Below are positions 1 through 64,000 of a DNA stretch of 64,000 bases, in pieces. The stretch lies in the NCBI RefSeq assembly GCF_007750395.1, contig NZ_CP036281.1, positions 3,495,001-3,559,000 on the forward strand, read 5' to 3'. The position numbers and the translations under genes were made by a program. Numbering within the stretch: the first letter of the stretch is position 1; each line of letters begins with the position of its first letter. The notes under the pieces were generated by a model. That model worked only from the letters and a program-made list of their open reading frames with translations, was not told the DNA's origin and ran no database searches. The stretch comes from Polystyrenella longa. GTDB lineage: Bacteria > Planctomycetota > Planctomycetia > Planctomycetales > Planctomycetaceae.

Positions 1-1587
1 ACAGAAGTTCGTACTCGTGAAGTATGCTACACGGAACGCGAAGATCGTACCCGTGAAGAAACTTATACGGTTAACGTTCCAACTTGGAGTGAAGTCGAAC
101 AGTCTTACACTGTTATGGTTCCCGTTGCTGAAACACGCACCGGAACTCGCAAAGTAAGTCGACCTGTATGGAGTGAAGTCGAACAGACTTACACCGTCAT
201 GGTTCCTGTTGCTGAAACTCGTACCGGAACTCGCAAAGTCAGCCGACCTGTATGGAGTGAAGTCGAACAGACTTACACCGTCATGGTTCCTGTTGCTGAA
301 ACTCGCACCGGTACTCGCAACGTTTGCAAAGCTGTCTGGCGTGACGTCGAACAGACTTACACCGTTATGGTTCCTCACACCGAAACTCGTTCGGCCACCA
401 AACAGGTTTCACGACCTGTCTGGAGCGACGTTGAGTACACTTACACTGTGAATGTTCCTGTTACCGAAACTCGCACCGGAACGAAAAAAGTTTGCAAACC
501 TGTCTGGAGCGAAGTCGAACAGACTTACACCGTCATGGTTCCTCAAACTGAAACACAGACTCGCACTCGCATGGTTTCAACCTGCGTTCCTGTGACCAAA
601 ACTCGTACTGTTTGTCAGGACCAGGGTCACTGGGAAGAGCAAGTTGTCAGCAACGGCTGCAACGCTGGCAGCGGAAGCTGCAACAGCGGATGCAACACTG
701 GCTGTAACAGCGGATGCGACACTGGCTGCAACAGCTGCGACAGTGGTTGCGGAGTCGCCACCACAACTTGCAAAGTCTGGGTTCCTAACGTTGTTCAGTC
801 TGAAGTGGAATACACCGCTTACGAACGTCAGTGCGTTGAAGAATCTTACGAATGTCAGGTTACTGTCTGCAAACCTGAAACTCGCACCAAGACTGTCAAA
901 GTCTGCGAATACGTAACTGAAGAAGTCGCTTACGACTACCAGGTTACTGTCTGCAAAGCAGAAACCCGTACAGGAACTAAGAAAGTCTGCGAATACGTGA
1001 CTGAAGAAGTCGCTTACGACTACCAGGTTACCGTTTGCAAACCAGAAACCCGTACTTGCACCAAGAAAGTGTGCGAATACGTGACTGAACAAGTTGCTTA
1101 CGAATACCAGGTTACTGTTTGCAAACCTGAAACTCGTACCTGCACCAAGAAAGTGTGCGAGTACGTTTGTGAAGAAGTTCCTTACGAATACCAGGTCACT
1201 GTCTGCAAACCTGAAACTCGTACCTGCACTAAGAAAGTGTGCGAGTACGTTTGTGAAGAAGTTCCTTACGAATACCAGGTTACTGTCTGCAAACCTGAAA
1301 CTCGTACCTGCACCAAGAAAGTGTGTGAGTACGTTGCTGAAGAACGCACTCGTACCTGTAACTACACTGTCTGTGTTCCAAAAACTCGTACTGAAGAGTA
1401 CGAAGTAACGACCTACGACTGTGTTGCTAAAGAACGCACCGAAAACTACACCGTGTGTGTTCCAGTTTGCGTCGAAAAAGAAATCGATGTTCAGGTTTGC
1501 CGAATGGTTCCTCAGACTGTTACCCAACAGGTTCCAGTTTGTGGTGGCTGTGGCACTGCCAGCAACAGCGGTTGCGGATGCAACTAA
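1..1587 (+). CDS. YTV-repeat, cysteine-rich cell wall protein (5' partial)
   Basis: The reading frame is open from base 1, so the true start lies left of the window; the ATG at 115 is only an internal Met inside a repeat. The visible 528 residues hold two tandem arrays, both with a 28-residue (84 bp) period. The first array (bases ~1-600) has units ending in EQTYTV with ETRTGTRKV in the middle; the second (bases ~850-1340) has units built on YQVTVCKPETRT and KVCEYV. Between them is a Cys/Asn/Gly/Ser linker (bases ~650-770). This matches the planctomycete YTV repeat family (Pfam YTV), whose members are cysteine-rich proteins reported from planctomycete cell walls. Role inferred: exported structural protein cross-linked through disulfides. 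No catalytic motif is seen. Near-identical repeats suggest recent unit duplication. Confidence 0.85.
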   Translation, partial: TEVRTREVCYTEREDRTREETYTVNVPTWSEVEQSYTVMVPVAETRTGTRKVSRPVWSEVEQTYTVMVPVAETRTGTRKVSRPVWSEVEQTYTVMVPVAETRTGTRNVCKAVWRDVEQTYTVMVPHTETRSATKQVSRPVWSDVEYTYTVNVPVTETRTGTKKVCKPVWSEVEQTYTVMVPQTETQTRTRMVSTCVPVTKTRTVCQDQGHWEEQVVSNGCNAGSGSCNSGCNTGCNSGCDTGCNSCDSGCGVATTTCKVWVPNVVQSEVEYTAYERQCVEESYECQVTVCKPETRTKTVKVCEYVTEEVAYDYQVTVCKAETRTGTKKVCEYVTEEVAYDYQVTVCKPETRTCTKKVCEYVTEQVAYEYQVTVCKPETRTCTKKVCEYVCEEVPYEYQVTVCKPETRTCTKKVCEYVCEEVPYEYQVTVCKPETRTCTKKVCEYVAEERTRTCNYTVCVPKTRTEEYEVTTYDCVAKERTENYTVCVPVCVEKEIDVQVCRMVPQTVTQQVPVCGGCGTASNSGCGCN

Positions 1588-1628
1588 TCAACTTTAGTTG
1601 ATAAACAAGGTTGAACCTAGGTTCAACC
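1587..1628. repeat. Two short inverted repeats after the YTV gene
   Basis: ATCAAC-TTTA-GTTGAT (1587-1602) starts on the last base of the stop codon, and a perfect 20-base palindrome GGTTGAACCTAGGTTCAACC follows at 1609-1628. Both precede the terminator hairpin at 1641. They could stabilise the mRNA 3' end or bind a dimeric protein; the sequence does not decide between these. Confidence 0.5.
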
Positions 1629-1640
1629 CGATAGCATAGG

Positions 1641-1680
1641 AAGAACCTCACATCCTCGGGTGTGGGGTTCTTTTCTTTTA
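1641..1680 (+). terminator. Rho-independent terminator of the YTV gene
   Basis: A 12-bp stem (1641-1652 with 1661-1672, one G-T wobble) with an 8-base loop runs into TTTTCTTTTA. It lies 54 bases after the YTV stop codon in the right orientation. Confidence 0.85.
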
Positions 1681-1769
1681 CCCCCCTGCTCTAAACGGCC
1701 TGCTCCGCTCTTCTTTTTGAATCTATCATTTGATTACTCTGGACACCCCTGACCTGCCATTCTGCCCTT

Positions 1770-1799
1770 TTGTGGACGAACACAGGCTACGGATATAAT
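1770..1799 (+). promoter_or_regulatory. Possible promoter for the TPR gene
   Basis: A perfect TATAAT at 1794-1799 lies 95 bases before the TPR gene start. The best -35 partner is TTGTGG (1770-1775) with an 18-base spacer, a weak match to TTGACA. Confidence 0.35.
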
Positions 1800-1893
1800 A
1801 AATCGCACTATCCTTGAGCCACATCATTCCCTATCTTGAAAGAGGTTCTCTGGTTAATCATCCGGCTCTCTTTTACTCGTCGATCATAGACAT

Positions 1894-4380
1894 ATGCGAC
1901 TTTCCGCTGGCTTATTTAGTTTGATATTGAGCGTCCCGCTCTTTCTGTCGGCACCCATTTCTGCATGGGCACTGGATCAGAACCTTGCACGGTTTACCGC
2001 CGACCTTCGACGACAGCAACTGTTCCCTCTAGCTGAGACCTATTGCCAGCAGCGATTGCAGGATGAAAACCTTGCTGACGATCTCCGAATTCAACTGACC
2101 GTCGAACTAGCACGGACCTTTACACAACACGCATCGACAGTTTCGCTAGAAGATAAATCCTCGCTCTATGAGCGGGCAGACCAGATTCTCACCGACTACT
2201 CCTCAAAAGAGTTAAACGAACTTCAGAAGCTGTACTTACATGTAAACCAGCTCTTGATGCGACTTACTGAAGGAGAAGCGAGTTACTGGCAGGCAGAACT
2301 CTCCAATACTGAAGAGAGCCGCATCTCGGCCAGTGAAACACTGGCCAAAGCGATTGAGCCCGCGATCGCATTAATTTCGTCGACCAAAGACTGGTCGAGC
2401 GCTCGGATTTTCACAGCCAACGCAACAAAACCCACCGTGCTGAACTATGAAGAACTCCTGTTGCTGCAGAGAGATTTCCGACTGGATGTCGCCCGATCCA
2501 TTTTGCGAAAAGCGACATTACAGCGGGAATTGCGTCCAGACATTCTGGAACCGACCGACTTAAAGACCAACTTACCGGAACTTGCTGAAGACTGGCGAAC
2601 CTCCACTGAATTAGTGAATGTCTTTCAAAAACAGTCTGAGTTTCTCGATTTATATTTCCAGTCACATTTGATCGAAGCCGACTGGGAACTGCTTCTAGGT
2701 CGGTACGAGGCATTCGAGAGTCGCATCATCATGCTGCGACAGCGTTCTGTCCCTCCCCTTATTGAAACAGAAATTGTCACGCGCGAAGCGAGAGCGCTAT
2801 TACAACAAAACAAAATCGTAGAAGCGGCAAAGCGATTGCACCAATATCAACAGTCGGGGGCAGCGAGTACTCCGGAACTTGAATACATGACGATCCGCTC
2901 ATTCCTGGAACTGGCCCGCATCGCGGAACAGAAGAAAGATCCCGATCTTCGTTCAAAGTTGATCGAAAACATTGAAGCTCGCCTTCTCGTAATCCCCTCG
3001 GGGTACTGGGCACAAAGAGCACAACAGCTTTTTAACCAGACCGAACAAGAGATTAACTACGGTGCTGACCTGCAGAACTTAGTCAACCAAGGCTCCGAGC
3101 TATCTCGATCCGAAAAGCCGGATGAAGCAATTCAAGTATACAAAAAAGCGGTCGAACTCGCTCGGGAAAGAGATCAGGGCCCCCTTCAGGCTGAGTTGTT
3201 ATATCGACTGGGAATTGTTCAGTACAACGTGAAATCGTATGAGGATGCTGAAGCAACGTTTCGAGAAATCCTTACGGAATTACCAGAGTCTGATTTCCAC
3301 GCTCAAGCACACTTGATGCTCGCTTATTGCATCGGGCAGCGTGGTGACTTGTCCGCCTCAATCAAGCTGCTGAGAGAACATCGAGAGAAATTTGCTGAAT
3401 CTCCGACTCTCAACGACGCGACCTTGCTATTGGCTCAACTTGAGACAGGGGCTGAAGAGTATGCGTCTGCCATGGAACATTATCGATTGCTACTGGAAAC
3501 CACCCTCGCCAATGACAAACTGTTGGATTCCTTACTGCAAGTCTATCAGCAAATGTCTCGAAGCGAGCAAATTACACCTGAGATCGCAACAAAGTTGTTG
3601 CATCAATTTAGAGAAGACTTTCCAGGGTCATTACAAACGGTCACTGAACTCAATCTGAGTCACCAGGCAAAAATACGTCTCATTCTAGCGGAACTGACTC
3701 TCAAGATCCCACCTGAAGAAAACAGCCAGGTTCAGGATTTGCTCCAGCCACTCCTCGAAAAAGAGAATTACGATTCTCCAGCTTTCACGCCGAGTCGATC
3801 ACAGATCGGTTCGCTGTACTCCCAGTACCTCATGAGTGGATCATTCAAACGCCAGCAATTCGATGAGATTTCGGACTTACCGATCAGTTTAAAGCTCGAC
3901 TTGTTCCGGCACTTGATTGCGACTCCACGGGATGAAGCGACGTATCACTCCCTGAAAGATATTCTCGAACGTCAGCTGCAACAGCAGAAGGCGGAATTGC
4001 CACCAGAGGATCGGCGAGATTTTCTTACCAATGTTTTGATGCAAAAATATCGAGACTGGGATACCGTCACCAGTCTGGAAGAACTAACGGAGTTGGAACT
4101 CAAGCTGGAGTTACCTTCGTCTCAAACGCGTGAGATCGCGTTAATGTTATCTGAGACGAATGATCCACCGCGTCAGGAATCGGCACGTCAGCACTGGAAG
4201 CGGCTGGAAAGTCAATTTGAAGCAGGGGGAGAACCTTGGTTCGAAGCGAGATACTATCAGGTTAATCTATTAAACAAGTTGAACCGATCGAGTAAAGCCG
4301 AAAAGCTGAAACGGCTTACGCTACTGCTTCATCAATTCCCCAAAGACTCGATATGGAAAGAGCGTTTCCAATCGTTATAG
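1894..4380 (+). CDS. Secreted tetratricopeptide-repeat protein
   Basis: 828 residues starting with a classic signal peptide (MRLSAGLFSLILSVPLFLSA, cleavage near AWA). The rest is nearly all alpha-helical. Recognisable TPR units lie at about residues 390-500, with the typical pattern of a Leu/Tyr/Gly consensus followed by Ala and Pro at unit ends (for example the segment around EAIQVYKKAVELA and YEDAEATFREIL). No enzymatic motif is seen. TPR proteins are scaffolds for protein-protein contact, so a periplasmic or envelope-associated assembly or degradation scaffold is inferred. It stands alone, between the YTV wall protein and a minus-strand cluster of secreted proteins. The start ATG has no strong Shine-Dalgarno, but the signal peptide begins exactly there. 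Confidence 0.8.
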   Translation: MRLSAGLFSLILSVPLFLSAPISAWALDQNLARFTADLRRQQLFPLAETYCQQRLQDENLADDLRIQLTVELARTFTQHASTVSLEDKSSLYERADQILTDYSSKELNELQKLYLHVNQLLMRLTEGEASYWQAELSNTEESRISASETLAKAIEPAIALISSTKDWSSARIFTANATKPTVLNYEELLLLQRDFRLDVARSILRKATLQRELRPDILEPTDLKTNLPELAEDWRTSTELVNVFQKQSEFLDLYFQSHLIEADWELLLGRYEAFESRIIMLRQRSVPPLIETEIVTREARALLQQNKIVEAAKRLHQYQQSGAASTPELEYMTIRSFLELARIAEQKKDPDLRSKLIENIEARLLVIPSGYWAQRAQQLFNQTEQEINYGADLQNLVNQGSELSRSEKPDEAIQVYKKAVELARERDQGPLQAELLYRLGIVQYNVKSYEDAEATFREILTELPESDFHAQAHLMLAYCIGQRGDLSASIKLLREHREKFAESPTLNDATLLLAQLETGAEEYASAMEHYRLLLETTLANDKLLDSLLQVYQQMSRSEQITPEIATKLLHQFREDFPGSLQTVTELNLSHQAKIRLILAELTLKIPPEENSQVQDLLQPLLEKENYDSPAFTPSRSQIGSLYSQYLMSGSFKRQQFDEISDLPISLKLDLFRHLIATPRDEATYHSLKDILERQLQQQKAELPPEDRRDFLTNVLMQKYRDWDTVTSLEELTELELKLELPSSQTREIALMLSETNDPPRQESARQHWKRLESQFEAGGEPWFEARYYQVNLLNKLNRSSKAEKLKRLTLLLHQFPKDSIWKERFQSL

Positions 4381-4799
4381 AGGCGAGCTTAACCCGCGAT
4401 TCTTCGACCTTACATAATAAAAGAAGATGGCATCAAATTACATGATGCCATCTTCCAGGAGCAAGGCAGGATTCGGAGATGAGGTAAAAATCGAGTTACT
4501 ATTCGAGCTATCCACTTTGAATTAGCATTTCCCAATCACACGCGATTGAGAAATTCCGAGGACAGGTTTGAATGCATCTCCTCAGTAACTCAGTTTGTTT
4601 CGGATAACCCTCGTTTAGGGATCGTTCTGCAAGATGCATTTGCATCCGGGTCAATCGATACCTTGAAATCGAGAGTTATTCCCGTTTAGCGGTTTCCAGG
4701 CCCGCTGTAGACATACTTTGTTCTTATTGGCACCACTTCATCCTTGTTCGCGCCAATGTGCTTCATTCAAGAACTCATGATCGTGATCAGCGAATTAAC
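4381..4799. other. Convergent intergenic region with terminator
   Basis: 419 bases between convergent genes. Apart from the hairpin at 4423-4455 and a small inverted repeat GATGCA-TT-TGCATC near 4631-4645, I see no gene or RNA on either strand. Confidence 0.6.
4412..4455 (-). terminator. Strong terminator hairpin, T-tract on minus strand
   Basis: A perfect 13-bp stem (4423-4435 with 4443-4455, arms GAAGATGGCATCA / TGATGCCATCTTC) with a 7-base loop. Read on the minus strand it is followed by TTTTATTATG, so it should stop transcription arriving from the secreted-protein gene at 4800-5561. It also sits 42 bases after the TPR gene stop and may serve both. Confidence 0.75.
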
Positions 4800-5561
4800 T
4801 TAGTAAGAAACCGATCGTAGCAGGTCAGGAGTTGTCTGCCGTACTTGAGGTTCGGGAGGCACTTCCGTAGGGTTGCTTTTGATCGACGGACTATTCGCTG
4901 GCGCTTCCGAAGGAGTCACAGTACCCTCGTAAGTTGCATCAGTGTAGATAACTTCTCCCTGGTAACAGGGAGCACCTGAACCGTATTGCGATCCGTAGCC
5001 ATAGCCGGAACCGTAGCCAACAGGTCGTCGGTACCCGTATTCCCGCTGATGCCACTGACTTGGAACAGGTACCGGAGGTAGCATCCAAGGCTTAGCATGC
5101 CAGGTCGGGACTCGCTGGTATGTGAAACCGAGTTGGGTTGTGTCGGTCGGCTGGTAAACCATCGGGAATCGTTGCATCGGTCCCGGGTGATTAATACCGT
5201 GCACAGAATCGGGCCAGCGTTTCAGATAAGAGACGGGCGTATGCTGAATATAGTTGCGAATAGGGCGTCCCCAACCTGCATCGGCTGGATATTTATTGCA
5301 CCATCCATCTTTTTCACAGCCACCTTCACAGGCACCGCTATAACAGTTGGGGCAGCCCCCTTCGACGTATCCCCCTTCGACATAACCACCGTATTCCACG
5401 GAAGCTCCTTCGAAGGAGAGTAACTGTGGTTCGCCGGTATAGTTCGAGTCGGCAATTCGTGCTACACCTTCATCCGCCGAAGCAGTGGTGTATACACCGA
5501 GTATAGCGACAGACAGTGCTGTCAGTAGAACTCGGTTCTTATGTTTGAAAAATTTCTTCAT
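4800..5561 (-). CDS. Small secreted Gly/Tyr/Pro-rich protein with GVARI motif
   Basis: 253 residues from the ATG at 5561, which is preceded by AGGA at 8 bases; an in-frame ATG 8 codons upstream is less likely because the signal peptide MKKFFKHKNRVLLTALSV begins at 5561. After the cleavage site comes GVARIAD, a motif shared with the next secreted protein at 5841-6770. The body contains a tandem GGYVEGG repeat, a short Cys cluster (CPNCYSGACEGGC), a conserved-looking central part with many Trp, Pro and His, and a Gly-Tyr repeat (GYGSGYGYGSQYGSG). I do not recognise an enzyme family. It resembles short exported proteins restricted to planctomycetes; an envelope or matrix role is inferred. Confidence 0.7.
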   Translation of the reverse strand: MKKFFKHKNRVLLTALSVAILGVYTTASADEGVARIADSNYTGEPQLLSFEGASVEYGGYVEGGYVEGGCPNCYSGACEGGCEKDGWCNKYPADAGWGRPIRNYIQHTPVSYLKRWPDSVHGINHPGPMQRFPMVYQPTDTTQLGFTYQRVPTWHAKPWMLPPVPVPSQWHQREYGYRRPVGYGSGYGYGSQYGSGAPCYQGEVIYTDATYEGTVTPSEAPANSPSIKSNPTEVPPEPQVRQTTPDLLRSVSY

Positions 5562-5779
5562 GGTTCTAATCCTGTCTTCTTCCATGAGAATGAAAGTGAT
5601 GTCTCTGTAAGGAATGACTGTCGAGCGTTAAGGTTTATGAGATCCATGTGCCCGACAGGCGGTCGAGAATCACTAAACATGATTTCGACGGTTCTTTGTA
5701 TCTATACACCCGATTGACGGGAGTTTTATCGTGTTCTGCTTTGTGCCAACTGGCTTACCAACAAACATGACCGGTTAAA

Positions 5780-5823
5780 CGTCGGTGCAGCAACACTGTG
5801 TACCAGGTAAGCTGGCACCGACG
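5780..5823 (-). terminator. Hairpin between the two secreted-protein genes
   Basis: A 9-bp perfect inverted repeat CGTCGGTGC (5780-5788) / GCACCGACG (5815-5823) lies 17 bases downstream of the stop of the 5841-6770 gene on the minus strand, followed by GTTTAACC. There is no long T-run, so it could be a weak terminator or an RNA-stability element. Confidence 0.5.
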
Positions 5824-5840
5824 CTTCTATGGAACTCAAA

Positions 5841-6770
5841 TTACGGACTGTTAGGAGGAGCCACGCGGGAAATACGTGTCAGGCGGCTGGAGGGAACTCC
5901 CCAGCTGTAGTTGTAAGCCTGTTTCACATTCGGTGCGAGAGGCACAGATACGGGAACTCCGTACGCTTGAGCAGCGTAAACGCTACCATCACGTTGGTCG
6001 AATTGCTGTGGGTTGGCAGAATAAATCATGTCGTAACAACCAACTGGTGGTGTTCCTTGTCCGCCGCTACCTTCTGGACAGAAGTAGCTGTGTTTGTTTC
6101 CATTCACGAAGAGCTGACGGAACCCACGATCAATGCTATTACAAAAGTGGGAAGCCAATCTTCGGCTCTGAGCCTGGTTCCGCCCCATGAATCGGCAGCT
6201 GGCACGGTGGTAGGCATCACAGAATCCACCTTTGCATGAGTTACATGAGTCGCAATTACCGTCACAACTTCCATTACATCCATTATTATAGCCACCAGCA
6301 TCGCAACCTCCGTTGCAGCCACCTGTGGATGAATCACATCCACAGTTCGTCCCGATTGCGCAGGAATCGCAACTGGTACAGGAATCACATGGCATTTCTG
6401 GAAGGCAAGTGGTGTAAGCTACACCGCAGTCTTCAGGGCAACCGCATATGGGCTCTGGACATCCACAGACGGGCTCAGGGCAACCGCAATCGACAACCGG
6501 ACAAGCTTCTGGACAAGCACAGTTTGCTTCAGGACAGCCACAATCGGCAACCGGAGGGAACTCTGTAGAACAACAGGCAGATGAGTCGCCACAACTGTCG
6601 CAAGCAGGCGCCTGCATAAGGTGACTGGTGAATCCGGTCTGCTGGATCGCTTGAGTCCCTTGATCGCTGATTCGAGCGACACCTGATTCATTACCCGCGT
6701 TTACCTGGACTTGAAGTAACATAGTCGTCAGAAGCATTAAAGCTCCTGTGAAAATCTGTTTTGTATTCAT
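5841..6770 (-). CDS. Secreted cysteine-rich protein with CGCPEP repeats
   Basis: 309 residues with a signal peptide (MNTKQIFTGALMLLTTMLL...NAG) followed by GVARISD, the same motif as in the neighbour at 4800-5561. Residues ~65-115 are a short tandem array of CGCPEP/CACPEA units; residues ~120-185 are a Cys/Asn/Ser/Gly-rich stretch of the type CNGSCDGNCDSCNSC; the C-terminal ~115 residues are a more ordinary domain (FCDAYHRASCRFMGRNQ onward). More than 40 cysteines in an exported protein point to a disulfide-rich structural role. The Cys/Asn/Ser composition is like the linker of the YTV protein 5 kb away. GAGG lies 10 bases before the ATG. Function unknown. Confidence 0.7.
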   Translation of the reverse strand: MNTKQIFTGALMLLTTMLLQVQVNAGNESGVARISDQGTQAIQQTGFTSHLMQAPACDSCGDSSACCSTEFPPVADCGCPEANCACPEACPVVDCGCPEPVCGCPEPICGCPEDCGVAYTTCLPEMPCDSCTSCDSCAIGTNCGCDSSTGGCNGGCDAGGYNNGCNGSCDGNCDSCNSCKGGFCDAYHRASCRFMGRNQAQSRRLASHFCNSIDRGFRQLFVNGNKHSYFCPEGSGGQGTPPVGCYDMIYSANPQQFDQRDGSVYAAQAYGVPVSVPLAPNVKQAYNYSWGVPSSRLTRISRVAPPNSP

Positions 6771-6986
6771 TGAATTAAGACCTCATTTTTATGGAGGAAA
6801 TGTCTGCTTAAGAATTATGTCAAATACAGGTTTTATCCGAACTTCCTGTCGCCTACATGCGATTTCAGGATCGGTTGGACTCACTCGGTGGCATACATGC
6901 GGTCGCTCAATGAGATAATCAACCAGGTTTTGCTGACTCCACCGACACCCGTTACGATTGTACAAGGCTCGCCAGATCGGCGCGAT

Positions 6987-7478
6987 TTACCATTTGGGAT
7001 GGAACAGAGCGAACGGACTGATTTCGCTGTGATACTTCACATCCACCATCGTTCCCTGTAGTTTCCAATGCTCTTGGGAATGAATTCCAAACGGAGTCCA
7101 AATCCAACCACCATGAACTCGGTAGCTGTAAGGACCGTACATCGCACGATAACGGTGCGGGTACAACATTTCGTGTGGATCCATCGCCTGGTTGGTGATC
7201 ACAGTCGAACCGACGCGAGCCGGTACAAACGGTGATGGGCTCGGATACAAGGGTGCGTTCAAGTAGGGATACCCATCTGAGGCCGTATGGACTCCCCCCA
7301 TTTGGGACGGAGGACCATCGATGTGATGAGGTATTGGTTGAGACACCGTTTGCATACGAGAAATGGGAACGGGTTGCGTTGGTCGGTAAACGACCTGATC
7401 CGCAGCCTGTGCGGTGAGTGACCAGACGCTGAGGATCATCCCTGTCAGCATGGCCAGTTTTAATTCTAAACGAGGCAT
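6987..7478 (-). CDS. Small secreted protein, planctomycete type
   Basis: 163 residues; AAGGAG lies 6 bases before the ATG at 7478, fixing the start. Signal peptide to about residue 25 (cleavage after AQA). The mature part is rich in Pro, His and Tyr and ends in an aromatic-rich segment (YSYRVHGGWIWTPFGIHSQ) close to the C-terminus. No domain recognised. It is the most upstream of three minus-strand secreted-protein genes; spacing of 216 and 279 bases and the separate hairpin after the middle gene suggest individually controlled genes rather than one operon. Confidence 0.65.
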   Translation of the reverse strand: MPRLELKLAMLTGMILSVWSLTAQAADQVVYRPTQPVPISRMQTVSQPIPHHIDGPPSQMGGVHTASDGYPYLNAPLYPSPSPFVPARVGSTVITNQAMDPHEMLYPHRYRAMYGPYSYRVHGGWIWTPFGIHSQEHWKLQGTMVDVKYHSEISPFALFHPKW

Positions 7479-8143
7479 TTCATACTCCTTCCTGCCAATA
7501 TTGTCCCGGAGAGATTCAACTCGGGTCCGATCTTCGCCAGTTTGCTCCGAACTGGTTTCGACCTGTAACAGGACCTTTTGGATTCCGGGATGTTCAATTA
7601 TTCGGCTGGTAGCGATTCAATCGGTGAATCATTATGCATGCTCGATAGCGATTACACCCCTGATTCCACTGGGGGGGGCAGTGCAACAGTCACAACCCTG
7701 AAAGGTATAAAAGTTTGCCACAAGGCAGTACAACCCGGACCCTTCAGCTCAACCACAAATCCGCTATAATCCGAATACTTTGACATTTCGAAGAGATTGA
7801 AGAGAATGGGTTTCGCGTCCGATTTGTAGGGAGAAGGGGGTAGCTTGCCGAACCTTTGTTTTCATTCGTCTCAGGCAAAACCCTTTAAAACACGGATTTC
7901 ACAGCTTCAACAGGGCAGTCGGGACCAAAGAGAATGGCGGAATAAGCATAAACACCACGCCTGAAGCCTCCCTGTTTGGCACGGACAAATTCAATTGTAT
8001 TTGGGGCAGATGATCGTGGGTAAAGCTGTCAGCATGGCAATGTCAGGTTCGACTCCCTTTCTTAATGATCTCCAGATCGAAAACCAAAACTCAGTTATAG
8101 TAACAAGCAGAATTCGTCACCGGATTCTCAAAGGAAAACACCG
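7479..8143. other. Divergent intergenic region before the topoisomerase genes
   Basis: 665 bases between the secreted-protein gene and the topoisomerase A gene. A TATAAT at 7765-7770 on the plus strand is the best -10 candidate seen, with a poor -35. Short reading frames here have no coding character. No hairpin RNA recognised. Confidence 0.4.
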
Positions 8144-10516
8144 TTGGCTAAGAAACGACGTTCTACTTCTTCCGTTCCTCAAGAGCAAAACACGGATAAC
8201 ATCAAGTATGTTTCCCTCAGTCAGGAGACACGGCGACGCTATCTGAACTACGCTCTCTCCGTGATCACCTCTCGTGCTCTGCCTGATGTGCGAGATGGCC
8301 TGAAACCGGTGCAGAGACGAATTCTGTATGTCATGTTCGCCGACCTGCGATTAACCTTTGATGCCAAGACCCGCAAGTCCGCTAAGATTACAGGGGATAC
8401 CACTGGGGGGTATCACCCACACGGAGACATGGCCGTTTATGACGCCATGGTTCGTCTGGCACAGGACTTCACGTTGCGGTATCCGTTAATCAATGGTCAG
8501 GGTAATTTCGGTTCGATCATGGGGCTGCCCGCAGCTGCTGCACGTTACACTGAAGCCAAGTTAACGTTGATCGCGGAAGAGTTGCTTAATGAAATCCGGA
8601 GTCGCACAGTCGACATGCGGACGAACTACGACGGAACACGTAACGAACCCGTCGTGCTCCCAGCCCGGTTCCCGAACATTCTTGTGAATGGAACTTCCGG
8701 TATTGCGGTGGGAATGGCAACGAACATCCCTCCCCACAACTTAACAGAGGTCGCCAATGCCTGCCAGTTTCTGATTACGAATCCAGAAGCAACCGTGGCA
8801 CAGGTCATGAAATATATTAAGGGTCCGGACTTCCCTCTGGGTGGCCGAATCGTAACGGACCGCACCACGATTCGAAAAGCTTACGAAGAAGGTCGGGGAT
8901 CCGTCAAAGTTCGTGGCGAATGGCGGTTCGACAAAGAGAAGAAGGTAGAAAACCCAAACAAGATTGTCATCTACACGATCCCTTACGGAATTGAGTCCGG
9001 GAATTTTGTGAATGACCTCGGGGATATCGTCGCCAATCGCAAGCTTCCACAGTTAGTAGACGTCTCGGATGAAACGAATGACGAGAACGGACTTCGCATC
9101 GTCCTCGATATCAAACCCGGGTCCGACATCGACGCCGTTATGGCGTACCTTTATAAACATACAAATTTTGAGCAGAACTTCTCGCTCAACCTGACTTGCC
9201 TTGTTCCCGACGAACAGGGAGGTACGATCCCAGCCCGCTTGAGTCTGGTACAGATCCTGAAGGAATTTCTTGATTTCCGTTTCAAAACCATTACCAGGCG
9301 TTTTGAGTATCAGCTGGAACAACTGGAGAAACGCATTCACATCCTGAACGGGATGGTATTGATCTTTAAAGGCTTGGACCGAGCCTTGAAGATCATTCGC
9401 AACAGTAGTGGAAAACAAGACGCCGCCGTTAAATTGATGGCAGAGTTTCCGCTGGATGAAATCCAGACCTATGCGATTCTGGAATTACAATTGTACCGCA
9501 TTTCGCAGCTCGAGATTGATAACATCAATGAAGAGCTGAGACAGAAAGAGGCCGAAGCAGAAACGATTCGTAAGATTCTGGCTTCGCCGAAAAAACTCTG
9601 GAAAGTGGTCAGCACCGAGTTACAGGATCTGACAGATAAGTTTGGCGACAAACGCCGCACATCGATTGGCAACGTTGAAGAAATAGTCGAGTACGATCCG
9701 CAAGCATATATCGTCAAGGAAAACACCAATGTGGTGGTGACGCGCGAAGGCTGGGTCAAACGTGTTGGTCGCCTGCAGAAGGTTGAAAGCACTCGAGTAC
9801 GTGAAGGAGACACGGTATTGAACGTGATTCCGACAAGTACGCTGGACCAGATCATCTTTTTCGCCAGTGACGGAGCAGCTTACACGATCACTGCCGATCA
9901 GATCCCCGCTTCCTCAGGATATGGTGAGCCCCTGGCGAAACATGTTCGACTGGGAGATGGAGTCAACATCGTCGCTGCCATTTCAACGGATTCCCGTTTC
10001 ACGGATGAAGACTTCGAATATCATGGGTATCCCGTTCCGGGACCATACCTCTTTGTCGCCACGGAACGCGGACAGGTCTTGCACATTCCATTGACTAACT
10101 TCCGCCAGCCCTCCACCAAAGCGGGCCGCCGTTATTGCCGGTTGGGTAAAGGAGATCGCGTGGTGTTCGTTCGATTGATCGGAGAGGCCGAAACAGTCTT
10201 CCTCGCATCTGAAATGGCTAGAGTTGTTCACTTTTCACTGGAAGATGTACCGGTCCTTTCCAGCGCCGGCAAAGGGGTCCGTGGTATTAGACTCGATTCG
10301 AAGGATAAACTGCTGGGAGCTGCACTAATGGCTCGTCCGAGTGATACACTAAAAGTTATGAACTCCAACGACAAGCTTGTGAGCATGGGACAGACGAAGT
10401 ACACCGTCACCTCTCGCGGAGGTAAAGGGGTCCGGACCAGCATGCGAAGTACCTTCAAAGAACTAATACCACCTGAAATTGAGCTGATCGACTGGGCAAC
10501 GATGGAAGAAACTTAA
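8144..10516 (+). CDS. parC: Type IIA DNA topoisomerase subunit A (ParC/GyrA family)
   Basis: 790 residues, TTG start at 8144 supported by AAGGA 8 bases upstream. The A subunit cuts and rejoins DNA. Seen: the N-terminal DNA-gate motif ALPDVRDGLKPVQRR (residues ~45-59), the winged-helix motif GGYHPHGD (88-95), and the catalytic Tyr135 in AAARYTE. The C-terminal half (from ~510) is a beta-pinwheel with blades such as VVVTREGWVKRVG. No GyrA-box follows the first blade; only a late SRGGKGV occurs near residue 757, and QRR rather than HRR follows KPV, so I lean to the ParC (topoisomerase IV) side, though gyrase cannot be excluded. Residue 96, the equivalent of GyrA Ser83, is Met, while the Asp87 equivalent (D100) is kept. 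It forms an operon with the B subunit 70 bases downstream. Confidence 0.85.
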   Translation: MAKKRRSTSSVPQEQNTDNIKYVSLSQETRRRYLNYALSVITSRALPDVRDGLKPVQRRILYVMFADLRLTFDAKTRKSAKITGDTTGGYHPHGDMAVYDAMVRLAQDFTLRYPLINGQGNFGSIMGLPAAAARYTEAKLTLIAEELLNEIRSRTVDMRTNYDGTRNEPVVLPARFPNILVNGTSGIAVGMATNIPPHNLTEVANACQFLITNPEATVAQVMKYIKGPDFPLGGRIVTDRTTIRKAYEEGRGSVKVRGEWRFDKEKKVENPNKIVIYTIPYGIESGNFVNDLGDIVANRKLPQLVDVSDETNDENGLRIVLDIKPGSDIDAVMAYLYKHTNFEQNFSLNLTCLVPDEQGGTIPARLSLVQILKEFLDFRFKTITRRFEYQLEQLEKRIHILNGMVLIFKGLDRALKIIRNSSGKQDAAVKLMAEFPLDEIQTYAILELQLYRISQLEIDNINEELRQKEAEAETIRKILASPKKLWKVVSTELQDLTDKFGDKRRTSIGNVEEIVEYDPQAYIVKENTNVVVTREGWVKRVGRLQKVESTRVREGDTVLNVIPTSTLDQIIFFASDGAAYTITADQIPASSGYGEPLAKHVRLGDGVNIVAAISTDSRFTDEDFEYHGYPVPGPYLFVATERGQVLHIPLTNFRQPSTKAGRRYCRLGKGDRVVFVRLIGEAETVFLASEMARVVHFSLEDVPVLSSAGKGVRGIRLDSKDKLLGAALMARPSDTLKVMNSNDKLVSMGQTKYTVTSRGGKGVRTSMRSTFKELIPPEIELIDWATMEET

Positions 10517-10586
10517 ACAGCCATCCTGCTCCGACTTCGGACTCTTTACATTTCTGTTTTCTTATTCTGATAGTAAAAAACATATT

Positions 10587-12506
10587 ATGGCAACAGCGAC
10601 CGATAACTCATATCAAGCAGACGACATTGAAGTTCTCGAAGGACTGGAAGCGGTTCGTCGTCGACCCTCCATGTATATTGGAGGAGTCGACTCTCGCGGC
10701 TTGCACCACCTGCTCTGGGAAATCGTCGATAACTCGGTCGACGAGTTTCTCGCGGGTGAAGCGAACCTGATTACGGTCACACTACATAAAGATGCCTGTT
10801 CGATGACGGTCGGCGACAATGGTCGTGGTATTCCGGTCGACACACATTCCAAAACAAAGAAGTCGGCTCTCGAGCTGATTCTGACGACGTTGCATGCGGG
10901 GGGAAAGTTTTCAAATAAGAACTATGCTCGCAGCGGTGGGCTGCACGGGGTGGGTTCCTCCGTCGTTAATGCACTGTCATCGGAATTGGTGGCGACCGTG
11001 CATCGTGACGGCCATGAATGGATGCAGCGTTTTAAATTTGGCAAAAAGACGACCCCCGTAAAGAAAGTCCGTAAATTTCGTGGGCACGGGACAAGCATTT
11101 TCTTTCGTCCAGATGAAAGCATCTTCAAGCGAATTCATTTCAATAGTGATATGATTCGCCAGCACCTGGAAGATATTTCATACATCCATGGTGGACTGAC
11201 CATCAAGCTTTTTGATGAGCCCAAAAAAGAGACTTATGAACTGAGCCATCCCGATGGTATTCGTTCTTATCTGGAAAAACTCACGACAGAGACATCTAAG
11301 AAACCAATTCACGACCAGCGATTCTTTGCTGAGAAAGAAGATGGCGATGTTAAAACCGAGTGCACTTTCTGCTGGACGGAAGCGACGGACGAACATATCC
11401 GTAGTTACGTGAACGGTATTCGCACCCATGGTGGCGGAACACACGAATCCGGTTTTCGCGCAGGTGTTGCCAAAGCGGTTAAGAATTACATGGATGTCCA
11501 TGACATCAAACACAAAGGGATTACGATTAGTAACGACGACATCCGTGAAGGAATTGTCGGTGTCGTTTCTCTGTTTCATGGCGACCCGATGTTCCAGGGC
11601 CAGACTAAGGAGAAACTGAACAATCCGGAAGTCAGCTCGATCGTCGAAGGCCTGGTACGCTCCGGTGTCGAAAACTGGATGAATAATAACTCGTCGATCG
11701 CAGATTCTGTAATTGGTCGAATTGTTCTTGCCGCGCGGGCAAGAATGGCAAGTCGGCAGGCGATTTCTGAAGTACGCCGTAAGACGGCCTCCACTAGAAA
11801 GAGCACTTTGCCTGGAAAATTGCTCGACTGCCAGGCATCCTCCACAGAGGACTCCGAACTATTCATCGTAGAAGGAGACTCGGCGGGCGGAACCGCGGTG
11901 ATGGGACGGAACAGTCGAACCCAAGCCGTCCTGCCTCTGCGAGGCAAGATTCTCAACACAGAATCATTGACGCTCAATAAGATCATGAATAACCAGGAAG
12001 TCAAAGACCTGGTTCAGACACTTGGCACGGGCATCGGGCCGAATTTCGATGTGCATCAACTACGATACGGTCGCATTATTTTGCTGATGGATGCCGACAG
12101 CGATGGTTATCACATCAGCACGCTGCTGCTGACTTTCTTCTTCCGTCATATGCTGGAAATCATTCGGCAAGGTCGACTGTTTATTGCACAGCCGCCTCTT
12201 TACCGAATCGCCGTAGGAAAGGAAGTACTGTACGCTCAGGACGACGCCCATAAGGAAGAGATTATCTCCAACATTCCCGCCAACCGAAAAACCGAAGTAA
12301 CCCGCTTCAAAGGTCTTGGCGAGATGGATGCGAAGCAATTGAAAGAGACCACACTCGACCCTACCAAACGAATTCTGCTGCGAGTCGAAATCGAGAATGA
12401 ACTCGAAGCCGATAGTACGTTCGCTCAACTCCTGGGGAAAGATGCTTCAGAGCGTTACCGGATCATTATGGACGAGTCCAGCTTCGCCGATGATATCGAC
12501 GTTTAA
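10587..12506 (+). CDS. parE: Type IIA DNA topoisomerase subunit B (ParE/GyrB family)
   Basis: 639 residues. The B subunit binds ATP and supplies the Toprim part of the cleavage centre. Seen in order: EGLEAVRRRPSMYIG and the GHKL ATPase motifs EIVDNSVDE, DNGRGIPV and GGLHGVGSSVVNALS (residues ~15-125), the transducer domain, the Toprim motifs EGDSAGG (~430) and MDADSDG (the DxDxD metal site), then QPPLYRI and the C-terminal motif RFKGLGEMD. Length fits the short GyrB/ParE type without the proteobacterial insertion. It follows the A subunit by 70 bases; that order (A then B) is the reverse of the usual gyrB-gyrA or parE-parC. No clear Shine-Dalgarno precedes the ATG, which suggests translation linked to the upstream gene or a leader-independent signal. 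Confidence 0.85.
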   Translation: MATATDNSYQADDIEVLEGLEAVRRRPSMYIGGVDSRGLHHLLWEIVDNSVDEFLAGEANLITVTLHKDACSMTVGDNGRGIPVDTHSKTKKSALELILTTLHAGGKFSNKNYARSGGLHGVGSSVVNALSSELVATVHRDGHEWMQRFKFGKKTTPVKKVRKFRGHGTSIFFRPDESIFKRIHFNSDMIRQHLEDISYIHGGLTIKLFDEPKKETYELSHPDGIRSYLEKLTTETSKKPIHDQRFFAEKEDGDVKTECTFCWTEATDEHIRSYVNGIRTHGGGTHESGFRAGVAKAVKNYMDVHDIKHKGITISNDDIREGIVGVVSLFHGDPMFQGQTKEKLNNPEVSSIVEGLVRSGVENWMNNNSSIADSVIGRIVLAARARMASRQAISEVRRKTASTRKSTLPGKLLDCQASSTEDSELFIVEGDSAGGTAVMGRNSRTQAVLPLRGKILNTESLTLNKIMNNQEVKDLVQTLGTGIGPNFDVHQLRYGRIILLMDADSDGYHISTLLLTFFFRHMLEIIRQGRLFIAQPPLYRIAVGKEVLYAQDDAHKEEIISNIPANRKTEVTRFKGLGEMDAKQLKETTLDPTKRILLRVEIENELEADSTFAQLLGKDASERYRIIMDESSFADDIDV

Positions 12507-12564
12507 ACTCGACCGACTTTTTCTTTACCGACTTTTCTTTTAATTGCATTCAACCGGATGAATT

Positions 12565-15500
12565 TCAGGTAATTGACCAGAGATCGAGATCGTCACTGAG
12601 ATCGAAGTCGCCATCGTCGTCTGTGGTTTCGGATTTTGACTTTGATGGACTCGAATCGGATTCGTCATCGACTTGTTCAACAACAGGTTCCTTTTCGGCG
12701 ACAGTTTCGACCTCCGGTTCGTCCTGATTCTGTTCAGTTTCAGCATCTTCCCTGGCTTGTAACTTCTTTTGTTCTTCTGCGGCAGCTTCAGCAGCCTCTT
12801 CTTCTTTGCGACGTTCTTCTGCGGCAAGAATTGAGGGCGGGTCCGCTTCTTCTTCAATCGGCAATTCCGCAATTGGTTCACGTGAGGGGTCGAGATAAGA
12901 ACCAACCCAGTTGATCCAGGCGACCGTAGGAAATCCGTAAGGTCGGAACTTATCCAACCGACCCTGATCTTCCTGATAGAAGAACGCACGATGTGTCCCC
13001 AGACGGGAAGCAACGGGACTGTCGATAAAGTTACTTGAGTCTGTCGCGTTCATATCGAAGGCGACACGGGTCTCCATTTCACGCAGCAACTGTGAGCTCA
13101 TCCAGCGGGTGACGTTGCTGTAACTGTCACACCAGATCAACAAGTGGACGCCAACAGCGGGTCCCTCTTTGATGATCTTCTGTAGATGATCGGCCCCTGT
13201 GACCACGCTGGAACCACGGGAACTGTTGAATCCAAAATCATCATCCGTTTTTCGCAGTTCGCGGAACCGCCCTAAGTGATAGATGACAATAAAAATCGGA
13301 GGCTGTTTGTCTGTCGCATCGGTTTTGTATCGCCAGGCAACATGCTGTGCCGCTTCTTCGAGGAACTCGTCCGACTTTCGGATGCCTCCCAGTTTGACTT
13401 GATGCGGAATTGCGGGAAGTATTTCTTCCCAGTGAGTCATTTCGGGCTCTTCATCCAGGTCTCCATCAAGGACATAGAATGTCGCTGCGGGACTGGTCGG
13501 ATCCTCTGGCGATTTCGGTTCAGGGCTGCTCGACATTCCGAATGGATTGGACGAACTATCTCCAAAGGGTGAACTGGAGCTGACAGGTTTGCGAAACATG
13601 TCCGGGACACCAGAGTCATCGCTGGAGGAATCGCTCGAAAGCTCCGCTTCCAGATCTGATAGTGATGGAAGCCCTGGGTCGTCGCTACCCAGTTCGTTGG
13701 CTGATTCGTCGGAGGATTCCGCACTGGATGGTCCCCCCGGGAAGGCGGGGAAGCTACCAAAAGAATCTTTTTCGTCGCTGGAAGCGTCGTCCTCTGTAAT
13801 AGAAGACGTGGTCGCGAATGATTCCGGCGGCCAAGTCGTCGGCAATTGAGCCGACAGGCTAATCAAACCAGTCGCTAGAATTCCCCGCGCGGAATCGGCT
13901 TTCGCCCCCACCATCAACAGATGGTTGCCGCTTTGCCGACGGAACTCGCAGAATGCGGGCTCGGTGATGGCGACTGCTTCTCCCAACCACATTTTGTAAA
14001 GTCGGGGAAACTTGGTTTCGCGGTGTTTCGGTCGTGACTGGACAATTTCTGTCAGCACTTCGTTGCGTGCGGCATCCGAAGCAATATTACCCTCGAAGAC
14101 GATGGGGGGCTCGAAATGAAGACCTTCCTGTCGCACTCGGTTTGCAATGATACCCAGGTATTTATCACGCGTAGAGTCTCCCAACCAGGCAATCTGGAAT
14201 GGATGGTTACCTTCAAGCAGACCGTTCGCATCGTTGTAGATCGCTTCCCCCGGTCGCGTTAACAGTCGGGCGGCAGTATTTTCTTCGCTCAAGATCAGGT
14301 GAGCATCGCTCTCGCTACATTGCAGCGCGATACGCACCGCAACCTGTCCCAGCGTACTGCGAGCCAGCGAGTAGGCACCGCCCAATGTTTGAGAACCGAG
14401 TAATACATGAATACCAAACGCACGACCTTGACGAACCAGTCGGTCGAGAAGCAAAGTCGCGTTCTGAGCCAGATTATCGTCTTCAACAAAGAACTCCTGG
14501 AATTCGTCGACGATTAACATAACACGCGGCATTTTCACATCGGGACGGGCTTTTCGGAAACCGGCGAGATCCTGCACGTTATGATCGCGGAAGAGATCTC
14601 CGCGTTCTTTCAGCATTTCATCAAGACGTTCCAAGACGCTCACACCAAATTCGCGGTCGGACTCGATGGCAATGACTTTTGCATGAGGCAACCGATGCGC
14701 TGCATAGGTTTTAAACTCGACCCCTTTCTTGAAGTCGATCAGAAACAACTGAACCTGATCGGGGGAGTAATACAAGGCAAGGTTCGTGATCAGAATGTGC
14801 AGAAAGGTTGATTTACCAGAACCTGTTTTACCAGCAATCAAGACGTGTTGTGACGTCCCTTTACCCAGGTTCATATGCTGCAACTTAGTCGCCCCAGCAC
14901 GTCCCAATGGAACGGAAAGGCCAGACTGACTGTTGTTCTTCCATATCTCCCCTTTAGGGGGAACGACACGTTCAAACGAGACTTCGACACGACGGGCATC
15001 TTTGGAGAGTTCTCCAATGCGACGCACAATCTGCCCGAACAACTGTGGTTCCGGTGGAGGAATAAAATCGAGATCAAGGTTTTTCAGTTGTGGATAAGAG
15101 AGGTAGTACTTCCCCCCTTCCCATTCGAAGGTTGTCGAACATTTCTCTAGTTCTTCGATATCAAAACCATGTGGTAACTTCTGTTTGGTATCGACACTGA
15201 TCAGCGTATAGACGCCACATCGGGGACCACTGCTCGCAATGGAGATCAGGCGTTTTGATGCGGTGTCGTTGAAGTTGTAGGGGAAGTTCGCAACGACCAG
15301 AATACGGTAAGGTTCAGCAACCTCACCCGCATGATGGTTGTAGTCTTCGATTGTTTCATATTCATTTCGGAGATACGCCTGGAAGACGTTCTCCATGTGC
15401 TCAGTCAACTCGGAGAGTCGAGCGTCGATCTGGCCGGACTCCGTCCAGATCCGGTTATTGATCATTAACTCATCGTAGTCAGCGAGGTGCATAAAGGAGG

Positions 15501-17193
15501 AATAGTCTTCCCCCAAACCCATGGGGTCGATGATGGTAAATCGGACTTTACCCGCAGGTAAGGTGGCCAGTAACCGAAGCATGGCCGACTGCATCATCTC
15601 CGAACATTTCTCGCGACTCTCCGTATTGGTCTTGATCATCATCGATGTGTAATTAGGGAACGGCAGAACCAGAGGAACTTTATAATCAGTCTGTTCCGGA
15701 ACCATGTTTCCGTCCATCGGGATGGCGTCGTCGATGTCGGACATTTCGAAATTCATGTCGCCCAGACGAATAGCGTGCGGAATCTTGCGGGGAAGTTCCC
15801 ACGACGGATCGATCATTTCCGACCAGGCTGGTGTTTCGCGGTTACTGACGTCCTGCATATGGTGAATGCGATCATCGAGCGACGTGAGTGATTCTTTCCA
15901 GTTAGTCATCATTCCATCGCGAGTCTGATGCTCCGCTTCCTGCTGAGACTGCACATAATCTTGCTGCTGCTTTTCAACGTCTCCATATTGCTCTTTGAAA
16001 TGTCCCGTCATTTCATGAAGCTGGTGTTGATACACCTCTCCCGCTTTATTGATCTCGGCCTGTCGAGTCTCTTCAAGATTTGCAATTTTAGGTTTATAAG
16101 TCTGCTCGAACTTATTCAATATCTCCGAATGAGATTGTTCAATCTCTTTTATGCGGGCAGCATGCTGGCGTTCGACCTTCTGTAGTGCCGCCTGTCGTTG
16201 TTTTTCAATTTCCTTATAGACTCTTACGTATTCCTTCTTTTCGCGTTCCAGATCTGCTTTACCGTTTCTAACCCACAATCGCTGAGCGTACTGGCTGTTT
16301 ACGAATGATTTCTGCAAGTGATAAAAACGGCTCTTTGCTTTTCCCATCACAGCAAAGTAGAAGAATGCCGAAACCAGCAACGACGCACCACTGCCGATAC
16401 CAATACTGTAGATCAGCCAGTTGTCGTCACCGTTTGTCATGTTGAGGCCAAACCACGCAGGATTGACCACAAACAGAATAAGCCCGGAGATTGCAGCGGC
16501 GATCAGGACAAAGACGATAATGATCTTCCATCCAGCGACCAGCTTCGGCATTAGACTTTTCTGTAACTGACTGAGGGCCTCTTCGACTGCTTCGAAATTC
16601 TCACGGAACAGATCGCGGGCTTCCTGTAACGTGTTTGCCTTTAATTCCGATGAGGGGGCGACATCTTCGGTAGGGCGAATTCCCCAGTTACCGACGATAG
16701 CGGTCGCCTTTTCTTTGAGCTGACTTAAAATCTCTTTGTCAGATTTAAACTGCTCCTGCCCCTTCTCCAGCGAGGATTTGAACTGATCAAATTTCAGCTT
16801 GGGGCTATCATCGGACTGGTCGTCGAACATCGACTTAACCATCCACTCCGATTCCTGCATTTTTTCCTGTGCTTCAGATCGCTCGGCCGCGACATTTCGG
16901 TCCGTTTCCGCTTTACGGGCATCATACTCCTGCTGGACAGCGGCAATCTGTGCGTCAAAATCGGCGCTGATCTGCTGGCACTGGCTCTCGAAATGTTGCT
17001 TCAGCTCTTCCGTGCGGTATTGGTGTTCACCTTGAGCCTGCTGGAGAGACTGCCGGTACTGTTCGGCTTTCTCCATCGTGACATCGCCGAACTGCTTATC
17101 GAGATGATTTTCGGATTTGAGCCGGCTGGCGACGGCATTTTTGAAATCGGAGATGAGATCGGATTGAGCGGAGTGTGATAGCGGTTTCGCCAT
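12565..17193 (-). CDS. Large membrane-anchored FtsK/SpoIIIE-type ATPase with coiled coils
   Basis: 1542 residues from the Met at 17193 (MAKPLSHS); an in-frame Met 20 codons upstream (17253) is possible. Order: Gln/Glu-rich coiled coil (~5-215), two transmembrane helices (~217-242 and ~258-283) separated by a short loop, a second coiled coil (~290-430), a degenerate nucleotide-binding-like module (~510-700, containing FTIIDPMG), a canonical FtsK/SpoIIIE motor with Walker A GKTGSGKST (bases 14806-14832) and Walker B LIVDEF (near 14500-14520), then a third, degenerate module (Walker A position reads GAKADSARG) split by a long Ser/Asp/Glu-rich insertion (bases ~13495-13850). The C-terminus is an acidic coiled-coil tail. 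Three consecutive modules recall EccC/EssC of type VII secretion, but no WXG100 gene is nearby. Role inferred: DNA or protein translocation at the membrane. Convergent with the topoisomerase operon, 58 bases apart. Confidence 0.75.
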   Translation of the reverse strand: MAKPLSHSAQSDLISDFKNAVASRLKSENHLDKQFGDVTMEKAEQYRQSLQQAQGEHQYRTEELKQHFESQCQQISADFDAQIAAVQQEYDARKAETDRNVAAERSEAQEKMQESEWMVKSMFDDQSDDSPKLKFDQFKSSLEKGQEQFKSDKEILSQLKEKATAIVGNWGIRPTEDVAPSSELKANTLQEARDLFRENFEAVEEALSQLQKSLMPKLVAGWKIIIVFVLIAAAISGLILFVVNPAWFGLNMTNGDDNWLIYSIGIGSGASLLVSAFFYFAVMGKAKSRFYHLQKSFVNSQYAQRLWVRNGKADLEREKKEYVRVYKEIEKQRQAALQKVERQHAARIKEIEQSHSEILNKFEQTYKPKIANLEETRQAEINKAGEVYQHQLHEMTGHFKEQYGDVEKQQQDYVQSQQEAEHQTRDGMMTNWKESLTSLDDRIHHMQDVSNRETPAWSEMIDPSWELPRKIPHAIRLGDMNFEMSDIDDAIPMDGNMVPEQTDYKVPLVLPFPNYTSMMIKTNTESREKCSEMMQSAMLRLLATLPAGKVRFTIIDPMGLGEDYSSFMHLADYDELMINNRIWTESGQIDARLSELTEHMENVFQAYLRNEYETIEDYNHHAGEVAEPYRILVVANFPYNFNDTASKRLISIASSGPRCGVYTLISVDTKQKLPHGFDIEELEKCSTTFEWEGGKYYLSYPQLKNLDLDFIPPPEPQLFGQIVRRIGELSKDARRVEVSFERVVPPKGEIWKNNSQSGLSVPLGRAGATKLQHMNLGKGTSQHVLIAGKTGSGKSTFLHILITNLALYYSPDQVQLFLIDFKKGVEFKTYAAHRLPHAKVIAIESDREFGVSVLERLDEMLKERGDLFRDHNVQDLAGFRKARPDVKMPRVMLIVDEFQEFFVEDDNLAQNATLLLDRLVRQGRAFGIHVLLGSQTLGGAYSLARSTLGQVAVRIALQCSESDAHLILSEENTAARLLTRPGEAIYNDANGLLEGNHPFQIAWLGDSTRDKYLGIIANRVRQEGLHFEPPIVFEGNIASDAARNEVLTEIVQSRPKHRETKFPRLYKMWLGEAVAITEPAFCEFRRQSGNHLLMVGAKADSARGILATGLISLSAQLPTTWPPESFATTSSITEDDASSDEKDSFGSFPAFPGGPSSAESSDESANELGSDDPGLPSLSDLEAELSSDSSSDDSGVPDMFRKPVSSSSPFGDSSSNPFGMSSSPEPKSPEDPTSPAATFYVLDGDLDEEPEMTHWEEILPAIPHQVKLGGIRKSDEFLEEAAQHVAWRYKTDATDKQPPIFIVIYHLGRFRELRKTDDDFGFNSSRGSSVVTGADHLQKIIKEGPAVGVHLLIWCDSYSNVTRWMSSQLLREMETRVAFDMNATDSSNFIDSPVASRLGTHRAFFYQEDQGRLDKFRPYGFPTVAWINWVGSYLDPSREPIAELPIEEEADPPSILAAEERRKEEEAAEAAAEEQKKLQAREDAETEQNQDEPEVETVAEKEPVVEQVDDESDSSPSKSKSETTDDDGDFDLSDDLDLWSIT

Positions 17194-17772
17194 TATGTTA
17201 GCCAATCTGAAAAGGCGCGTTCCCAACGGCCTGGCAGCAGCGGTGCGGGCCAAGCTGAAAGGATGCTTCCTTGATACCGAAAAGTTGAGTTTGTGGTGTT
17301 AAGTATCAATGAGAATTCGTTTTGCCTCACTTTAGGAGGATGACAAATTCTGAGTTCCGTCTGAGACTCGATACGCGATAGAAGTCAGGCCGTGAAAATG
17401 AAGTGTCAGGAACTGGCCTGAATCAGGGGTAGAAACGTTGGCCTCAAACTGGCCCAACAAGGCTGCCGACTTACCCTGATCGTGCTGAAGATGATACTTT
17501 TATTATCGAGCCTATCCCGGCTTAAGGCAAGCGGTTGCAGGGATATTGTGAACGCAGACCTAGATTCTTCAGATATTCCTATTTAAGCTTACCACAAAAA
17601 AAACCGGGAGGCTCCCAGAGAGGGAACATCCCGGTGTAAGTTTTCGTTGTTTGTCACGATTCTGAGGGAGATTTCCCACTCAGTCAATTCGTCAGACCAT
17701 GCAAGACGTTACAGTCCCTGTGACTGAATCGGTCTGACTAACCGATTGCTTGTGACATACTGCGATTTAAGA
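17194..17772. other. Intergenic region
   Basis: About 580 bases between two minus-strand genes. Apart from the terminator at 17595-17635 I find no gene or RNA. The first 60 bases would be coding if the ATPase starts at 17253. Confidence 0.5.
17595..17635 (-). terminator. Rho-independent terminator of the YHS-domain gene
   Basis: Outer arms ACCGGGA (17603-17609) / TCCCGGT (17629-17635) with an inner TCCC/GGGA pairing; on the minus strand the stem is followed by a run of eight T (complement of the A-run at 17595-17603). It lies 138 bases past the stop of the gene at 17773. Confidence 0.85.
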
Positions 17773-18240
17773 TTACTCTTCTTTTTCCACTTTCTTGAAA
17801 CCTTTAGCGAAGGCGGCATCGCTAAACACGAGTGCCAGTTGGGCATCTTCGTCGGTTTCGCCAGCAACTTTGCCTTTGCAGTTGTTGCAACAGAAGGTGA
17901 CTTCAACATCGTTCAAAGTGATTCCCGTTTCTGGGTTCAGTTTGCCACCGGAGATTGGGCAACCAGTCTGTTCGAACTGACCGGAAGCAACCAACTGATG
18001 ATTCGCTTTCACGGCGAATTTTTCTGGGTTCTCTTTGAATGCTTTGACGCAATTACCGCAGCAGAAGTAAACTTCCGCACCTTTATAAGCAACCGATTTG
18101 TCCATGTTGACCGGTTTTCCGGCGACAGGACAGATCAGTTTGGGAGCTTCTTCTTCAGCAGCGGTCGTCACAGTAGGAACGGCTTCCAGAGCGAAAGCGG
18201 TCAATGTGAAACAGGCCATCAGGGTCATTAATTTTTTCAT
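17773..18240 (-). CDS. Secreted protein with two YHS-like metal-binding units
   Basis: 155 residues from the ATG at 18240 (AAGG 9 bases upstream); an in-frame ATG 12 codons earlier would put a charged stretch before the signal peptide and is less likely. After the signal peptide (MKKLMTLMACFTLTAFALEA) come two similar units: CPVAGKPVNMDK...VYFCCGNC (residues ~36-65) and CPISGGKLNPETG...VTFCCNNC (~93-120). Each has the CP-x-(S/A)G and CC-x-NC pattern of YHS/TRASH-like heavy-metal-binding domains. Binding of copper or another soft metal in the periplasm is inferred from the motif, not proven. The next gene upstream also encodes a small exported Cys-rich protein. Confidence 0.75.
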   Translation of the reverse strand: MKKLMTLMACFTLTAFALEAVPTVTTAAEEEAPKLICPVAGKPVNMDKSVAYKGAEVYFCCGNCVKAFKENPEKFAVKANHQLVASGQFEQTGCPISGGKLNPETGITLNDVEVTFCCNNCKGKVAGETDEDAQLALVFSDAAFAKGFKKVEKEE

Positions 18241-18486
18241 AGTAATACCTTTTTTTTCATTTAAATTTTTGTTCATTTAAAAATGAAAACGAAACTGAGT
18301 GAATTTAAAACTGGACTTCACGAGTCGGAATGCGTCGGCGTAATGCTGATCGGCAAGTGACGCGGGAAGTCAGTAAACAAGCTTGAATACATGTTAAATA
18401 CAGACATGCTGAAAGCAGAGAACACGCCGCATTACGACGTACTAAATAGCGGCACTGGCTTCAGATCACGGTTAGAAGGGGCCGAT

Positions 18487-18972
18487 TTAGCAGTTCCAGA
18501 CGCACAATCGAGCGCGCACCGCGAGCGGGGCGTCGGGGGCTTGATCGGCAAGATGCCAATAGGAATCAAGGCTCTCGAATTTAAAGAGAGAGTGCTGACC
18601 ATCGATTCCAACTAGAAATTCCAATGTCTCCAGCAAATGATCTCGAAACGTCTGATCGACCTTTTCCACGCGGGCGCCCTGTTCCCACTGGGAACGGCAA
18701 CGGCATGGTTCCGATTTACTGTCGGGGTCTTGGGTGCTGGCAGGTAACCGCTGTTGGCAACAGGGTGGTAGACTTTCGTGCAGAATGGCGTCATTTCGTG
18801 ATGTTTGCACCACAACTGGGGTATTCCCCTCCGCCTGCTCGTTCCTATTGGAGAGCTGTTCCTGAATATTGCTCAGAACCTTCATCGTGCAACAGCAGGG
18901 GCGTGGTTGGCTTTGCGCAATAACACTCAGTCCCAAAATGAGATTGAGTATTAAACTGAATGACGCGTACAT
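18487..18972 (-). CDS. Small exported Cys-rich hypothetical protein
   Basis: 161 residues starting with a hydrophobic leader (MYASFSLILNLILGLSVIAQ). The mature part has several Cys pairs (CCC near 26, CC near 72, CRC near 92, and a terminal CVWNC), a polar Gln-rich middle, and no known domain. Same strand as the YHS gene, 246 bases upstream of it, so they may share a metal-related job, but this is inference from position and Cys content. Composition is acceptable for a real gene, yet with no recognised homolog I keep moderate confidence. Confidence 0.5.
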   Translation of the reverse strand: MYASFSLILNLILGLSVIAQSQPRPCCCTMKVLSNIQEQLSNRNEQAEGNTPVVVQTSRNDAILHESLPPCCQQRLPASTQDPDSKSEPCRCRSQWEQGARVEKVDQTFRDHLLETLEFLVGIDGQHSLFKFESLDSYWHLADQAPDAPLAVRARLCVWNC

Positions 18973-19023
18973 AAACCAACCTGCTAAGAATACGGGAAAG
19001 TTCCTGAGTTTCAGGTTATCACA

Positions 19024-19200
19024 TCATACCAGTTCCGCATAGATGAAGTAGTGTTTTTCGGCTCCGGGACATAAATTCCCCATTTTTTCATAACGTCGTA
19101 TTCCTCCATCGAAGAGCCAAAGATCGACGGCGGTTGCTTCTCTATCGAATGGCTGGTGACCGGAGCTACAGAGTCGATAAAAGAGAACTTTCTCCGTCAA
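19024..19200 (-). CDS. Small hypothetical protein, start uncertain
   Basis: A short reading frame ending at 19024. Its sequence (for example FYRLCSSGHQPFD, AVDLWLFDGGIRRYEK and LCPGAEKHYFIYAELV) looks like real protein rather than a shadow of another gene, and no gene lies opposite. Two starts are possible: GTG at 19230 (68 residues) or TTG at 19200 (58 residues, MTEKVLFYRLC). I prefer the TTG because the ten extra residues have poor coding character. Neither has a Shine-Dalgarno. The TTG lies inside a perfect 22-base palindrome. Function unknown. Confidence 0.4.
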   Translation of the reverse strand: MTEKVLFYRLCSSGHQPFDREATAVDLWLFDGGIRRYEKMGNLCPGAEKHYFIYAELV

Positions 19201-19212
19201 TATTGACGGAGA
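19191..19212. promoter_or_regulatory. Perfect 22-base palindrome
   Basis: The arms are TCTCCGTCAAT and ATTGACGGAGA with no spacer. It covers the TTG start of the small gene ending at 19024 and lies 231 bases before the plus-strand PQQ-propeller gene. An operator for a dimeric regulator is the likeliest reading; an RNA hairpin masking the start codon is the alternative. Confidence 0.5.
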
Positions 19213-19443
19213 GGGCCGAAAGCGGCACACTTTTAATAGATTTCACTATTAGTATGATTTGCGGAGCAGCTTAACGGACAAATTCCAATTGGTCTGTCGG
19301 TCATCCTGGGTATTTTTCTGTTCCGCAGCTCCTCCTCTAAGCGAATTCAGACCGTTCGCCGGTGCTCCAACAATACCGTCTTCCGCGATTGCTTTGCTCG
19401 CTTCATTTATTCCTCCGGATTACTCCTGAAGAGAACTTGCCTC

Positions 19444-20772
19444 ATGACTCACCTCCGTTCAAGTACATTCGTCTCTCGCAGCATTGCGTTTCTGTTCGTT
19501 GCGTTAGGATTGACCTTATTCGCGTCAACTGTCCAATCTGAAAACTGGCCCCGCTGGCGCGGTCCGGAACGAAACGGGATCAGCAGTGAATCCTCGTTGC
19601 CGACGAAATGGACAAAAGAAGAAAACGTCGCGTGGCGGATTCCTCTTCCCGGTCATGGAGGAGCAACTCCAATCGTATGGGATGATCGAATATTCGTGAC
19701 ATCTGCTGAAAATGAGGATCTGGTTCTGCTCTGTATTTCGACGGATGGTGAAGAACGTTGGAAGAAGAAACTGGGTACGGGCAATGTCGATGTTCGCGGT
19801 GGCCTTGGAAACTCCGCCTCTCCCACTCCCATCACGGACGGGAAAAATGTCTGGTGTACAATCACTCAAGGAAACTTTCATTGCTTGACTGTAGATGGAG
19901 AACCCGTTTGGGAATTTGACCTGCAGGAACGCTACGGAGCCTTCGATATCGCGTTCGGAATGACGGCGACTCCGGTCATTCACGAGGGTGTCATCTATAT
20001 GCAATTGATCCATGGAGACGGCGATCCGGAAACACAGGAAGCCAAAGTGGTCGCTTTCAATGCCAAAGATGGCTCGCCCATCTGGGATGTCCCCCGCCCC
20101 AGTGATGCTCGCGCCGAATGCGAGCAAGCTTATGCGTCGTGCATTTTATATCAGGATGCTGAACAGCAATACCTGCTGACCCATGGTGCCGACTACATCG
20201 TCGCCCATGACCTGAAGGATGGGCATGAACTTTGGCGGAGTGGCGGAATGAATCCGAAGGACGATCCAGACGTCCGCTACGAACCTACGCTGCGTTTTGT
20301 CGCGACTCCGTCCGCCTCACCCGGGTACATCGTCGTTCCCAGTGCCAAGAATGGTCCCATCCTCTGCCTCAAGCCGAATGGCTCTGGGGACATCACCAAT
20401 GATGAATCGGCATATCACTGGAAGCGTGACAAGAATACCCCTGATGTTGCCTGTCCGTTAATCGCCGGTGGATTGGTATACTTTGTTCGGGAGAATGGTG
20501 CACTGCTCTGTCTCGATCTGGAGACTGGCGAAGAGCAATACCTGAAGTCATTTGCTCGTGGACAGCATTTTGCGTCGCCCGTACTCGCCGGTGGCAATCT
20601 ATACGTGAACAGTTTCAGCGGTAAGATGACTGTTGTGAAAGCGGGCAACGAATACATACAGGTCGCCCAGAACGATTTCGGCGAAACGTTAACAGCCTCT
20701 CCTGCAATCTCTAACGGAACAATCTACTTCAGGACGTTCGATGCTTTGTGGGCGATTAAAAACGACAAATAA
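19444..20772 (+). CDS. Exported PQQ-like (BamB-type) beta-propeller protein
   Basis: 442 residues with a signal peptide to about residue 32 (cleavage after VQS). The mature protein begins NWPRWRGPERNGIS, the usual opening of planctomycete PQQ-like propellers, followed by repeated blade motifs with Trp and Gly docking residues (for example GEERWKKKLGTG, GEPVWEFDL, GHELWRSGG, GALLCLDLETGEE). Such proteins fold as seven- or eight-bladed propellers; true PQQ-dependent dehydrogenase residues are not evident, so a binding or scaffold role in the periplasm is more likely than catalysis. A second member of the family is encoded at 57911-59200. It is monocistronic, closed by a strong terminator. Confidence 0.8.
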   Translation: MTHLRSSTFVSRSIAFLFVALGLTLFASTVQSENWPRWRGPERNGISSESSLPTKWTKEENVAWRIPLPGHGGATPIVWDDRIFVTSAENEDLVLLCISTDGEERWKKKLGTGNVDVRGGLGNSASPTPITDGKNVWCTITQGNFHCLTVDGEPVWEFDLQERYGAFDIAFGMTATPVIHEGVIYMQLIHGDGDPETQEAKVVAFNAKDGSPIWDVPRPSDARAECEQAYASCILYQDAEQQYLLTHGADYIVAHDLKDGHELWRSGGMNPKDDPDVRYEPTLRFVATPSASPGYIVVPSAKNGPILCLKPNGSGDITNDESAYHWKRDKNTPDVACPLIAGGLVYFVRENGALLCLDLETGEEQYLKSFARGQHFASPVLAGGNLYVNSFSGKMTVVKAGNEYIQVAQNDFGETLTASPAISNGTIYFRTFDALWAIKNDK

Positions 20773-20799
20773 ACTTTTGAGAAATAATTTCATTAAACG

Positions 20800-20838
20800 A
20801 AAAAAGACGACATGAGAAATTCTCACGTCGTCTTTTTT
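20800..20838 (+). terminator. Rho-independent terminator of the PQQ propeller gene
   Basis: Long stem with arms starting AAAAAGACGAC (20801-20811) and ending GTCGTCTTTTT (20827-20837), a single A-C mismatch inside and a tiny loop; flanking A and T runs make it potentially bidirectional. It is 28 bases past the stop codon. Confidence 0.9.
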
Positions 20839-20879
20839 AATATCACTTGAAGGTGTCAGCTTTGATCAAAAAGAATAGA

Positions 20880-20948
20880 CGGCCGGTAGCATAGGCGCTC
20901 GCCCGGAACCGTTCCCACGCAGAATCGGTCCGGCTACACTACCGGCCG
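20880..20948. ncRNA. Candidate structured RNA: long two-part hairpin
   Basis: Outer arms CGGCCGGTAG (20880-20889) and CTACCGGCCG (20939-20948) are a perfect 10-bp inverted repeat. Inside, CCGG-A-ACCG (20903-20911) pairs with CGGTCCGG (20926-20933) leaving one bulged A and a 14-base loop. No T-run follows, so it is not a standard terminator. It stands in a gene-free region. Candidates are a small RNA, a REP-like palindromic element, or an mRNA 3' structure; I do not recognise the family. Confidence 0.4.
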
Positions 20949-21900
20949 AACTAATCTTAAAGGTCAATTAGTTCGGAGTCGTTGAAATACACTCTGTTCA
21001 GAGAGAAAGCCTTTCTGAACAACCAACGAAACCTGAGAATAAGATTCCTTCTTCCATGCACTCATATCTCAGGAAAAAACCATGCTTGATCCTTCAAGCT
21101 GGACTTGTCTTATTGGCTTTCGCGTTTTGTTTTGTATTGTTGATTTGTAGTATTGAAAGGCTCAGTTGCCCTTTCGGAACGACACTATTGCAACCGCTAT
21201 TCCAGAACCAAAAACGAAATCCAAAGTTGGCGGGATTCAGATTCATAAATCGGTTCGCGTCGCAACTTACTCCGTTGACCGCGTGGGCCTGAACTCCCTT
21301 TTTTATCGTGTTTTCAATGGTTTCGAGTTATTTCCTGGAATTCAGACTGCCGCAGCAATCTTCTTTGCATTTTTTCTTATTTTTGCATCCAGCCACTTCT
21401 CCAGCCGCCGATTGCTGTGCCGGTCATGCGCAAGTTTTAAGCAAAGCATGCTCGAACCGGGTCACTATTTTCTTTTCTACGGCTTACTCCGCTGCGACGC
21501 GAAGAAAAAGACACGAATGAAGCTAACCCAAACCAACCCAGATGCCTCGCTGATCATGCGTGCCATGGGAACTTACCAACCTATTGTGAGTATGGAATGA
21601 AGATGCTCTGATGATTCTCGACAAACTGACGACGAGCGTGTGAACGAGTATTGTTAAGAATTCGAGAACAGTTTCGAGAGTGGCAATGCCTACAGCAGCA
21701 ATCCGACCTGGCCACATCCGCATATCGATCGGACGCGTATCGATCGGAACGATTTGGTGATCGTGTGAAACAGGGTAAGCTGGTTCTGTTGCGTAAAATC
21801 AACACGAAATACAGGCTCAACCGCGACTGCTTGAAACTTTAAAGAATGTTCGCAAAGTCGCCATTTTTTATTATTGTGTTTGGGTAGGGGTTCCGGCAGT
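20949..21900. other. Gene-free stretch
   Basis: About 950 bases without a convincing gene. Several overlapping short reading frames exist but none has a signal peptide, a ribosome site or protein-like composition. One local feature is an 11-base direct repeat TATCGATCGGA at 21723-21733 and 21738-21748. It may be degraded DNA or hold the promoter of the following gene. Confidence 0.45.
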
Positions 21901-22548
21901 ATGGATTACATGATCAAGATAGCCAACGAAACATTGCCCCAGTCCTGCCTTTGTTATCTCGCGTTCCGGATTGCCTTCATGGAAACCCTGGAGCGGATCA
22001 TTCTGGCAGATCAAATCGACGAACGAAACCTGCGACATTTCGGTTACCTGACCGAAGTCCCATTTCTGCAGGCCGTCCCTCCGCACGTACAGCTCGATCT
22101 GCTGGCGGAGACCTGGGCCAAGCACACCAGTAACGACCCGAATGAGGCCAGTCTCGTCGATGAGTCCATCGTTTACGCTGCTTGCGAAACGACTGCCATC
22201 ATCGTGGACCGTGATCCCTCTGCTGTGGTTCGGTTTCTCAAACAGGGCCCACTGGATGTCGAAGTCGATCCCGACAACTTCCTGGCCTCTGAGCTGCGTG
22301 CTCTCCATTTGAACCTGGGGAACGAAGGAGATTTCCTGATGATCTCCCAGTTCGAAGACATGCCGCCTCGCGAAGCCGACTACATGAAAGAGAAGTTTGG
22401 TCTCGACAATGATCGGCTGGAATCGATGTTCGATGTACTGGGTCGCTGGAATCACTCTCCTGAATTCCTCAGCAACCTGGAAAATCTACTCTCCGAAAAA
22501 GAGATCGCCCGGGTTGCCTTCGACTTGAACATTCGCAACCCAGTCTGA
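21901..22548 (+). CDS. Conserved-looking hypothetical protein
   Basis: 215 residues from the ATG at 21901 (AGGGG about 10 bases upstream); an in-frame ATG 9 codons earlier is less well placed. No signal peptide or membrane segment, so cytoplasmic. Mostly helical and acidic, with segments such as MIKIANETLPQSCLCYLAFR at the N-terminus, a central DESIVYAACETTA and a C-terminal LLSEKEIARVAFDLNIRNPV. I do not recognise a domain. It is followed 232 bases later by the CDF transporter gene on the same strand; nothing in the sequence ties the two together. Confidence 0.65.
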   Translation: MDYMIKIANETLPQSCLCYLAFRIAFMETLERIILADQIDERNLRHFGYLTEVPFLQAVPPHVQLDLLAETWAKHTSNDPNEASLVDESIVYAACETTAIIVDRDPSAVVRFLKQGPLDVEVDPDNFLASELRALHLNLGNEGDFLMISQFEDMPPREADYMKEKFGLDNDRLESMFDVLGRWNHSPEFLSNLENLLSEKEIARVAFDLNIRNPV

Positions 22549-22780
22549 TTTCGTAACTTGATCTGATCTAGGGGATTGATTATTCAGTCGTGATTATTCA
22601 AGTTCGATAAAGCATTGCTTGAATTCCAAGTAACATTTTCCAGCAGTCTCTCTTCGCACACTGCTCGCAAGATGAGATTGCGGAACCGCCGTCTGATTCG
22701 CTAACCTTGTACGCACTGTCGGCTAAACGCATTTCGCGCGGCCCTGTTCCGTTTTGTTTCGCGGCTCTGCTGGTTGCTTC

Positions 22781-23692
22781 ATGTCACATCATCATCACGA
22801 TCACGGCCATTCACACAGTCAGAACTACAACCGCTCTTTCGCTCTGGGCGTGATTCTGAATCTGATTTATATCGTCGTCGAAGCAGTTTACGGAATTCTA
22901 TCCGGTTCACTTGCGCTGCTCGCCGACGCAGGACACAATTTGAGCGATGTCCTCGGATTGCTGCTCGCCTGGGCCGCCTATTACCTTTCCAATCTGAAAC
23001 CGACGGAACGGCACACCTACGGTTGGGGCGCTTCAACCATTCTTGCTGCACTCCTCAACGCGTTGATCCTCATCGCGGCGCTCGGGGGAATCTGTTGGGA
23101 AGCGATTTCACGATTTGGTACAGAACAAACGCTTCCCGGGATGACCATCATCGTCGTGGCGGCAATTGGCGTGGTCATCAATACGGCGACCGCCCTGCTC
23201 TTTATGAAGAATCAGCATGACGACCTCAACATTCGCGGTGCATTTCTGCATATGGCGGCCGATGCGGCTGTCTCTGTTGGTGTGGTGCTGGGGGGCGTCG
23301 CCATTTACTTTTGGCAGACAACTTGGATCGATCCTGCGCTCAGCTTGCTTATCGCAGTGGTCATTTTTATCAGCACCTGGGGATTACTGAAAGATTCCCT
23401 CAACCTCGCGCTGCAGGCGGTTCCACGCAATATAGACCCGTCGAAAGTTCACCAAAGCCTAGAGGAACTGGATAATGTGCGGCACATTCATGACCTGCAT
23501 ATCTGGGCGCTGAGCACCACGGAAACAGCCTTGTCCGTACACTTAGTTCTGGAAGAGATCAACCGGAACGACGAAATTCTCGCAGCAGCGTCGGAAATGC
23601 TGAAAGAGAAATTCAAGATCGTGCATTCCACGATTCAAATCGAGCACAGCACGGACTACGAATGCCATTCCGAGACGTCCTGCAACCACTAA
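22781..23692 (+). CDS. Cation diffusion facilitator (CzcD/ZitB-like) metal exporter
   Basis: 303 residues from the ATG at 22781, where the His-rich N-terminus begins (MSHHHHDHGHSHSQ). CDF proteins export Zn, Co, Cd or similar divalent ions across the inner membrane in exchange for protons. Seen: six hydrophobic segments, the first metal site LLADAGHNLSD in TM2 and the partner HMAADAAVS in TM5 (paired H-x3-D sites as in ZitB/CzcD), and a C-terminal cytoplasmic domain (HIHDLHIWALSTTETALSVH) that dimerises and binds metal. The His-rich head and the HCD-like C-terminal His/Cys (ECHSETSCNH) favour zinc. No Shine-Dalgarno is visible. Not clustered with a regulator. Confidence 0.88.
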   Translation: MSHHHHDHGHSHSQNYNRSFALGVILNLIYIVVEAVYGILSGSLALLADAGHNLSDVLGLLLAWAAYYLSNLKPTERHTYGWGASTILAALLNALILIAALGGICWEAISRFGTEQTLPGMTIIVVAAIGVVINTATALLFMKNQHDDLNIRGAFLHMAADAAVSVGVVLGGVAIYFWQTTWIDPALSLLIAVVIFISTWGLLKDSLNLALQAVPRNIDPSKVHQSLEELDNVRHIHDLHIWALSTTETALSVHLVLEEINRNDEILAAASEMLKEKFKIVHSTIQIEHSTDYECHSETSCNH

Positions 23693-23740
23693 CGGAATCA
23701 GCGTAGTGACGACATCAGTGTAGATAGGGGTCTTTGATAA

Positions 23741-25195
23741 TCAGACCAGCAATCCGGGAATTGGATCGGCATGGTAGATGTGATGTGGCCGATCGGCGTC
23801 GTCGTGCCAGGCCGCTGTCGGGGGGAGCCCAAGGGCGTTGTAAATCGTGGCGGCGAAGCTTTCAGGCGTTTGAGGGTCCGACACCGGATAAGCACCATGC
23901 TTATCGGAAGCTCCCACGACTGTTCCTCCGGTAATTCCACCTCCGGCCAACAGAATCGACTGACAAGCGCCCCAGTGATCGCGGCCGGGTAGATCGTAAT
24001 GTTGTGGTAAGTGAGAAATTTTCGGTGTACGACCGAATTCACCCGCCATAACCACCAATGTTTCATCCAGCAGCCCACTCTCGCTCAGGTCATCCAGCAA
24101 CGCAGAGACCGCCTGGTCCGTGGGTGGGAAGAGTTGATTCTTCAAATGGGGGAACATGTTGCCGTGTGTATCCCACGACTCGTTTCCGCCCAGATTGACC
24201 TGTACCAGATTCACTCCATATTCAACGAGTCTCCGGGCCATCAGGCAGGACCATCCAAACGAATGTCGCCCGTACCGTTCCAGCGTTTTTTCATCGGCAT
24301 TGGTGACATCGAAGACTTCGTGAACTTTCTTGTCGGTCAACAGTGAGATCACGCCCTGCCGATAGCGATCAAAGGAACGCGTGCTGGCTTCCTGATCCCA
24401 ACGACGGCGCTGGTTCTCGATGTTTTTGAGCAAATCCATCCGTTTCATCAAACGGGGCTGTGTCATCTCTTCTGACAGAGCCAGATTGGGAGCCTGATAT
24501 TTCAGCCCTGCGGTGTGCATCGGCCCTTTCTGATGATTGAATTCATAGACAGGATACGCCCCTTTCGTTTTGGGATGAAAGGGGGAGGCTTCAATGAACC
24601 AGGGATCATGTCGCGGCCCCATCACACCGGCAAACTGCCCCGGAATAACACGACCGGAGCTATGAATCAGTTTTTGCGGAAGCACAACGGCTGGGGGGAG
24701 GTTATTCGATTGAGGTAATAAAGACCCGGCGACGGAGACGATTGAGGGCCAGTCGCCGGGCATCGGCTTACTTGCATTGAACGTAGGAGGCAGCGTATTG
24801 CGTCCCGTAAGCATGATCACATGCCCTTCGGAATGTTCGTTATATTTATGGGTCAGCGACCGGACGAGAGACCAATGTTTCGCCCGTTGCGCCAGCAGCG
24901 GAAGGTGTTCGCAAATATCGATGCCGGGAACGCTCGTCGGTATCGGTCGGAATTCGCCTCGAACATCCGCCGGGGCTTCCGGCTTCATGTCGAAGCTCTC
25001 GTGTTGCCCCAGTCCTCCCGACAGGAAGAGATAAATGACATTTTTCGCTTTAATCTCAGGCAAAACTGGCGAGGCGCTCGCTTCGCGGAGGGCGGAAATA
25101 TGGTTCATCCCCAGGCTCATCAAACCGATGGATCCCGCCTGCAAAACGCTGCGTCGGTTGAAGCGTGGATGTAACGAAGGGCCAATTCCAGACAT
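23741..25195 (-). CDS. DUF1501 protein, Tat-exported sulfatase-like
   Basis: 484 residues; AGGA lies 7 bases before the ATG at 25195. The N-terminus has a twin-arginine signal (FNRRSVLQAGSIGLMSLG). The body matches DUF1501, an alkaline phosphatase-superfamily fold very abundant in planctomycetes: VIYLFLSGGLGQHESFDMKP near residue 55, the segment HSEGHVIMLTGR, and the C-terminal ETLVVMAGEFGRTPKI followed by GRDHWGACQSILLAGGG. Its substrate is unknown; in this phylum DUF1501 genes are usually beside DUF1549/DUF1553 cytochrome proteins, but here the neighbour upstream is the large dehydrogenase fusion. It is the third of three minus-strand genes with a 209-base gap. Confidence 0.85.
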   Translation of the reverse strand: MSGIGPSLHPRFNRRSVLQAGSIGLMSLGMNHISALREASASPVLPEIKAKNVIYLFLSGGLGQHESFDMKPEAPADVRGEFRPIPTSVPGIDICEHLPLLAQRAKHWSLVRSLTHKYNEHSEGHVIMLTGRNTLPPTFNASKPMPGDWPSIVSVAGSLLPQSNNLPPAVVLPQKLIHSSGRVIPGQFAGVMGPRHDPWFIEASPFHPKTKGAYPVYEFNHQKGPMHTAGLKYQAPNLALSEEMTQPRLMKRMDLLKNIENQRRRWDQEASTRSFDRYRQGVISLLTDKKVHEVFDVTNADEKTLERYGRHSFGWSCLMARRLVEYGVNLVQVNLGGNESWDTHGNMFPHLKNQLFPPTDQAVSALLDDLSESGLLDETLVVMAGEFGRTPKISHLPQHYDLPGRDHWGACQSILLAGGGITGGTVVGASDKHGAYPVSDPQTPESFAATIYNALGLPPTAAWHDDADRPHHIYHADPIPGLLV

Positions 25196-25330
25196 AAGAA
25201 AATCCTGTCGCGGGCGCGAGACTCATAAACGTTTATTTATGGATAGCTTAGCCCGGAAATAGGATAACCTCAAGTGCAAACTGGATTTAGAACCAAACTC
25301 TGCCATAGCGTATCCCAGTTAAATGTAACC

Positions 25331-25355
25331 TGTTCTGGCGGCGTAGCCTCCTGTT
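25331..25355 (-). repeat. Dispersed intergenic repeat, copy A
   Basis: Read on the minus strand it is AACAG-G-AGGCTACGCCGCCAGAACA. The core GGCTACGCCGCCAGAACA (18 bases) is identical to copy B at 37548-37572, which is in the opposite orientation. Both copies are intergenic. Confidence 0.6.
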
Positions 25356-25404
25356 ATCAAGAGATTTTGGGACCTAGAGCTGCCCCACTTAAACTGCACA
25401 AGAT

Positions 25405-28400
25405 CTAGTCTATGACTTCTAGTTTGAAGTTCCGGAATCGGACCTCTGTAGGACCTCCCGAATGGACCTGAAGAGCGAAATGTCCTCGATTTAAACCCCG
25501 TGGATCAGTCAGGTCGACGCTTAGTTCCCCATTGATCCAGGTTTTAATGTCGTTTCCACGGGCCTCGATGGTGTAGGTATTCCAGTCCCCTTTATTGACG
25601 TGTTCTTCGGCCGATTCTTCCCAAAGCAGCCCACGGCGTTCTTCCTCATAGAGTTTTCCCCACCAGTTGGGGCCGATATCGGCCTGATAACCGAGCATCT
25701 CGTGGAAATTCCCTCGAGGCCTGCTGCGGAACTGAATTCCGCTATTACCAGCATCGTCGACCAGTTTCACCTCCACCGACAGACGGAAATCTTCCGCGAC
25801 CATATTACTGATCAGGAAGTTGTTCTCTTTGAGTCCGTTTGATTTCCCGACGATCTCGCCATCCTGAACTGACCAGATTTGCCGATCACCTAACCAGAGA
25901 GAAAGATCACGACCGTTGAAAATTAACGAACTGTTTTCTTTCGTTGCCAACAGAGGAACCTGTTGATCGTGCCGTAAGTAAGCAATCAGCGAGCGAATTT
26001 GGAGATCATTGAAGGGCTTCAGTTGGTTATCGGGCATCATCGATTTTTTGCTGAGGAGGCGTTCGTCAATTTCCGACTTGGGGATTTCCAACATCTCTTC
26101 GGCCGATTGTAATGTGAGCAGGTCGTCCGTTTCTTCCCGAACGATCCCGGTAAGTACTCGCCCATCTTCCGTAATAATCGTACTCGGTTGATACTCCTTC
26201 GCCATTACCGAACTTGGATCGACGATGTTCGAAAGCAGGTACTCCAAGTTATTCCGATTGGACCCCGTTAGATCGGGACCGACTTTCCCCCCTTGACCGT
26301 ACAAAATGTGGCAGCGCTGGCAAGTCGCCGCAAAGACGGCGCGGCCCAGAGACAAATCGGGGGGCGGGCCGTCCTGCTTATTGACCAACTGGGTGTAGAC
26401 GGCAATCAGTTGCTTTAACTCTTCCGGCGTATCGGTGACTGTTCCCCAAACGCTCACGAGTTGTTCGTTCAGTTTTTCATCTTTATAATACTGCATCTGT
26501 CGGACGAGGTCGGCAGTGAGTGCCGAATTTGGAATTTGTTTATCCGCAATCGCTGAGAGCAATACTTTTCCATAGGCTGCCCGACTACTCAGAGTCGCAA
26601 TCGCAAACCTTTTGTTCTCGGCGGACAGTTCCGGCCACGCCTGAATCAATAAGGGAGCCGTCTGCGGTTCGCTGTAATTGGCGAGCCCCTTGATAGCAAG
26701 AGAACCCCACTTCCCATTGGGAATAAGTGATTGCAGCAGGAAAACAATTTCTGGTTCTCGGAGCGATACTAAAACGTCGAGCGCCAGTTTACGAGATTGT
26801 TCGTCTTCGCTTTCTGCTGCCATCGTGTGAAGCTGAGCAATCGCGTCTTTATTTTGAAATCTTGCGGCCAGAGCCAGCGCATTGTTACGCACGTCTTTAT
26901 CATCTGATTTCACCAACGGCTCGTAAACGGCTTCCCAACCTGCGGGTGGTTGTGGATTTTCCTGACCTCGATATGCTCGAGAAAGACTGTCCAGAAAGGG
27001 AAGTTGGACCTGCGGGTCGTCACTGATACCTAGAGCCGAGACCAGCACTTTACGGTTTTCGACAGAATCATCGCTGGCGATCCGACGAAGCATGAAGCTA
27101 CGAATGAGAGGTATATTATCGCCCCCTTGGAGAGCCAGTTTCAACGCTCTTTCGGCATCGGCTGTCGCGAGTGGCTCTGCGGCATACCAATACATCAAAG
27201 GTAAGTTGTGATCGTCGACATCCTCGGCATGAGTCAACAGGTTTTCGATTAACTTCCAACGTTGTTCCACTGGCAGTTTCTGAGCAGCTGAGGCGAGATA
27301 CAGACGCACCACGGGCCACTCATCGTCTAGTGCCAACTCTTCAAACTTTGCGAGAAGTGATTCCGTAGCTGCTGTTTCGCTTTCGAGAGCTAGTTGAATA
27401 ACCCAACCCCGCACATAGGGATTGCTGTCATTAAGCCCCTCAAGGGTCAGGGCATCTGTGAGGCTGTTGGTCACATGCAACATCCAGAATGCACGCAACC
27501 TTCGTGTTTCGTCTGGGTGTTTCGCGGCGACATTGACCAGACCTTCAATTGCTCCAGCGTCTAATTCCCGTTCGACGGATCGTTCCTGGAGAATCCGGCG
27601 GGCATGACGAACATACCAGTCATTCTTACTCAACACATACTCTGCCAGTTCCTGATCACTTTTCTGTTTGAGATCTACGATCGCAGGTTTGGTTTCTCCA
27701 TAGCTGACTTTGTAGATTCGACCGTTGGTGCGGTCATGCTGGTCCGTTTTGCGATGGTGGCAGGCATTCATGTCGTACCAGTCGATCACGTATGCTTGGC
27801 CATCGGGACCGTAACGAATATTGAGCATCTGGGAGGCTTTATCCCCCGTCAACAAAAAGTCGGGGCCATGTTTCCCCACGTAGCCAGAACCCTGCGGCTC
27901 CAGGATATCGGCGTTGAGTCGTTGGCCGTGAATGTTGTTCATGATGATTTGATTACGGTACTCGTCGGGCCAGACACCTCCCAGATAAATCATGGCCCCC
28001 GCGTGAGCGTGTCCTCCACCGACGGAATCAGATTTTCCATTCCCGATGTGAGCCCAGGCGCCAACATAATGACGGTGGTCGGCTATTGTTTTGATATCGT
28101 CATACGTGTACGGGTTAAAATGTTGTCCTGCCTGCCGTTGGTATCGGGCTCCCTGAATGATGTGGTAGAGGTGCGGGATGACGCAGGCGGTGCAAAAAGC
28201 CTGTCCATGATCGTCGAAGTCTACTCCCCAGGGGTTGCTTGTCCCCTGCGCGAAGATGTCGAACTCATGGCGTGTCGGATGGTATCGCCAGATCGCCGCG
28301 TTCAAGGGAATTCGCTCTTCATCAGGTGTTCCCGGTTTACCCACTCGCGAGTGGGTAAAAACGCCATGGCAACCATACAGCCAACCATCTGGGCCCCAGA

Positions 28401-29469
28401 TAAACGCATTCAAGGTCTCGTGCGTATCCTGATAACCCCAACCATCGAGCAGAATTACGGGTTCCCCATCGGGGATATCATCGCCGTCAGCATCAGGAAT
28501 GAATAAGAGATATGGGGCCGCCCCCACCCAGACGCCCCCAAAGCCGACTTCAATCCCACTGACGAGATTGAGATTCTCTGCGAAGACTTTACGAACATCA
28601 TGCACTCCATCGCCGTCGGTATCTTCAAAGATCAGAATTCGGTCCTGGCCTTCTCCTTCTGGTGCGCGGACCGGGTACTGATATCCTTCTGCAATCCAGA
28701 CTCGTCCGCGGTTATCTATCGCCATCGCGATCGGTTGCATTACGTCAGGCTCTGCTGCGAACACGGTCGTGGAGAAACCTTCCGGCATTTTCATTACTCT
28801 TGCCGACTCGTCCGGTTCCAGTCCGGCGTACGGATATTCATCGGCAGTCAGTTTGACAAATACGGGGGTGGCATCTCCCGGTTGGCGTTCATGGAAACGA
28901 AAATTGTCAAAGTTAATGTGTCCCCATCCGCCGGAATGTTTGTCAATCAAACGAATGAAGATCTCTTCCCCCATGTGCTCTTTCAAGTCGACCACAACGC
29001 GATGCATGTTTTCTCGACCGATACCGACATAGGTCGCCAGCACTTCATCTGATGAAGCCTCAACCAGTTCAACAGCCGTTTCCGAATGGAACCCACCTCC
29101 CAGTAGAAAAGTGGCCCAGCGGGATGTGATCGGAAATGAAGCCGAAGTGAGTGTTCCCTGAGGTTTGTCGTGGACCTTTTCGTATCCACCAATCCAGAAC
29201 TCCCCTTGATGCAGACTGTTACTTTTGGCAAGTCGAGGTTGGACGGTATCCCCTTCGATCGGTTGACCTTCAAAAGCCTCCCCTTCCGCTGTCCAGTCAT
29301 CCAGGGTTCCGATTTCGAAATCGAGGTTGAGCGTCTTCCCTTTTTCGTTTTTCGGCAGATAGCCTTCGTTGACTGATTGCGCGGGCAACGTTGATGCAGT
29401 TATCGCAAGAACAATAGCAGCAACAAACGAAAAAATGATTGACGATGTATTACGAGCACTGAAGAACAT
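25405..29469 (-). CDS. PVC-type dehydrogenase / HEAT / cytochrome c / DUF1080 fusion protein
   Basis: 1354 residues with signal peptide; AGG sites precede the ATG at 29469. Domains in order: an N-terminal beta-rich module (~45-195, GWGHINFDNFRF), a planctomycete membrane-bound dehydrogenase beta-propeller (~215-600; motifs GRVWIAEGYQYP, ILIFEDTDGDGVHDV, GPDGWLYGCHGVFTHS), a HEAT-like helical region (~610-1000), a c-type cytochrome domain with heme motif CQRCH near residue 1048 and VGPDLTGS after it, and a C-terminal DUF1080 lectin-like/3-keto-glycoside hydrolase domain (~1165-1354; LIFNGRDLSLW, NSGIQFRSR). This is a known PVC-specific architecture, thought to oxidise carbohydrates in the periplasm with electrons passing to the heme. 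Next to a Gfo/Idh/MocA gene and a divergent XylR-like regulator, a sugar-degradation role is inferred. Confidence 0.88.
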   Translation of the reverse strand: MFFSARNTSSIIFSFVAAIVLAITASTLPAQSVNEGYLPKNEKGKTLNLDFEIGTLDDWTAEGEAFEGQPIEGDTVQPRLAKSNSLHQGEFWIGGYEKVHDKPQGTLTSASFPITSRWATFLLGGGFHSETAVELVEASSDEVLATYVGIGRENMHRVVVDLKEHMGEEIFIRLIDKHSGGWGHINFDNFRFHERQPGDATPVFVKLTADEYPYAGLEPDESARVMKMPEGFSTTVFAAEPDVMQPIAMAIDNRGRVWIAEGYQYPVRAPEGEGQDRILIFEDTDGDGVHDVRKVFAENLNLVSGIEVGFGGVWVGAAPYLLFIPDADGDDIPDGEPVILLDGWGYQDTHETLNAFIWGPDGWLYGCHGVFTHSRVGKPGTPDEERIPLNAAIWRYHPTRHEFDIFAQGTSNPWGVDFDDHGQAFCTACVIPHLYHIIQGARYQRQAGQHFNPYTYDDIKTIADHRHYVGAWAHIGNGKSDSVGGGHAHAGAMIYLGGVWPDEYRNQIIMNNIHGQRLNADILEPQGSGYVGKHGPDFLLTGDKASQMLNIRYGPDGQAYVIDWYDMNACHHRKTDQHDRTNGRIYKVSYGETKPAIVDLKQKSDQELAEYVLSKNDWYVRHARRILQERSVERELDAGAIEGLVNVAAKHPDETRRLRAFWMLHVTNSLTDALTLEGLNDSNPYVRGWVIQLALESETAATESLLAKFEELALDDEWPVVRLYLASAAQKLPVEQRWKLIENLLTHAEDVDDHNLPLMYWYAAEPLATADAERALKLALQGGDNIPLIRSFMLRRIASDDSVENRKVLVSALGISDDPQVQLPFLDSLSRAYRGQENPQPPAGWEAVYEPLVKSDDKDVRNNALALAARFQNKDAIAQLHTMAAESEDEQSRKLALDVLVSLREPEIVFLLQSLIPNGKWGSLAIKGLANYSEPQTAPLLIQAWPELSAENKRFAIATLSSRAAYGKVLLSAIADKQIPNSALTADLVRQMQYYKDEKLNEQLVSVWGTVTDTPEELKQLIAVYTQLVNKQDGPPPDLSLGRAVFAATCQRCHILYGQGGKVGPDLTGSNRNNLEYLLSNIVDPSSVMAKEYQPSTIITEDGRVLTGIVREETDDLLTLQSAEEMLEIPKSEIDERLLSKKSMMPDNQLKPFNDLQIRSLIAYLRHDQQVPLLATKENSSLIFNGRDLSLWLGDRQIWSVQDGEIVGKSNGLKENNFLISNMVAEDFRLSVEVKLVDDAGNSGIQFRSRPRGNFHEMLGYQADIGPNWWGKLYEEERRGLLWEESAEEHVNKGDWNTYTIEARGNDIKTWINGELSVDLTDPRGLNRGHFALQVHSGGPTEVRFRNFKLEVID

Positions 29470-29586
29470 TGGTAGCGACCTCTACCTGCGTGGAAGGAAA
29501 TGACAACGACGCGACGGAATGGATAATCGAGATTCAAGAATTCAGGTGGACGTGAACCACTTAGTATGAGTTCTACTATTTAGCTG

Positions 29587-30705
29587 CTATTTAATGGTGA
29601 AGGCGGGTAGTTTGACGATCTCGCCCCCCTTCATTGTCGATTGGTGGGCACAGATGCCGACGCAGGTCCAGTTAGCGGACTGCACGGCGTTCGGCCAAGG
29701 ATCTCGGTCTTCAGCGAGCGCGGAGAGGAACTCATTGACCAGATGAGGGTGCGATCCACCATGGCCCCCTCCCTGAACGAAGGAGAGATGGTCGGCGTCT
29801 TGAATCGACTGTGTGAACTTCTGGATCTCTTTCGGTAATAGATGGGCATAGTCGGGGACTTCGATTCGTTCGGGAATCTCGGACTCTGGCTTCTTGGCCG
29901 TATGAAGTACATGAGGATCATCTTCGATCAGCGTCCACTCGAATGATTTCTTGGTACCGTAGACATCGAAGCTTTCCCGGTATTGGCGGGCGGTGTCGTA
30001 GAGGAATCGCCAGATTTGTGCGGAGACATCGCTGTCGGCAATTTTGATGTGGCAACTTTCCACGGCGAACGGATTCCCCGACCGTTGTTTGATCTCGTCC
30101 CGTACGGAACCAGATCCAAAACAACTGACATACTCGGCGCAACCATCGACCAATCCTAAAACTGGACTGACGACGTGCGTCGCGTAGTGCATGGGAATCA
30201 TATCTTTCCAGTAGTCGGGCCAACCATCCATGTCCTGAGGATGCGAGGCTTTCATAAACTGGATTTTGCCGAGTTCGCCCGATTCATACAGTTCTTTGAT
30301 GAACAGGAACTCGCGACTGTAAACAACCGTCTCGGCCATCATGTATTTGAGACCTGTTTCGGCGACTAGTTGGCAGATCTCGTCGCATTCTTCAATCGTG
30401 GTCGCCATCGGCACGGTACACATCACATGCTTACCCGCTTTGAGGGCTTCCTTGCTCATCCACGCGTGGTCAGGAATGGGACTGTTGATATGCACGAAGT
30501 CAATCGAGGGGTCGGCCAGCACCTCTTCGTATTTGGTATAGCGTTTTTCGATTCCGAGTTTGTCCCCTATCTCATTCATTTCCTGCTCATTGCGGCGGCA
30601 GATCGCGGCGACATTGGCGAGCGGATGCGCTTGATAGATCGGTAAGAATTCGGCACCGAAACCTAAACCAATCATGGCGACATTAAATTGCTTTGACTCG
30701 GACAC
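29587..30705 (-). CDS. Gfo/Idh/MocA family oxidoreductase
   Basis: 372 residues from the GTG at 30705, chosen because AGGAG lies 9 bases upstream and the Rossmann fold starts right after (FNVAMIGLGFGAEF). A GTG 19 codons earlier (30762) is also open but would add an unusual tail. The family uses NAD(P) to oxidise or reduce sugars and inositols. Seen: the dinucleotide motif GLGFG, ADPSIDFVHINSPIPDHAWM, and AGKHVMCTVPMATT, where the usual EKP reads TVP, so the catalytic Lys of the EKP motif is missing at that spot. No signal peptide, so cytoplasmic. It lies 117 bases upstream of the dehydrogenase fusion on the same strand and is divergent from the XylR-like gene, which probably controls both. 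Confidence 0.85.
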   Translation of the reverse strand: MSESKQFNVAMIGLGFGAEFLPIYQAHPLANVAAICRRNEQEMNEIGDKLGIEKRYTKYEEVLADPSIDFVHINSPIPDHAWMSKEALKAGKHVMCTVPMATTIEECDEICQLVAETGLKYMMAETVVYSREFLFIKELYESGELGKIQFMKASHPQDMDGWPDYWKDMIPMHYATHVVSPVLGLVDGCAEYVSCFGSGSVRDEIKQRSGNPFAVESCHIKIADSDVSAQIWRFLYDTARQYRESFDVYGTKKSFEWTLIEDDPHVLHTAKKPESEIPERIEVPDYAHLLPKEIQKFTQSIQDADHLSFVQGGGHGGSHPHLVNEFLSALAEDRDPWPNAVQSANWTCVGICAHQSTMKGGEIVKLPAFTIK

Positions 30706-30762
30706 GTCAGCAGACTCCTGAACACGAGGATGAAAGAAGGGGGTTTCTGGAGAGAACTTCAC

Positions 30763-30929
30763 TTACCACCTTAATCAATCTGACCTGAAACAGAATGCGA
30801 AATAGCGCAGAACTCTTGTGTAATTTCACCTTGCTCATTTTTTCCTGTTTAAGAAGCTGGTAGTCTGGAAGGGCATTTCACTCTTTCACAGCATCCTCAT
30901 TCAAAATATTTCCAGGTATACTGCTCACG
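30763..30929. promoter_or_regulatory. Divergent control region with TTTCAC direct repeats
   Basis: Between the divergent oxidoreductase and regulator genes, TTTCAC occurs three times in the same direction (30824-30829, 30876-30881, 30884-30889) and a TGCG-N6-CGCA inverted repeat lies at 30796-30809. AraC-type regulators commonly bind direct repeats, so these are candidate operators; this is not proven. Confidence 0.3.
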
Positions 30930-32099
30930 ATGACTTCCCGTCGATCCGTTGCTCTGCTACTCGAAACTTCGAACGCCTATGCGCGCGGATTGCTGGATGG
31001 CATCATCGATTATCTGCGTGAGCACGAACAGTGGTCGATTCATCTGGGGGAACAGGAACGCGGGGCCAAACCTCCCCACTGGTTGAAGAACTGGCGGGGA
31101 GATGGAATCATCGCGAGGATTGAAACAGAAGCGATTGCCAACGCCGTCCGCCAAACAGGTCTACCCATTGTCGACGTCAGCGCCGCTCGGTTGGTTCCCT
31201 CCCTCCCCTGGGTGGAGACAGACGATCGGGAAATTGCCCGAATGGCGCTCGAGCATTTTCTGTCGCGCGGGTTCCACTCGGTTGCCTTCTGTGGGGAGAA
31301 CTATTTCAACTGGTCGCGTTGGCGGGCCGAGGCGTTCGAAGAATTTGCGAACGAAGCAGAATGTCAGTTTGAGTCGTTCGATTCGGGAAGTCGACGTCGT
31401 CTCAACATGGGCAACACCCGACAGCGCACCCGCTTGGCGAAGTGGATCCTGTCTCTGCCACGGCCCACAGGAATTTTCGCCTGTTACGATTTCATGGGGC
31501 AGCAGATTCTCGATGTCTGTCGGGAACTTGAAATCAGCGTCCCTGAACAGATCGCGGTGCTGGGAGTCGATAACGACCAACGCTTGTGCCGACTTTGTTC
31601 ACCTCCCCTGTCCAGCATCATTCCCGACACGCGTGCCACGGGTTACGCCGCCGCCCAGTTACTGGATGAATTAATGACTTCCTCCCGCACGCGGAAATCT
31701 CAACCGGCGCAGATCCTGATTCCTCCTCAGGGAATTGCCGAGCGGCAGTCGAGCGATATGTACGCCAGCGATGATGTCGACCTCGTCGCGGCGCTCCGTT
31801 TCATCCGAGAACATGCGTGTGAAGGGATCACCGTGAACGATGTCCTGCGGCAGGTCCCGCTTTCGCGTCGCGCGCTGGAGGCGCGGTGCCAGAAGTTGAC
31901 GGGTCGCACACCGCATGCCGAGATTACACGGATCAAACTCGAACGATCCAAGCGGTTGCTCCGCCAAACTGGCCTGACAGTTCACGAAGTCGCGCAGCGG
32001 TCCGGTTTCTCTCAGGCTGAATATTTGTCGGTCGTATTTAAGAAGCAAACGGGCCAGACACCGGGTGAATTTCGTAGTTCTGGGCTCGCCGGCTCTTAA
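30930..32099 (+). CDS. XylR-like AraC-family transcriptional regulator
   Basis: 389 residues. The N-terminal ~270 residues are a periplasmic-binding-protein (LacI-type) sugar sensor (VALLLETSNAYARGLLDGI, MALEHFLSRGFHSVAFCGE, IAVLGVDNDQRLCRLCSPPLSSI) and the C-terminal ~100 an AraC-type pair of helix-turn-helix motifs (VNDVLRQVPLSRRALEARCQ and VHEVAQRSGFSQAEYLSVVFK). This is the XylR layout, in which sugar binding turns on catabolic genes. It is divergent from the Gfo/Idh/MocA gene and the dehydrogenase fusion, which are the likely targets. Sugar specificity cannot be read from the sequence; xylose is a family name, not a finding here. Confidence 0.85.
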   Translation: MTSRRSVALLLETSNAYARGLLDGIIDYLREHEQWSIHLGEQERGAKPPHWLKNWRGDGIIARIETEAIANAVRQTGLPIVDVSAARLVPSLPWVETDDREIARMALEHFLSRGFHSVAFCGENYFNWSRWRAEAFEEFANEAECQFESFDSGSRRRLNMGNTRQRTRLAKWILSLPRPTGIFACYDFMGQQILDVCRELEISVPEQIAVLGVDNDQRLCRLCSPPLSSIIPDTRATGYAAAQLLDELMTSSRTRKSQPAQILIPPQGIAERQSSDMYASDDVDLVAALRFIREHACEGITVNDVLRQVPLSRRALEARCQKLTGRTPHAEITRIKLERSKRLLRQTGLTVHEVAQRSGFSQAEYLSVVFKKQTGQTPGEFRSSGLAGS

Positions 32100-32215
32100 T
32101 TCAAGCATTTTTAAGCCGCATTCACTTCGGCAGGCTGGGCATTCCCTGTTGTCAAACTATAATCAGCGGAACTTGCTTTTCGCCTTCCCCCCATATTAAA
32201 GAGTCCTAGTTTCAG

Positions 32216-32590
32216 ATGTCCGATAGCTTCAAAGAAATCCTGGAAACGTTCCCCAATCCACATCCGAATCGAGATTACCTGATCGAGACGGTTTGTCCCG
32301 AGTTCACCTCCGTCTGTCCAAAGACAGGCCAGCCCGATTTCGGTACGTTGACGATTACCTACATTGCCAACGAACACTGCTTCGAACTGAAATCGCTCAA
32401 GCTCTACTTGCAGGAGTACCGTAACCACGGAGCGTTCTATGAAGATGTGACCAATCTGATTCTGAACGACCTTGTCAAAATCACTCAACCCAAATGGATG
32501 CAGATCATCGCCGATTTCACACCGCGCGGGGGCATCCGGACAAAAGTGACTGTCGAATACCCTTCCCTGGCGATCCATTCGCAGGGATAA
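32216..32590 (+). CDS. queF: NADPH-dependent 7-cyano-7-deazaguanine reductase (QueF, type I)
   Basis: 124 residues. QueF reduces preQ0 to preQ1 with NADPH in queuosine synthesis, in the cytoplasm. Seen: catalytic Cys34 in [13 protein letters not shown] with Asp41 following, the NADPH-binding motif [15 protein letters not shown] (residues 57-71), and a tunnelling-fold end. The length fits the short unimodular type. It is not clustered with other queuosine genes here. A long minus-strand reading frame covers the same DNA but lacks any protein-like character. Confidence 0.93.
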
Positions 32591-32681
32591 TAAGAGTCCA
32601 GAGAAAACGATGGCCAGGAGATAACACCGGGCCAGCGAATTGACCGGGCACTTCCAACAGCTTTTCAACGAGGAACATCCG

Positions 32682-32900
32682 ATGCCGATATTCGAATACA
32701 AATGTGAAGAATGTGGAGCTGTCTCTGAGATTTTGGTTCGGCACGATACCAAGCTGGAATGCGAGCAGTGTGCCTCGACGAAATTGGACAAATTGATCAG
32801 TGCCCCTGCCGGGCATGTCAAATCGGGCGGCCTGCCGATGGCCTCCAGTTGCCCACCCCCACAAGCAGGCCCCTGCGGCCCCGGTTGCTGCCGCATGTAA
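32682..32900 (+). CDS. FmdB-family zinc ribbon protein
   Basis: 72 residues from the ATG at 32682, preceded by GAGGA at the right distance. The first half is the FmdB zinc-ribbon signature: MPIFEYKCEECGAVSE with the second knuckle CEQCAS. The C-terminus is Gly/Pro/Cys-rich and ends CGPGCCRM, which may hold extra metal. The family is small, cytoplasmic and of uncertain role (regulatory or nucleic-acid binding). It follows queF by 91 bases and could be in the same transcript. Confidence 0.85.
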   Translation: MPIFEYKCEECGAVSEILVRHDTKLECEQCASTKLDKLISAPAGHVKSGGLPMASSCPPPQAGPCGPGCCRM

Positions 32901-32931
32901 CGGCCTGAGACGGATCTGTTCTGGCTGCTGC

Positions 32932-33168
32932 CCTCCCCCCGAACCTCTATTTTAAGTGAGGACGATCCATTGCAGAGGGGGAGGAGAAATGATAAAATTC
33001 GCACCTCTCGCTGAGAGCGTTAACCCAGTCCCTCAACGGAAGTTGGGAGCCAGATTTCACCCGAAATTCTGGTTCGAGATCGAATACCCGCGAACCGACC
33101 GCCGTCAAGGATGGTCGAATTAGCGAGAACGCATTAGCGACCCGATGAATGTCTGACTGAGTTCATCG
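32932..33168 (+). ncRNA. Hairpin-rich spacer upstream of tRNA-Pro (candidate structured RNA)
   Basis: A run of well-formed stems: CCTCCCCC (32932-32939) / GGGGGAGG (32977-32984) with an inner CCTC/GAGG; CTCTC-GCT-GAGAG (33005-33017); a 6-bp stem capped by a GGAA tetraloop (33032-33047); CCAGATTTC-ACCC-GAAATTCTGG (33050-33072, one bulged T), which shares bases with GGTTCG/CGAACC (33071-33096), so the two may be alternatives; and CGATGAA / TTCATCG (33143-33168). It does not match RNase P, tmRNA or SRP RNA motifs that I know. It ends 38 bases before the tRNA. Confidence 0.4.
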
Positions 33169-33206
33169 AAGTAAGAGATTGCTTTTCAAATAGAAGAATA
33201 CAAAAT

Positions 33207-33280
33207 CGGGGCGTGGCTCAGCCTGGTAGAGCGCTGCGTTCGGGACGCAGAGGTCGTGTGTTCAAATCACATCGCCCCGA
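33207..33280 (+). tRNA. tRNA-Pro (anticodon CGG)
   Basis: Acceptor arms CGGGGCG (33207-33213) and CGCCCCG (33273-33279) with discriminator A at 33280. The D arm has GCTCAGCCTGGTAGAGC, the anticodon stem is CTGCG/CGCAG with loop TTCGGGA (anticodon CGG), and the T arm carries TTCAAAT. CCA is not encoded. A T-run follows directly and may end transcription. Confidence 0.95.
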
Positions 33281-33430
33281 CTTTTTTCTTCTTCTGGCAA
33301 CAATGGACCGAGATTAGGCGAACGTAGTTTTTCGGCGAACAATTGTTGTCATTGCAGAAGACTCATTGTGAGTTCATTTGAGACCACTACTGATCTGTTT
33401 CTTTCTTATAAATGTACAGATCAAATTGTT

Positions 33431-34675
33431 TCATCCACCTTGGCAGATACCCCAGATTTGTTCGAATCGACCATTCCTTAGAGCGTCTGCATCTGCATAG
33501 AATATAATTTCGCCGCCATCTCCCCAACACATTTCTGCATTATCATCTGATCCGAGTTGCAACAGCATGAGCGCGTTCCTATTTGATAGTTCTTCGGGAT
33601 AGCGTTGCTCGAATAGAGCATATCCGCCCAGTAAATGATGACTTTTGCAAGAGCTCATATCCTTGAACCAGTGTGCCATCTGAATAGAGCGATAGTCAGA
33701 CTGCAACTCGTCATATTTCTCGCATTCACTCTCGTTCCAACCGACTGCTATTATATTCTGTTCAAGGTGAGAATTCGGTAATGACAGAATTTGAATAGGC
33801 TCCACTAAAGCAGCAGGAAAAGGTTGAACTCCTTCGGGCGAACACACCCTTTTCAAGGACTCATTTGGTGCTGAATGGTAAATTACGGTCCAACCTAATT
33901 GCTCCATCCACCCCTGATCAGGCACTTTCGATTCATTTCTATTTCCCGCCATCCTGCCCCACACCGAGAACAATGACATTAGCCCTTCGGTCGGTAACCC
34001 TTCGACAACCTTTTCTTCAGATGGAATATCAGTCAGGTTAATTTGGGCGAGAAATGAATGCGGCTTGCCATCCTTAAACGTGGGCCATGGTTTATTGGAA
34101 GGTAAATCTGGTAATCCTCCAATTTTAGTAGTCCCAATCGGTATAGTTGCATCATTTGAAATCATTGTACGAAGAAGAACTGCTGGGCGAGCAATCTGAT
34201 GTATCACACTTCGACAGTCCTGTAGGTAGTGAAAATCAATTAGTCGATCAATGATATTCAGTTCACTGTAAGCCATATTTGCAAGCTCAATCAGGTATAG
34301 ACTGGCTGGGTCTAGTTTTCTCAGAACGATTTGATAAGCCGTATCAATGAATAGTTTCAATTCCTCACGTGGAACAGAACCATCCAACGGAACTGCCATT
34401 TGAACGTGTCCGTCACGCTCTTTCCATGATGTCATTCTTATGGAGCGGTATTTTTCTTGATGTTCAAGTAATTTGATTCGGGAAACCGGCATTTTCGCAA
34501 TATAGCCATCTTCTTTGAGATCGACTTCAAAAAAGTCTCCCCACGAAACTCCAGGAACGCGAACACAAGCATAGTTCGCTTCCCTCTCCCTGAGTTCACC
34601 ACCGAATCTCAGTTGAGCCCCGTTTTGTTCGAGAGCGTACAGTACCATGTCATAAATGAGATTTTCCGCTGCCAT
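33431..34675 (-). CDS. YjbR-like plus YwqG (DUF1963) domain protein
   Basis: 414 residues, no signal peptide. The C-terminal ~250 residues match the YwqG/DUF1963 pattern: IGGLPDLPSNKPWPTF, SFLAQINLTDIP, then LLQLGSDDNAEMCWGDGGEI and FYADADALRNGRFEQIW at the end. The first ~115 residues resemble the MmcQ/YjbR fold (VDLKEDGYIAKMPVSRIKLL, then VPREELKLFIDTAYQIVLRKL). No catalytic function is known; YwqG-type proteins are sometimes found with polymorphic toxins, so an immunity-like role is one possibility only. The gene sits in an AT-richer patch just past the tRNA, with codon use unlike the GC-neutral neighbours, which hints at acquisition. Confidence 0.65.
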   Translation of the reverse strand: MAAENLIYDMVLYALEQNGAQLRFGGELREREANYACVRVPGVSWGDFFEVDLKEDGYIAKMPVSRIKLLEHQEKYRSIRMTSWKERDGHVQMAVPLDGSVPREELKLFIDTAYQIVLRKLDPASLYLIELANMAYSELNIIDRLIDFHYLQDCRSVIHQIARPAVLLRTMISNDATIPIGTTKIGGLPDLPSNKPWPTFKDGKPHSFLAQINLTDIPSEEKVVEGLPTEGLMSLFSVWGRMAGNRNESKVPDQGWMEQLGWTVIYHSAPNESLKRVCSPEGVQPFPAALVEPIQILSLPNSHLEQNIIAVGWNESECEKYDELQSDYRSIQMAHWFKDMSSCKSHHLLGGYALFEQRYPEELSNRNALMLLQLGSDDNAEMCWGDGGEIIFYADADALRNGRFEQIWGICQGG

Positions 34676-35080
34676 GGATATACCTAATAAATATTTGCGT
34701 GTCGAAAGGCATAATATAATATGCCTAAATGATGACCTCGCTTATCCCATTGCGAGAATTTCCAATATTCGATTTGTTCTTCGCGAGTTCAATTGATGGG
34801 ATTATTTGGATCGAACTAAAAGTAATCCGAATCGTCATCGCAAGGAACTCTCAGGTCGGATCCCGAGTTACTATACTCGTACCTGAGGTTACTTACTCTC
34901 CTTGTTCATCGAACGAACACAACGCAAATCCCTGAGTGATTAAGTACCTACATCGAAGAGAACCAAAAACAAGCATGAGAACTTCAAAGCTGGTACAGAA
35001 TCGAGATTCCGCACATCTAATTGACAGGATCTCGCAATCTGTAACCGTCCCAATAACTGTATGAAAGGATCAGACAGTTT
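34676..35080. other. AT-rich intergenic region
   Basis: 405 bases with no gene seen. AGGCATA-ATATAA-TATGCCT (34707-34726) is a 7-bp inverted repeat lying 32 bases upstream of the YwqG gene start and could be its operator or contain its -10 box (TATTAT on the minus strand). Confidence 0.4.
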
Positions 35081-35749
35081 TCAGCATTCACTAATGGGAT
35101 GCTCCTGTAGCCACTCTTTGGCCGCAGCTACAGGATCTTCCGAATCCATGAATGATTCATTCGTATGGTTAGCAAGAATCTCTGCGCACTCCCATTGATT
35201 GTCGTCATCATCCCAGTCGGCGGAAGTGATAACATGTCGCACGGCGGCCATACATTCAGTGCCCCCAATTATCGATAATGCGATAAGTGCGGCTGTGGCT
35301 GCCTGCGCTTCTTTAGAATCCTCTCTAGGTGGAGTTACTGCTAGAATCCTGAGTTCTTTGGCAACGACTTGCTCGTCGTCGAGCAGAGCACCTTTTCTTG
35401 CCAGCTGAGCAATTAAGCTTGCTGCGTCTTCACGAGCCTCATAGTTTTCGTGCTTCAGTCGTTGACATGCCCATGTTACCGCTTCGTTCTTGCGCGTAGT
35501 GAGGATTTCCAAAGCTCGATGATGCACATCCGGGTGCCGAATTATGGAAACATCTTGAGCGACGAGAAAACTCCCCCAATAATCGTCACAAATTGCTGTC
35601 AGAACTGACGTATCAGCACCTGTTAGGACTTCCAATCGAGGCTGGAGACCATCTTTACTCCACAATTCCGGAAGTTCTGGTGATGAGGGAACATGACGTT
35701 TTGGCGTGGAACCGAATCGGCGATAATACGCGAGTAGGCGATTAAACAT
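35081..35749 (-). CDS. HEAT-like repeat protein, orphan
   Basis: 222 residues from the ATG at 35749 (AGGGA 5 bases upstream); a TTG 7 codons earlier is open but less likely. No signal peptide. The middle has helical pairs with HEAT/ARM spacing (HRALEILTTRKNEAVTWACQRL, EAREDAASLIAQLARKGALL, AATAALIALSIIGGTECMAAV). The C-terminus is acidic and Trp-containing (ADWDDDDNQWECAEIL). HEAT proteins bind other proteins; a partner is not evident. The small size, low GC and single-gene setting resemble orphan immunity or effector-accessory genes, but this is speculative. Confidence 0.55.
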   Translation of the reverse strand: MFNRLLAYYRRFGSTPKRHVPSSPELPELWSKDGLQPRLEVLTGADTSVLTAICDDYWGSFLVAQDVSIIRHPDVHHRALEILTTRKNEAVTWACQRLKHENYEAREDAASLIAQLARKGALLDDEQVVAKELRILAVTPPREDSKEAQAATAALIALSIIGGTECMAAVRHVITSADWDDDDNQWECAEILANHTNESFMDSEDPVAAAKEWLQEHPISEC

Positions 35750-35890
35750 ATATTTCCCTGAGTCAAACAAGTCGGATGATAGAAAAAACTACTGGTAACA
35801 ATTCGATGCTGTTATTCATCCTACAATACCATGTGCCTGTTTTAGATAATAAGTTTCGAATCGCGTTTTGTTTTTTCAAAGGAGGACCGA

Positions 35891-36193
35891 ATGAGCAACC
35901 CGGAAGGGCACGAGTCCAGATTGAGCTTAAAAGACGCATGCCTAACCATTGTATTGGCCCTCAGCATTCCATGCTTAGGCTTTTTGTTCCTTATGTGGAA
36001 CTTCAATCAACCGCCATCTGCCTATTACAAACGTGACACACTGACAAACGATATAACACGTGCCGAAGTCATAAGCTTTCTTGGCAGACCTTCAAGTGAT
36101 TTGAATGGTGGGATTAGGATAGCTTATAGCAGAACTTTAGGCTGGGTCATCCTGTATATCAGTTTTGATGATAAAGGTATGTTTCTCGAGTAA
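35891..36193 (+). CDS. Small membrane protein, BamE/SmpA-like tail
   Basis: 100 residues; AAAGGAGG lies 5 bases before the ATG, the strongest ribosome site in this region. One transmembrane helix (~16-36, LTIVLALSIPCLGFLFLMW) and a short exported tail with ITRAEVISFLGRPSS and a C-terminal WVILYISFDDKGMFLE. The tail's beginning (a helix ending in LGxPS) followed by a beta strand resembles the SmpA/OmlA/BamE fold, but it lacks a lipobox. Function unknown. Confidence 0.5.
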   Translation: MSNPEGHESRLSLKDACLTIVLALSIPCLGFLFLMWNFNQPPSAYYKRDTLTNDITRAEVISFLGRPSSDLNGGIRIAYSRTLGWVILYISFDDKGMFLE

Positions 36194-36365
36194 GAATACG
36201 ATCCATAATGGCCTTACGTTTCTCTCTATTTTATTCGAATCTCTCACATGTTCTGTAGATCCAATGGGCACCGGTTGATGTACAATCAGGAGACAGATTT
36301 CACTCGCTGACTTTTATTCGTTCCTGAAATTGCTTGCCGTATATCAGAATTGAAGAGAGTTTTTT

Positions 36366-37466
36366 ATGTTGCTCCCGCGGATGACTATATTGATTACTGC
36401 TTTGGCCTGTTCCACACTACGCGCGGCTCCGCCTGTACGCGAGTTTGACGCTCTTGGTGCTCCGCCGTTTACGGTGTTGGAAACGGGGGAGAATCCTCCG
36501 TTGGAGGTTAGTGGTAATTTTGTGATTGGGCCGGATTATGTTCCGGCGGAAGAATACCAAGTAGTGGAAGGGGTTCCGCAGGGGAAGGTGCAACAATTTG
36601 AGATTGATTCGAAAGAGACGAAACTTCTCAACCCCGGGATTGCCCGCGAGGAGTTCGGTACGGTGGACCCGGACAATCCGAAGACGTTGATTGTCGAGAC
36701 ACATGAGATTGATTACACGCGGCAGATCACTGTTTATATTCCGGTGCAGTATGAACCGGGGAGAGAGGCCCCTTTCATAGTGGTGCATGATGGTCCCAAG
36801 GGGAAACCGAGTAGGGAGATGCCGAATGTCCTCGACAACCTAATTGCTCAGAAACGGATTCCCCCGATCATTCTGATCCAGATCGCTAACGGAGGTGGGG
36901 ATGCGCAAGGACATGAACGTGGGAAAGAGTACGACACCATGTCGGGCGTCTTTGCCGAATACATTGAGACTGAAGTCTTGCCGCGTGTCGAAAAAAACTG
37001 CGGCGTCAAACTGACTTCCGATCCGGATGGCCGCGCGGCGATGGGTTCCAGTTCAGGTGGTTCGGCCGCACTCATTATGGCCTGGTTTCGGACGGACCTG
37101 TACCATCGTGTGCTGACGACCTCCGGCACGTTCGTAAATCAGCAGTGGCCGTTCGATCCGGAATATCCTGACGGTGCCTGGGGCTTTCACGAAACGTTGA
37201 TTCAGAGTACGCCTCGCAAACCGATTCGGTTGTTTCTCTCCGTCGGCGACTACGACCTGCTCAATCCGAATGTGATGCGGGACGGCATGCACGACTGGGT
37301 CGAGGCCAATCACCGCATGGCGAAGGTGCTTGAGGAGCAAGGGTACGATTATCAATACCTCTTCTGCCGCGACTCCGGCCACGGCATCCGCAACGCCCAG
37401 GCCCAATTTCTCCCCCACGCCATCGAATGGGTCTGGAAAGGGTACACTCCAAAGACGGAGGAGTAA
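36366..37466 (+). CDS. Exported alpha/beta hydrolase (enterochelin-esterase-like)
   Basis: 366 residues with a short signal peptide (cleavage after LRAA). The fold is alpha/beta hydrolase of the putative esterase (Fes/IroE) type: ITVYIPVQYEPG, IVVHDGPKGKP, the nucleophile elbow GSSSGGSAAL (Ser within the second GSS), an acid at VGDYDLLNP and the His in CRDSGHGIRNAQ near the C-terminus. Substrate unknown; ester bonds in complex carbohydrates or siderophores are typical. Monocistronic. An AGAGAG stretch precedes the ATG at 36366; an alternative ATG lies five codons later. Confidence 0.8.
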   Translation: MLLPRMTILITALACSTLRAAPPVREFDALGAPPFTVLETGENPPLEVSGNFVIGPDYVPAEEYQVVEGVPQGKVQQFEIDSKETKLLNPGIAREEFGTVDPDNPKTLIVETHEIDYTRQITVYIPVQYEPGREAPFIVVHDGPKGKPSREMPNVLDNLIAQKRIPPIILIQIANGGGDAQGHERGKEYDTMSGVFAEYIETEVLPRVEKNCGVKLTSDPDGRAAMGSSSGGSAALIMAWFRTDLYHRVLTTSGTFVNQQWPFDPEYPDGAWGFHETLIQSTPRKPIRLFLSVGDYDLLNPNVMRDGMHDWVEANHRMAKVLEEQGYDYQYLFCRDSGHGIRNAQAQFLPHAIEWVWKGYTPKTEE

Positions 37467-37547
37467 TTAGGACGATTGTGGGTTCAACCTGCCTCAGATC
37501 CTGCCCAGGATAATTGTGGCGGCTATCGTTCCCACAAAGCCTTTAAA

Positions 37548-37572
37548 AACAGTAGGCTACGCCGCCAGAACA
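37548..37572 (+). repeat. Dispersed intergenic repeat, copy B
   Basis: Reads AACAG-T-AGGCTACGCCGCCAGAACA on the plus strand; 24 of 25 bases match copy A (25331-25355), which is on the other strand. It lies between convergent genes, after a short hairpin TTGTGG/CCACAA (37514-37537). Confidence 0.6.
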
Positions 37573-37596
37573 CGCTACGGCTATCTGGTATGCGCT

Positions 37597-38481
37597 CTAG
37601 AAGCTCTTTAAGTCATCCGGCAAGGTGGGGCAAGCCCCTTTATTAGAGCAGACGTAGGCGGCGACCTGGTTGGCGAAGGTGTTGACTTCGGCGAGGGGGC
37701 GTTTCTTCAGCAGACCGGTGCAGAGGGCGGCGGTGAAAGAGTCGCCCGCACCGACGGAATCAATCGCTTTGACTTTCACACCACAGGACTCGTTGGTTTC
37801 TTCGACACTGGAGAGAATGCTACCGTCGCTTCCCCGGGTGTAGGCGATGAGGTTGAGGTTGAACCGCTCTCGGAGCGCGGAGAGTTGTTCCGTGACAGTT
37901 CCTGCCAGGTTGAAATATTCGGCGAGAACGGGAAGCTCTTCATCGCTGAGTTTAAGGATCGTGGCCAGTTCAAGAGATTCTTCAACGACTTCTTTTCCGA
38001 AGAAGGGTTCACGGAGATTGACGTCGAATATTTTGAGTGACTTCTCTGGCATGTGCTGCAGGAAGGTACGGATCGTCTCGCGAGATTGAGGGGACCGCTG
38101 AGCAAGGGAACCGAAGCAGACAGCGTCCAGCGATTGAGCCAATGCTTTCCATTCGGGGGTAAACGTGAGGTAGTCCCACGCCATGTCTTCCAGGATTTCG
38201 TAGGTCGGTTTTCCTTCGTCATTGAGGGTGACCATCACTTTGCCGGTCGAATGTGATTCGTTTTCCTGAATGTAGTCGGGGCTGACATCCAGTTGCTTGA
38301 GTTCGGTACGTGTGCGCTGTCCCAGTTCATCGGCACCGACACAACTGACGGGAAAAGCATCGCTTCCGAGTTGTCGGCAATGGCAAGCGAAGTTGGACGG
38401 GGCGCCTCCGAGACGTTCGCCGTCGGGGAAGATGTCCCAGAGGATTTCACCGAGCCCGACGATTTTAAAAGTTGGATTCAT
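37597..38481 (-). CDS. PfkB-family carbohydrate kinase
   Basis: 294 residues from the second of two adjacent ATG codons (38481), since GGGAG is 4 bases before it. PfkB kinases phosphorylate sugars such as fructose, ribose or 2-keto-3-deoxygluconate with ATP in the cytoplasm. Seen: the N-terminal GGAPSNFACHCRQLG (first PfkB signature), and the catalytic signature DSVGAGDSFTAALCTG with the general-base Asp. The overall sequence (GEILWDIFPDGERLGG) resembles fructokinase-type members. Sugar not determined. Confidence 0.88.
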   Translation of the reverse strand: MNPTFKIVGLGEILWDIFPDGERLGGAPSNFACHCRQLGSDAFPVSCVGADELGQRTRTELKQLDVSPDYIQENESHSTGKVMVTLNDEGKPTYEILEDMAWDYLTFTPEWKALAQSLDAVCFGSLAQRSPQSRETIRTFLQHMPEKSLKIFDVNLREPFFGKEVVEESLELATILKLSDEELPVLAEYFNLAGTVTEQLSALRERFNLNLIAYTRGSDGSILSSVEETNESCGVKVKAIDSVGAGDSFTAALCTGLLKKRPLAEVNTFANQVAAYVCSNKGACPTLPDDLKSF

Positions 38482-38571
38482 CATACTCCCTTTGGATGGA
38501 ATCGTTTTTATTGCTCAATTTCAAGTAATTCTAAAAGCGAAACGATGGTTTCTACTTGACTGAAGAGGGTT

Positions 38572-39162
38572 TCAGTCTGGAATTGCGGAGGCATCATCAA
38601 CGATGACGGCTACCAGATCAGCGAGGCCACGGAGACTGGAGCGCTGAACTTCTGCGGCTGGAATGGTCCCCCCGTGCCCATCGGGCAGAGCACGCGTGGC
38701 GGTGGTGTTTTCTACCACACTGACGGCGTAACCCTGATCAAATCCACCACGGGCCGTCGAACTGACACACATGTGGCTCATGAATCCGGCGAGGATCAGG
38801 TTTTTGCAACCGGTTGCCTGGAGTTGCTCGTTCAGGTTTGTTGATGAAAACGAATTCGGGTAATTCTTGACGATGACTGGCTCGGCTCCTGTCGGTGCAA
38901 CGACGTCGGCAATCTGCCCATTCTCAGCCGTCACATCATAAGGGGACCCGACACCCGCATCGTGCTGGATATGGATGATGGGGATGTTCGCTTTTCTTGC
39001 TCGCTCCAGAAGCTGCTTGGCATTCTGAAGAGCTTCTTCAACGCCTTCGAGTTGCATCACCCCTTCGCGATAGGTGTTCTGGCAATCGATCATAATCAGG
39101 GCGGACTCACTCAGTTTCGCAGGAGTTTCAGAAAGCCCCGCAATTTCTCGGATCGTTGGCAT
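38572..39162 (-). CDS. Isochorismatase-fold cysteine hydrolase
   Basis: 196 residues, cytoplasmic. The catalytic triad of the family is present: Asp26 (MIDCQNTY), Lys99 (VKNYPNSF) and Cys132 (FMSHMCVSSTARGGFDQGY). The family hydrolyses amides and esters of small molecules (nicotinamide, N-carbamoyl compounds, isochorismate). The neighbouring PfkB gene is on the same strand, 90 bases downstream, so the two may be co-transcribed. The specific substrate cannot be read. Confidence 0.85.
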   Translation of the reverse strand: MPTIREIAGLSETPAKLSESALIMIDCQNTYREGVMQLEGVEEALQNAKQLLERARKANIPIIHIQHDAGVGSPYDVTAENGQIADVVAPTGAEPVIVKNYPNSFSSTNLNEQLQATGCKNLILAGFMSHMCVSSTARGGFDQGYAVSVVENTTATRALPDGHGGTIPAAEVQRSSLRGLADLVAVIVDDASAIPD

Positions 39163-39446
39163 CGTTGTTACTTTCTATTACGAATGTGCTTCCGCTATTC
39201 TTAAACGTGACGAATGCATTTAGACGACTGTATCAAGCTCTATTCTAACACACCGTCTCCGGCAATTCACGTATGGAATGATCAAGGTCTGCTCGCCACA
39301 TTACGGGTGGTTTAAAGAGCGGCTTTTTTGTGCGGTATTTGGGGAAAAGATACTGTAGGATAGGGGAGTCTTATCTTAATTTATGTGTTTCCGTTTCCAT
39401 GTTCCTCCTCTAGTTGTCGCTCACCTTATCTGGACAGGTTCTCCTT

Positions 39447-40373
39447 ATGACTTTTCGAACACTCTTTCTCTTTAGCCTGTTATCGCTACCTCTTGCATTT
39501 GCTCAGGCAGAGGATCGCGATGTACCGCCGACTCATCCGGATGTGGCCTATGGTGAACATGATAAACAGGGTTTTGATTTATGGCTGGTGCCCGACGCTG
39601 AGGAACCGACGCCGCTGGTGATTTACATTCATGGGGGTGGGTTTCGCGGAGGGGACAAATCGACGGTCAAGAAAGGGGTCGCAGAAGGATACCTTAAGCG
39701 GGGCATTGCATTTGCGTCGATGAATTATCGTTTATCCGATTCAGGCGCCTACCCGATTATGATGCACGATGCCGCTCGCGGGTTACAGACGATTCGATAT
39801 CACGCCAAGGAATGGAACATCGATCCACAACGAATTATCTGCTACGGTGGTTCCGCAGGAGCGGGAATCAGCCTGTGGTTGGCTTTTCATGATGACTTGG
39901 CTGACCCAAACAGCGATGATCCTATCGCTCGACAGTCGACACGTATCCATGCTGCAGGCACCTCAGATGGACAATCGACTTACAACATGCACACTTTTCG
40001 TGAATGGTTCGGCGTGCCAGACCTGCCCATTCATAGTGCATTGCCTCCTTTATACGGTGTCGAACTCGATGCAGACCTTAACGACCCGAAGGTCACAAAG
40101 CAGATGCAGGACGTTTCTTCCATCACTCATCTGTCACCCGACGACGAGGTGGAGGTCTACATGACTTACAGGCGCCCTAATACAAAAGTAACTCTAGAAA
40201 CGTCAAAATCAGACTGGGTTCACCATCCCCTGCTCGGTTTGAAACTGAAGGAAGCGATGCATAAACTTGACCTTAAATGCTACGTTACTGCACCCGACAT
40301 CAAAGAAGAAAACGATCCTTATGGTTCGTTGACGAACTTCCTGGTAGCGAAGGCGAATGAAAAGCCTGAGTAA
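39447..40373 (+). CDS. Exported alpha/beta hydrolase (esterase/lipase, HGGGF type)
   Basis: 308 residues from the ATG at 39447, which begins a clear signal peptide (MTFRTLFLFSLLSLPLAF, cleavage near AQA); an ATG 11 codons upstream is open but would bury the leader. Seen: oxyanion motif IYIHGGGFRGGDKS, nucleophile Ser136 in CYGGSAGAG, and a C-terminal region with a likely Asp and His (SDWVHHPLLG). This is the carboxylesterase/acetylxylan-esterase-like group common in planctomycetes. Substrate unknown. Confidence 0.8.
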   Translation: MTFRTLFLFSLLSLPLAFAQAEDRDVPPTHPDVAYGEHDKQGFDLWLVPDAEEPTPLVIYIHGGGFRGGDKSTVKKGVAEGYLKRGIAFASMNYRLSDSGAYPIMMHDAARGLQTIRYHAKEWNIDPQRIICYGGSAGAGISLWLAFHDDLADPNSDDPIARQSTRIHAAGTSDGQSTYNMHTFREWFGVPDLPIHSALPPLYGVELDADLNDPKVTKQMQDVSSITHLSPDDEVEVYMTYRRPNTKVTLETSKSDWVHHPLLGLKLKEAMHKLDLKCYVTAPDIKEENDPYGSLTNFLVAKANEKPE

Positions 40374-40472
40374 GTATTTCTATATTTCTAATCCAGGCGA
40401 TCAGAACCATCAGTAGACAGAGCGACTCGGGTGATGCACTGCGCTCCTCAAGTACGATTTAAGTTGAGATTC

Positions 40473-41120
40473 ATGAATCATACAAACACTCAAGTTGATG
40501 AATACTTACATAATCTTCGTGAGTGGCAAGACGAGTTGAAACACTTGCGCCGAATCCTGCTCACCTGTCCGCTGACCGAAGAATTCAAATGGCGGTCGCC
40601 CTGCTATACCTCCGAAAAGAAGAATATCGTCATACTGGGCGGGTTCAAAGATTCCTGCGTGCTCAGTTTTTTCAAAGGGTCCCTGCTGAAGGATCCTGAA
40701 GGGATTCTCACCAAACCGGGTGAGAATACCCGAGAAGGCCGAGTCATTCGTTTCACCAGCGTCTGTGAGATCGCTGAGCTGGAACCGACTTTGAGAGCAT
40801 ATATCGACGAAGCAATTGAAGCTGAAAAAGCGGGATTGACCGTCGGCCTCAAGGAAGATCGAGAGCTTAAATACCCGGAAGAGTTACTAGCTGAACTGGA
40901 CGAAAGCCCTGAACTGAAGATCGCGTTTGAATCATTGACTCCCGGTCGACAACGCGCGTATCTGATGTTCTTCAATGCCGCGAAACAATCAAAAACTAAA
41001 ACGGCACGGATCGAAAAGTATCGTGAACGAATCCTCGACGGCAAAGGGATCAACGACTGCACTTGCGGTTTGTCACAAAAGATGCCTCAATGCGATGGTT
41101 CTCACAATAGCCTAAAATGA
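40473..41120 (+). CDS. DUF1801/YdeI-type protein with C-terminal CDGSH motif
   Basis: 215 residues from the ATG at 40473; an upstream ATG pair at 40431 lies in a poorly coding leader. The N-terminal ~115 residues are a DUF1801 (YdhG-like) domain (FKWRSPCYTSEKKNIVILGGF, LSFFKGSLLKDPEGIL). A helical segment with SLTPGRQRAYLMFFNAAKQ, typical of YdeI/OmpD-associated proteins, follows. The last 20 residues read CTCGLSQKMPQCDGSH, which fits the CDGSH consensus C-x-C-x2-S-x3-P-x-C-D-G-S-H exactly, i.e. ligands for a [2Fe-2S] cluster held by three Cys and one His. A redox or cluster-sensing role is inferred. Confidence 0.8.
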   Translation: MNHTNTQVDEYLHNLREWQDELKHLRRILLTCPLTEEFKWRSPCYTSEKKNIVILGGFKDSCVLSFFKGSLLKDPEGILTKPGENTREGRVIRFTSVCEIAELEPTLRAYIDEAIEAEKAGLTVGLKEDRELKYPEELLAELDESPELKIAFESLTPGRQRAYLMFFNAAKQSKTKTARIEKYRERILDGKGINDCTCGLSQKMPQCDGSHNSLK

Positions 41121-41160
41121 AGAATCACCGACGACATCAACGACAAGAATGAGATTTACT

Positions 41161-43248
41161 ATGAAGTTTAAACACCTGCTAATAGCGACAACGCTGCTAC
41201 TCACTTTACATCTCACGCTCGAAACTGGAAACGTTGTCGCGGAAGAACCTGACCATGCCGATATCGTCGTTTATGGTGCGACGCCGGGTGGATTTTGCGC
41301 GGCGATCGCTGCTGCCCGTGAGGGGGCCTCGGTGATTTTGCTCGAACCAACTGACCACGTGGGCGGATTGAATACGGGTGGTTTAAGCTTCAGCGATTCA
41401 AACCAGACAGTGCGCAGTACCATGATGGGGCTGTTTGATGAATGGCACACACGCATTCAGGAAGATTATGCATCCCGGGGAATCGAACTTCCTTATGACG
41501 TCTCTGTGAAAGACCAATCCGCCTGGACCTATGAGCCACATGTATCGGCGCGGGTGACCCGACAGATGTTGGATGAGGCTGGAGTTACAGTGCTTACAGA
41601 ACGCTATCTTTCTTCTGTCCAGAAAGAAGGAACACGGATCAACTCCCTCGTCACCAAAGACGGTACCTTCTCTGGGGATGTATTCATAGATGCGACCTAT
41701 GAAGGTGACTTGATGGCCGCGGCGGATGTCAGTTGGTCGATTGGCCGAGAAAGCCGGGAAGAGTTCAGGGAATCGATGGCAGGCAAGCAGTATCCCAAAC
41801 GGAAAATGAACATCAATGGTTTCGACGACGATGGAAGCCTACTTCCTTTTGTGACTGCCTCTGAACGGGGCGACGAATCGACAGGAGACGACAATGTGAT
41901 GACATACAGTTTCCGTCTCTGCCTGACCCGCGATCCAGAGAATTGGGTTCCGATGCCACAACCAGCCAATTACGATCCGGAGAAATTCGAAGTGATGCGG
42001 CGATACATCAAATCGGGCGGGCGGGTCGGTTTTGATCGCTATCCGCTTCCAGGAAATAAGATCGATGGCAACAACTCCATCGGGGGACAATTCTCTCTGG
42101 GTCTCGTTGGTGGTGGGAATGGCTGGTGCGAAGCAAACGAAACGGAGCGGGCCATCATCTGGGAGGATCACAAGCAATACACCTTGGAGTTCTACCACTT
42201 CCTCACAACGGACTCTTCCATTCCCGACGAGACTCGTAAAGAGTATGCCGAACTGGGCCTTTGCAAAGATGAGTTCCCTGGCACTGACCATTTCTCCCCT
42301 GCCCTCTATATTCGCGAAAGCAGACGCCTGCAGGGAATGTACGTGCTGAGCCAGAAAGACATCCTCGAAGATCCTGAGAAAGAAGATCCTATTGTGGTTT
42401 CGTCTTTTCCTATCGATTCGCACGACTGTCGCCGAATCGCGCTGAAGGAGGGTGGGGTCATTAATGAGGGAACGATTTTTCCAGTTCGTCGTAAATATCC
42501 TAAACAAGGTTACGCTTATCACGTTCCCTATCGGTCAATTCTTCCTCTCGCGAATGAATGTACTAACTTGCTGGTGCCCGTCGCTCTCTCCTGTACCCAC
42601 GTGGGGATCTCTTCCATTCGAGTTGAACCGACCTGGATGATTCTCGGCCAAAGTGCCGGCATCGCGGCGGCTTTGACTCAACAGGGAAAAACGACTGTGC
42701 AAGAACTCCCTTATTCAAAACTTCGTGAGCATCTTCTTGCTCAGAAACAAGTCCTCGATCTGCCGGACGTCCCCGAACAAATCACTGAGTCCGGTTCCGT
42801 CGCGTCGACTTCTCTTCCCGGTATCGTATTAGATGATGCTGCGGCTGTGCTCACAGGAAAATGGTCACATTCGTCGAACTTCACACCTCACATCGACGAC
42901 GGCTATCAATACGCAGGCAGCAATGAAAAGGGGGCTCAAGGTGATGGAAGCGCAACGGCAATGTTTCGGTTTAAAGCACCCACTACGGGAAAGTACCAGA
43001 TGTTAATGGCTTATTCAGCACATTCGACGCGAGCTAAAAACGTTCCGGTCACTGTTACCAGCGGTTCCTACGAGGAACGGATATTGGTTGACCAAACGAT
43101 ACCGCTACCATCGGGTAAGCATTTCCGATCCATCAGTGAAGTTCAACTGGATCAGAACGTCGAATCAGTCATCAATATCAATGACGACAAAACCCATGGA
43201 TTTGTCATCATCGACGCGATTCAGTTGATTCCCATCGATTCGAAGTAG
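41161..43248 (+). CDS. Exported FAD-dependent oxidoreductase with golvesin-like C-terminus
   Basis: 695 residues from the ATG at 41161, where the signal peptide begins (MKFKHLLIATTLLLTLHL; cleavage near VAEE). Residues ~30-560 are an FAD-dependent oxidoreductase of the kind often labelled xanthan lyase-like: Rossmann motif DIVVYGATPGGFCAAIAAAREG, LLEPTDHVGGLNTGGLS, FIDATYEGDLMAAADVS, and the late motif VGISSIRVEPTWMILGQSAGIAAA. Residues ~570-695 match the golvesin C-terminal-like domain (GKWSHSSNFTPHIDDGYQY, then VIIDAIQLIPI), a sugar-binding-type beta module. Secreted oxidation of polysaccharides or their side chains is inferred. It stands alone on the plus strand. Confidence 0.85.
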   Translation: MKFKHLLIATTLLLTLHLTLETGNVVAEEPDHADIVVYGATPGGFCAAIAAAREGASVILLEPTDHVGGLNTGGLSFSDSNQTVRSTMMGLFDEWHTRIQEDYASRGIELPYDVSVKDQSAWTYEPHVSARVTRQMLDEAGVTVLTERYLSSVQKEGTRINSLVTKDGTFSGDVFIDATYEGDLMAAADVSWSIGRESREEFRESMAGKQYPKRKMNINGFDDDGSLLPFVTASERGDESTGDDNVMTYSFRLCLTRDPENWVPMPQPANYDPEKFEVMRRYIKSGGRVGFDRYPLPGNKIDGNNSIGGQFSLGLVGGGNGWCEANETERAIIWEDHKQYTLEFYHFLTTDSSIPDETRKEYAELGLCKDEFPGTDHFSPALYIRESRRLQGMYVLSQKDILEDPEKEDPIVVSSFPIDSHDCRRIALKEGGVINEGTIFPVRRKYPKQGYAYHVPYRSILPLANECTNLLVPVALSCTHVGISSIRVEPTWMILGQSAGIAAALTQQGKTTVQELPYSKLREHLLAQKQVLDLPDVPEQITESGSVASTSLPGIVLDDAAAVLTGKWSHSSNFTPHIDDGYQYAGSNEKGAQGDGSATAMFRFKAPTTGKYQMLMAYSAHSTRAKNVPVTVTSGSYEERILVDQTIPLPSGKHFRSISEVQLDQNVESVININDDKTHGFVIIDAIQLIPIDSK

Positions 43249-43295
43249 TCATCCAAGCTGTATCTTTACATGCTATTGCACGTCTCTCTAAATAA

Positions 43296-43332
43296 AAAAC
43301 CTCGCAAACAGACGAACTGTTTACGAGGTTTT
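43296..43332. terminator. Bidirectional terminator
   Basis: Arms AAAACCTCG...AAACAG and CTGTTT...CGAGGTTTT with one C-A mismatch and a 5-base loop, between the convergent FAD oxidoreductase and YXWGXW genes. A-run on one side and T-run on the other let it work in both directions. Confidence 0.85.
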
Positions 43333-43360
43333 GTTACTTGATAAGGACTAACTTCGGTTG

Positions 43361-45250
43361 TTAGTTCGATCCTTTATCTTTCCCTTTATTGTCCGACTTC
43401 GGTGCGGAACCTTTTCCAGAGTCTGATTTTCCAGAACCGGATCCTTTACTACCACCTGAGGCAGCAGGAGCGGAGCCTCCTCTGTTTCCGTTTGATTTTC
43501 CAGCAGCAGGTTTGTCACCTGAACTATTTCCATTCCCCGCATTGGGGCTGTTGCCAGATTTAGGGCCTTTGTCTGCCTTTGGTTTTTCGCCAGCTTTGGG
43601 CTGATTTCCCGGACTTGGATTGTTTCCCGCTTTCGGCGTATTACCAGGAGCAGGGTTGTTGGGTTTTGCGCCATCTCCTTTGTCGGGTTTTCCTTTGCCT
43701 GGTTTTTCCGGTTTGGGAGAGTTCCCGGAATTCGGTTTGTCTGAACCGATACCTTTAGAGGGTTTCGGAGTCTGGGGCGAGTCTTTTTTATCGACTTTGC
43801 CTTTACCCTTTTCAGGTCCACGCGGACTGTCTGAATTAGGAGATTTATTGCTACGATCCATTTTCGGCTTGCCGGTTTTTACTCCGTTTTTGCCGTCGGT
43901 GCTGCCAGCCTTGTCCTGAATTTGTTTACGGCGTTGTTCCGCTTCACGGACCTGATTTTTCCCTTCTCCTTTTGCTTTATTGCGAAACTCTTCGCGTTTC
44001 TGAGCAAAATCTTGCTTATTTTCGTTACTGGCCTGTTTCAACTCGTCGAGTTGTTTTTGGCGTTTCTGCTGTGAATCCTGGTATCGTTCTCTCTGATCTC
44101 TGTATTTGTTACGTCGATCATCATTACGCGTAAAGTTACCGTGCAGACCGGGGTAATTTCCATCAGTCAGGGCACTAATCTCCACAGCCAGCATGGCATC
44201 ACCTACGTCAATGTTCGCTCCCGCTTGCCAATCCCGTTGTTCACGCCAAGTATGACGAGGACGTCGGTCGGCATGATCACGGTAGTATCCGTGTCGTTCG
44301 TGATAGCGGTTGTACTGATCTCGGTGAAAATTGATGTAGAAGACTCGTAGTGGGTCGTAGAAAGCACGATCATCTACCCAAGGATAAAATGTGTTACTTG
44401 AAGAACCGTACTCGTAATAGTCTCCGTAGCCATAATGGCCGTAATTCGTGTCTACGAATAGATGCGCAGGAAGGTAGTCGGTTCTTACAACGACGTTGGG
44501 GGTATACTGATAATCAGCACTGACATCTGCCTGAAACAGGACAGGGCTAAAGAGAACCCCCCGTTGTTCCAGTTCATAGTCCCAGTATCCAGCCAGAGCG
44601 AGATAACCGCTAGGGGTCCAGACATAGCGAAAAGGAACCCAGACTCGGCCATCGTATCCTTCAGCCCAATATCCTTCTGCCCACTCATAGTCGTTACTGG
44701 TTACTTCCCAGTGACCTGGTACCCAGAAATGTTCCGGTGACGGACTTTCATCTTGTTCTTCTTTTTGAGCTTCTGGTGGTTGCTCCGAAACGAGAACGGG
44801 TTGGGTTTCTCCGCTCCAGAACCCAGAGACCCACGCGAAACCCTGGTCAGCCTGTGCCCAGTAACCGGGGTTCCAAGTCATATCTTCTGGTGCAAGCCGC
44901 CAGATACCGCTGATCCAGATGAATCGTTGCTCTTCCCATTCCCAACCCCAGTATCCGGGAATCCACTCATAGTCTCCTGATTCCGGTACTACTTCCGATG
45001 GTAATTCCTGGATCGGTTGAGGAGGCTGTTTATCAATGACGAGCCCTTGACCATTAATCGACTGGTAAGGCTGAGCAAAGGCCTCGTGAATTGGGCCTCT
45101 ATTTAATTCGGTCAGCTCACCGCTCGCAGAGCGGTCGGGTTGAGGCGCCGGCGGTTGCTGAGCGCTCAGTTGAGATGATGTGAAAACGACCAATGCTCCG
45201 AAAATGGAACAGCCCAGTACTAACTTGGGCCAGGAAAAAGCGACTTTCAT
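43361..45250 (-). CDS. YXWGXW-repeat secreted protein with low-complexity tail
   Basis: 629 residues with a signal peptide (cleavage near SAQQ). The first half carries YXWGXW/W-x2-G-x-W repeats: YEWIPGYWGWEW, FIWISGIW, MTWNPGYWAQ, FAWVSGFWS, HFWVPGHWE, YEWAEGYWAE, VWTPSGYLALAGYWDY. Residues ~270-320 are Tyr/Arg/His-rich (YNRYHERHGYYRDHADRRPR). Then comes a charged coiled coil (YRDQRERYQDSQQKRQKQL) and a ~170-residue tail of Gly/Lys/Pro/Asn/Ser (GNSPKPEKPGKGKP and similar). The Trp-rich repeat is a known family of unknown function in envelope proteins; a structural role outside the cytoplasm is inferred. No catalytic motif. Confidence 0.8.
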   Translation of the reverse strand: MKVAFSWPKLVLGCSIFGALVVFTSSQLSAQQPPAPQPDRSASGELTELNRGPIHEAFAQPYQSINGQGLVIDKQPPQPIQELPSEVVPESGDYEWIPGYWGWEWEEQRFIWISGIWRLAPEDMTWNPGYWAQADQGFAWVSGFWSGETQPVLVSEQPPEAQKEEQDESPSPEHFWVPGHWEVTSNDYEWAEGYWAEGYDGRVWVPFRYVWTPSGYLALAGYWDYELEQRGVLFSPVLFQADVSADYQYTPNVVVRTDYLPAHLFVDTNYGHYGYGDYYEYGSSSNTFYPWVDDRAFYDPLRVFYINFHRDQYNRYHERHGYYRDHADRRPRHTWREQRDWQAGANIDVGDAMLAVEISALTDGNYPGLHGNFTRNDDRRNKYRDQRERYQDSQQKRQKQLDELKQASNENKQDFAQKREEFRNKAKGEGKNQVREAEQRRKQIQDKAGSTDGKNGVKTGKPKMDRSNKSPNSDSPRGPEKGKGKVDKKDSPQTPKPSKGIGSDKPNSGNSPKPEKPGKGKPDKGDGAKPNNPAPGNTPKAGNNPSPGNQPKAGEKPKADKGPKSGNSPNAGNGNSSGDKPAAGKSNGNRGGSAPAASGGSKGSGSGKSDSGKGSAPKSDNKGKDKGSN

Positions 45251-45647
45251 TAAGATATCCTCCCTCGGTGAAAAAAAAGTGGTTGACTATCTCAAAAGAA
45301 TGCAACTCCTGTTCCGTTCCCCGTAACTGATTCATTAGCAGGAGCGTAATGCCTCCAGAGCGGATACTGGTCTCTCAGTTTTCAGATGGTACAACTCCAC
45401 AGGCAACTCGTTGCCTCAGGCACCTATTGCCATACAACTAACTTGATTAAGTTTTGATACGTTACTGGCGAGACACTGGTCAATTGACGACAAATCTTTC
45501 ATAGTGGCGTTTTTGATGATCCAGTTGAGTGACCCGTCAACTGAGGTAAACCTGATTGCGAATGCCGGATAGAACTGGCCGCTCGAAGGCTGGAGGATGG
45601 GTCCCCGTTTCGACTCTCTTTTACGTGCTTACTGAGTTTGGTGTATC
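45251..45647. other. Divergent intergenic region
   Basis: 397 bases between the divergent YXWGXW and MarC genes. A 7-bp inverted repeat CAGTTGA-N8-TCAACTG lies at 45522-45543. No gene or RNA seen; promoters for both genes must be here. Confidence 0.4.
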
Positions 45648-46259
45648 GTGGACAATTTGCTGGAATCGTTGCTGCTACTTCTCGTTTTACTTAACCCGTT
45701 TTTGCTCATCGTCTATTTGACCGATGTGGCAGAGAAACTGAGTCTGAGCGAATTCTCCCGGGTATTACTCCGAGGGGGATTTATCGCGACCGCAGTCTTT
45801 TGTACGTTTACGGTGTTGGGAGACGCGATTTTTTCGAAACTCATGCAAGCCAACTTCGCCTCGTTCCAGATTTTTGGCGGGGTCGTTTTTATGTTGATCG
45901 GACTGCAATTTGTCTTTCGAGGCCCTGCTGCGATCGAGTTACTGCGGGGAGAATCTGAACATCTGGCCGGTGCCATTGCCATGCCGATGCTCATCGGACC
46001 GGGAACCATTAGTGCCAGCGTTTTGATCGGCCAGAAGCATGACGTTTTACCGGCCTGCGTGACCATTTTCTCTGCCGTCTTTATTTCGATCCTGATCATG
46101 ATCGGCTTGAAAGCGATTCACGACTACGTCCGCGAGAAAAACGAACGCCTTATCGATCGCTACGTCGAAATTGCCGGAAGAATCACAGCCCTCTTCATCG
46201 GTACGATTTCAGTCGAAATGATTATGGTTGGAATACGAAGTTGGATGGAGAAGTTTTAA
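45648..46259 (+). CDS. MarC-family (UPF0056) membrane protein
   Basis: 203 residues, GTG start at 45648. Six hydrophobic segments. Recognised by the N-terminal LNPFLLIVYLTDVAEKLS, the GGVVFMLIGLQFVFRG helix and the AIAMPMLIGPGTISASV re-entrant-like motif of the MarC family. Its function is not known (the name comes from the E. coli mar locus, where it is not needed for resistance). Inner membrane. Monocistronic. Confidence 0.85.
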   Translation: MDNLLESLLLLLVLLNPFLLIVYLTDVAEKLSLSEFSRVLLRGGFIATAVFCTFTVLGDAIFSKLMQANFASFQIFGGVVFMLIGLQFVFRGPAAIELLRGESEHLAGAIAMPMLIGPGTISASVLIGQKHDVLPACVTIFSAVFISILIMIGLKAIHDYVREKNERLIDRYVEIAGRITALFIGTISVEMIMVGIRSWMEKF

Positions 46260-46324
46260 GGGGGGGCCGAATTCAGGTCAGTACAGCTAAGGTGCATCTG
46301 TTTTCACTCTCTTATGCATCCATA

Positions 46325-46738
46325 TTAGCGAATACTGAGTTGCCCCTTGATGTCGTCAAAAACAGGAACGAAGAACTCTGTCTCGCCGTTAACATATCGC
46401 TTCGCCACCAAGTTCAATGGGAATACCACGGCGTCATTCTGCTTTCGATGAACTGCCATCTCGGTCCCATGTTCATCTGAGGCCACAACCCAGTCGAATC
46501 CCAGTTCTTCGATGAGACACTGCCCAAATGCAATCCCAAAGGCATTAATAAATATGTTCGGGTCTTCTGAATCCTGATCATGGTGAGCAAACCATTCTGT
46601 ATATGTTTTATCAAGTCCAGATGGTGTAAGAGCGGATTAGCCCGTAGTCTCGCCCGAGTGAAGGGCCTGAGTCAATCCGAGGTTATTGTTGATCCACTCG
46701 CGTTCGGATTCGTTAATCTCTGATAGAGTCGGGTTCAT
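46325..46738 (-). pseudogene. DUF3806-like gene broken by one in-frame stop
   Basis: Reading from ATG 46738 in one frame gives MNPTLSEINESEREWINNNL and so on to codon 33, a TAA at codon 34 (46637-46639), then a further 103 codons of clearly protein-like sequence to a TAA at 46325-46327: DKTYTEWFAHHDQDSEDPNI, INAFGIAFGQCLIEELGFDW, VVASDEHGTEMAVHRKQNDA, VVFPLNLVAKRYVNGETEFF. The GIAFGQ...ELGFDWVV...DEHGTE...VFPLNLVAKR pattern matches DUF3806-type proteins. No shift of frame is needed, so a single nonsense change (or a sequencing error) explains it. Without the stop it would be a 137-residue cytoplasmic protein of unknown function. No Met start follows the stop until residue ~92. Confidence 0.7.
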
Positions 46739-46976
46739 GAATATGATCCTCTATTTAAGGTCTATAATTCGTAAATTACTACACTTTTAGATTGAAGAGA
46801 CCACCTTTTCTTATTGTCATTTATCCGATGCGAATACGCAAACCCCTAAACTCGTTTCAGATATTTTCTCAAGCCACCTCTGGAATCAAGTCTAAGCAGA
46901 TCTTACGATGGATTTGTTGATTATTAAGTTCACCAAGTCCTCGCTTTCTCGTCCCTATCCTCAGCAGGCCCACCTC

Positions 46977-47822
46977 ATGATTCTTCAGACTCCTTCCTAC
47001 GTTCAACGTTATCCCGTCGTCTTCTTCATGCTTGCCTTGTTAGTAGTAACGGCTCTTTCTTCCTCCGTCGCACGGGCTGAGCATGAGGGAAAGATTCAGA
47101 TTCTCCTGTTAGGTGACAGCACGGCGGAAGGAAGTATTCCCCGATTGATTAAACCGGAGGGACCGCATCTGGAAAAAGTGCTGGAACAATTATTGGCGGC
47201 TGAAGGAGATCTCCCGGCGACCCAGGTGATTAATTCCACCCTGAGCGGTGAGTACATCGATCGATTGTTCAGTTCGGGCCGATACGATCGGGATGTGGCG
47301 AAGTTGCCCGGAATCGACTATATCTTCATTCGCTATGGATTGAATGACCGGGGGCGATTGAAGGATTTTCCGAATGAATTCCCGGAAGACTTTCATCAAT
47401 TACTTGCCCGTTTACGACAGGATCATCCCGATGCCCTGTTGATCCCGATGACGGTGATTCCCTTCTCGGGTGAAGAAGCAAGTAAGCAGATTAATGATCT
47501 GGTGCGTGGCGTTGCCGAAAAAGAAAAGCTGGAGGTCTTTGACATCTACCCCCGTTACGCTGCCGAGTTGGAAAAAGGGTACAACATGCTGAACTACCGA
47601 CGGTACCCACTTGCTAAAGTTCCGGAGAAGTACCTCGCACTTGTCAAACCCTATGTTCATGGAGAAAGTGTGCTGGTGATGAGTAACGAACTTGATGGAA
47701 TCCTCGGCCACTTACCCGGTTGGACCTCCGATCGCCATCCAAACCTGGCCGGTTACAATGTAATCGCCGACGAAACCGCCAAATACCTGGCCCCCATCAT
47801 GCGAATGAAAACAGTTGAATAG
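46977..47822 (+). CDS. Exported SGNH/GDSL-family hydrolase
   Basis: 281 residues from the Met at 46977; Met codons at 46908 and later are also in frame, but the leader (YPVVFFMLALLVVTALSSSV, cleavage near ARA) fits best with this start. SGNH motifs: block I LLLGDSTAEGS (Ser nucleophile), block III YGLNDRG with Asn, and block V DRHPNLAGYNVIA with the Asp and His. These enzymes are exported esterases, in this phylum often acting on acetylated polysaccharides. Preceded by the broken DUF3806 gene on the other strand. Confidence 0.82.
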   Translation: MILQTPSYVQRYPVVFFMLALLVVTALSSSVARAEHEGKIQILLLGDSTAEGSIPRLIKPEGPHLEKVLEQLLAAEGDLPATQVINSTLSGEYIDRLFSSGRYDRDVAKLPGIDYIFIRYGLNDRGRLKDFPNEFPEDFHQLLARLRQDHPDALLIPMTVIPFSGEEASKQINDLVRGVAEKEKLEVFDIYPRYAAELEKGYNMLNYRRYPLAKVPEKYLALVKPYVHGESVLVMSNELDGILGHLPGWTSDRHPNLAGYNVIADETAKYLAPIMRMKTVE

Positions 47823-48158
47823 GTCATCTGAATGAGTTTTGGAGGGGGATAAGGTATATAGTGGGATCAAACTTGCGACTTATTTTTCTAATGGTACCTT
47901 GTTTTATAGTAAAAGTTCTCAGACACACACTCTCCGTGAGAGGAGAGTGTGTTAAACTAGAGGCCGATTGAGCCAGTAAAGCATGCTTAATGCGCAGCTT
48001 TCCTGAAACCCGGTTGTGGTTCTCTTAGAGCCTTTAAAATAAGGTCGCCTTGACCCATGAGAGGGTTTCAGGACCGCTTGCAATAGAACACGGCGATTGA
48101 AACGGTATCGTGCCCCACGCACTCGTTTTGAAATATCGCCGGCTAAGAGATAGGCGGA
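47823..48158. other. Intergenic region with two inverted repeats
   Basis: 336 bases. An 11-bp perfect hairpin ACACACTCTCC-GTGAGA-GGAGAGTGTGT (47925-47952) sits about 100 bases past the GDSL gene and may terminate it, though no T-run follows. A second 11-bp inverted repeat, TCCTGAAACCC (48001-48011) and GGGTTTCAGGA (48063-48073), frames a 51-base loop just before the kinase gene. No gene seen. Confidence 0.45.
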
Positions 48159-50705
48159 ATGACACAGATCAATCAATCAAACGAAAATATCGATGATCGC
48201 CATTGCTCTCCACCAGAAGAGCAAATCATGAATGACGGGGTCCCTTCAAAGGATCTGAATACGTCACAAGCGATGGTTGATGCGCTGATCCGGTTGCATG
48301 AATTAAACGCCCGTCTCCTCAATTCCCCCAATCTGATTGATGTTTCTCGAGATACGCTGGAAACAGTCGTTGATCTTTCATCCGCAGATTTCGGTACACT
48401 TCAATTCTTTGATCCTGCTGAAAATGGATTGAGGTACGTCGCTCAAGTCGGTTTTAAACCAGGGTTCTTAGATAACAACGACATCATTGACCATGAATTC
48501 CATTCGACCTGCGCCAAGGCTCTTCAGTCGGGCGTACGCGTAATCGTTGAGGACTTTGAAACCGACGATGAGGCTAAAGATCATCGGATGATGGCGGCTG
48601 AATTCGGTTATCGTGCAGCCCAGAGTACTCCTCTGCTAAGTCATCATCGAGAAGTGATTGGAATGATCACTACTCATTTCCGACATCCCAGAAAGTTCAC
48701 TGAATGGGAATTAAAATTAGTCGACTTGTTTGTTATGCAAGCTTCTTCCGTGATCGAACGGACACGAACTATGGCCGAACTGCGGGAGAGCGAAGCCCGT
48801 TTTCGAACCATGGCCGACACCGCCCCGGGTATGCTCTGGATAACCGACCAAGAGCACCGCTGCACATTCCTGAGTAAAGGCTGGTACGATTTCACCGGTC
48901 AGACGGAAAGTGAAGGTCTCGGTTTTGGTTGGTTGGACGCAACTCATCCCGACGATCGTAAGCGAGCCGCTGAAACATTCCATGTAGCTGCTGACAAGCG
49001 GATCGAATGCGCGATCGAGTATCGCTTGCGACAGACAGACGGGACTTATCGCTGGGTGATCGACACCGCGCGACCTCGGGTAGATGAGAAAGGTGTCTGG
49101 CACGGATTTATCGGTTCGGTGATTGACAACCACGAAAACAAAATCGCCAATGAAATAATGAGAGAGAACGAAGGTCGCTTACGAATTGCCGCAGAGGCGA
49201 TTCGCGGCGTGTTCTACGATTATGATCTTCGCTCGGGTGTGATCACTCGATCACATGGTCTGGAGAAGGTCACCGGTTACCGAATAGAAGATCATCCTGT
49301 CGTCTCCAAATGGTGGTCTAACTTCGTCCACCCCGAAGACCGAACTCTCTTACGCAAGGCCATCGATCGAGCAATCTCTGAAGGTGGAACTCTCGATTGT
49401 ACTTATCGACTTCAACATAAGTTGGGACATCTTATTCACGTGTGGGACCAGGCGATTGTACTATCAGACGAGCTGGGAACACCTTTCAAAGTGATTGGGT
49501 GTGCTGTTGATATCAGCGAACAGAAGAAAACAGAAGAATCGCTCCAGCAAGCCCGTGCTATCGCTGAGGAAGCCAACCAGTCTCGAGGCGAGTTTCTAGC
49601 GAACATGAGCCACGAAATCCGGACTCCAATGACTGCGATCCTGGGACATGCCGAAATACTGGTTGATCACCTGATTGACGTTGATAACTTACAAGCCGTA
49701 GAGACGATCCGCCGTAATGGACTTTTCCTGCTGGAAGTCATCAACGATATTCTCGACTTGTCCAAAATTGATGCAGGGCGAATTCGTCTCGCCAGTGAAC
49801 GAATTTCGGTTGATGACCTGGTAAGTGACATCCGCTCATTAATGGATGTACGTGCGAAGGAAAAGAACCTGCTATTATCAGTTGAATGTGCAGGGAAGAT
49901 CCCAGCGACAATTCAAACAGATGGAACACGGCTACGACAGATTCTGCTCAACCTTTTAGGAAACGCGATTAAGTTCACAGAGCGCGGCGAAGTCAAATTG
50001 GTTGCCGACTTTCAGCCCTCGTTACAGCAGATGCAATTCGACGTCATCGATACTGGTGTTGGAATCGATCCTAGTCAGTTAGAACTTCTGTTCGAACCCT
50101 TTATGCAGTCAGATAACTCCACCACCCGCACAATCGGAGGAACAGGTCTCGGACTCACGATCAGTAGGCGACTGGCACGCGCCTTGGGTGGAGATGTGAC
50201 TGTCAAAAGCCAACCCGGTGTTGGCAGTAAGTTTACGCTCATCGTGGATTGTGGAAATATTGACTCCATCCCCTTAATCAATCCCTCTTTCGACATCTCG
50301 CTCGATAAAGCGGCGGATCATTTTTCTGGTTCTCTCTCTGGAACGGTGCTTGTAGTCGACGATCGTCGCGATATCCTGTATCTCGCCGCCAGATTAATTG
50401 AAGAGGCGGGAGGAAAAGTGATCACCGCAACGAATGGAAAAGATGCCATTGAGTTACTGGAGGGAACTGCAGCAGATCGTTCTGCGATTGATGTCGTTTT
50501 GATGGACATGCAAATGCCGCAGATGGACGGTTACGCGGCAACCCGAACACTACGTGCTCGCGGCTTCGATAAACCGATCATCGCTTTAACAGCGAATGCA
50601 ATGGTGGGAGACCGGGACCGTTGCATTGAAGCAGGCTGCACCAATTACACAACGAAACCGCTCAACTCCAAAGAGTTGCTGAGTATGATAGCGCAATACC
50701 TCTAG
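48159..50705 (+). CDS. Hybrid sensor histidine kinase (GAF-PAS-PAS-HisKA-HATPase-REC)
   Basis: 848 residues with no transmembrane segment, so a cytoplasmic sensor. Order: GAF (~45-200, LRYVAQVGFKPGFLDNND, CAKALQSGVRVIVEDFETD), PAS 1 (~215-330, MLWITDQEHRCTFLSKGWYD), PAS 2 (~345-460), HisKA with phospho-acceptor His485 in FLANMSHEIRTPM, HATPase_c (LRQILLNLLGNAIKFTERGE, IDTGVGI, GGTGLGLTISRRLARALGG) and a C-terminal receiver with Asp783 in VVLMDMQMPQMDGY. The kinase phosphorylates its own receiver; no response regulator gene is adjacent, so a phosphotransfer partner elsewhere is expected. The signal is unknown; GAF and PAS suggest a small ligand or redox cue. Confidence 0.92.
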   Translation: MTQINQSNENIDDRHCSPPEEQIMNDGVPSKDLNTSQAMVDALIRLHELNARLLNSPNLIDVSRDTLETVVDLSSADFGTLQFFDPAENGLRYVAQVGFKPGFLDNNDIIDHEFHSTCAKALQSGVRVIVEDFETDDEAKDHRMMAAEFGYRAAQSTPLLSHHREVIGMITTHFRHPRKFTEWELKLVDLFVMQASSVIERTRTMAELRESEARFRTMADTAPGMLWITDQEHRCTFLSKGWYDFTGQTESEGLGFGWLDATHPDDRKRAAETFHVAADKRIECAIEYRLRQTDGTYRWVIDTARPRVDEKGVWHGFIGSVIDNHENKIANEIMRENEGRLRIAAEAIRGVFYDYDLRSGVITRSHGLEKVTGYRIEDHPVVSKWWSNFVHPEDRTLLRKAIDRAISEGGTLDCTYRLQHKLGHLIHVWDQAIVLSDELGTPFKVIGCAVDISEQKKTEESLQQARAIAEEANQSRGEFLANMSHEIRTPMTAILGHAEILVDHLIDVDNLQAVETIRRNGLFLLEVINDILDLSKIDAGRIRLASERISVDDLVSDIRSLMDVRAKEKNLLLSVECAGKIPATIQTDGTRLRQILLNLLGNAIKFTERGEVKLVADFQPSLQQMQFDVIDTGVGIDPSQLELLFEPFMQSDNSTTRTIGGTGLGLTISRRLARALGGDVTVKSQPGVGSKFTLIVDCGNIDSIPLINPSFDISLDKAADHFSGSLSGTVLVVDDRRDILYLAARLIEEAGGKVITATNGKDAIELLEGTAADRSAIDVVLMDMQMPQMDGYAATRTLRARGFDKPIIALTANAMVGDRDRCIEAGCTNYTTKPLNSKELLSMIAQYL

Positions 50706-50786
50706 GGCGATTCATTTTCGATGTATTTGATTCAATGAATTGGAAATGTGAACTCAACAGGTGGGGTTTAGTCCACGATTGCTTGT

Positions 50787-51209
50787 TTACGCCAATGTCG
50801 CATCCAGAGTGATCTCTGCTGTCAGCAGTTTAGAGATAGGACAGCCTGCTTTGGCTTTCGCTGCGAGTTCCTGAAACTGCCCATCTTCGGCACCAGGGAT
50901 GGTCGCCGTCAACGTGAGATGGCTTTTAGTGACAGCAAAACCATCATCCACTTTTTCGAGAATGATCTCGGCGGTGGTATCCAGTTTCTCGGCGGTCAAT
51001 CCTGCTTCGCCGAGTATCATCGAAAGGGCCATACTGAAACAGCCAGCGTGCGCCACCGCGATCAATTCTTCAGGGTTGGTCCCCTTCTCGCCTTCAAAAC
51101 GACTTGAGAAACCGTAGGGGACGTTCGATAGCACGCCGCTCCCCGTCGTCAAAGTTCCTTTGCCTTCTTTCAACCCTCCTTGCCAAACGGCTGATCCTGT
51201 ACTTTTCAT
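50787..51209 (-). CDS. osmC: OsmC-family peroxiredoxin
   Basis: 140 residues, cytoplasmic. OsmC proteins reduce organic hydroperoxides with a pair of reactive cysteines. Both are present: the first in VAHAGCFSMALSMIL (Cys ~57) and the second in AKAGCPISKLLTAEI (Cys ~126). The N-terminal GSAVWQGGLKEGKGTLTTG is the family start. AAAGA lies upstream of the ATG. The next gene on this strand upstream is a ferredoxin-NADP reductase (161 bases), a possible redox partner by position only. Confidence 0.88.
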   Translation of the reverse strand: MKSTGSAVWQGGLKEGKGTLTTGSGVLSNVPYGFSSRFEGEKGTNPEELIAVAHAGCFSMALSMILGEAGLTAEKLDTTAEIILEKVDDGFAVTKSHLTLTATIPGAEDGQFQELAAKAKAGCPISKLLTAEITLDATLA

Positions 51210-51370
51210 CGTTGCTGATCTTTCTATTACTTATCGAATCATCTGAATGATGTTGGCCAAGTCAGACGTACCCGTCTGAACGATGTCTCTATTGTATGCA
51301 CAGATACTTTGACAGGCGATAGACAGGTCTTGAACGACAAATGCAATTTGAAGATACAAAAAAACGATAC

Positions 51371-52183
51371 TTACCAATATTTTTCTATATGGATTTGCCC
51401 GGGCTCTTTGGGGGTATGCTCGGTAAAGCCCTCCTGCTCCAGCACCGACTGCATCGTGATGATCATCGATGGATTGCCACATAAAAAAATGTGGGTGTTA
51501 TCCGGAGAGGCAGGTTCTGGAAGAAATTCATCAAAAGGGCGTCGGGCCCAGATGTCCTGAATGTAACCGGATTCCCCCTTCCAAGGGACAGGTTCCAGCT
51601 GCGGGCGGGTAATACTGGGCAGATACGCAAACCTGTCGCTGATACGGGCGACGGAGGTCAGTTCATTGTAGTATCCCAGTTCCCAGGAATGGCGAGCTCC
51701 ATGCAGAATGCCAAAGTGCCGTGACGAATCTTCGTGAAGTTTCGTCCGGTACATGCTCAGGTACGGGGCCAATCCAGTGCCTGTTCCCATCATGAGAACA
51801 TGTTTATCGTCGGGTACATGATCGAGGGTAAAGTGCCCGGTGATCTTCGGACCGAGCCACAGTTTGTCGCCCACTTTCAACTCGAATAAACGAGGCGTCA
51901 ACGCACCGGTGGGAACCATGACAATATAAATCTCGAGGTATCCGTTTGCCAGAGGTGAAGAGGCAATTGAGTACGCCCGCTTGATCATTTTAGCTGGATC
52001 GACAGGTTCTGCTTCTTCTTCGCAACCTGGATATCGAGGTGCGTCTCCTGGTAATCCCAGCACACAGAACTGGCCAGGAGTAAACTCATCCAGTTCCCAT
52101 CCATCGGGAACGACCCGAATAACGGCGAGACCAGGTGAGAGCTCAATGCGTTGAGCAAGAATCGCATTTAACTCCTGCGACAT
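51371..52183 (-). CDS. fpr: Ferredoxin-NADP reductase
   Basis: 270 residues. FAD enzyme moving electrons between NADPH and ferredoxin or flavodoxin in the cytoplasm. Seen: FAD motif RAYSIASSP (residues ~69-77), VGDKLWLGPKITGHFTL, the NADP-site motif LMMGTGTGLAPYLSM, HGARHSWELGYYNEL, and the C-terminal FLCGNPSMI. The terminal EKYW resembles the aromatic C-terminus that stacks on the flavin in the bacterial Fpr group. AGG lies 5 bases before the ATG. Confidence 0.88.
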   Translation of the reverse strand: MSQELNAILAQRIELSPGLAVIRVVPDGWELDEFTPGQFCVLGLPGDAPRYPGCEEEAEPVDPAKMIKRAYSIASSPLANGYLEIYIVMVPTGALTPRLFELKVGDKLWLGPKITGHFTLDHVPDDKHVLMMGTGTGLAPYLSMYRTKLHEDSSRHFGILHGARHSWELGYYNELTSVARISDRFAYLPSITRPQLEPVPWKGESGYIQDIWARRPFDEFLPEPASPDNTHIFLCGNPSMIITMQSVLEQEGFTEHTPKEPGQIHIEKYW

Positions 52184-52328
52184 GACAACCTGCTTCCTTT
52201 GCTGGGACTATCAATTACATCGTGAGAATAGGATTAAAGAGATGATCTCACATTGTGAACTGAACCGGCAAAGATTGAAAGCCCAGTCGGAAAATTCAAT
52301 GTCTATCCGACGCACTCGCTCCTAGTTT

Positions 52329-53040
52329 TCAGTCAATCAGACTCCCATCGTATTCGGCGAAGGCTCCGTCTATCGGGCTGGAAACCGAGGGGGGATCAGT
52401 CGGAGAGACGATGAATTGCAGAAAATGGGTTCGAGCATTGTAATTCGCGAGACCAAGTGCACCTTGATTTAAAGGCGTATGAAAATCCGCCGTCGCGATC
52501 AGTTCCCCAAAAACGAATAACTGAACCTCATCCTGATGAATACGCACTGAAATATTATATTCAGATCCTGAGACAATGTCTCGGTCGGTATCACCCCAGT
52601 CAACTGAGGCGTAGCGGTCGCCCCAATGGCCTCGGTATTGACCCATCACCCATTGATTTTGCACCGCAAAGTATCCGGCGTATTTGAAGTTATTTTCATC
52701 CACATAATCAAAGATAACAAATCCATCTGCCCAAAATCCTGATTTAGCCATGGCACGCATATCGACAGAGAGAGAACTCATCGGACAATATGGTACTGGT
52801 CCCAAGAATTGCGATGGTCAAGCCTTGGTCGTTAATACCAGCAAGCTGAAATACAGTACTCTTGCCGCTTTCGACCAACTGTTCGTTTCCATTCTTCAAT
52901 ACGTTAAATCCAGAATACGCTGAATCCAGCCCAACCCTGGAATTCAGAATTCTGACTGAATGGCAATTCAACTTGATCATTGAATTGCACACGGGGCTGC
53001 CCCAACTTCCCACCGAGCAAAACATCGAGATCACCATGCC
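52329..53040 (-). pseudogene. Frameshifted lectin-like (ConA-type) fragment
   Basis: Two reading frames join across a dinucleotide tract. Upstream frame: LVESGKSTVFQLAGINDQGL, IAILGTSTILSDEFSL; downstream frame: SVDMRAMAKSGFWADGFVIF, DYVDENNFKYAGYFAVQNQW, GALGLANYNARTHFLQFIV. At 52767-52774 the plus strand reads (AG)4; one more AG would join them into SDEFSLSVDMRAMAKSGFWADG. The downstream part resembles a concanavalin-like domain found at the C-terminal side of large planctomycete surface proteins (GFVIFDYVD, FKYAGYF, GLANYNART). No start, signal peptide or other domain is found, so this is a broken remnant, or a phase-variable or sequencing-slip site. Confidence 0.6.
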
Positions 53041-53095
53041 TTTTCCGCTATTTATTCCGCCTAGAGGTCCCCCCCTTGTTTTCTTCCAAACGACC

Positions 53096-54268
53096 TTAAG
53101 GTTTTAATACGACTTTTATACAACCCTGCTCTCTGGCTTCAAAAGTTTTATAAAGATTGGGAGCTTCGTCGAGACTGGCTCGATGCGTAATGACAAAGGT
53201 TGGGTCGAAATTGTCGTCCAAGATTTTTTTTAGCAATGGTTCCAGGTAATGCTGCATATGAGTTTGGCCCGTGCGGATCGTGAGTGCCTTATTCATAATC
53301 GCATTCATCGGTAAATTATTGAGGGTATCCGTGTAGACTCCCGGTACAGAGACTGTTCCCCCCTTACGACAACATTTGATTGCCTCCGAGAGGGCATAAG
53401 GATGATTCGCCGGCAGATGCGCCGCTTCCCGGACATCATCAACTATCTCACCCAGATTTCCTGCAGCGTGTGCTTCCGCTCCCACTGCATCAATACAGCG
53501 GTCCGGTCCGCGACCAGCAGTCATTTCCATTAGCTGTTCGTAAACATCAATTTCTTCGAAATTGAGTGTTTCTGCTTTTCCATGTTCACGTGCGAGAGCC
53601 AGACGTTCTTGAACACGATCGATGGCAACCACGCGACCCGCTCCCAACATCCATGCGCTCTGAATGGCGAATTGAGCTACGGGTCCGCATCCCCACACCG
53701 CAACCGTGTCTCCCGCTTCTATTCCGCAATTTTCCGCTGCCATATATCCCGTTGGGAAAATATCGGAGAGAAAGACCACCTGTTCGTCGTCAATTCCGTC
53801 CGGAACTTTAATCGGACCCACATCGGCGTAAGGAACTCGCAGGTACTCGGCCTGTCCCCCGGGAAATCCCCCCAGCATATGAGAGTATCCAAATAAAGCC
53901 GCTGGAGACTGCCCAAGTGCTTGCGCTGCCTGATCTGCATTGGGGTTGGATTCGTCACAAAGAGAAAAGAGATGACGTTCACAGAAAAAGCAACTTCCGC
54001 AGGAAATCGTGAACGGCACAACCACTTTGTCCCCCTTCTGGAACTTGGTGATCGCACTTCCAATCTCTACCACCTCTCCCATCGGTTCGTGGCCGATAAT
54101 GTCTCCCGCCTGCATCGTCGGCATATACCCGTTATACAGATGCAAATCGCTCCCACAGATGCCCGTCGCGGTGACTTTGATAATAATATCCCGCGGGTCC
54201 TGAATCACCGGATCATCAACGGTGTCTACTCTTACGTCATGTCGTCCATGCCAGCAAACTGCTTTCAT
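53096..54268 (-). CDS. Zinc-dependent alcohol dehydrogenase (MDR family)
   Basis: 390 residues; AGAGGAG lies 8 bases before the ATG. Medium-chain dehydrogenase of the formaldehyde/threonine dehydrogenase-like group, cytoplasmic. Seen: catalytic zinc Cys in [12 protein letters not shown], His-Glu in [12 protein letters not shown], structural zinc Cys set in [15 protein letters not shown], and the NAD Rossmann motif [17 protein letters not shown]. An inserted loop ([21 protein letters not shown]) and the tail GCIKVVLKP fit the S-(hydroxymethyl)glutathione/zinc-binding ADH sub-group, but substrate is not certain. Just downstream lies the broken lectin fragment. Confidence 0.85.
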
Positions 54269-54682
54269 CAGATTAACTCCTCTTATTACAGTAGTTCGAT
54301 TTACAGAGGTTCGATTTCTCCACTGTGGAACTTAAGATTGGTCGCTGGCCACTCTGGCTGTGAGCTGAACTGTCAACTTGCTTTTCTGAACACGATGTTC
54401 GCGAATCCGCATCATTTACCATGTATATTGCTCACAGTGAGACAAAGCGGTGCTTTTAGGGCCAGCGTAGGAAATAGAGGAGGAGCTTCTATCTACTTTC
54501 GCGTTACTTTCGCACCAATGCGTTAAAGATGCCGCAAATAGCATGCCCGGCGTGGGGCGGAGTCGTGGAATTCGCTTTGATCGGAAGGAGTAATCGCTTG
54601 CAACCTCGAACCATTGTGTATAGCATTCTGAGCAATAAGGCCCCTCCAATGGAGCCTTTCTTTTTCGAACCCGAGGACAGGC
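54269..54682. other. Divergent intergenic region and aguB leader
   Basis: 414 bases between the alcohol dehydrogenase and aguB. Contains a weak promoter candidate (TTGCAA 54598-54603, TATAGC 54619-54624, spacer 15) and the leader hairpin at 54637-54665. No gene seen. Confidence 0.45.
54637..54665 (+). promoter_or_regulatory. Terminator-like hairpin in the aguBA leader
   Basis: AAGG/CCTT and CTCC/GGAG pair around the loop AAT, with CCC bulged on the left arm; TTTCTTTTT follows directly. It ends 17 bases before the aguB start codon, so it lies in the leader rather than at the end of an upstream gene. It could attenuate transcription in response to polyamines or amino acids, or simply be a chance terminator-like element. 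Confidence 0.4.
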
Positions 54683-55572
<890 letters not shown>

Positions 55573-55576
<4 letters not shown>

Positions 55577-56601
55577 CGACTCCTCGCGAACTTGGTTTTC
55601 GAATGCCAGCAGAATGGGAACCTCATGCGTCGACTTGGCTCTCGTGGCCACATAATGAAAAATCGTGGCCGGGCAAGATCGAAAAAGTCTTTCCCGCTTA
55701 CGCAAAGCTCGTCGCGGCGTTGGCGGAATCAGAACCCGTTCATATCAATATGAACTCTCCGGAAATGGAGAAGCAAGCGAGAACGCATCTCAAACATGCG
55801 GGAGCTGCTGGTGAAATTCACTTTCATCAATTCCCAACGAACGACGCCTGGTGCCGTGATCATGGGGCGATTTTTGTCGTCAATGATCAGGAGCTGGCAG
55901 CCGTTAACTGGAAGTACAATGCCTGGGGTGGGAAATACCCGCACGACTTGGACGATGAAATCCCAAGTCAGATGGCAGAGCATTTAGGCATTCGCTGTTT
56001 TGATGCGCCAATGGTCCTGGAAGGTGGATCGATTGAGGTTAACGGACAAGGCCTACTCATGACGACAGAAGCCTGCTTGCTCCACCCGAATCGAAACCCT
56101 GACTTGAATCGAGAGCAGATTGAACAATACCTAAGCGACTACTTGAACGTCTCGGAGTTCCTTTGGTTAGGTGACGGCATTGTCGGGGATGATACTGATG
56201 GGCACATTGACGACCTCGCTCGATTTGTATCTCCGGAAACAATCGTCACGACAGTGGAGACTGAACCGGACGACCCTAACTTTGAAATACTGCATGAGAA
56301 CCTTGATCGACTGAAGAACTTCCGTACGGCCGCAGGCAAAGCGTTCGACATCGTCGAATTACCGATGCCGCAGGCCGTGGTTTGGGAAAGAGAACGTCTT
56401 CCAGCCACGTATGCCAATTTCTACATCTCCAACGAAGCGGTCATTGTCCCCGGATACGATGCAAAATCGGATGAGATCGCCCGCGGAATTCTGCAGGATC
56501 TCTTTCCCTCCCGCAAAATCGTCGTCATCGACTGCATCGACATTATCTGGGGGCTGGGTGCGTTTCACTGTCTGACACAACAGGTCCCTGCCAGAAATTA
56601 A
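55573..56601 (+). CDS. aguA: Agmatine deiminase
   Basis: 342 residues, overlapping aguB by four bases. It turns agmatine into N-carbamoylputrescine and ammonia. Seen: N-terminal RMPAEWEPHASTWLSWPHN, TNDAWCRDHGAIFVVN, the substrate-site segment VLEGGSIEVNGQGLLMTTEAC, DGIVGDDTDGHIDDLARF, and the catalytic Cys333 in FHCLTQQVP. Family members usually read GGGNIHCITQQ there; here GLGAFHCLTQQ keeps the Cys with altered neighbours. With aguB it makes putrescine without ornithine decarboxylase. Cytoplasmic. Confidence 0.92.
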
Positions 56602-56639
56602 TTCACGGGATAATATCGCCGGATCGTCGCCTGCAAGAA

Positions 56640-57332
56640 TCAGCTCTTCTTCAAACTGCGTTCGTCCGGAGTTTGTCCCAGTACGATGTCAAACTTCGCT
56701 GCGTACTCGCCCATTTTTGAATCGGGAATTGCCTTGAACTCAGTTTCAACGAGCTTCTGCTGATCGGCACTTCCCGCACGCCGATATACACCATCCTGTT
56801 GATTGCCCTTGAAGCTCGACATAAAGATTTGAGACGTCAACAATTCCTGATCCCCCTTTTTTACGATGTAGTGAATGTGGGGTGCAGGGCGACCAGGGTA
56901 AGGAACCGGTTTAATGGTACGGAAGCGGTATTCCCCTTTGGCGTTCGTTTCAAATCTCCCATACCCTTGGAAATGCTGATCCTGCTGTTCTTTCTTGCGA
57001 GAGCTATCGGCACTATGCAGATAAACAGCATTGGCATCACATTGCCAGATTTCGATCGTCACATTTTTGGCCGGTTCACTATTGGGGAGCAAAATCTTTC
57101 CCGTCAAATGAGTGATATCTCCCACAGCCGGCGTTGTCGAATCATTCATGATGATGAGGTCGTTATCCTGATCGAGCGGGAGATGATCAGGATAAAAGGG
57201 GCCTTTCGTCATCCGCGGAGTTTTCATTAACTCCTCAGCGAATAAACCGGGAGTCGTAAAGAAGGCCGCACCAAGAGCGACTCCCCCTTTGAGAAGATGA
57301 CGACGGGAAAAAGCGTACTGATCCTGATACAT
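56640..57332 (-). CDS. Tat-exported intradiol ring-cleavage dioxygenase
   Basis: 230 residues from the ATG at 57332 (GAGGAG 7 bases upstream); the open frame continues 29 codons further but lacks that site. Twin-arginine signal FSRRHLLKGGVALGAAFF. The family uses non-heme Fe(III) to split catechols between the hydroxyls. Ligand positions seen: Tyr in DANAVYLHS, Tyr in PVPYPGRPAPHIHYIVKKG and the two His of PHIHY. The N-terminal GPFYPDHLPL and LTGKILLPNSEPAKNVTIEIWQCD are typical. Secreted intradiol-type proteins of this kind occur in planctomycetes; whether they act on catechols or lignin-like compounds is unknown. Confidence 0.85.
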   Translation of the reverse strand: MYQDQYAFSRRHLLKGGVALGAAFFTTPGLFAEELMKTPRMTKGPFYPDHLPLDQDNDLIIMNDSTTPAVGDITHLTGKILLPNSEPAKNVTIEIWQCDANAVYLHSADSSRKKEQQDQHFQGYGRFETNAKGEYRFRTIKPVPYPGRPAPHIHYIVKKGDQELLTSQIFMSSFKGNQQDGVYRRAGSADQQKLVETEFKAIPDSKMGEYAAKFDIVLGQTPDERSLKKS

Positions 57333-57910
57333 AAAATAACTCCTCAATAGTAGGAAATACCCCGCCTGACATTCGATGCTACAGAGACCATGCAGGGACT
57401 CTTTCAAGCGAACTGTCACTTGTAAGCGGTACTCCCATTATATTTCCCTTGATCCACTTGTGGGAATATTCTTTTCGCACCCCTTCTAAACGGATTTTCA
57501 CTGTACGTAAAAAATCCCCTGGATCGTCCGTTTCCTGCTTCGAAAAATCCATGACCTCACCCATGACATCTCGAAGTTGAAAGAACCGACAATCCAGAGG
57601 ACTTGTTGATTCGTTGTTCTGTGCATCATGATGCAAACAACATATTCTCCTACAGGCAATTCACATGCCGAACGAGAAAAAGTTACAAAAGGCTGTTTTT
57701 ACAGAGTCCCGCGTCGCACCGTTCTCACGATCCACTCCGACCAATGGCGACCCAGCCGTCATGATGGCGATAGATTCGCCACATCCTTGATTGCAGAAAG
57801 GATGCGGGTAGTGGATTCCTCTTCGATCGACTGATATGCTGGGAAGTCACTCCCAGTGCGATTTCGGTCCGCATTCCTATTCCACAATGCTCCGCAAAAA
57901 CGGTTCACCT
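57333..57910. other. Divergent intergenic region
   Basis: 578 bases. A minus-strand reading frame at 57379-57636 (85 codons) has weak coding character and no ribosome site; I do not annotate it. Otherwise nothing beyond likely promoters. Confidence 0.4.
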
Positions 57911-59200
57911 ATGACCTTCCACATGCTTACCCGTTTCAGCTTCTGCCTCTTGATTCTCTTGTCGTTAGCGACGATCCAAGCCGCGAATCCGAATTCCGAT
58001 CTGAAACTACAACCGAACGACTGGCCCTGGTGGCGTGGTCCTCAATGGACGGGCATTGCTCCCGCTGACCAGGCTCCTCCGCAAAAATGGGACTTAGAGA
58101 CGAATGTCGTCTGGAAAACGGCTGTTCCCGGGCGTGGTCATGGTTCGCCTACGATTGTGGGGGATCAGGTATTTCTGGCCTCGGCAGATGAAGAAGCCGA
58201 GATTCAATACGTTCTCTGCTACAACCGCAAAACGGGAGAAGAAGAGTGGCGACGGGAAATTCATCGTGGCGGATTTACAGCGTCGGGTGAACGGCAGGGG
58301 AATTCAAAATCAACAAAAGCATCGGCTTCAGTCGCCTGTGATGGAGAACGGCTTTTTGTGACTTTATTTAACAGCGATGCGATCCACCTGACCGCCCTCA
58401 CCCGCACGGGTGAAATTCTGTGGCAGAAGAAGGTGAGCGACTATGTCATTCATCAAGGTTATGGAGCATCCCCCACCATCTACGGCCCGCTGGTAATTGC
58501 AGTCGCTGATAACAGAGGTGGAGGTGCTATCGTTGGCTTCAACCGTGAGACGGGCGAGCGAGTCTGGGAACACGCACGTCCCGCTGAAGCGAATTACACG
58601 TCTCCCATCATTGTGAATGTGAACAACAAGGATCAACTCCTCTTTACCGGTTGCAATCTTATTACCAGCCTGAACCCATTGACTGGGGAAGTGATTTGGG
58701 AAGTCGAAGGATCCACAGTCGAATGTGTTACCTCAACGGTCACAAACGGCGAATACATCCTCTCCAGCGGAGGCTACCCCGATCAGCATACGACCGTTCT
58801 CAAAGCGGACGGAAGCGGTGATATCGTCTGGACGAATCGAACCAAGTCATACGTCCCTTCGTTGGTATTGAAGGACAACAATCTGTACGCCGTCACAGAC
58901 AATGGCATCGCGATCTGTTACGACTTCTTGACGGGTGGAGTCCTATGGCGTAACCGTCTAAGCGGTGATTTCACCTCTTCCCCCGTCCTTGTCGATGACG
59001 TCATCTACGTCACCAATGAATCGGGGGAGACATTCATTTATGAGGCTAATCCAATGGAATTTAAATCCCTCGGAGAGAACAAACTGGGAGATGAATGCTT
59101 CGCCACACCCGTAATCACTGGCAGTCAGATATTTACTCGGGTTGCATTTCGTACAGACGAGGGTCGCCAGGAATATTTGTACTGCCTCGGCGATAAATAA
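57911..59200 (+). CDS. Exported PQQ-like beta-propeller protein
   Basis: 429 residues from the ATG at 57911, chosen because the signal peptide starts there (MTFHMLTRFSFCLLILLSLA, cleavage after QAA). The frame is open 25 codons further upstream. Mature protein starts NDWPWWRGPQWTGI, like the propeller at 19444. Blade motifs include GEEEWRREIHRGG, GEILWQKKVSDY, GERVWEHARPAE, GEVIWEVEGSTVE, GGVLWRNRLSGDF. No dehydrogenase active-site residues evident; periplasmic binding or sensing role inferred. Divergent from the intradiol dioxygenase gene. Confidence 0.8.
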   Translation: MTFHMLTRFSFCLLILLSLATIQAANPNSDLKLQPNDWPWWRGPQWTGIAPADQAPPQKWDLETNVVWKTAVPGRGHGSPTIVGDQVFLASADEEAEIQYVLCYNRKTGEEEWRREIHRGGFTASGERQGNSKSTKASASVACDGERLFVTLFNSDAIHLTALTRTGEILWQKKVSDYVIHQGYGASPTIYGPLVIAVADNRGGGAIVGFNRETGERVWEHARPAEANYTSPIIVNVNNKDQLLFTGCNLITSLNPLTGEVIWEVEGSTVECVTSTVTNGEYILSSGGYPDQHTTVLKADGSGDIVWTNRTKSYVPSLVLKDNNLYAVTDNGIAICYDFLTGGVLWRNRLSGDFTSSPVLVDDVIYVTNESGETFIYEANPMEFKSLGENKLGDECFATPVITGSQIFTRVAFRTDEGRQEYLYCLGDK

Positions 59201-59306
59201 GCTGTAGACCCTAATACAGTTCGAGCGGCGGATTAACCCGTCGCCCGAATATCATTGCATATTGATATACGGTCTAAAGGGGAAATGGACTGAATTACAG
59301 ATGCAA

Positions 59307-60110
59307 TCAGCGTCCTCGCCCACCGCCGGCACGGCCACCACCAAATCCAGCCATGCTGCCAGATCCGCCGCCTCCCTGCTGACCACCGAAACCACCTCGA
59401 CCTGGCCCCATACCCGGTCCACCTTGTCCACCCATAGGAGGGCCGCCAGAACCCTGTTGACCATCGTCATTCATTCCCGGCCGCATGCCTCTCGGACCTC
59501 TACCCTGCTGACCAGATTGACCCTGCGATTGTTGGCCTTGTTGCCCCTGCGTCTGCCCTTGGCTTTGGCCTTGCTGACTGCTCTGCCCTTGTGAGCTGGA
59601 CTGGTTGCCTGTCGAGTTCTGACACTGCTGCATCAATTCCTGACTCGTCACTTGACCATTCTGGTCCTGGTCAGCCCTGCGAAAGAAAGGGTGCATCTGC
59701 CGGTTGGAAACTTCATTCTTAGTGATGGAGCCATCCCCATTCTGATCGAGTTGCATTAATTGATTGAACAGTTGCTGACAATTCCCACCAGAACCTTCCT
59801 GTGACGATTGTTGACCATTCTGGGACTGACCGTTCTGGCCTTGTTGCTGCTGTTGTGATTGCATTCCTCTTTGAGGTCGTTGATTCCCAGACTGATTGGG
59901 ACCACCTCCCCTGCTTTGAAAACCAGTCTGCCCCTGACCTTGCATGCCCTGACCCTGCATACCCGGGCCGCCCATTCCGCGCGTCTGGATCCCGGGACCT
60001 TGTAGGCCAGAACCCTGCTGACCGCGTCCTCCCCGTCCGGGGCCCGCCGTCAGATCAACAGAAGAAAGCAGGAAGCATCCCACCACAGTGAACGTCGTCA
60101 GTATTCGCAT
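59307..60110 (-). CDS. Secreted Gln/Gly-rich EF-hand protein
   Basis: 267 residues from the ATG at 60110 (GGAG 9 bases upstream), which begins the signal peptide MRILTTFTVVGCFLLSSVDL. The protein is mostly low-complexity Gln/Gly/Ser/Arg sequence. In the middle (residues ~115-165) are two EF-hand calcium loops, DQNGDGSITKNE and DQDQNGQVTSQE, the only ordered part, flanked by two Cys. Ca-binding secreted proteins of this make-up are common in planctomycetes; a structural or adhesive role in the extracellular space is inferred. The C-terminus is Gly/Arg/Met-rich (GGFGGQQGGGGSGS). Confidence 0.75.
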   Translation of the reverse strand: MRILTTFTVVGCFLLSSVDLTAGPGRGGRGQQGSGLQGPGIQTRGMGGPGMQGQGMQGQGQTGFQSRGGGPNQSGNQRPQRGMQSQQQQQGQNGQSQNGQQSSQEGSGGNCQQLFNQLMQLDQNGDGSITKNEVSNRQMHPFFRRADQDQNGQVTSQELMQQCQNSTGNQSSSQGQSSQQGQSQGQTQGQQGQQSQGQSGQQGRGPRGMRPGMNDDGQQGSGGPPMGGQGGPGMGPGRGGFGGQQGGGGSGSMAGFGGGRAGGGRGR

Positions 60111-60638
60111 TAGAAGTTTCTCCACGCACAGGAACCGAAATCGAATTAGTGTTGATTCCAAAGGCTGTAGTCAGCCAGAATCACAAGGACATTCACCCAG
60201 TGGCTGCGCACGCCAACAGAGAAATCGCAGCGCATAGAAATGCGGCTGACGAGTTCGAAGTAAATGTCCGGTAACGGCCCGAAAATTTCTCAAGAATTAA
60301 GACAAGCAGGAATCGACGTGAGATACGTCACAGAAGTGAGAGACAAACCGCTCAGTCAGAACGGATTGGCTCGACAGTGGGAACGCGGGAGAAATGCGAA
60401 TAGATAAGAATAAATACGTTCCACCCCTATTTATACGCAGCCCACTGGAATCAGAAACACCTCAATTTTATTTTTCAAGACTTTTTAAGCAAATGGGAGA
60501 CAATGTCTTAGTTTATGAATGAACAAGTGATCGGCATTGTCATGACGTAACGGTCCTGTTCTGATAAATGTCTCCCTGTTTGTTTTCCGGGCTGTTTGTT
60601 TTCCGGAATACTATGTTCACCAAATAAGGATGGCGAAG
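60111..60638. other. Divergent intergenic region
   Basis: 528 bases. Just before the plus-strand gene is a direct tandem repeat CTGTTTGTTTTCCGG (60576-60590 and 60592-60606). A loose AAGAC/GTCTT inverted repeat lies near 60478-60513. No gene seen. Confidence 0.45.
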
Positions 60639-61976
60639 ATGTTCGACAAATTATCACCTCGACGCGACTTTCTCAAACAGACTGGGGTCGGCCTGACCAG
60701 CCTGGCTCTCGGTTCATTGACCAGCAGCCTTCCCTCAGCACGAGCCGCCGACGCCAATGATCGAATTCGAATGGCGGTCATCGGCTGCGGCGGTCAGGGA
60801 GTGGGAGCCCACATCCGCGGGCTGATGGACATCAAGGATGAAGCTAACGTCGAACTGGTGGCTGTCTGCGATCCAGATGAAGAACGTCGGCAACGCGGAT
60901 CTGAAAATGGAGGCGGAGCGACTCCAGTAGCCGATATTCGCCGATTGCTGGAAGACGATTCGATCGATGCCGTCTCCATTGCTACTCCCGATCATTGGCA
61001 TGTGCCCGCCGCCTTACTCGCGATGCAGGCGGGAAAGCATGTCTACGTGGAAAAACCTTGCTCACACAATCTGCGCGAAGGCAGGTTACTCGTCGAAGCA
61101 AGCCTGAAACATAACCGCATCGTACAGCATGGCACCCAAATGCGTAGTAACGGTGGGTTTCAGGAAGCGGTCGAGATGTTACACAGCGGGTTGATCGGCG
61201 ATGTAATGATCGCCCGTGTCTGGAACATTCAGAAAAGAAGCTCCATCGGACACATGAAACCGAGCGATCCTCCGCAGGGACTCGACTATGATATGTGGGT
61301 CGGCCCGGCCCCGATGGTTCCTTATCAAGAAAATCGTAGTCATTACAATTGGCATTGGTGGCATAACTTCGGCACGGGCGACGCTGGCAACGACGGTGTT
61401 CATGAATTTGATCTGGCGCGATGGGGATTGGGAGTCAACGAACATCCCACAACCATCGCGGCTCTCGGTGGTAAATACTTCTTCGACGACGACCAGCAAT
61501 TCCCCGACACGATGACGGCAACGTTCGAATATCCTGCAACCGACGACCGCGTCGCCAAACAGCTTGTATTCGAAATGCGACTCTGGTCAACCAGCTATCC
61601 TTACAATGTTGATAGTGGTATCGAGTTTTACGGCACCAAAGGAAAGATGTTCCTGTCGCGTCGCGGCAAGCTGGAAGTCTGGGACGGTCAAAACAAAAAT
61701 CTGCAGGTCGACGTTTCTGGCCCACTTCAGATGCATGTCCCCAACAACCAGAAGGCTTTCCTGGCGGCGATTCGAGGCGAAGCCCCGGCGACGGCCGATG
61801 CAGAAACGGCCCATCTGTCGGCCAGTCTCTGTCACCTGGCCAATATCAGCACTCGCTTGGGACGGAATTTAAGTTTCGACAAAACAGGTGAAACCATCTC
61901 AAACGACGAGGAAGCGAACACTCTCCTTGGTCGTGAATATCGCGAAAACCATTGGGCGATTCCGCCCGTCAGCTAA
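60639..61976 (+). CDS. Tat-exported Gfo/Idh/MocA oxidoreductase
   Basis: 445 residues from the ATG at 60639, which has AAGG 9 bases upstream; the ATG three codons earlier has AAGG directly abutting and is disfavoured. Twin-arginine signal SPRRDFLKQTGVGLTSLALG. Seen: Rossmann AVIGCGGQGVGAHIRGL, SIATPDHWHVPAALLAMQAG, the EKP motif KHVYVEKPCSHN, and GNDGVHEFDLARWGLG in the C-terminal domain. Exported members act on oxidised or modified sugars in the periplasm using a tightly bound cofactor. It lies 53 bases before the PmoA-like gene, probably one transcript. Confidence 0.88.
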   Translation: MFDKLSPRRDFLKQTGVGLTSLALGSLTSSLPSARAADANDRIRMAVIGCGGQGVGAHIRGLMDIKDEANVELVAVCDPDEERRQRGSENGGGATPVADIRRLLEDDSIDAVSIATPDHWHVPAALLAMQAGKHVYVEKPCSHNLREGRLLVEASLKHNRIVQHGTQMRSNGGFQEAVEMLHSGLIGDVMIARVWNIQKRSSIGHMKPSDPPQGLDYDMWVGPAPMVPYQENRSHYNWHWWHNFGTGDAGNDGVHEFDLARWGLGVNEHPTTIAALGGKYFFDDDQQFPDTMTATFEYPATDDRVAKQLVFEMRLWSTSYPYNVDSGIEFYGTKGKMFLSRRGKLEVWDGQNKNLQVDVSGPLQMHVPNNQKAFLAAIRGEAPATADAETAHLSASLCHLANISTRLGRNLSFDKTGETISNDEEANTLLGREYRENHWAIPPVS

Positions 61977-62029
61977 ACATCATCAATTACTATCTACCAA
62001 GACAACTTGACTGATCGAAGAGCCGTCTG

Positions 62030-62974
62030 ATGAAACTATACCATTTGATAATAGCGATTTCTTGTATCTTACTTCCCATCACCATTTTGTCGGCAGAAGA
62101 AACAAATCCGTTTCGATTCGAACAGTCCGCAGGTGAGATTGTGATCTACCTGGGGGATCAAGCTCTTGCAAGTTATCTCTATGACGATCCCATCACGACG
62201 CGTCCCTATTTTGCACACGTCAAAACGAAACAAGGGACTCAGGTCACACGAAACCATCCACCGAAAGCGGACGATCCGCAGGACCACGGAACATACCACC
62301 CCGGAATATTTCTGGCCTTTGGGGATATCAATGGCAATGACTACTGGAGGCTGAAAGCTCCCGTACGGCATTCTCGATTTATTGCGGCACCGGATTCTGC
62401 TTCGTCAGGTTTTACAGTCGAAAACCAATATCTGGACGCGACAGCGACAAAGACAGTTTGTATTGAAACATGTCATTATCAGTTTTTGTCTCAACCCTCG
62501 GGATATTTGATCCTGATGAAGAGCGAGTTCACTTCACCTGACGATGACTTTTATTTCGGCGATCAGGAAGAAATGGGGCTTGGCGTAAGAATGGCGAGTC
62601 CGTTGCGAGAAAAAGATGGCAATGGTCGTATTCTTAACAGCAACGGCAAACTGACAGCCAAAGAGACATGGGGACAACTTGCAAGCTGGGTCGATTACTC
62701 CGGTCACATTCACGACCAGCAGGTCGGAGTCATGCTCATGACCGATCCGGGGAATATTCGCCCCTCGTGGTGGCACAACCGCAATTACGGACTATTCGCT
62801 GCAAACCTGTTTGGACGAAAAGCGATGCAGCAAGGTGCAGCCAGCAAACTGCCCGTTAAGCAGGGCGAGACATTTCACCTCGGGTACGGAGTCTACATTC
62901 ACGAAGCAGAGGGATTAACCGAGACCGATTTGCAATCTGTTTACGAAAACTACACGAAACTCGCCAAAGAGTAA
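62030..62974 (+). CDS. PmoA-like (DUF6807) exported protein
   Basis: 314 residues with a signal peptide (MKLYHLIIAISCILLPITIL, cleavage near SAEE). It matches the PmoA-family/DUF6807 pattern: YDDPITTRPYFAHVKTKQGT, then the equivalent of the conserved His/Asp block DPQDHGTYHPGIFLAFGDIN, and the C-terminal region HNRNYGLFAANLFGRKAM. Despite the name there is no link to methane oxidation; these proteins occur widely in planctomycetes and Bacteroidetes next to sugar oxidoreductases, as here. Function unproven; a periplasmic sugar-processing role is inferred. Confidence 0.75.
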   Translation: MKLYHLIIAISCILLPITILSAEETNPFRFEQSAGEIVIYLGDQALASYLYDDPITTRPYFAHVKTKQGTQVTRNHPPKADDPQDHGTYHPGIFLAFGDINGNDYWRLKAPVRHSRFIAAPDSASSGFTVENQYLDATATKTVCIETCHYQFLSQPSGYLILMKSEFTSPDDDFYFGDQEEMGLGVRMASPLREKDGNGRILNSNGKLTAKETWGQLASWVDYSGHIHDQQVGVMLMTDPGNIRPSWWHNRNYGLFAANLFGRKAMQQGAASKLPVKQGETFHLGYGVYIHEAEGLTETDLQSVYENYTKLAKE

Positions 62975-62989
62975 TGGCCTTAGCCCAGA

Positions 62990-64000
62990 TCAGACACCAG
63001 TGAAGACGGATTGATCAAAGGTTCCCGTGCTGTCACCAAAGGAATCTTTTTCAATTCCCATCGAATGCAGAATGCTGAGATAAAGGTTCGACAGGCGTGT
63101 ATCTTCTTTCCGCCAGTGAGAACCGTGCTTCACACCCATGTTTGCTCCGCCCGCCAGTAAGGTCGGCAGGTTGCGGGGGTTGTGAGTCGTGCTAGCCCCA
63201 CTACCAAACAGCACAAGACTGTTATCGAGAACGGTTCCGTCAGCGTCTTTATATTCCTGCAATTGGCTCAGGAAATGGCTAATCTGTTCACTCAGGAAGA
63301 GGTCGTACTTCGCAAAGTTAAGTTGCCCTTCTTTATCAGCAGCATGAGAAAGCTGGTGGTGGGTGCTGGCGAGTCCGAGCTTGATGGGGAACGTATCGCT
63401 GATTCCCATTCCATCTTCTCGGTTCAACATGAAGGTCACCGAACGGGTAATGTCGGCATCAAAGGCGAGTGCAATCAGGTCGAACATCGTCTGGTAATAG
63501 TCGGCCGGTTCTCCCTCGGGCGAGGCGTCCAGATTCAGATGAGAGTAGTCCTGGTTTTTAAGCGGGATATCGATCCATTTTTCAGAAGCAATTAAACGCG
63601 ACTCGACTTCGTTTAGAGAAGTCAGGTACTGATCCATTTTCTCGCGGTCCGATTGCCCCAGTTGTTTATTCAGAGAACGAGCTGTATCGAGAACAGCGTC
63701 TACCAGTTTAATACGTTTGTTGAGTTTTTCGCGTTCATGCTCTAACGAAGAAGTATCTCCGCGGAACAGTCGATCGAAGATACGGCGAGGGCTGTTTTCA
63801 GCAGGAACAGGTTTACCATCGACACTGTAAGAGATTGTTCCTGTTCGTGATAGAAATCCGGTCCCAGCATCAATAGAGAGAACGAGAGAAGGTTGCCGGC
63901 AATGTTGCTTGGTATGCAGCGCGATCAACTGATCGAGCGCGACCGAGTTGTAGGTACCCGGTTTGGGATTATGCAGCGGTGCCCCAGTGAGCCACATATC
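62990..64000 (-). CDS. DUF1552 protein (5' partial)
   Basis: At least 336 residues; the frame runs off the right edge, so the start and probable Tat signal are missing. It matches the DUF1552 family: [10 protein letters not shown]-like segment near the left part, [73 protein letters not shown], and the C-terminal [24 protein letters not shown]. These are exported proteins of unknown role, usually paired with DUF1592/DUF1587-type cytochrome genes in planctomycetes, which would lie to the right of this window. Confidence 0.85.

Follow-up and report, generated by a model that had tools for sequence, protein, structure and literature searches.

Positions 12565–17193 of the window (the whole 64-kb stretch of DNA that was analysed) hold, on the minus strand, a gene (P0001) for an EccC/EssC-like three-module ATPase, recognized as such from its reading frame, Pfam, a structural model and Foldseek. 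The frame is open throughout and, read from the ATG at 17193, encodes 1542 aa, the coordinates including the stop codon; a TTG at 17253 offers an alternative, longer start. All features given below lie on the same strand. The protein begins with a helical, coiled-coil-like region (residues 1–215; 16549–17193) that is charged, rich in Gln and Glu and poor in proline, followed by a predicted transmembrane hairpin (residues 224–282; 16348–16524) and a second coiled-coil-like region (residues 306–469; 15787–16278); that the stretches flanking the hairpin are coiled-coil-like is read from their composition. Hydropathy analysis gives two hydrophobic helices, at about residues 224–242 and 264–282, in agreement with the two membrane helices of the original prediction. 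Among 118 usable ortholog rows, 102 have two such segments, 12 have one and 4 have none, in a set that required a long N-terminus (three more rows were too short) and that counts some genomes twice, as an ORF and as a stop-to-stop frame.

The remainder of the protein is built from EccC/EssC-like tandem FtsK/SpoIIIE modules, two of them degenerate. Module 1 (residues 470–735; 14989–15786) is an alpha/beta region without Walker motifs, module 2 (residues 736–1020; 14134–14988) is the only one with intact FtsK/SpoIIIE motifs, and module 3 (residues 1041–1440; 12874–14073) is degenerate and interrupted by an insert. Pfam matches the middle module alone (PF01580, best stretch 755–936, E = 5e-34 for the protein), and the P-loop pattern occurs once, at residue 788, with none found in modules 1 and 3 by pattern search. 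This Walker A motif, GKTGSGKS (residues 788–795; 14809–14832), is kept as G-[KR]-T-G-S-G-K-S, that is, with K/R variation, in 41/41 aligned rows (the window protein and 40 orthologs). In the Walker B motif, MLIVDE (of DEFQEFF; residues 892–897; 14503–14520), the DE pair is likewise kept in all 41 rows, and the DEFQEFF motif deviates in five of them. Module 3 is linked by profile–profile comparison both to module 2 (probability 96–97%) and to module 1 (95%), while the direct match between modules 1 and 2 has a probability below 1%. The earlier claim that the protein has three ATPase-like modules, of which only the middle one retains Walker A and B, therefore holds.

The Ser/Asp-rich insertion and the acidic tail, also part of that prediction, are real and for the most part peculiar to this lineage. 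The insert in module 3 (residues 1122–1233; 13495–13830) is disordered in the model, with pLDDT under 50; Ser makes up 28% of the region 1116–1235, and the insert region counts 131 residues in the window ATPase as compared with 14–38 in 36 of the 40 orthologs. The tail (residues 1441–1542; 12568–12873) consists to 36% of Asp and Glu and is 103 residues long in the window protein, against 30 or fewer in 31/40 orthologs.

Structure prediction is in accordance with this division. AlphaFold2, run on residues 470–1450 with a 64-row alignment as input, returned three ordered alpha/beta regions (mean pLDDT 81, pTM 0.73) and one disordered stretch, model residues 653–764, corresponding to residues 1122–1233 of the protein. 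More than one ATPase-like module was thus found, and not a single fold, which would have spoken against the three-module plan. From the ATPase alignment (A3) one row was omitted as too short (L124) and 16 near-copies were filtered out; L185, probably frame-shifted and presumed to be the 21% row, was kept for the fold and left out of the tree. Foldseek ranked EccC structures first (4nh0, E = 3e-30, then 4n1a), followed by EssC (4lya and 5fv0) and then by FtsK motors, which supports the likeness to type VII ATPases that had been proposed, and the model is best described as an EccC/EssC-like fold. By sequence, too, the closest solved structure is the EccC of Thermomonospora curvata (4nh0). VIA-align gave its top Z to the FtsK motor 6t8b (Z 31.4, rmsd 2.5, 278 residues), over the middle module; EssC 4lya (Z 29.0, rmsd 6.5, 493 residues) and EccC 4nh0 (Z 28.0, rmsd 13.3, 715 aligned residues) both span more than one module, and the coupling protein TcpA 6o1x also has a high rank (Z 27.7, rmsd 2.3, 253 residues). 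Such single-domain matches bear on the middle module, and modules 1 and 3 are barely probed by them as single folds.

The NCBIfam models of type VII ATPases match the PF01580 region, with scores well below their cut-offs (EccCa, 104.6 bits against 509; EccCb, 102.7 against 347; EssC, 89.5 against 778). As to which module corresponds to which, the active module scores higher against D1 than against D2, both for EccC5 (80 versus 32 bits) and for T. curvata EccC (66 versus 54 bits), and the profile alignment with YukB (9qks) crosses from the end of module 1 to module 2 without a break. These bit scores and the continuous alignment favour D1 as the identity of the active module, and we lean towards reading modules 1, 2 and 3 as a degenerate domain preceding D1, D1 itself and D2. 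The active module here is nearer to D1 by sequence, whereas the section of PMC11090510 on CoCoNuT-linked EssC homologs labels their active central domain D2.

No A-, B- or C-like gene (see below) was found in the 64-kb window, in line with the earlier remark that no WXG100 substrate gene lies near. In orthologous loci, by contrast with the window, three small genes recur directly upstream of the ATPase gene and in the same direction: A, of about 90 aa, B, of about 160–260 aa, and C, of about 75–85 aa. The order A-B-C-ATPase in one direction is present in 23 of 40 ortholog loci (the 44 ATPase loci less that of the own genome and those of G001, G019 and G023), and at least one of the three genes lies upstream in 29 of the 40; of the 11 loci without them, two (L042, L066) begin at a contig edge and have no upstream sequence. 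Among 80 loci taken from genome contigs, A was found in 45, B in 47, C in 51 and all three in 45. Species in which frames for all three adjoin the ATPase gene include Singulisphaera acidiphila (L147), Limnoglobus roseus (L170) and Zavarzinella formosa (L191). The own genome carries them as well, together on the plus strand at 4226162–4227410 of its contig (G000:C1), about 0.7 Mb from the ATPase gene. Looking for WXG100 or hairpin genes elsewhere than at the locus itself, as the original prediction had suggested, was the decisive test: A, B and C were found, and they are co-inherited with the ATPase.

This co-inheritance is near-perfect. Across 294 planctomycete genomes the ATPase was detected in 40, A in 39 and both in 39 (Fisher 6e-48, shared ancestry ignored); the ortholog cut for the ATPase, E below 1e-40, was chosen after the list had been viewed, and the next matches listed, at E = 1e-20 and weaker, concern mainly the FtsK-type domain. 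In a set of 59 relatives, own genome included, the ATPase occurs in 41 and A in 41, with 40 shared; B and C, which were profiled in these 59 genomes while the ATPase and A were also followed in the 294, each occur in 41, the same genome set as the ATPase. The exceptions are G016, which has A without the ATPase, and G037, which has the ATPase and in which no A was found; in G271 the ATPase is split over two contigs and no A was found. Partial ATPase matches in G033 (L196, 1767 aa) and G012 (L197, 379 aa) were not counted as orthologs. Eighteen of the 59 relatives have no ATPase gene. The four genes are dispersed in some genomes: G006, a single contig, has the ATPase, A, and B with C at three distant places, and in G029 each of the four is on a different contig. 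Linkage within a neighbourhood therefore cannot by itself explain the co-inheritance.

All three partners appear to be small helical proteins. A is, by its sequence, a WXG100 protein: it exceeded the Pfam WXG100 cut-off in 3/3 cases tested and likewise in the own genome, where it is the sole protein above the cut-off for PF06013. The profile HMMs of A and C each recover the other's members, with E-values that refer to a small set, and this cross-matching suggests that C probably belongs to the same superfamily as A, as another, diverged hairpin; the three C proteins tested gave no Pfam match over a cut-off. Both carry W-x-D in place of W-x-G, A in 74/75 and C in 79/85 sequences, the latter count possibly including a few A rows. 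The export motif Yxxx[D/E] was found at the C-terminus of none of 76 A sequences and in 3/85 of C, and A has instead a conserved C-terminal tail, with YLQQR in 46/76. In the two B proteins tested there was no Pfam domain over cut-off, no toxin domain and no LXG match. The one B that was modelled is a two-helix hairpin (residues 8–77 and 84–159) with a low-confidence tail (mean pLDDT 86.5); it had no Foldseek match under 0.001, and its VIA-align scores were middling, as is typical of long helices.

The families common to at least 4 of 41 loci are, besides A, B and C themselves, a frame that runs antisense to A and the DUF1501, DUF7133 and GFO/IDH/MocA types, and the latter three lie 0.8–11.5 kb from the ATPase gene on either strand. 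The recurrent extra frame is antisense to A in 8/8 cases. A conserved neighbourhood around the gene in the window was considered and rejected: the gyrase/topoisomerase genes and the YHS gene beside it belong to no family common to at least 4/41 loci. Planctomycetes are diderm, and no recurring outer-membrane component was found in the neighbourhoods of the ATPase loci. As for other parts of type VII machinery, at E 0.1 the own genome yielded neither YukC (EssB) nor YukD, and the Bacillus subtilis control was matched; EccB had no match either, in a search in which the control also gave none. The ATPase itself shows no FHA domain among Pfam matches up to E 1.

Taken together, the ATPase probably acts as a membrane-anchored motor that drives a minimal type VII-like export system, with A, B and C as its partners. 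That it is inherited along with three small helical partners, among them a WXG100 protein, makes an export engine its most likely role, and this co-inheritance supports the idea of a translocation motor advanced in the original prediction. We infer export from these associations, and the mechanism may be pictured as follows. The ATPase would form a ring on the inner membrane, held there by the hairpin and the coiled coils; A, B and C would assemble into a helical complex recognized by the ATPase; and ATP hydrolysis in the middle module would drive A/C and/or B across the inner membrane. In EccC/EssC, roles in recognition and regulation have been reported or proposed for degenerate modules, and modules 1 and 3 might serve in the same way.

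The combination of WXG proteins with a three-module ATPase is not new. Footnote 6 to Table 1 of Zhang et al. 2012 (PMC3482391) mentions WXG proteins together with a three-module HerA/FtsK ATPase in which the middle module alone is active, and names planctomycetes among the lineages concerned. The mobile WXG/YueA-like systems of that paper thus resemble the present set in having three modules with a single active one in the middle and a WXG partner, as well as in the lineage. The footnote gives neither genes nor architecture, whereas two more partners and a membrane hairpin are described here; and in contrast to those mobile systems, as they are characterized there, the planctomycete set is chromosomal, co-inherited across the phylum and partly dispersed. 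The planctomycete case was found in print only as this footnote, and no paper on a planctomycete system of this kind turned up in the open-licence full-text literature searched.

A closer description exists for EssC homologs associated with Type III-A CoCoNuTs and TerY-P. According to the section of PMC11090510 devoted to them, only their central domain is predicted to be active, they carry a coiled coil at the N-terminus and lack transmembrane domains, and they are accompanied by two WXG100 proteins and a nuclease with a coiled coil. They share with the planctomycete ATPases one active module out of three and a long N-terminal coiled coil, and with the whole set two WXG100-like proteins and a coiled-coil partner. 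They differ, as described there, in lacking membrane helices, whereas the planctomycete ATPases have a conserved predicted hairpin, and in having a nuclease fused to the partner, whereas the planctomycete B has no added domain. The same section credits EssC itself with membrane helices, so that the helices are not, as had been assumed earlier, an addition to the type VII plan. The word 'undescribed' in the original prediction was too strong, given the planctomycetes named in PMC3482391 and the same architecture reported elsewhere in the relevant part of PMC11090510.

Type VII secretion has been described mainly in Gram-positive phyla and mycobacteria. The EccC/EssC systems (T7SSa, T7SSb and T7SSc-j, the last placed in Bacillota and Actinomycetota in the pertinent passage of PMC11217815) have in common with the planctomycete set a membrane-anchored, multi-module FtsK-type ATPase and WXG100 proteins. 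The planctomycete set differs from them in that YukC and YukD were not found in the own genome, in having no FHA match, in WxD for WxG, in the absence of Yxxx[D/E] on A and in that only the middle module is active. We have therefore not filed it as T7SSa or T7SSb, the missing YukC/YukD (own genome), WxG and Yxxx[D/E] and the scores below cut-offs all speaking against this. It would nevertheless work in the manner of these systems, and it falls within the broader kind that pairs a three-module ATPase with WXG proteins, where it forms a membrane-anchored variant lacking a toxin; what sets it apart is the predicted membrane hairpin, the absence of a nuclease on B, WxD, and four genes kept together across the phylum. 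A WxG protein and an FtsK protein in H. pylori are called a minimal type VII set in the passage of PMC4978471 on this species. The LXG effector with its targeting factors Lap1/Lap2, as presented in the relevant part of PMC9600955, is long and helical and pairs with two small hairpins, an arrangement that may be analogous to B with A/C. In contrast to that effector, the B proteins tested had neither an LXG match nor a toxin domain, and FxxxD was absent from A (0/76).

Plasmids provide more distant relatives. A tblastn search of plasmids gave 26 records, and five relatives were examined, from Caballeronia, Rhodococcus (two), Deinococcus and a Helicobacter species. Each of the five ATPases has one P-loop-type match. 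Modules 1 and 2 were detected by profile in all five and module 3 in four, in order, though weakly in Caballeronia; in Helicobacter it was not detected alone. Two of the five have no hydropathy window over the cut and three have one just over it (1.62–1.71), two of these three borderline windows falling inside module 1. A quick tree separates the planctomycete ATPases, as one group, from the five plasmid ones (support 94), whose branches are very long. An A-like gene adjoins the ATPase gene in four of the five plasmids (75, 50, 31 and 19 bits, each score reached by 0/500 shuffles); the score in the second Rhodococcus plasmid is only 9 bits. Of the A-like proteins, that of Caballeronia is over the Pfam WXG100 cut-off and those of Helicobacter and Rhodococcus AH-ZY2 are under it. 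Beside the ATPases of Deinococcus and R. pseudokoreensis are encoded small proteins that appear by eye to end in a hydrophobic helix, from which a separate membrane anchor may be suspected in these two systems.

In Helicobacter, A is followed by a gene whose product ends in a WHH/colicin-type nuclease domain; next come a SUKH-type gene, one of the size of C and finally that of the ATPase. B-like stretches were detected in Rhodococcus AH-ZY2 and Deinococcus (0/500 shuffles), over long helices only. A B-like N-terminus was also sought in the B-position proteins of Helicobacter and Caballeronia and rejected, the HMM score being reached by 422/500 and 8/500 shuffles, respectively; with no HMM support for such an N-terminus, the link to a toxin in these two plasmids rests on gene position. 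By eye, the Caballeronia protein is nuclease-like and the Rhodococcus C-terminus ParB-like, without a Pfam match.

It is tempting to speculate that planctomycetes may hold, on the chromosome and without a toxin, a relative of these plasmid sets, which encode a nuclease-ended or longer B-like protein beside A and the ATPase. More tentatively than the motor role itself, we propose a minimal four-protein, membrane-anchored exporter without a known accessory membrane protein, which would have lost a fused toxin or never had one, and which would derive from a stock shared with mobile toxin-linked WXG/FtsK operons. That the genes are inherited together although some genomes have them scattered would speak for a conserved task within the cell and not for a mobile weapon.

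Alternatively, the set could act inside the cell in conflict or stress, the ATPase and the WXG-type proteins assembling or releasing a helical effector, for example on infection. This may hold for the CoCoNuT- and TerY-P-linked relatives, and the part of PMC11090510 that treats their operons places them with predicted restriction systems. The plasmid relatives would fit, as their ATPases have no clear membrane helix and as the Caballeronia operon also contains VWA, PP2C phosphatase, kinase and CARF genes, while TerD genes lie near the ATPase gene of Rhodococcus AH-ZY2; PADLOC matches of the ATPases are to the FtsK/HerA-type domains of SspH, mad8 and others. For planctomycetes we nevertheless consider such a role unlikely. 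Most of the orthologs have a predicted membrane hairpin, B has no long extra domain (163–257 aa in those 44 of the 47 B frames of the genome-contig loci in which an ATG lies near the start), and the only other families in at least 4/41 loci are the DUF1501, DUF7133 and GFO/IDH/MocA types and the antisense-A frame named above.

A second DNA translocase, serving cell division or the segregation of chromosomes in bacteria as poor in FtsZ as these, is a still less probable reading. Division in planctomycetes is unusual, and FtsK motors take the top VIA-align Z over the middle module. Against it, the own genome has a separate FtsK (a 797-aa frame with a PF01580 match at E = 1.3e-65, much stronger than that of the ATPase), 37 of the 41 relatives with the ATPase show a further FtsK-type match (the exceptions being G007, G010, G013 and G019), and 18 of the 59 relatives do without the ATPase gene. 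An FtsK translocase has a single motor module and, at the C-terminus, a gamma domain, whereas the ATPase has three modules and no gamma-domain match in Pfam, and to our knowledge neither a three-module plan nor co-inheritance with WXG100 proteins is a feature of FtsK. Chromosome segregation, the function that would have spoken against the original prediction, was for these reasons rejected as the main reading. A coupling ATPase for DNA import or conjugation, of the TcpA/TraB/CedB type, is highly improbable, since the high rank of TcpA and the weak CedB and TraB profile matches are confined to the common FtsK-type domain, EccC profiles score far higher, and no relaxase or pilus family is among those common to at least 4/41 loci.

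If the ATPase is the motor of a type VII-like exporter, this co-inherited set of ATPase, WXG100 protein and hairpins in a diderm phylum, for which the one genome searched has so far yielded no other known type VII part, could serve as a compact model for the question of how small a type VII-like exporter can be and still work. It also lets one ask to what use degenerate ATPase modules are put, and by what route a mobile set for toxin delivery might become a stable chromosomal one. For an idea that, as regards planctomycetes, was met in print only as a footnote, the present analysis supplies the partners B and C and a testable set of genes. A viral origin of the ATPase was also considered and rejected, as a single search of viral contigs with alignment A3 returned no relative; in a viral fold library, the matches listed were mainly to FtsK, packaging and other P-loop- or RecA-type proteins, together with some unnamed ones.

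The copy numbers of the system's components are not always matched. Three planctomycete genomes (G046, G050 and G058; loci L047, L049, L050, L059, L060 and L064) each carry two genes for the three-module EccC/EssC-like ATPase, two for the predicted long two-helix hairpin protein B and two for the second, short hairpin-type protein C, as against a single gene for the WXG100 protein A.

Related ATPases are also encoded on plasmids. On a plasmid of a cat Helicobacter species (locus L201, 4761-9163), the gene after the WXG-type one encodes a protein ending in a WHH/colicin-type nuclease domain; next come a SUKH-type gene, then a small gene and finally the ATPase gene. This is a toxin-immunity arrangement adjoining a motor of the same type as the Polystyrenella longa ATPase. 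The operon on a Caballeronia plasmid (locus L198, 4555-14538) combines a related ATPase and a WXG100 protein with a CARF protein, a PP2C phosphatase, a kinase and two VWA proteins.

Partial look-alikes occur in two genomes. In planctomycete genome G033, where the set of A, B, C and ATPase was not found, a 1767-aa protein with a C-terminal FtsK domain (locus L196, 2985-8285) is perhaps a candidate SspH/DndH-like protein, judging from its size and layout. In genome G012, where neither a full ATPase nor A, B or C was found, the similarity of a 379-aa ORF (locus L197, 6456-7592) without any Pfam match to the ATPase is confined to module 1, where the two are 29% identical across residues 509-696.

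In the window, a GyrA/ParC-like gene and a GyrB/ParE-like gene occupy 8144-12506; the GyrB/ParE-like gene lies tail to tail with the ATPase gene, 58 bases separating their ends, and neither of the two belongs to any family common to at least four of the 41 ATPase neighbourhoods compared. Upstream of the ATPase gene are a YHS-domain gene and a small cysteine-rich gene with a CCC motif (17773-18972), and inspection by eye found a similar pair, also upstream, at the same-genus locus L033.
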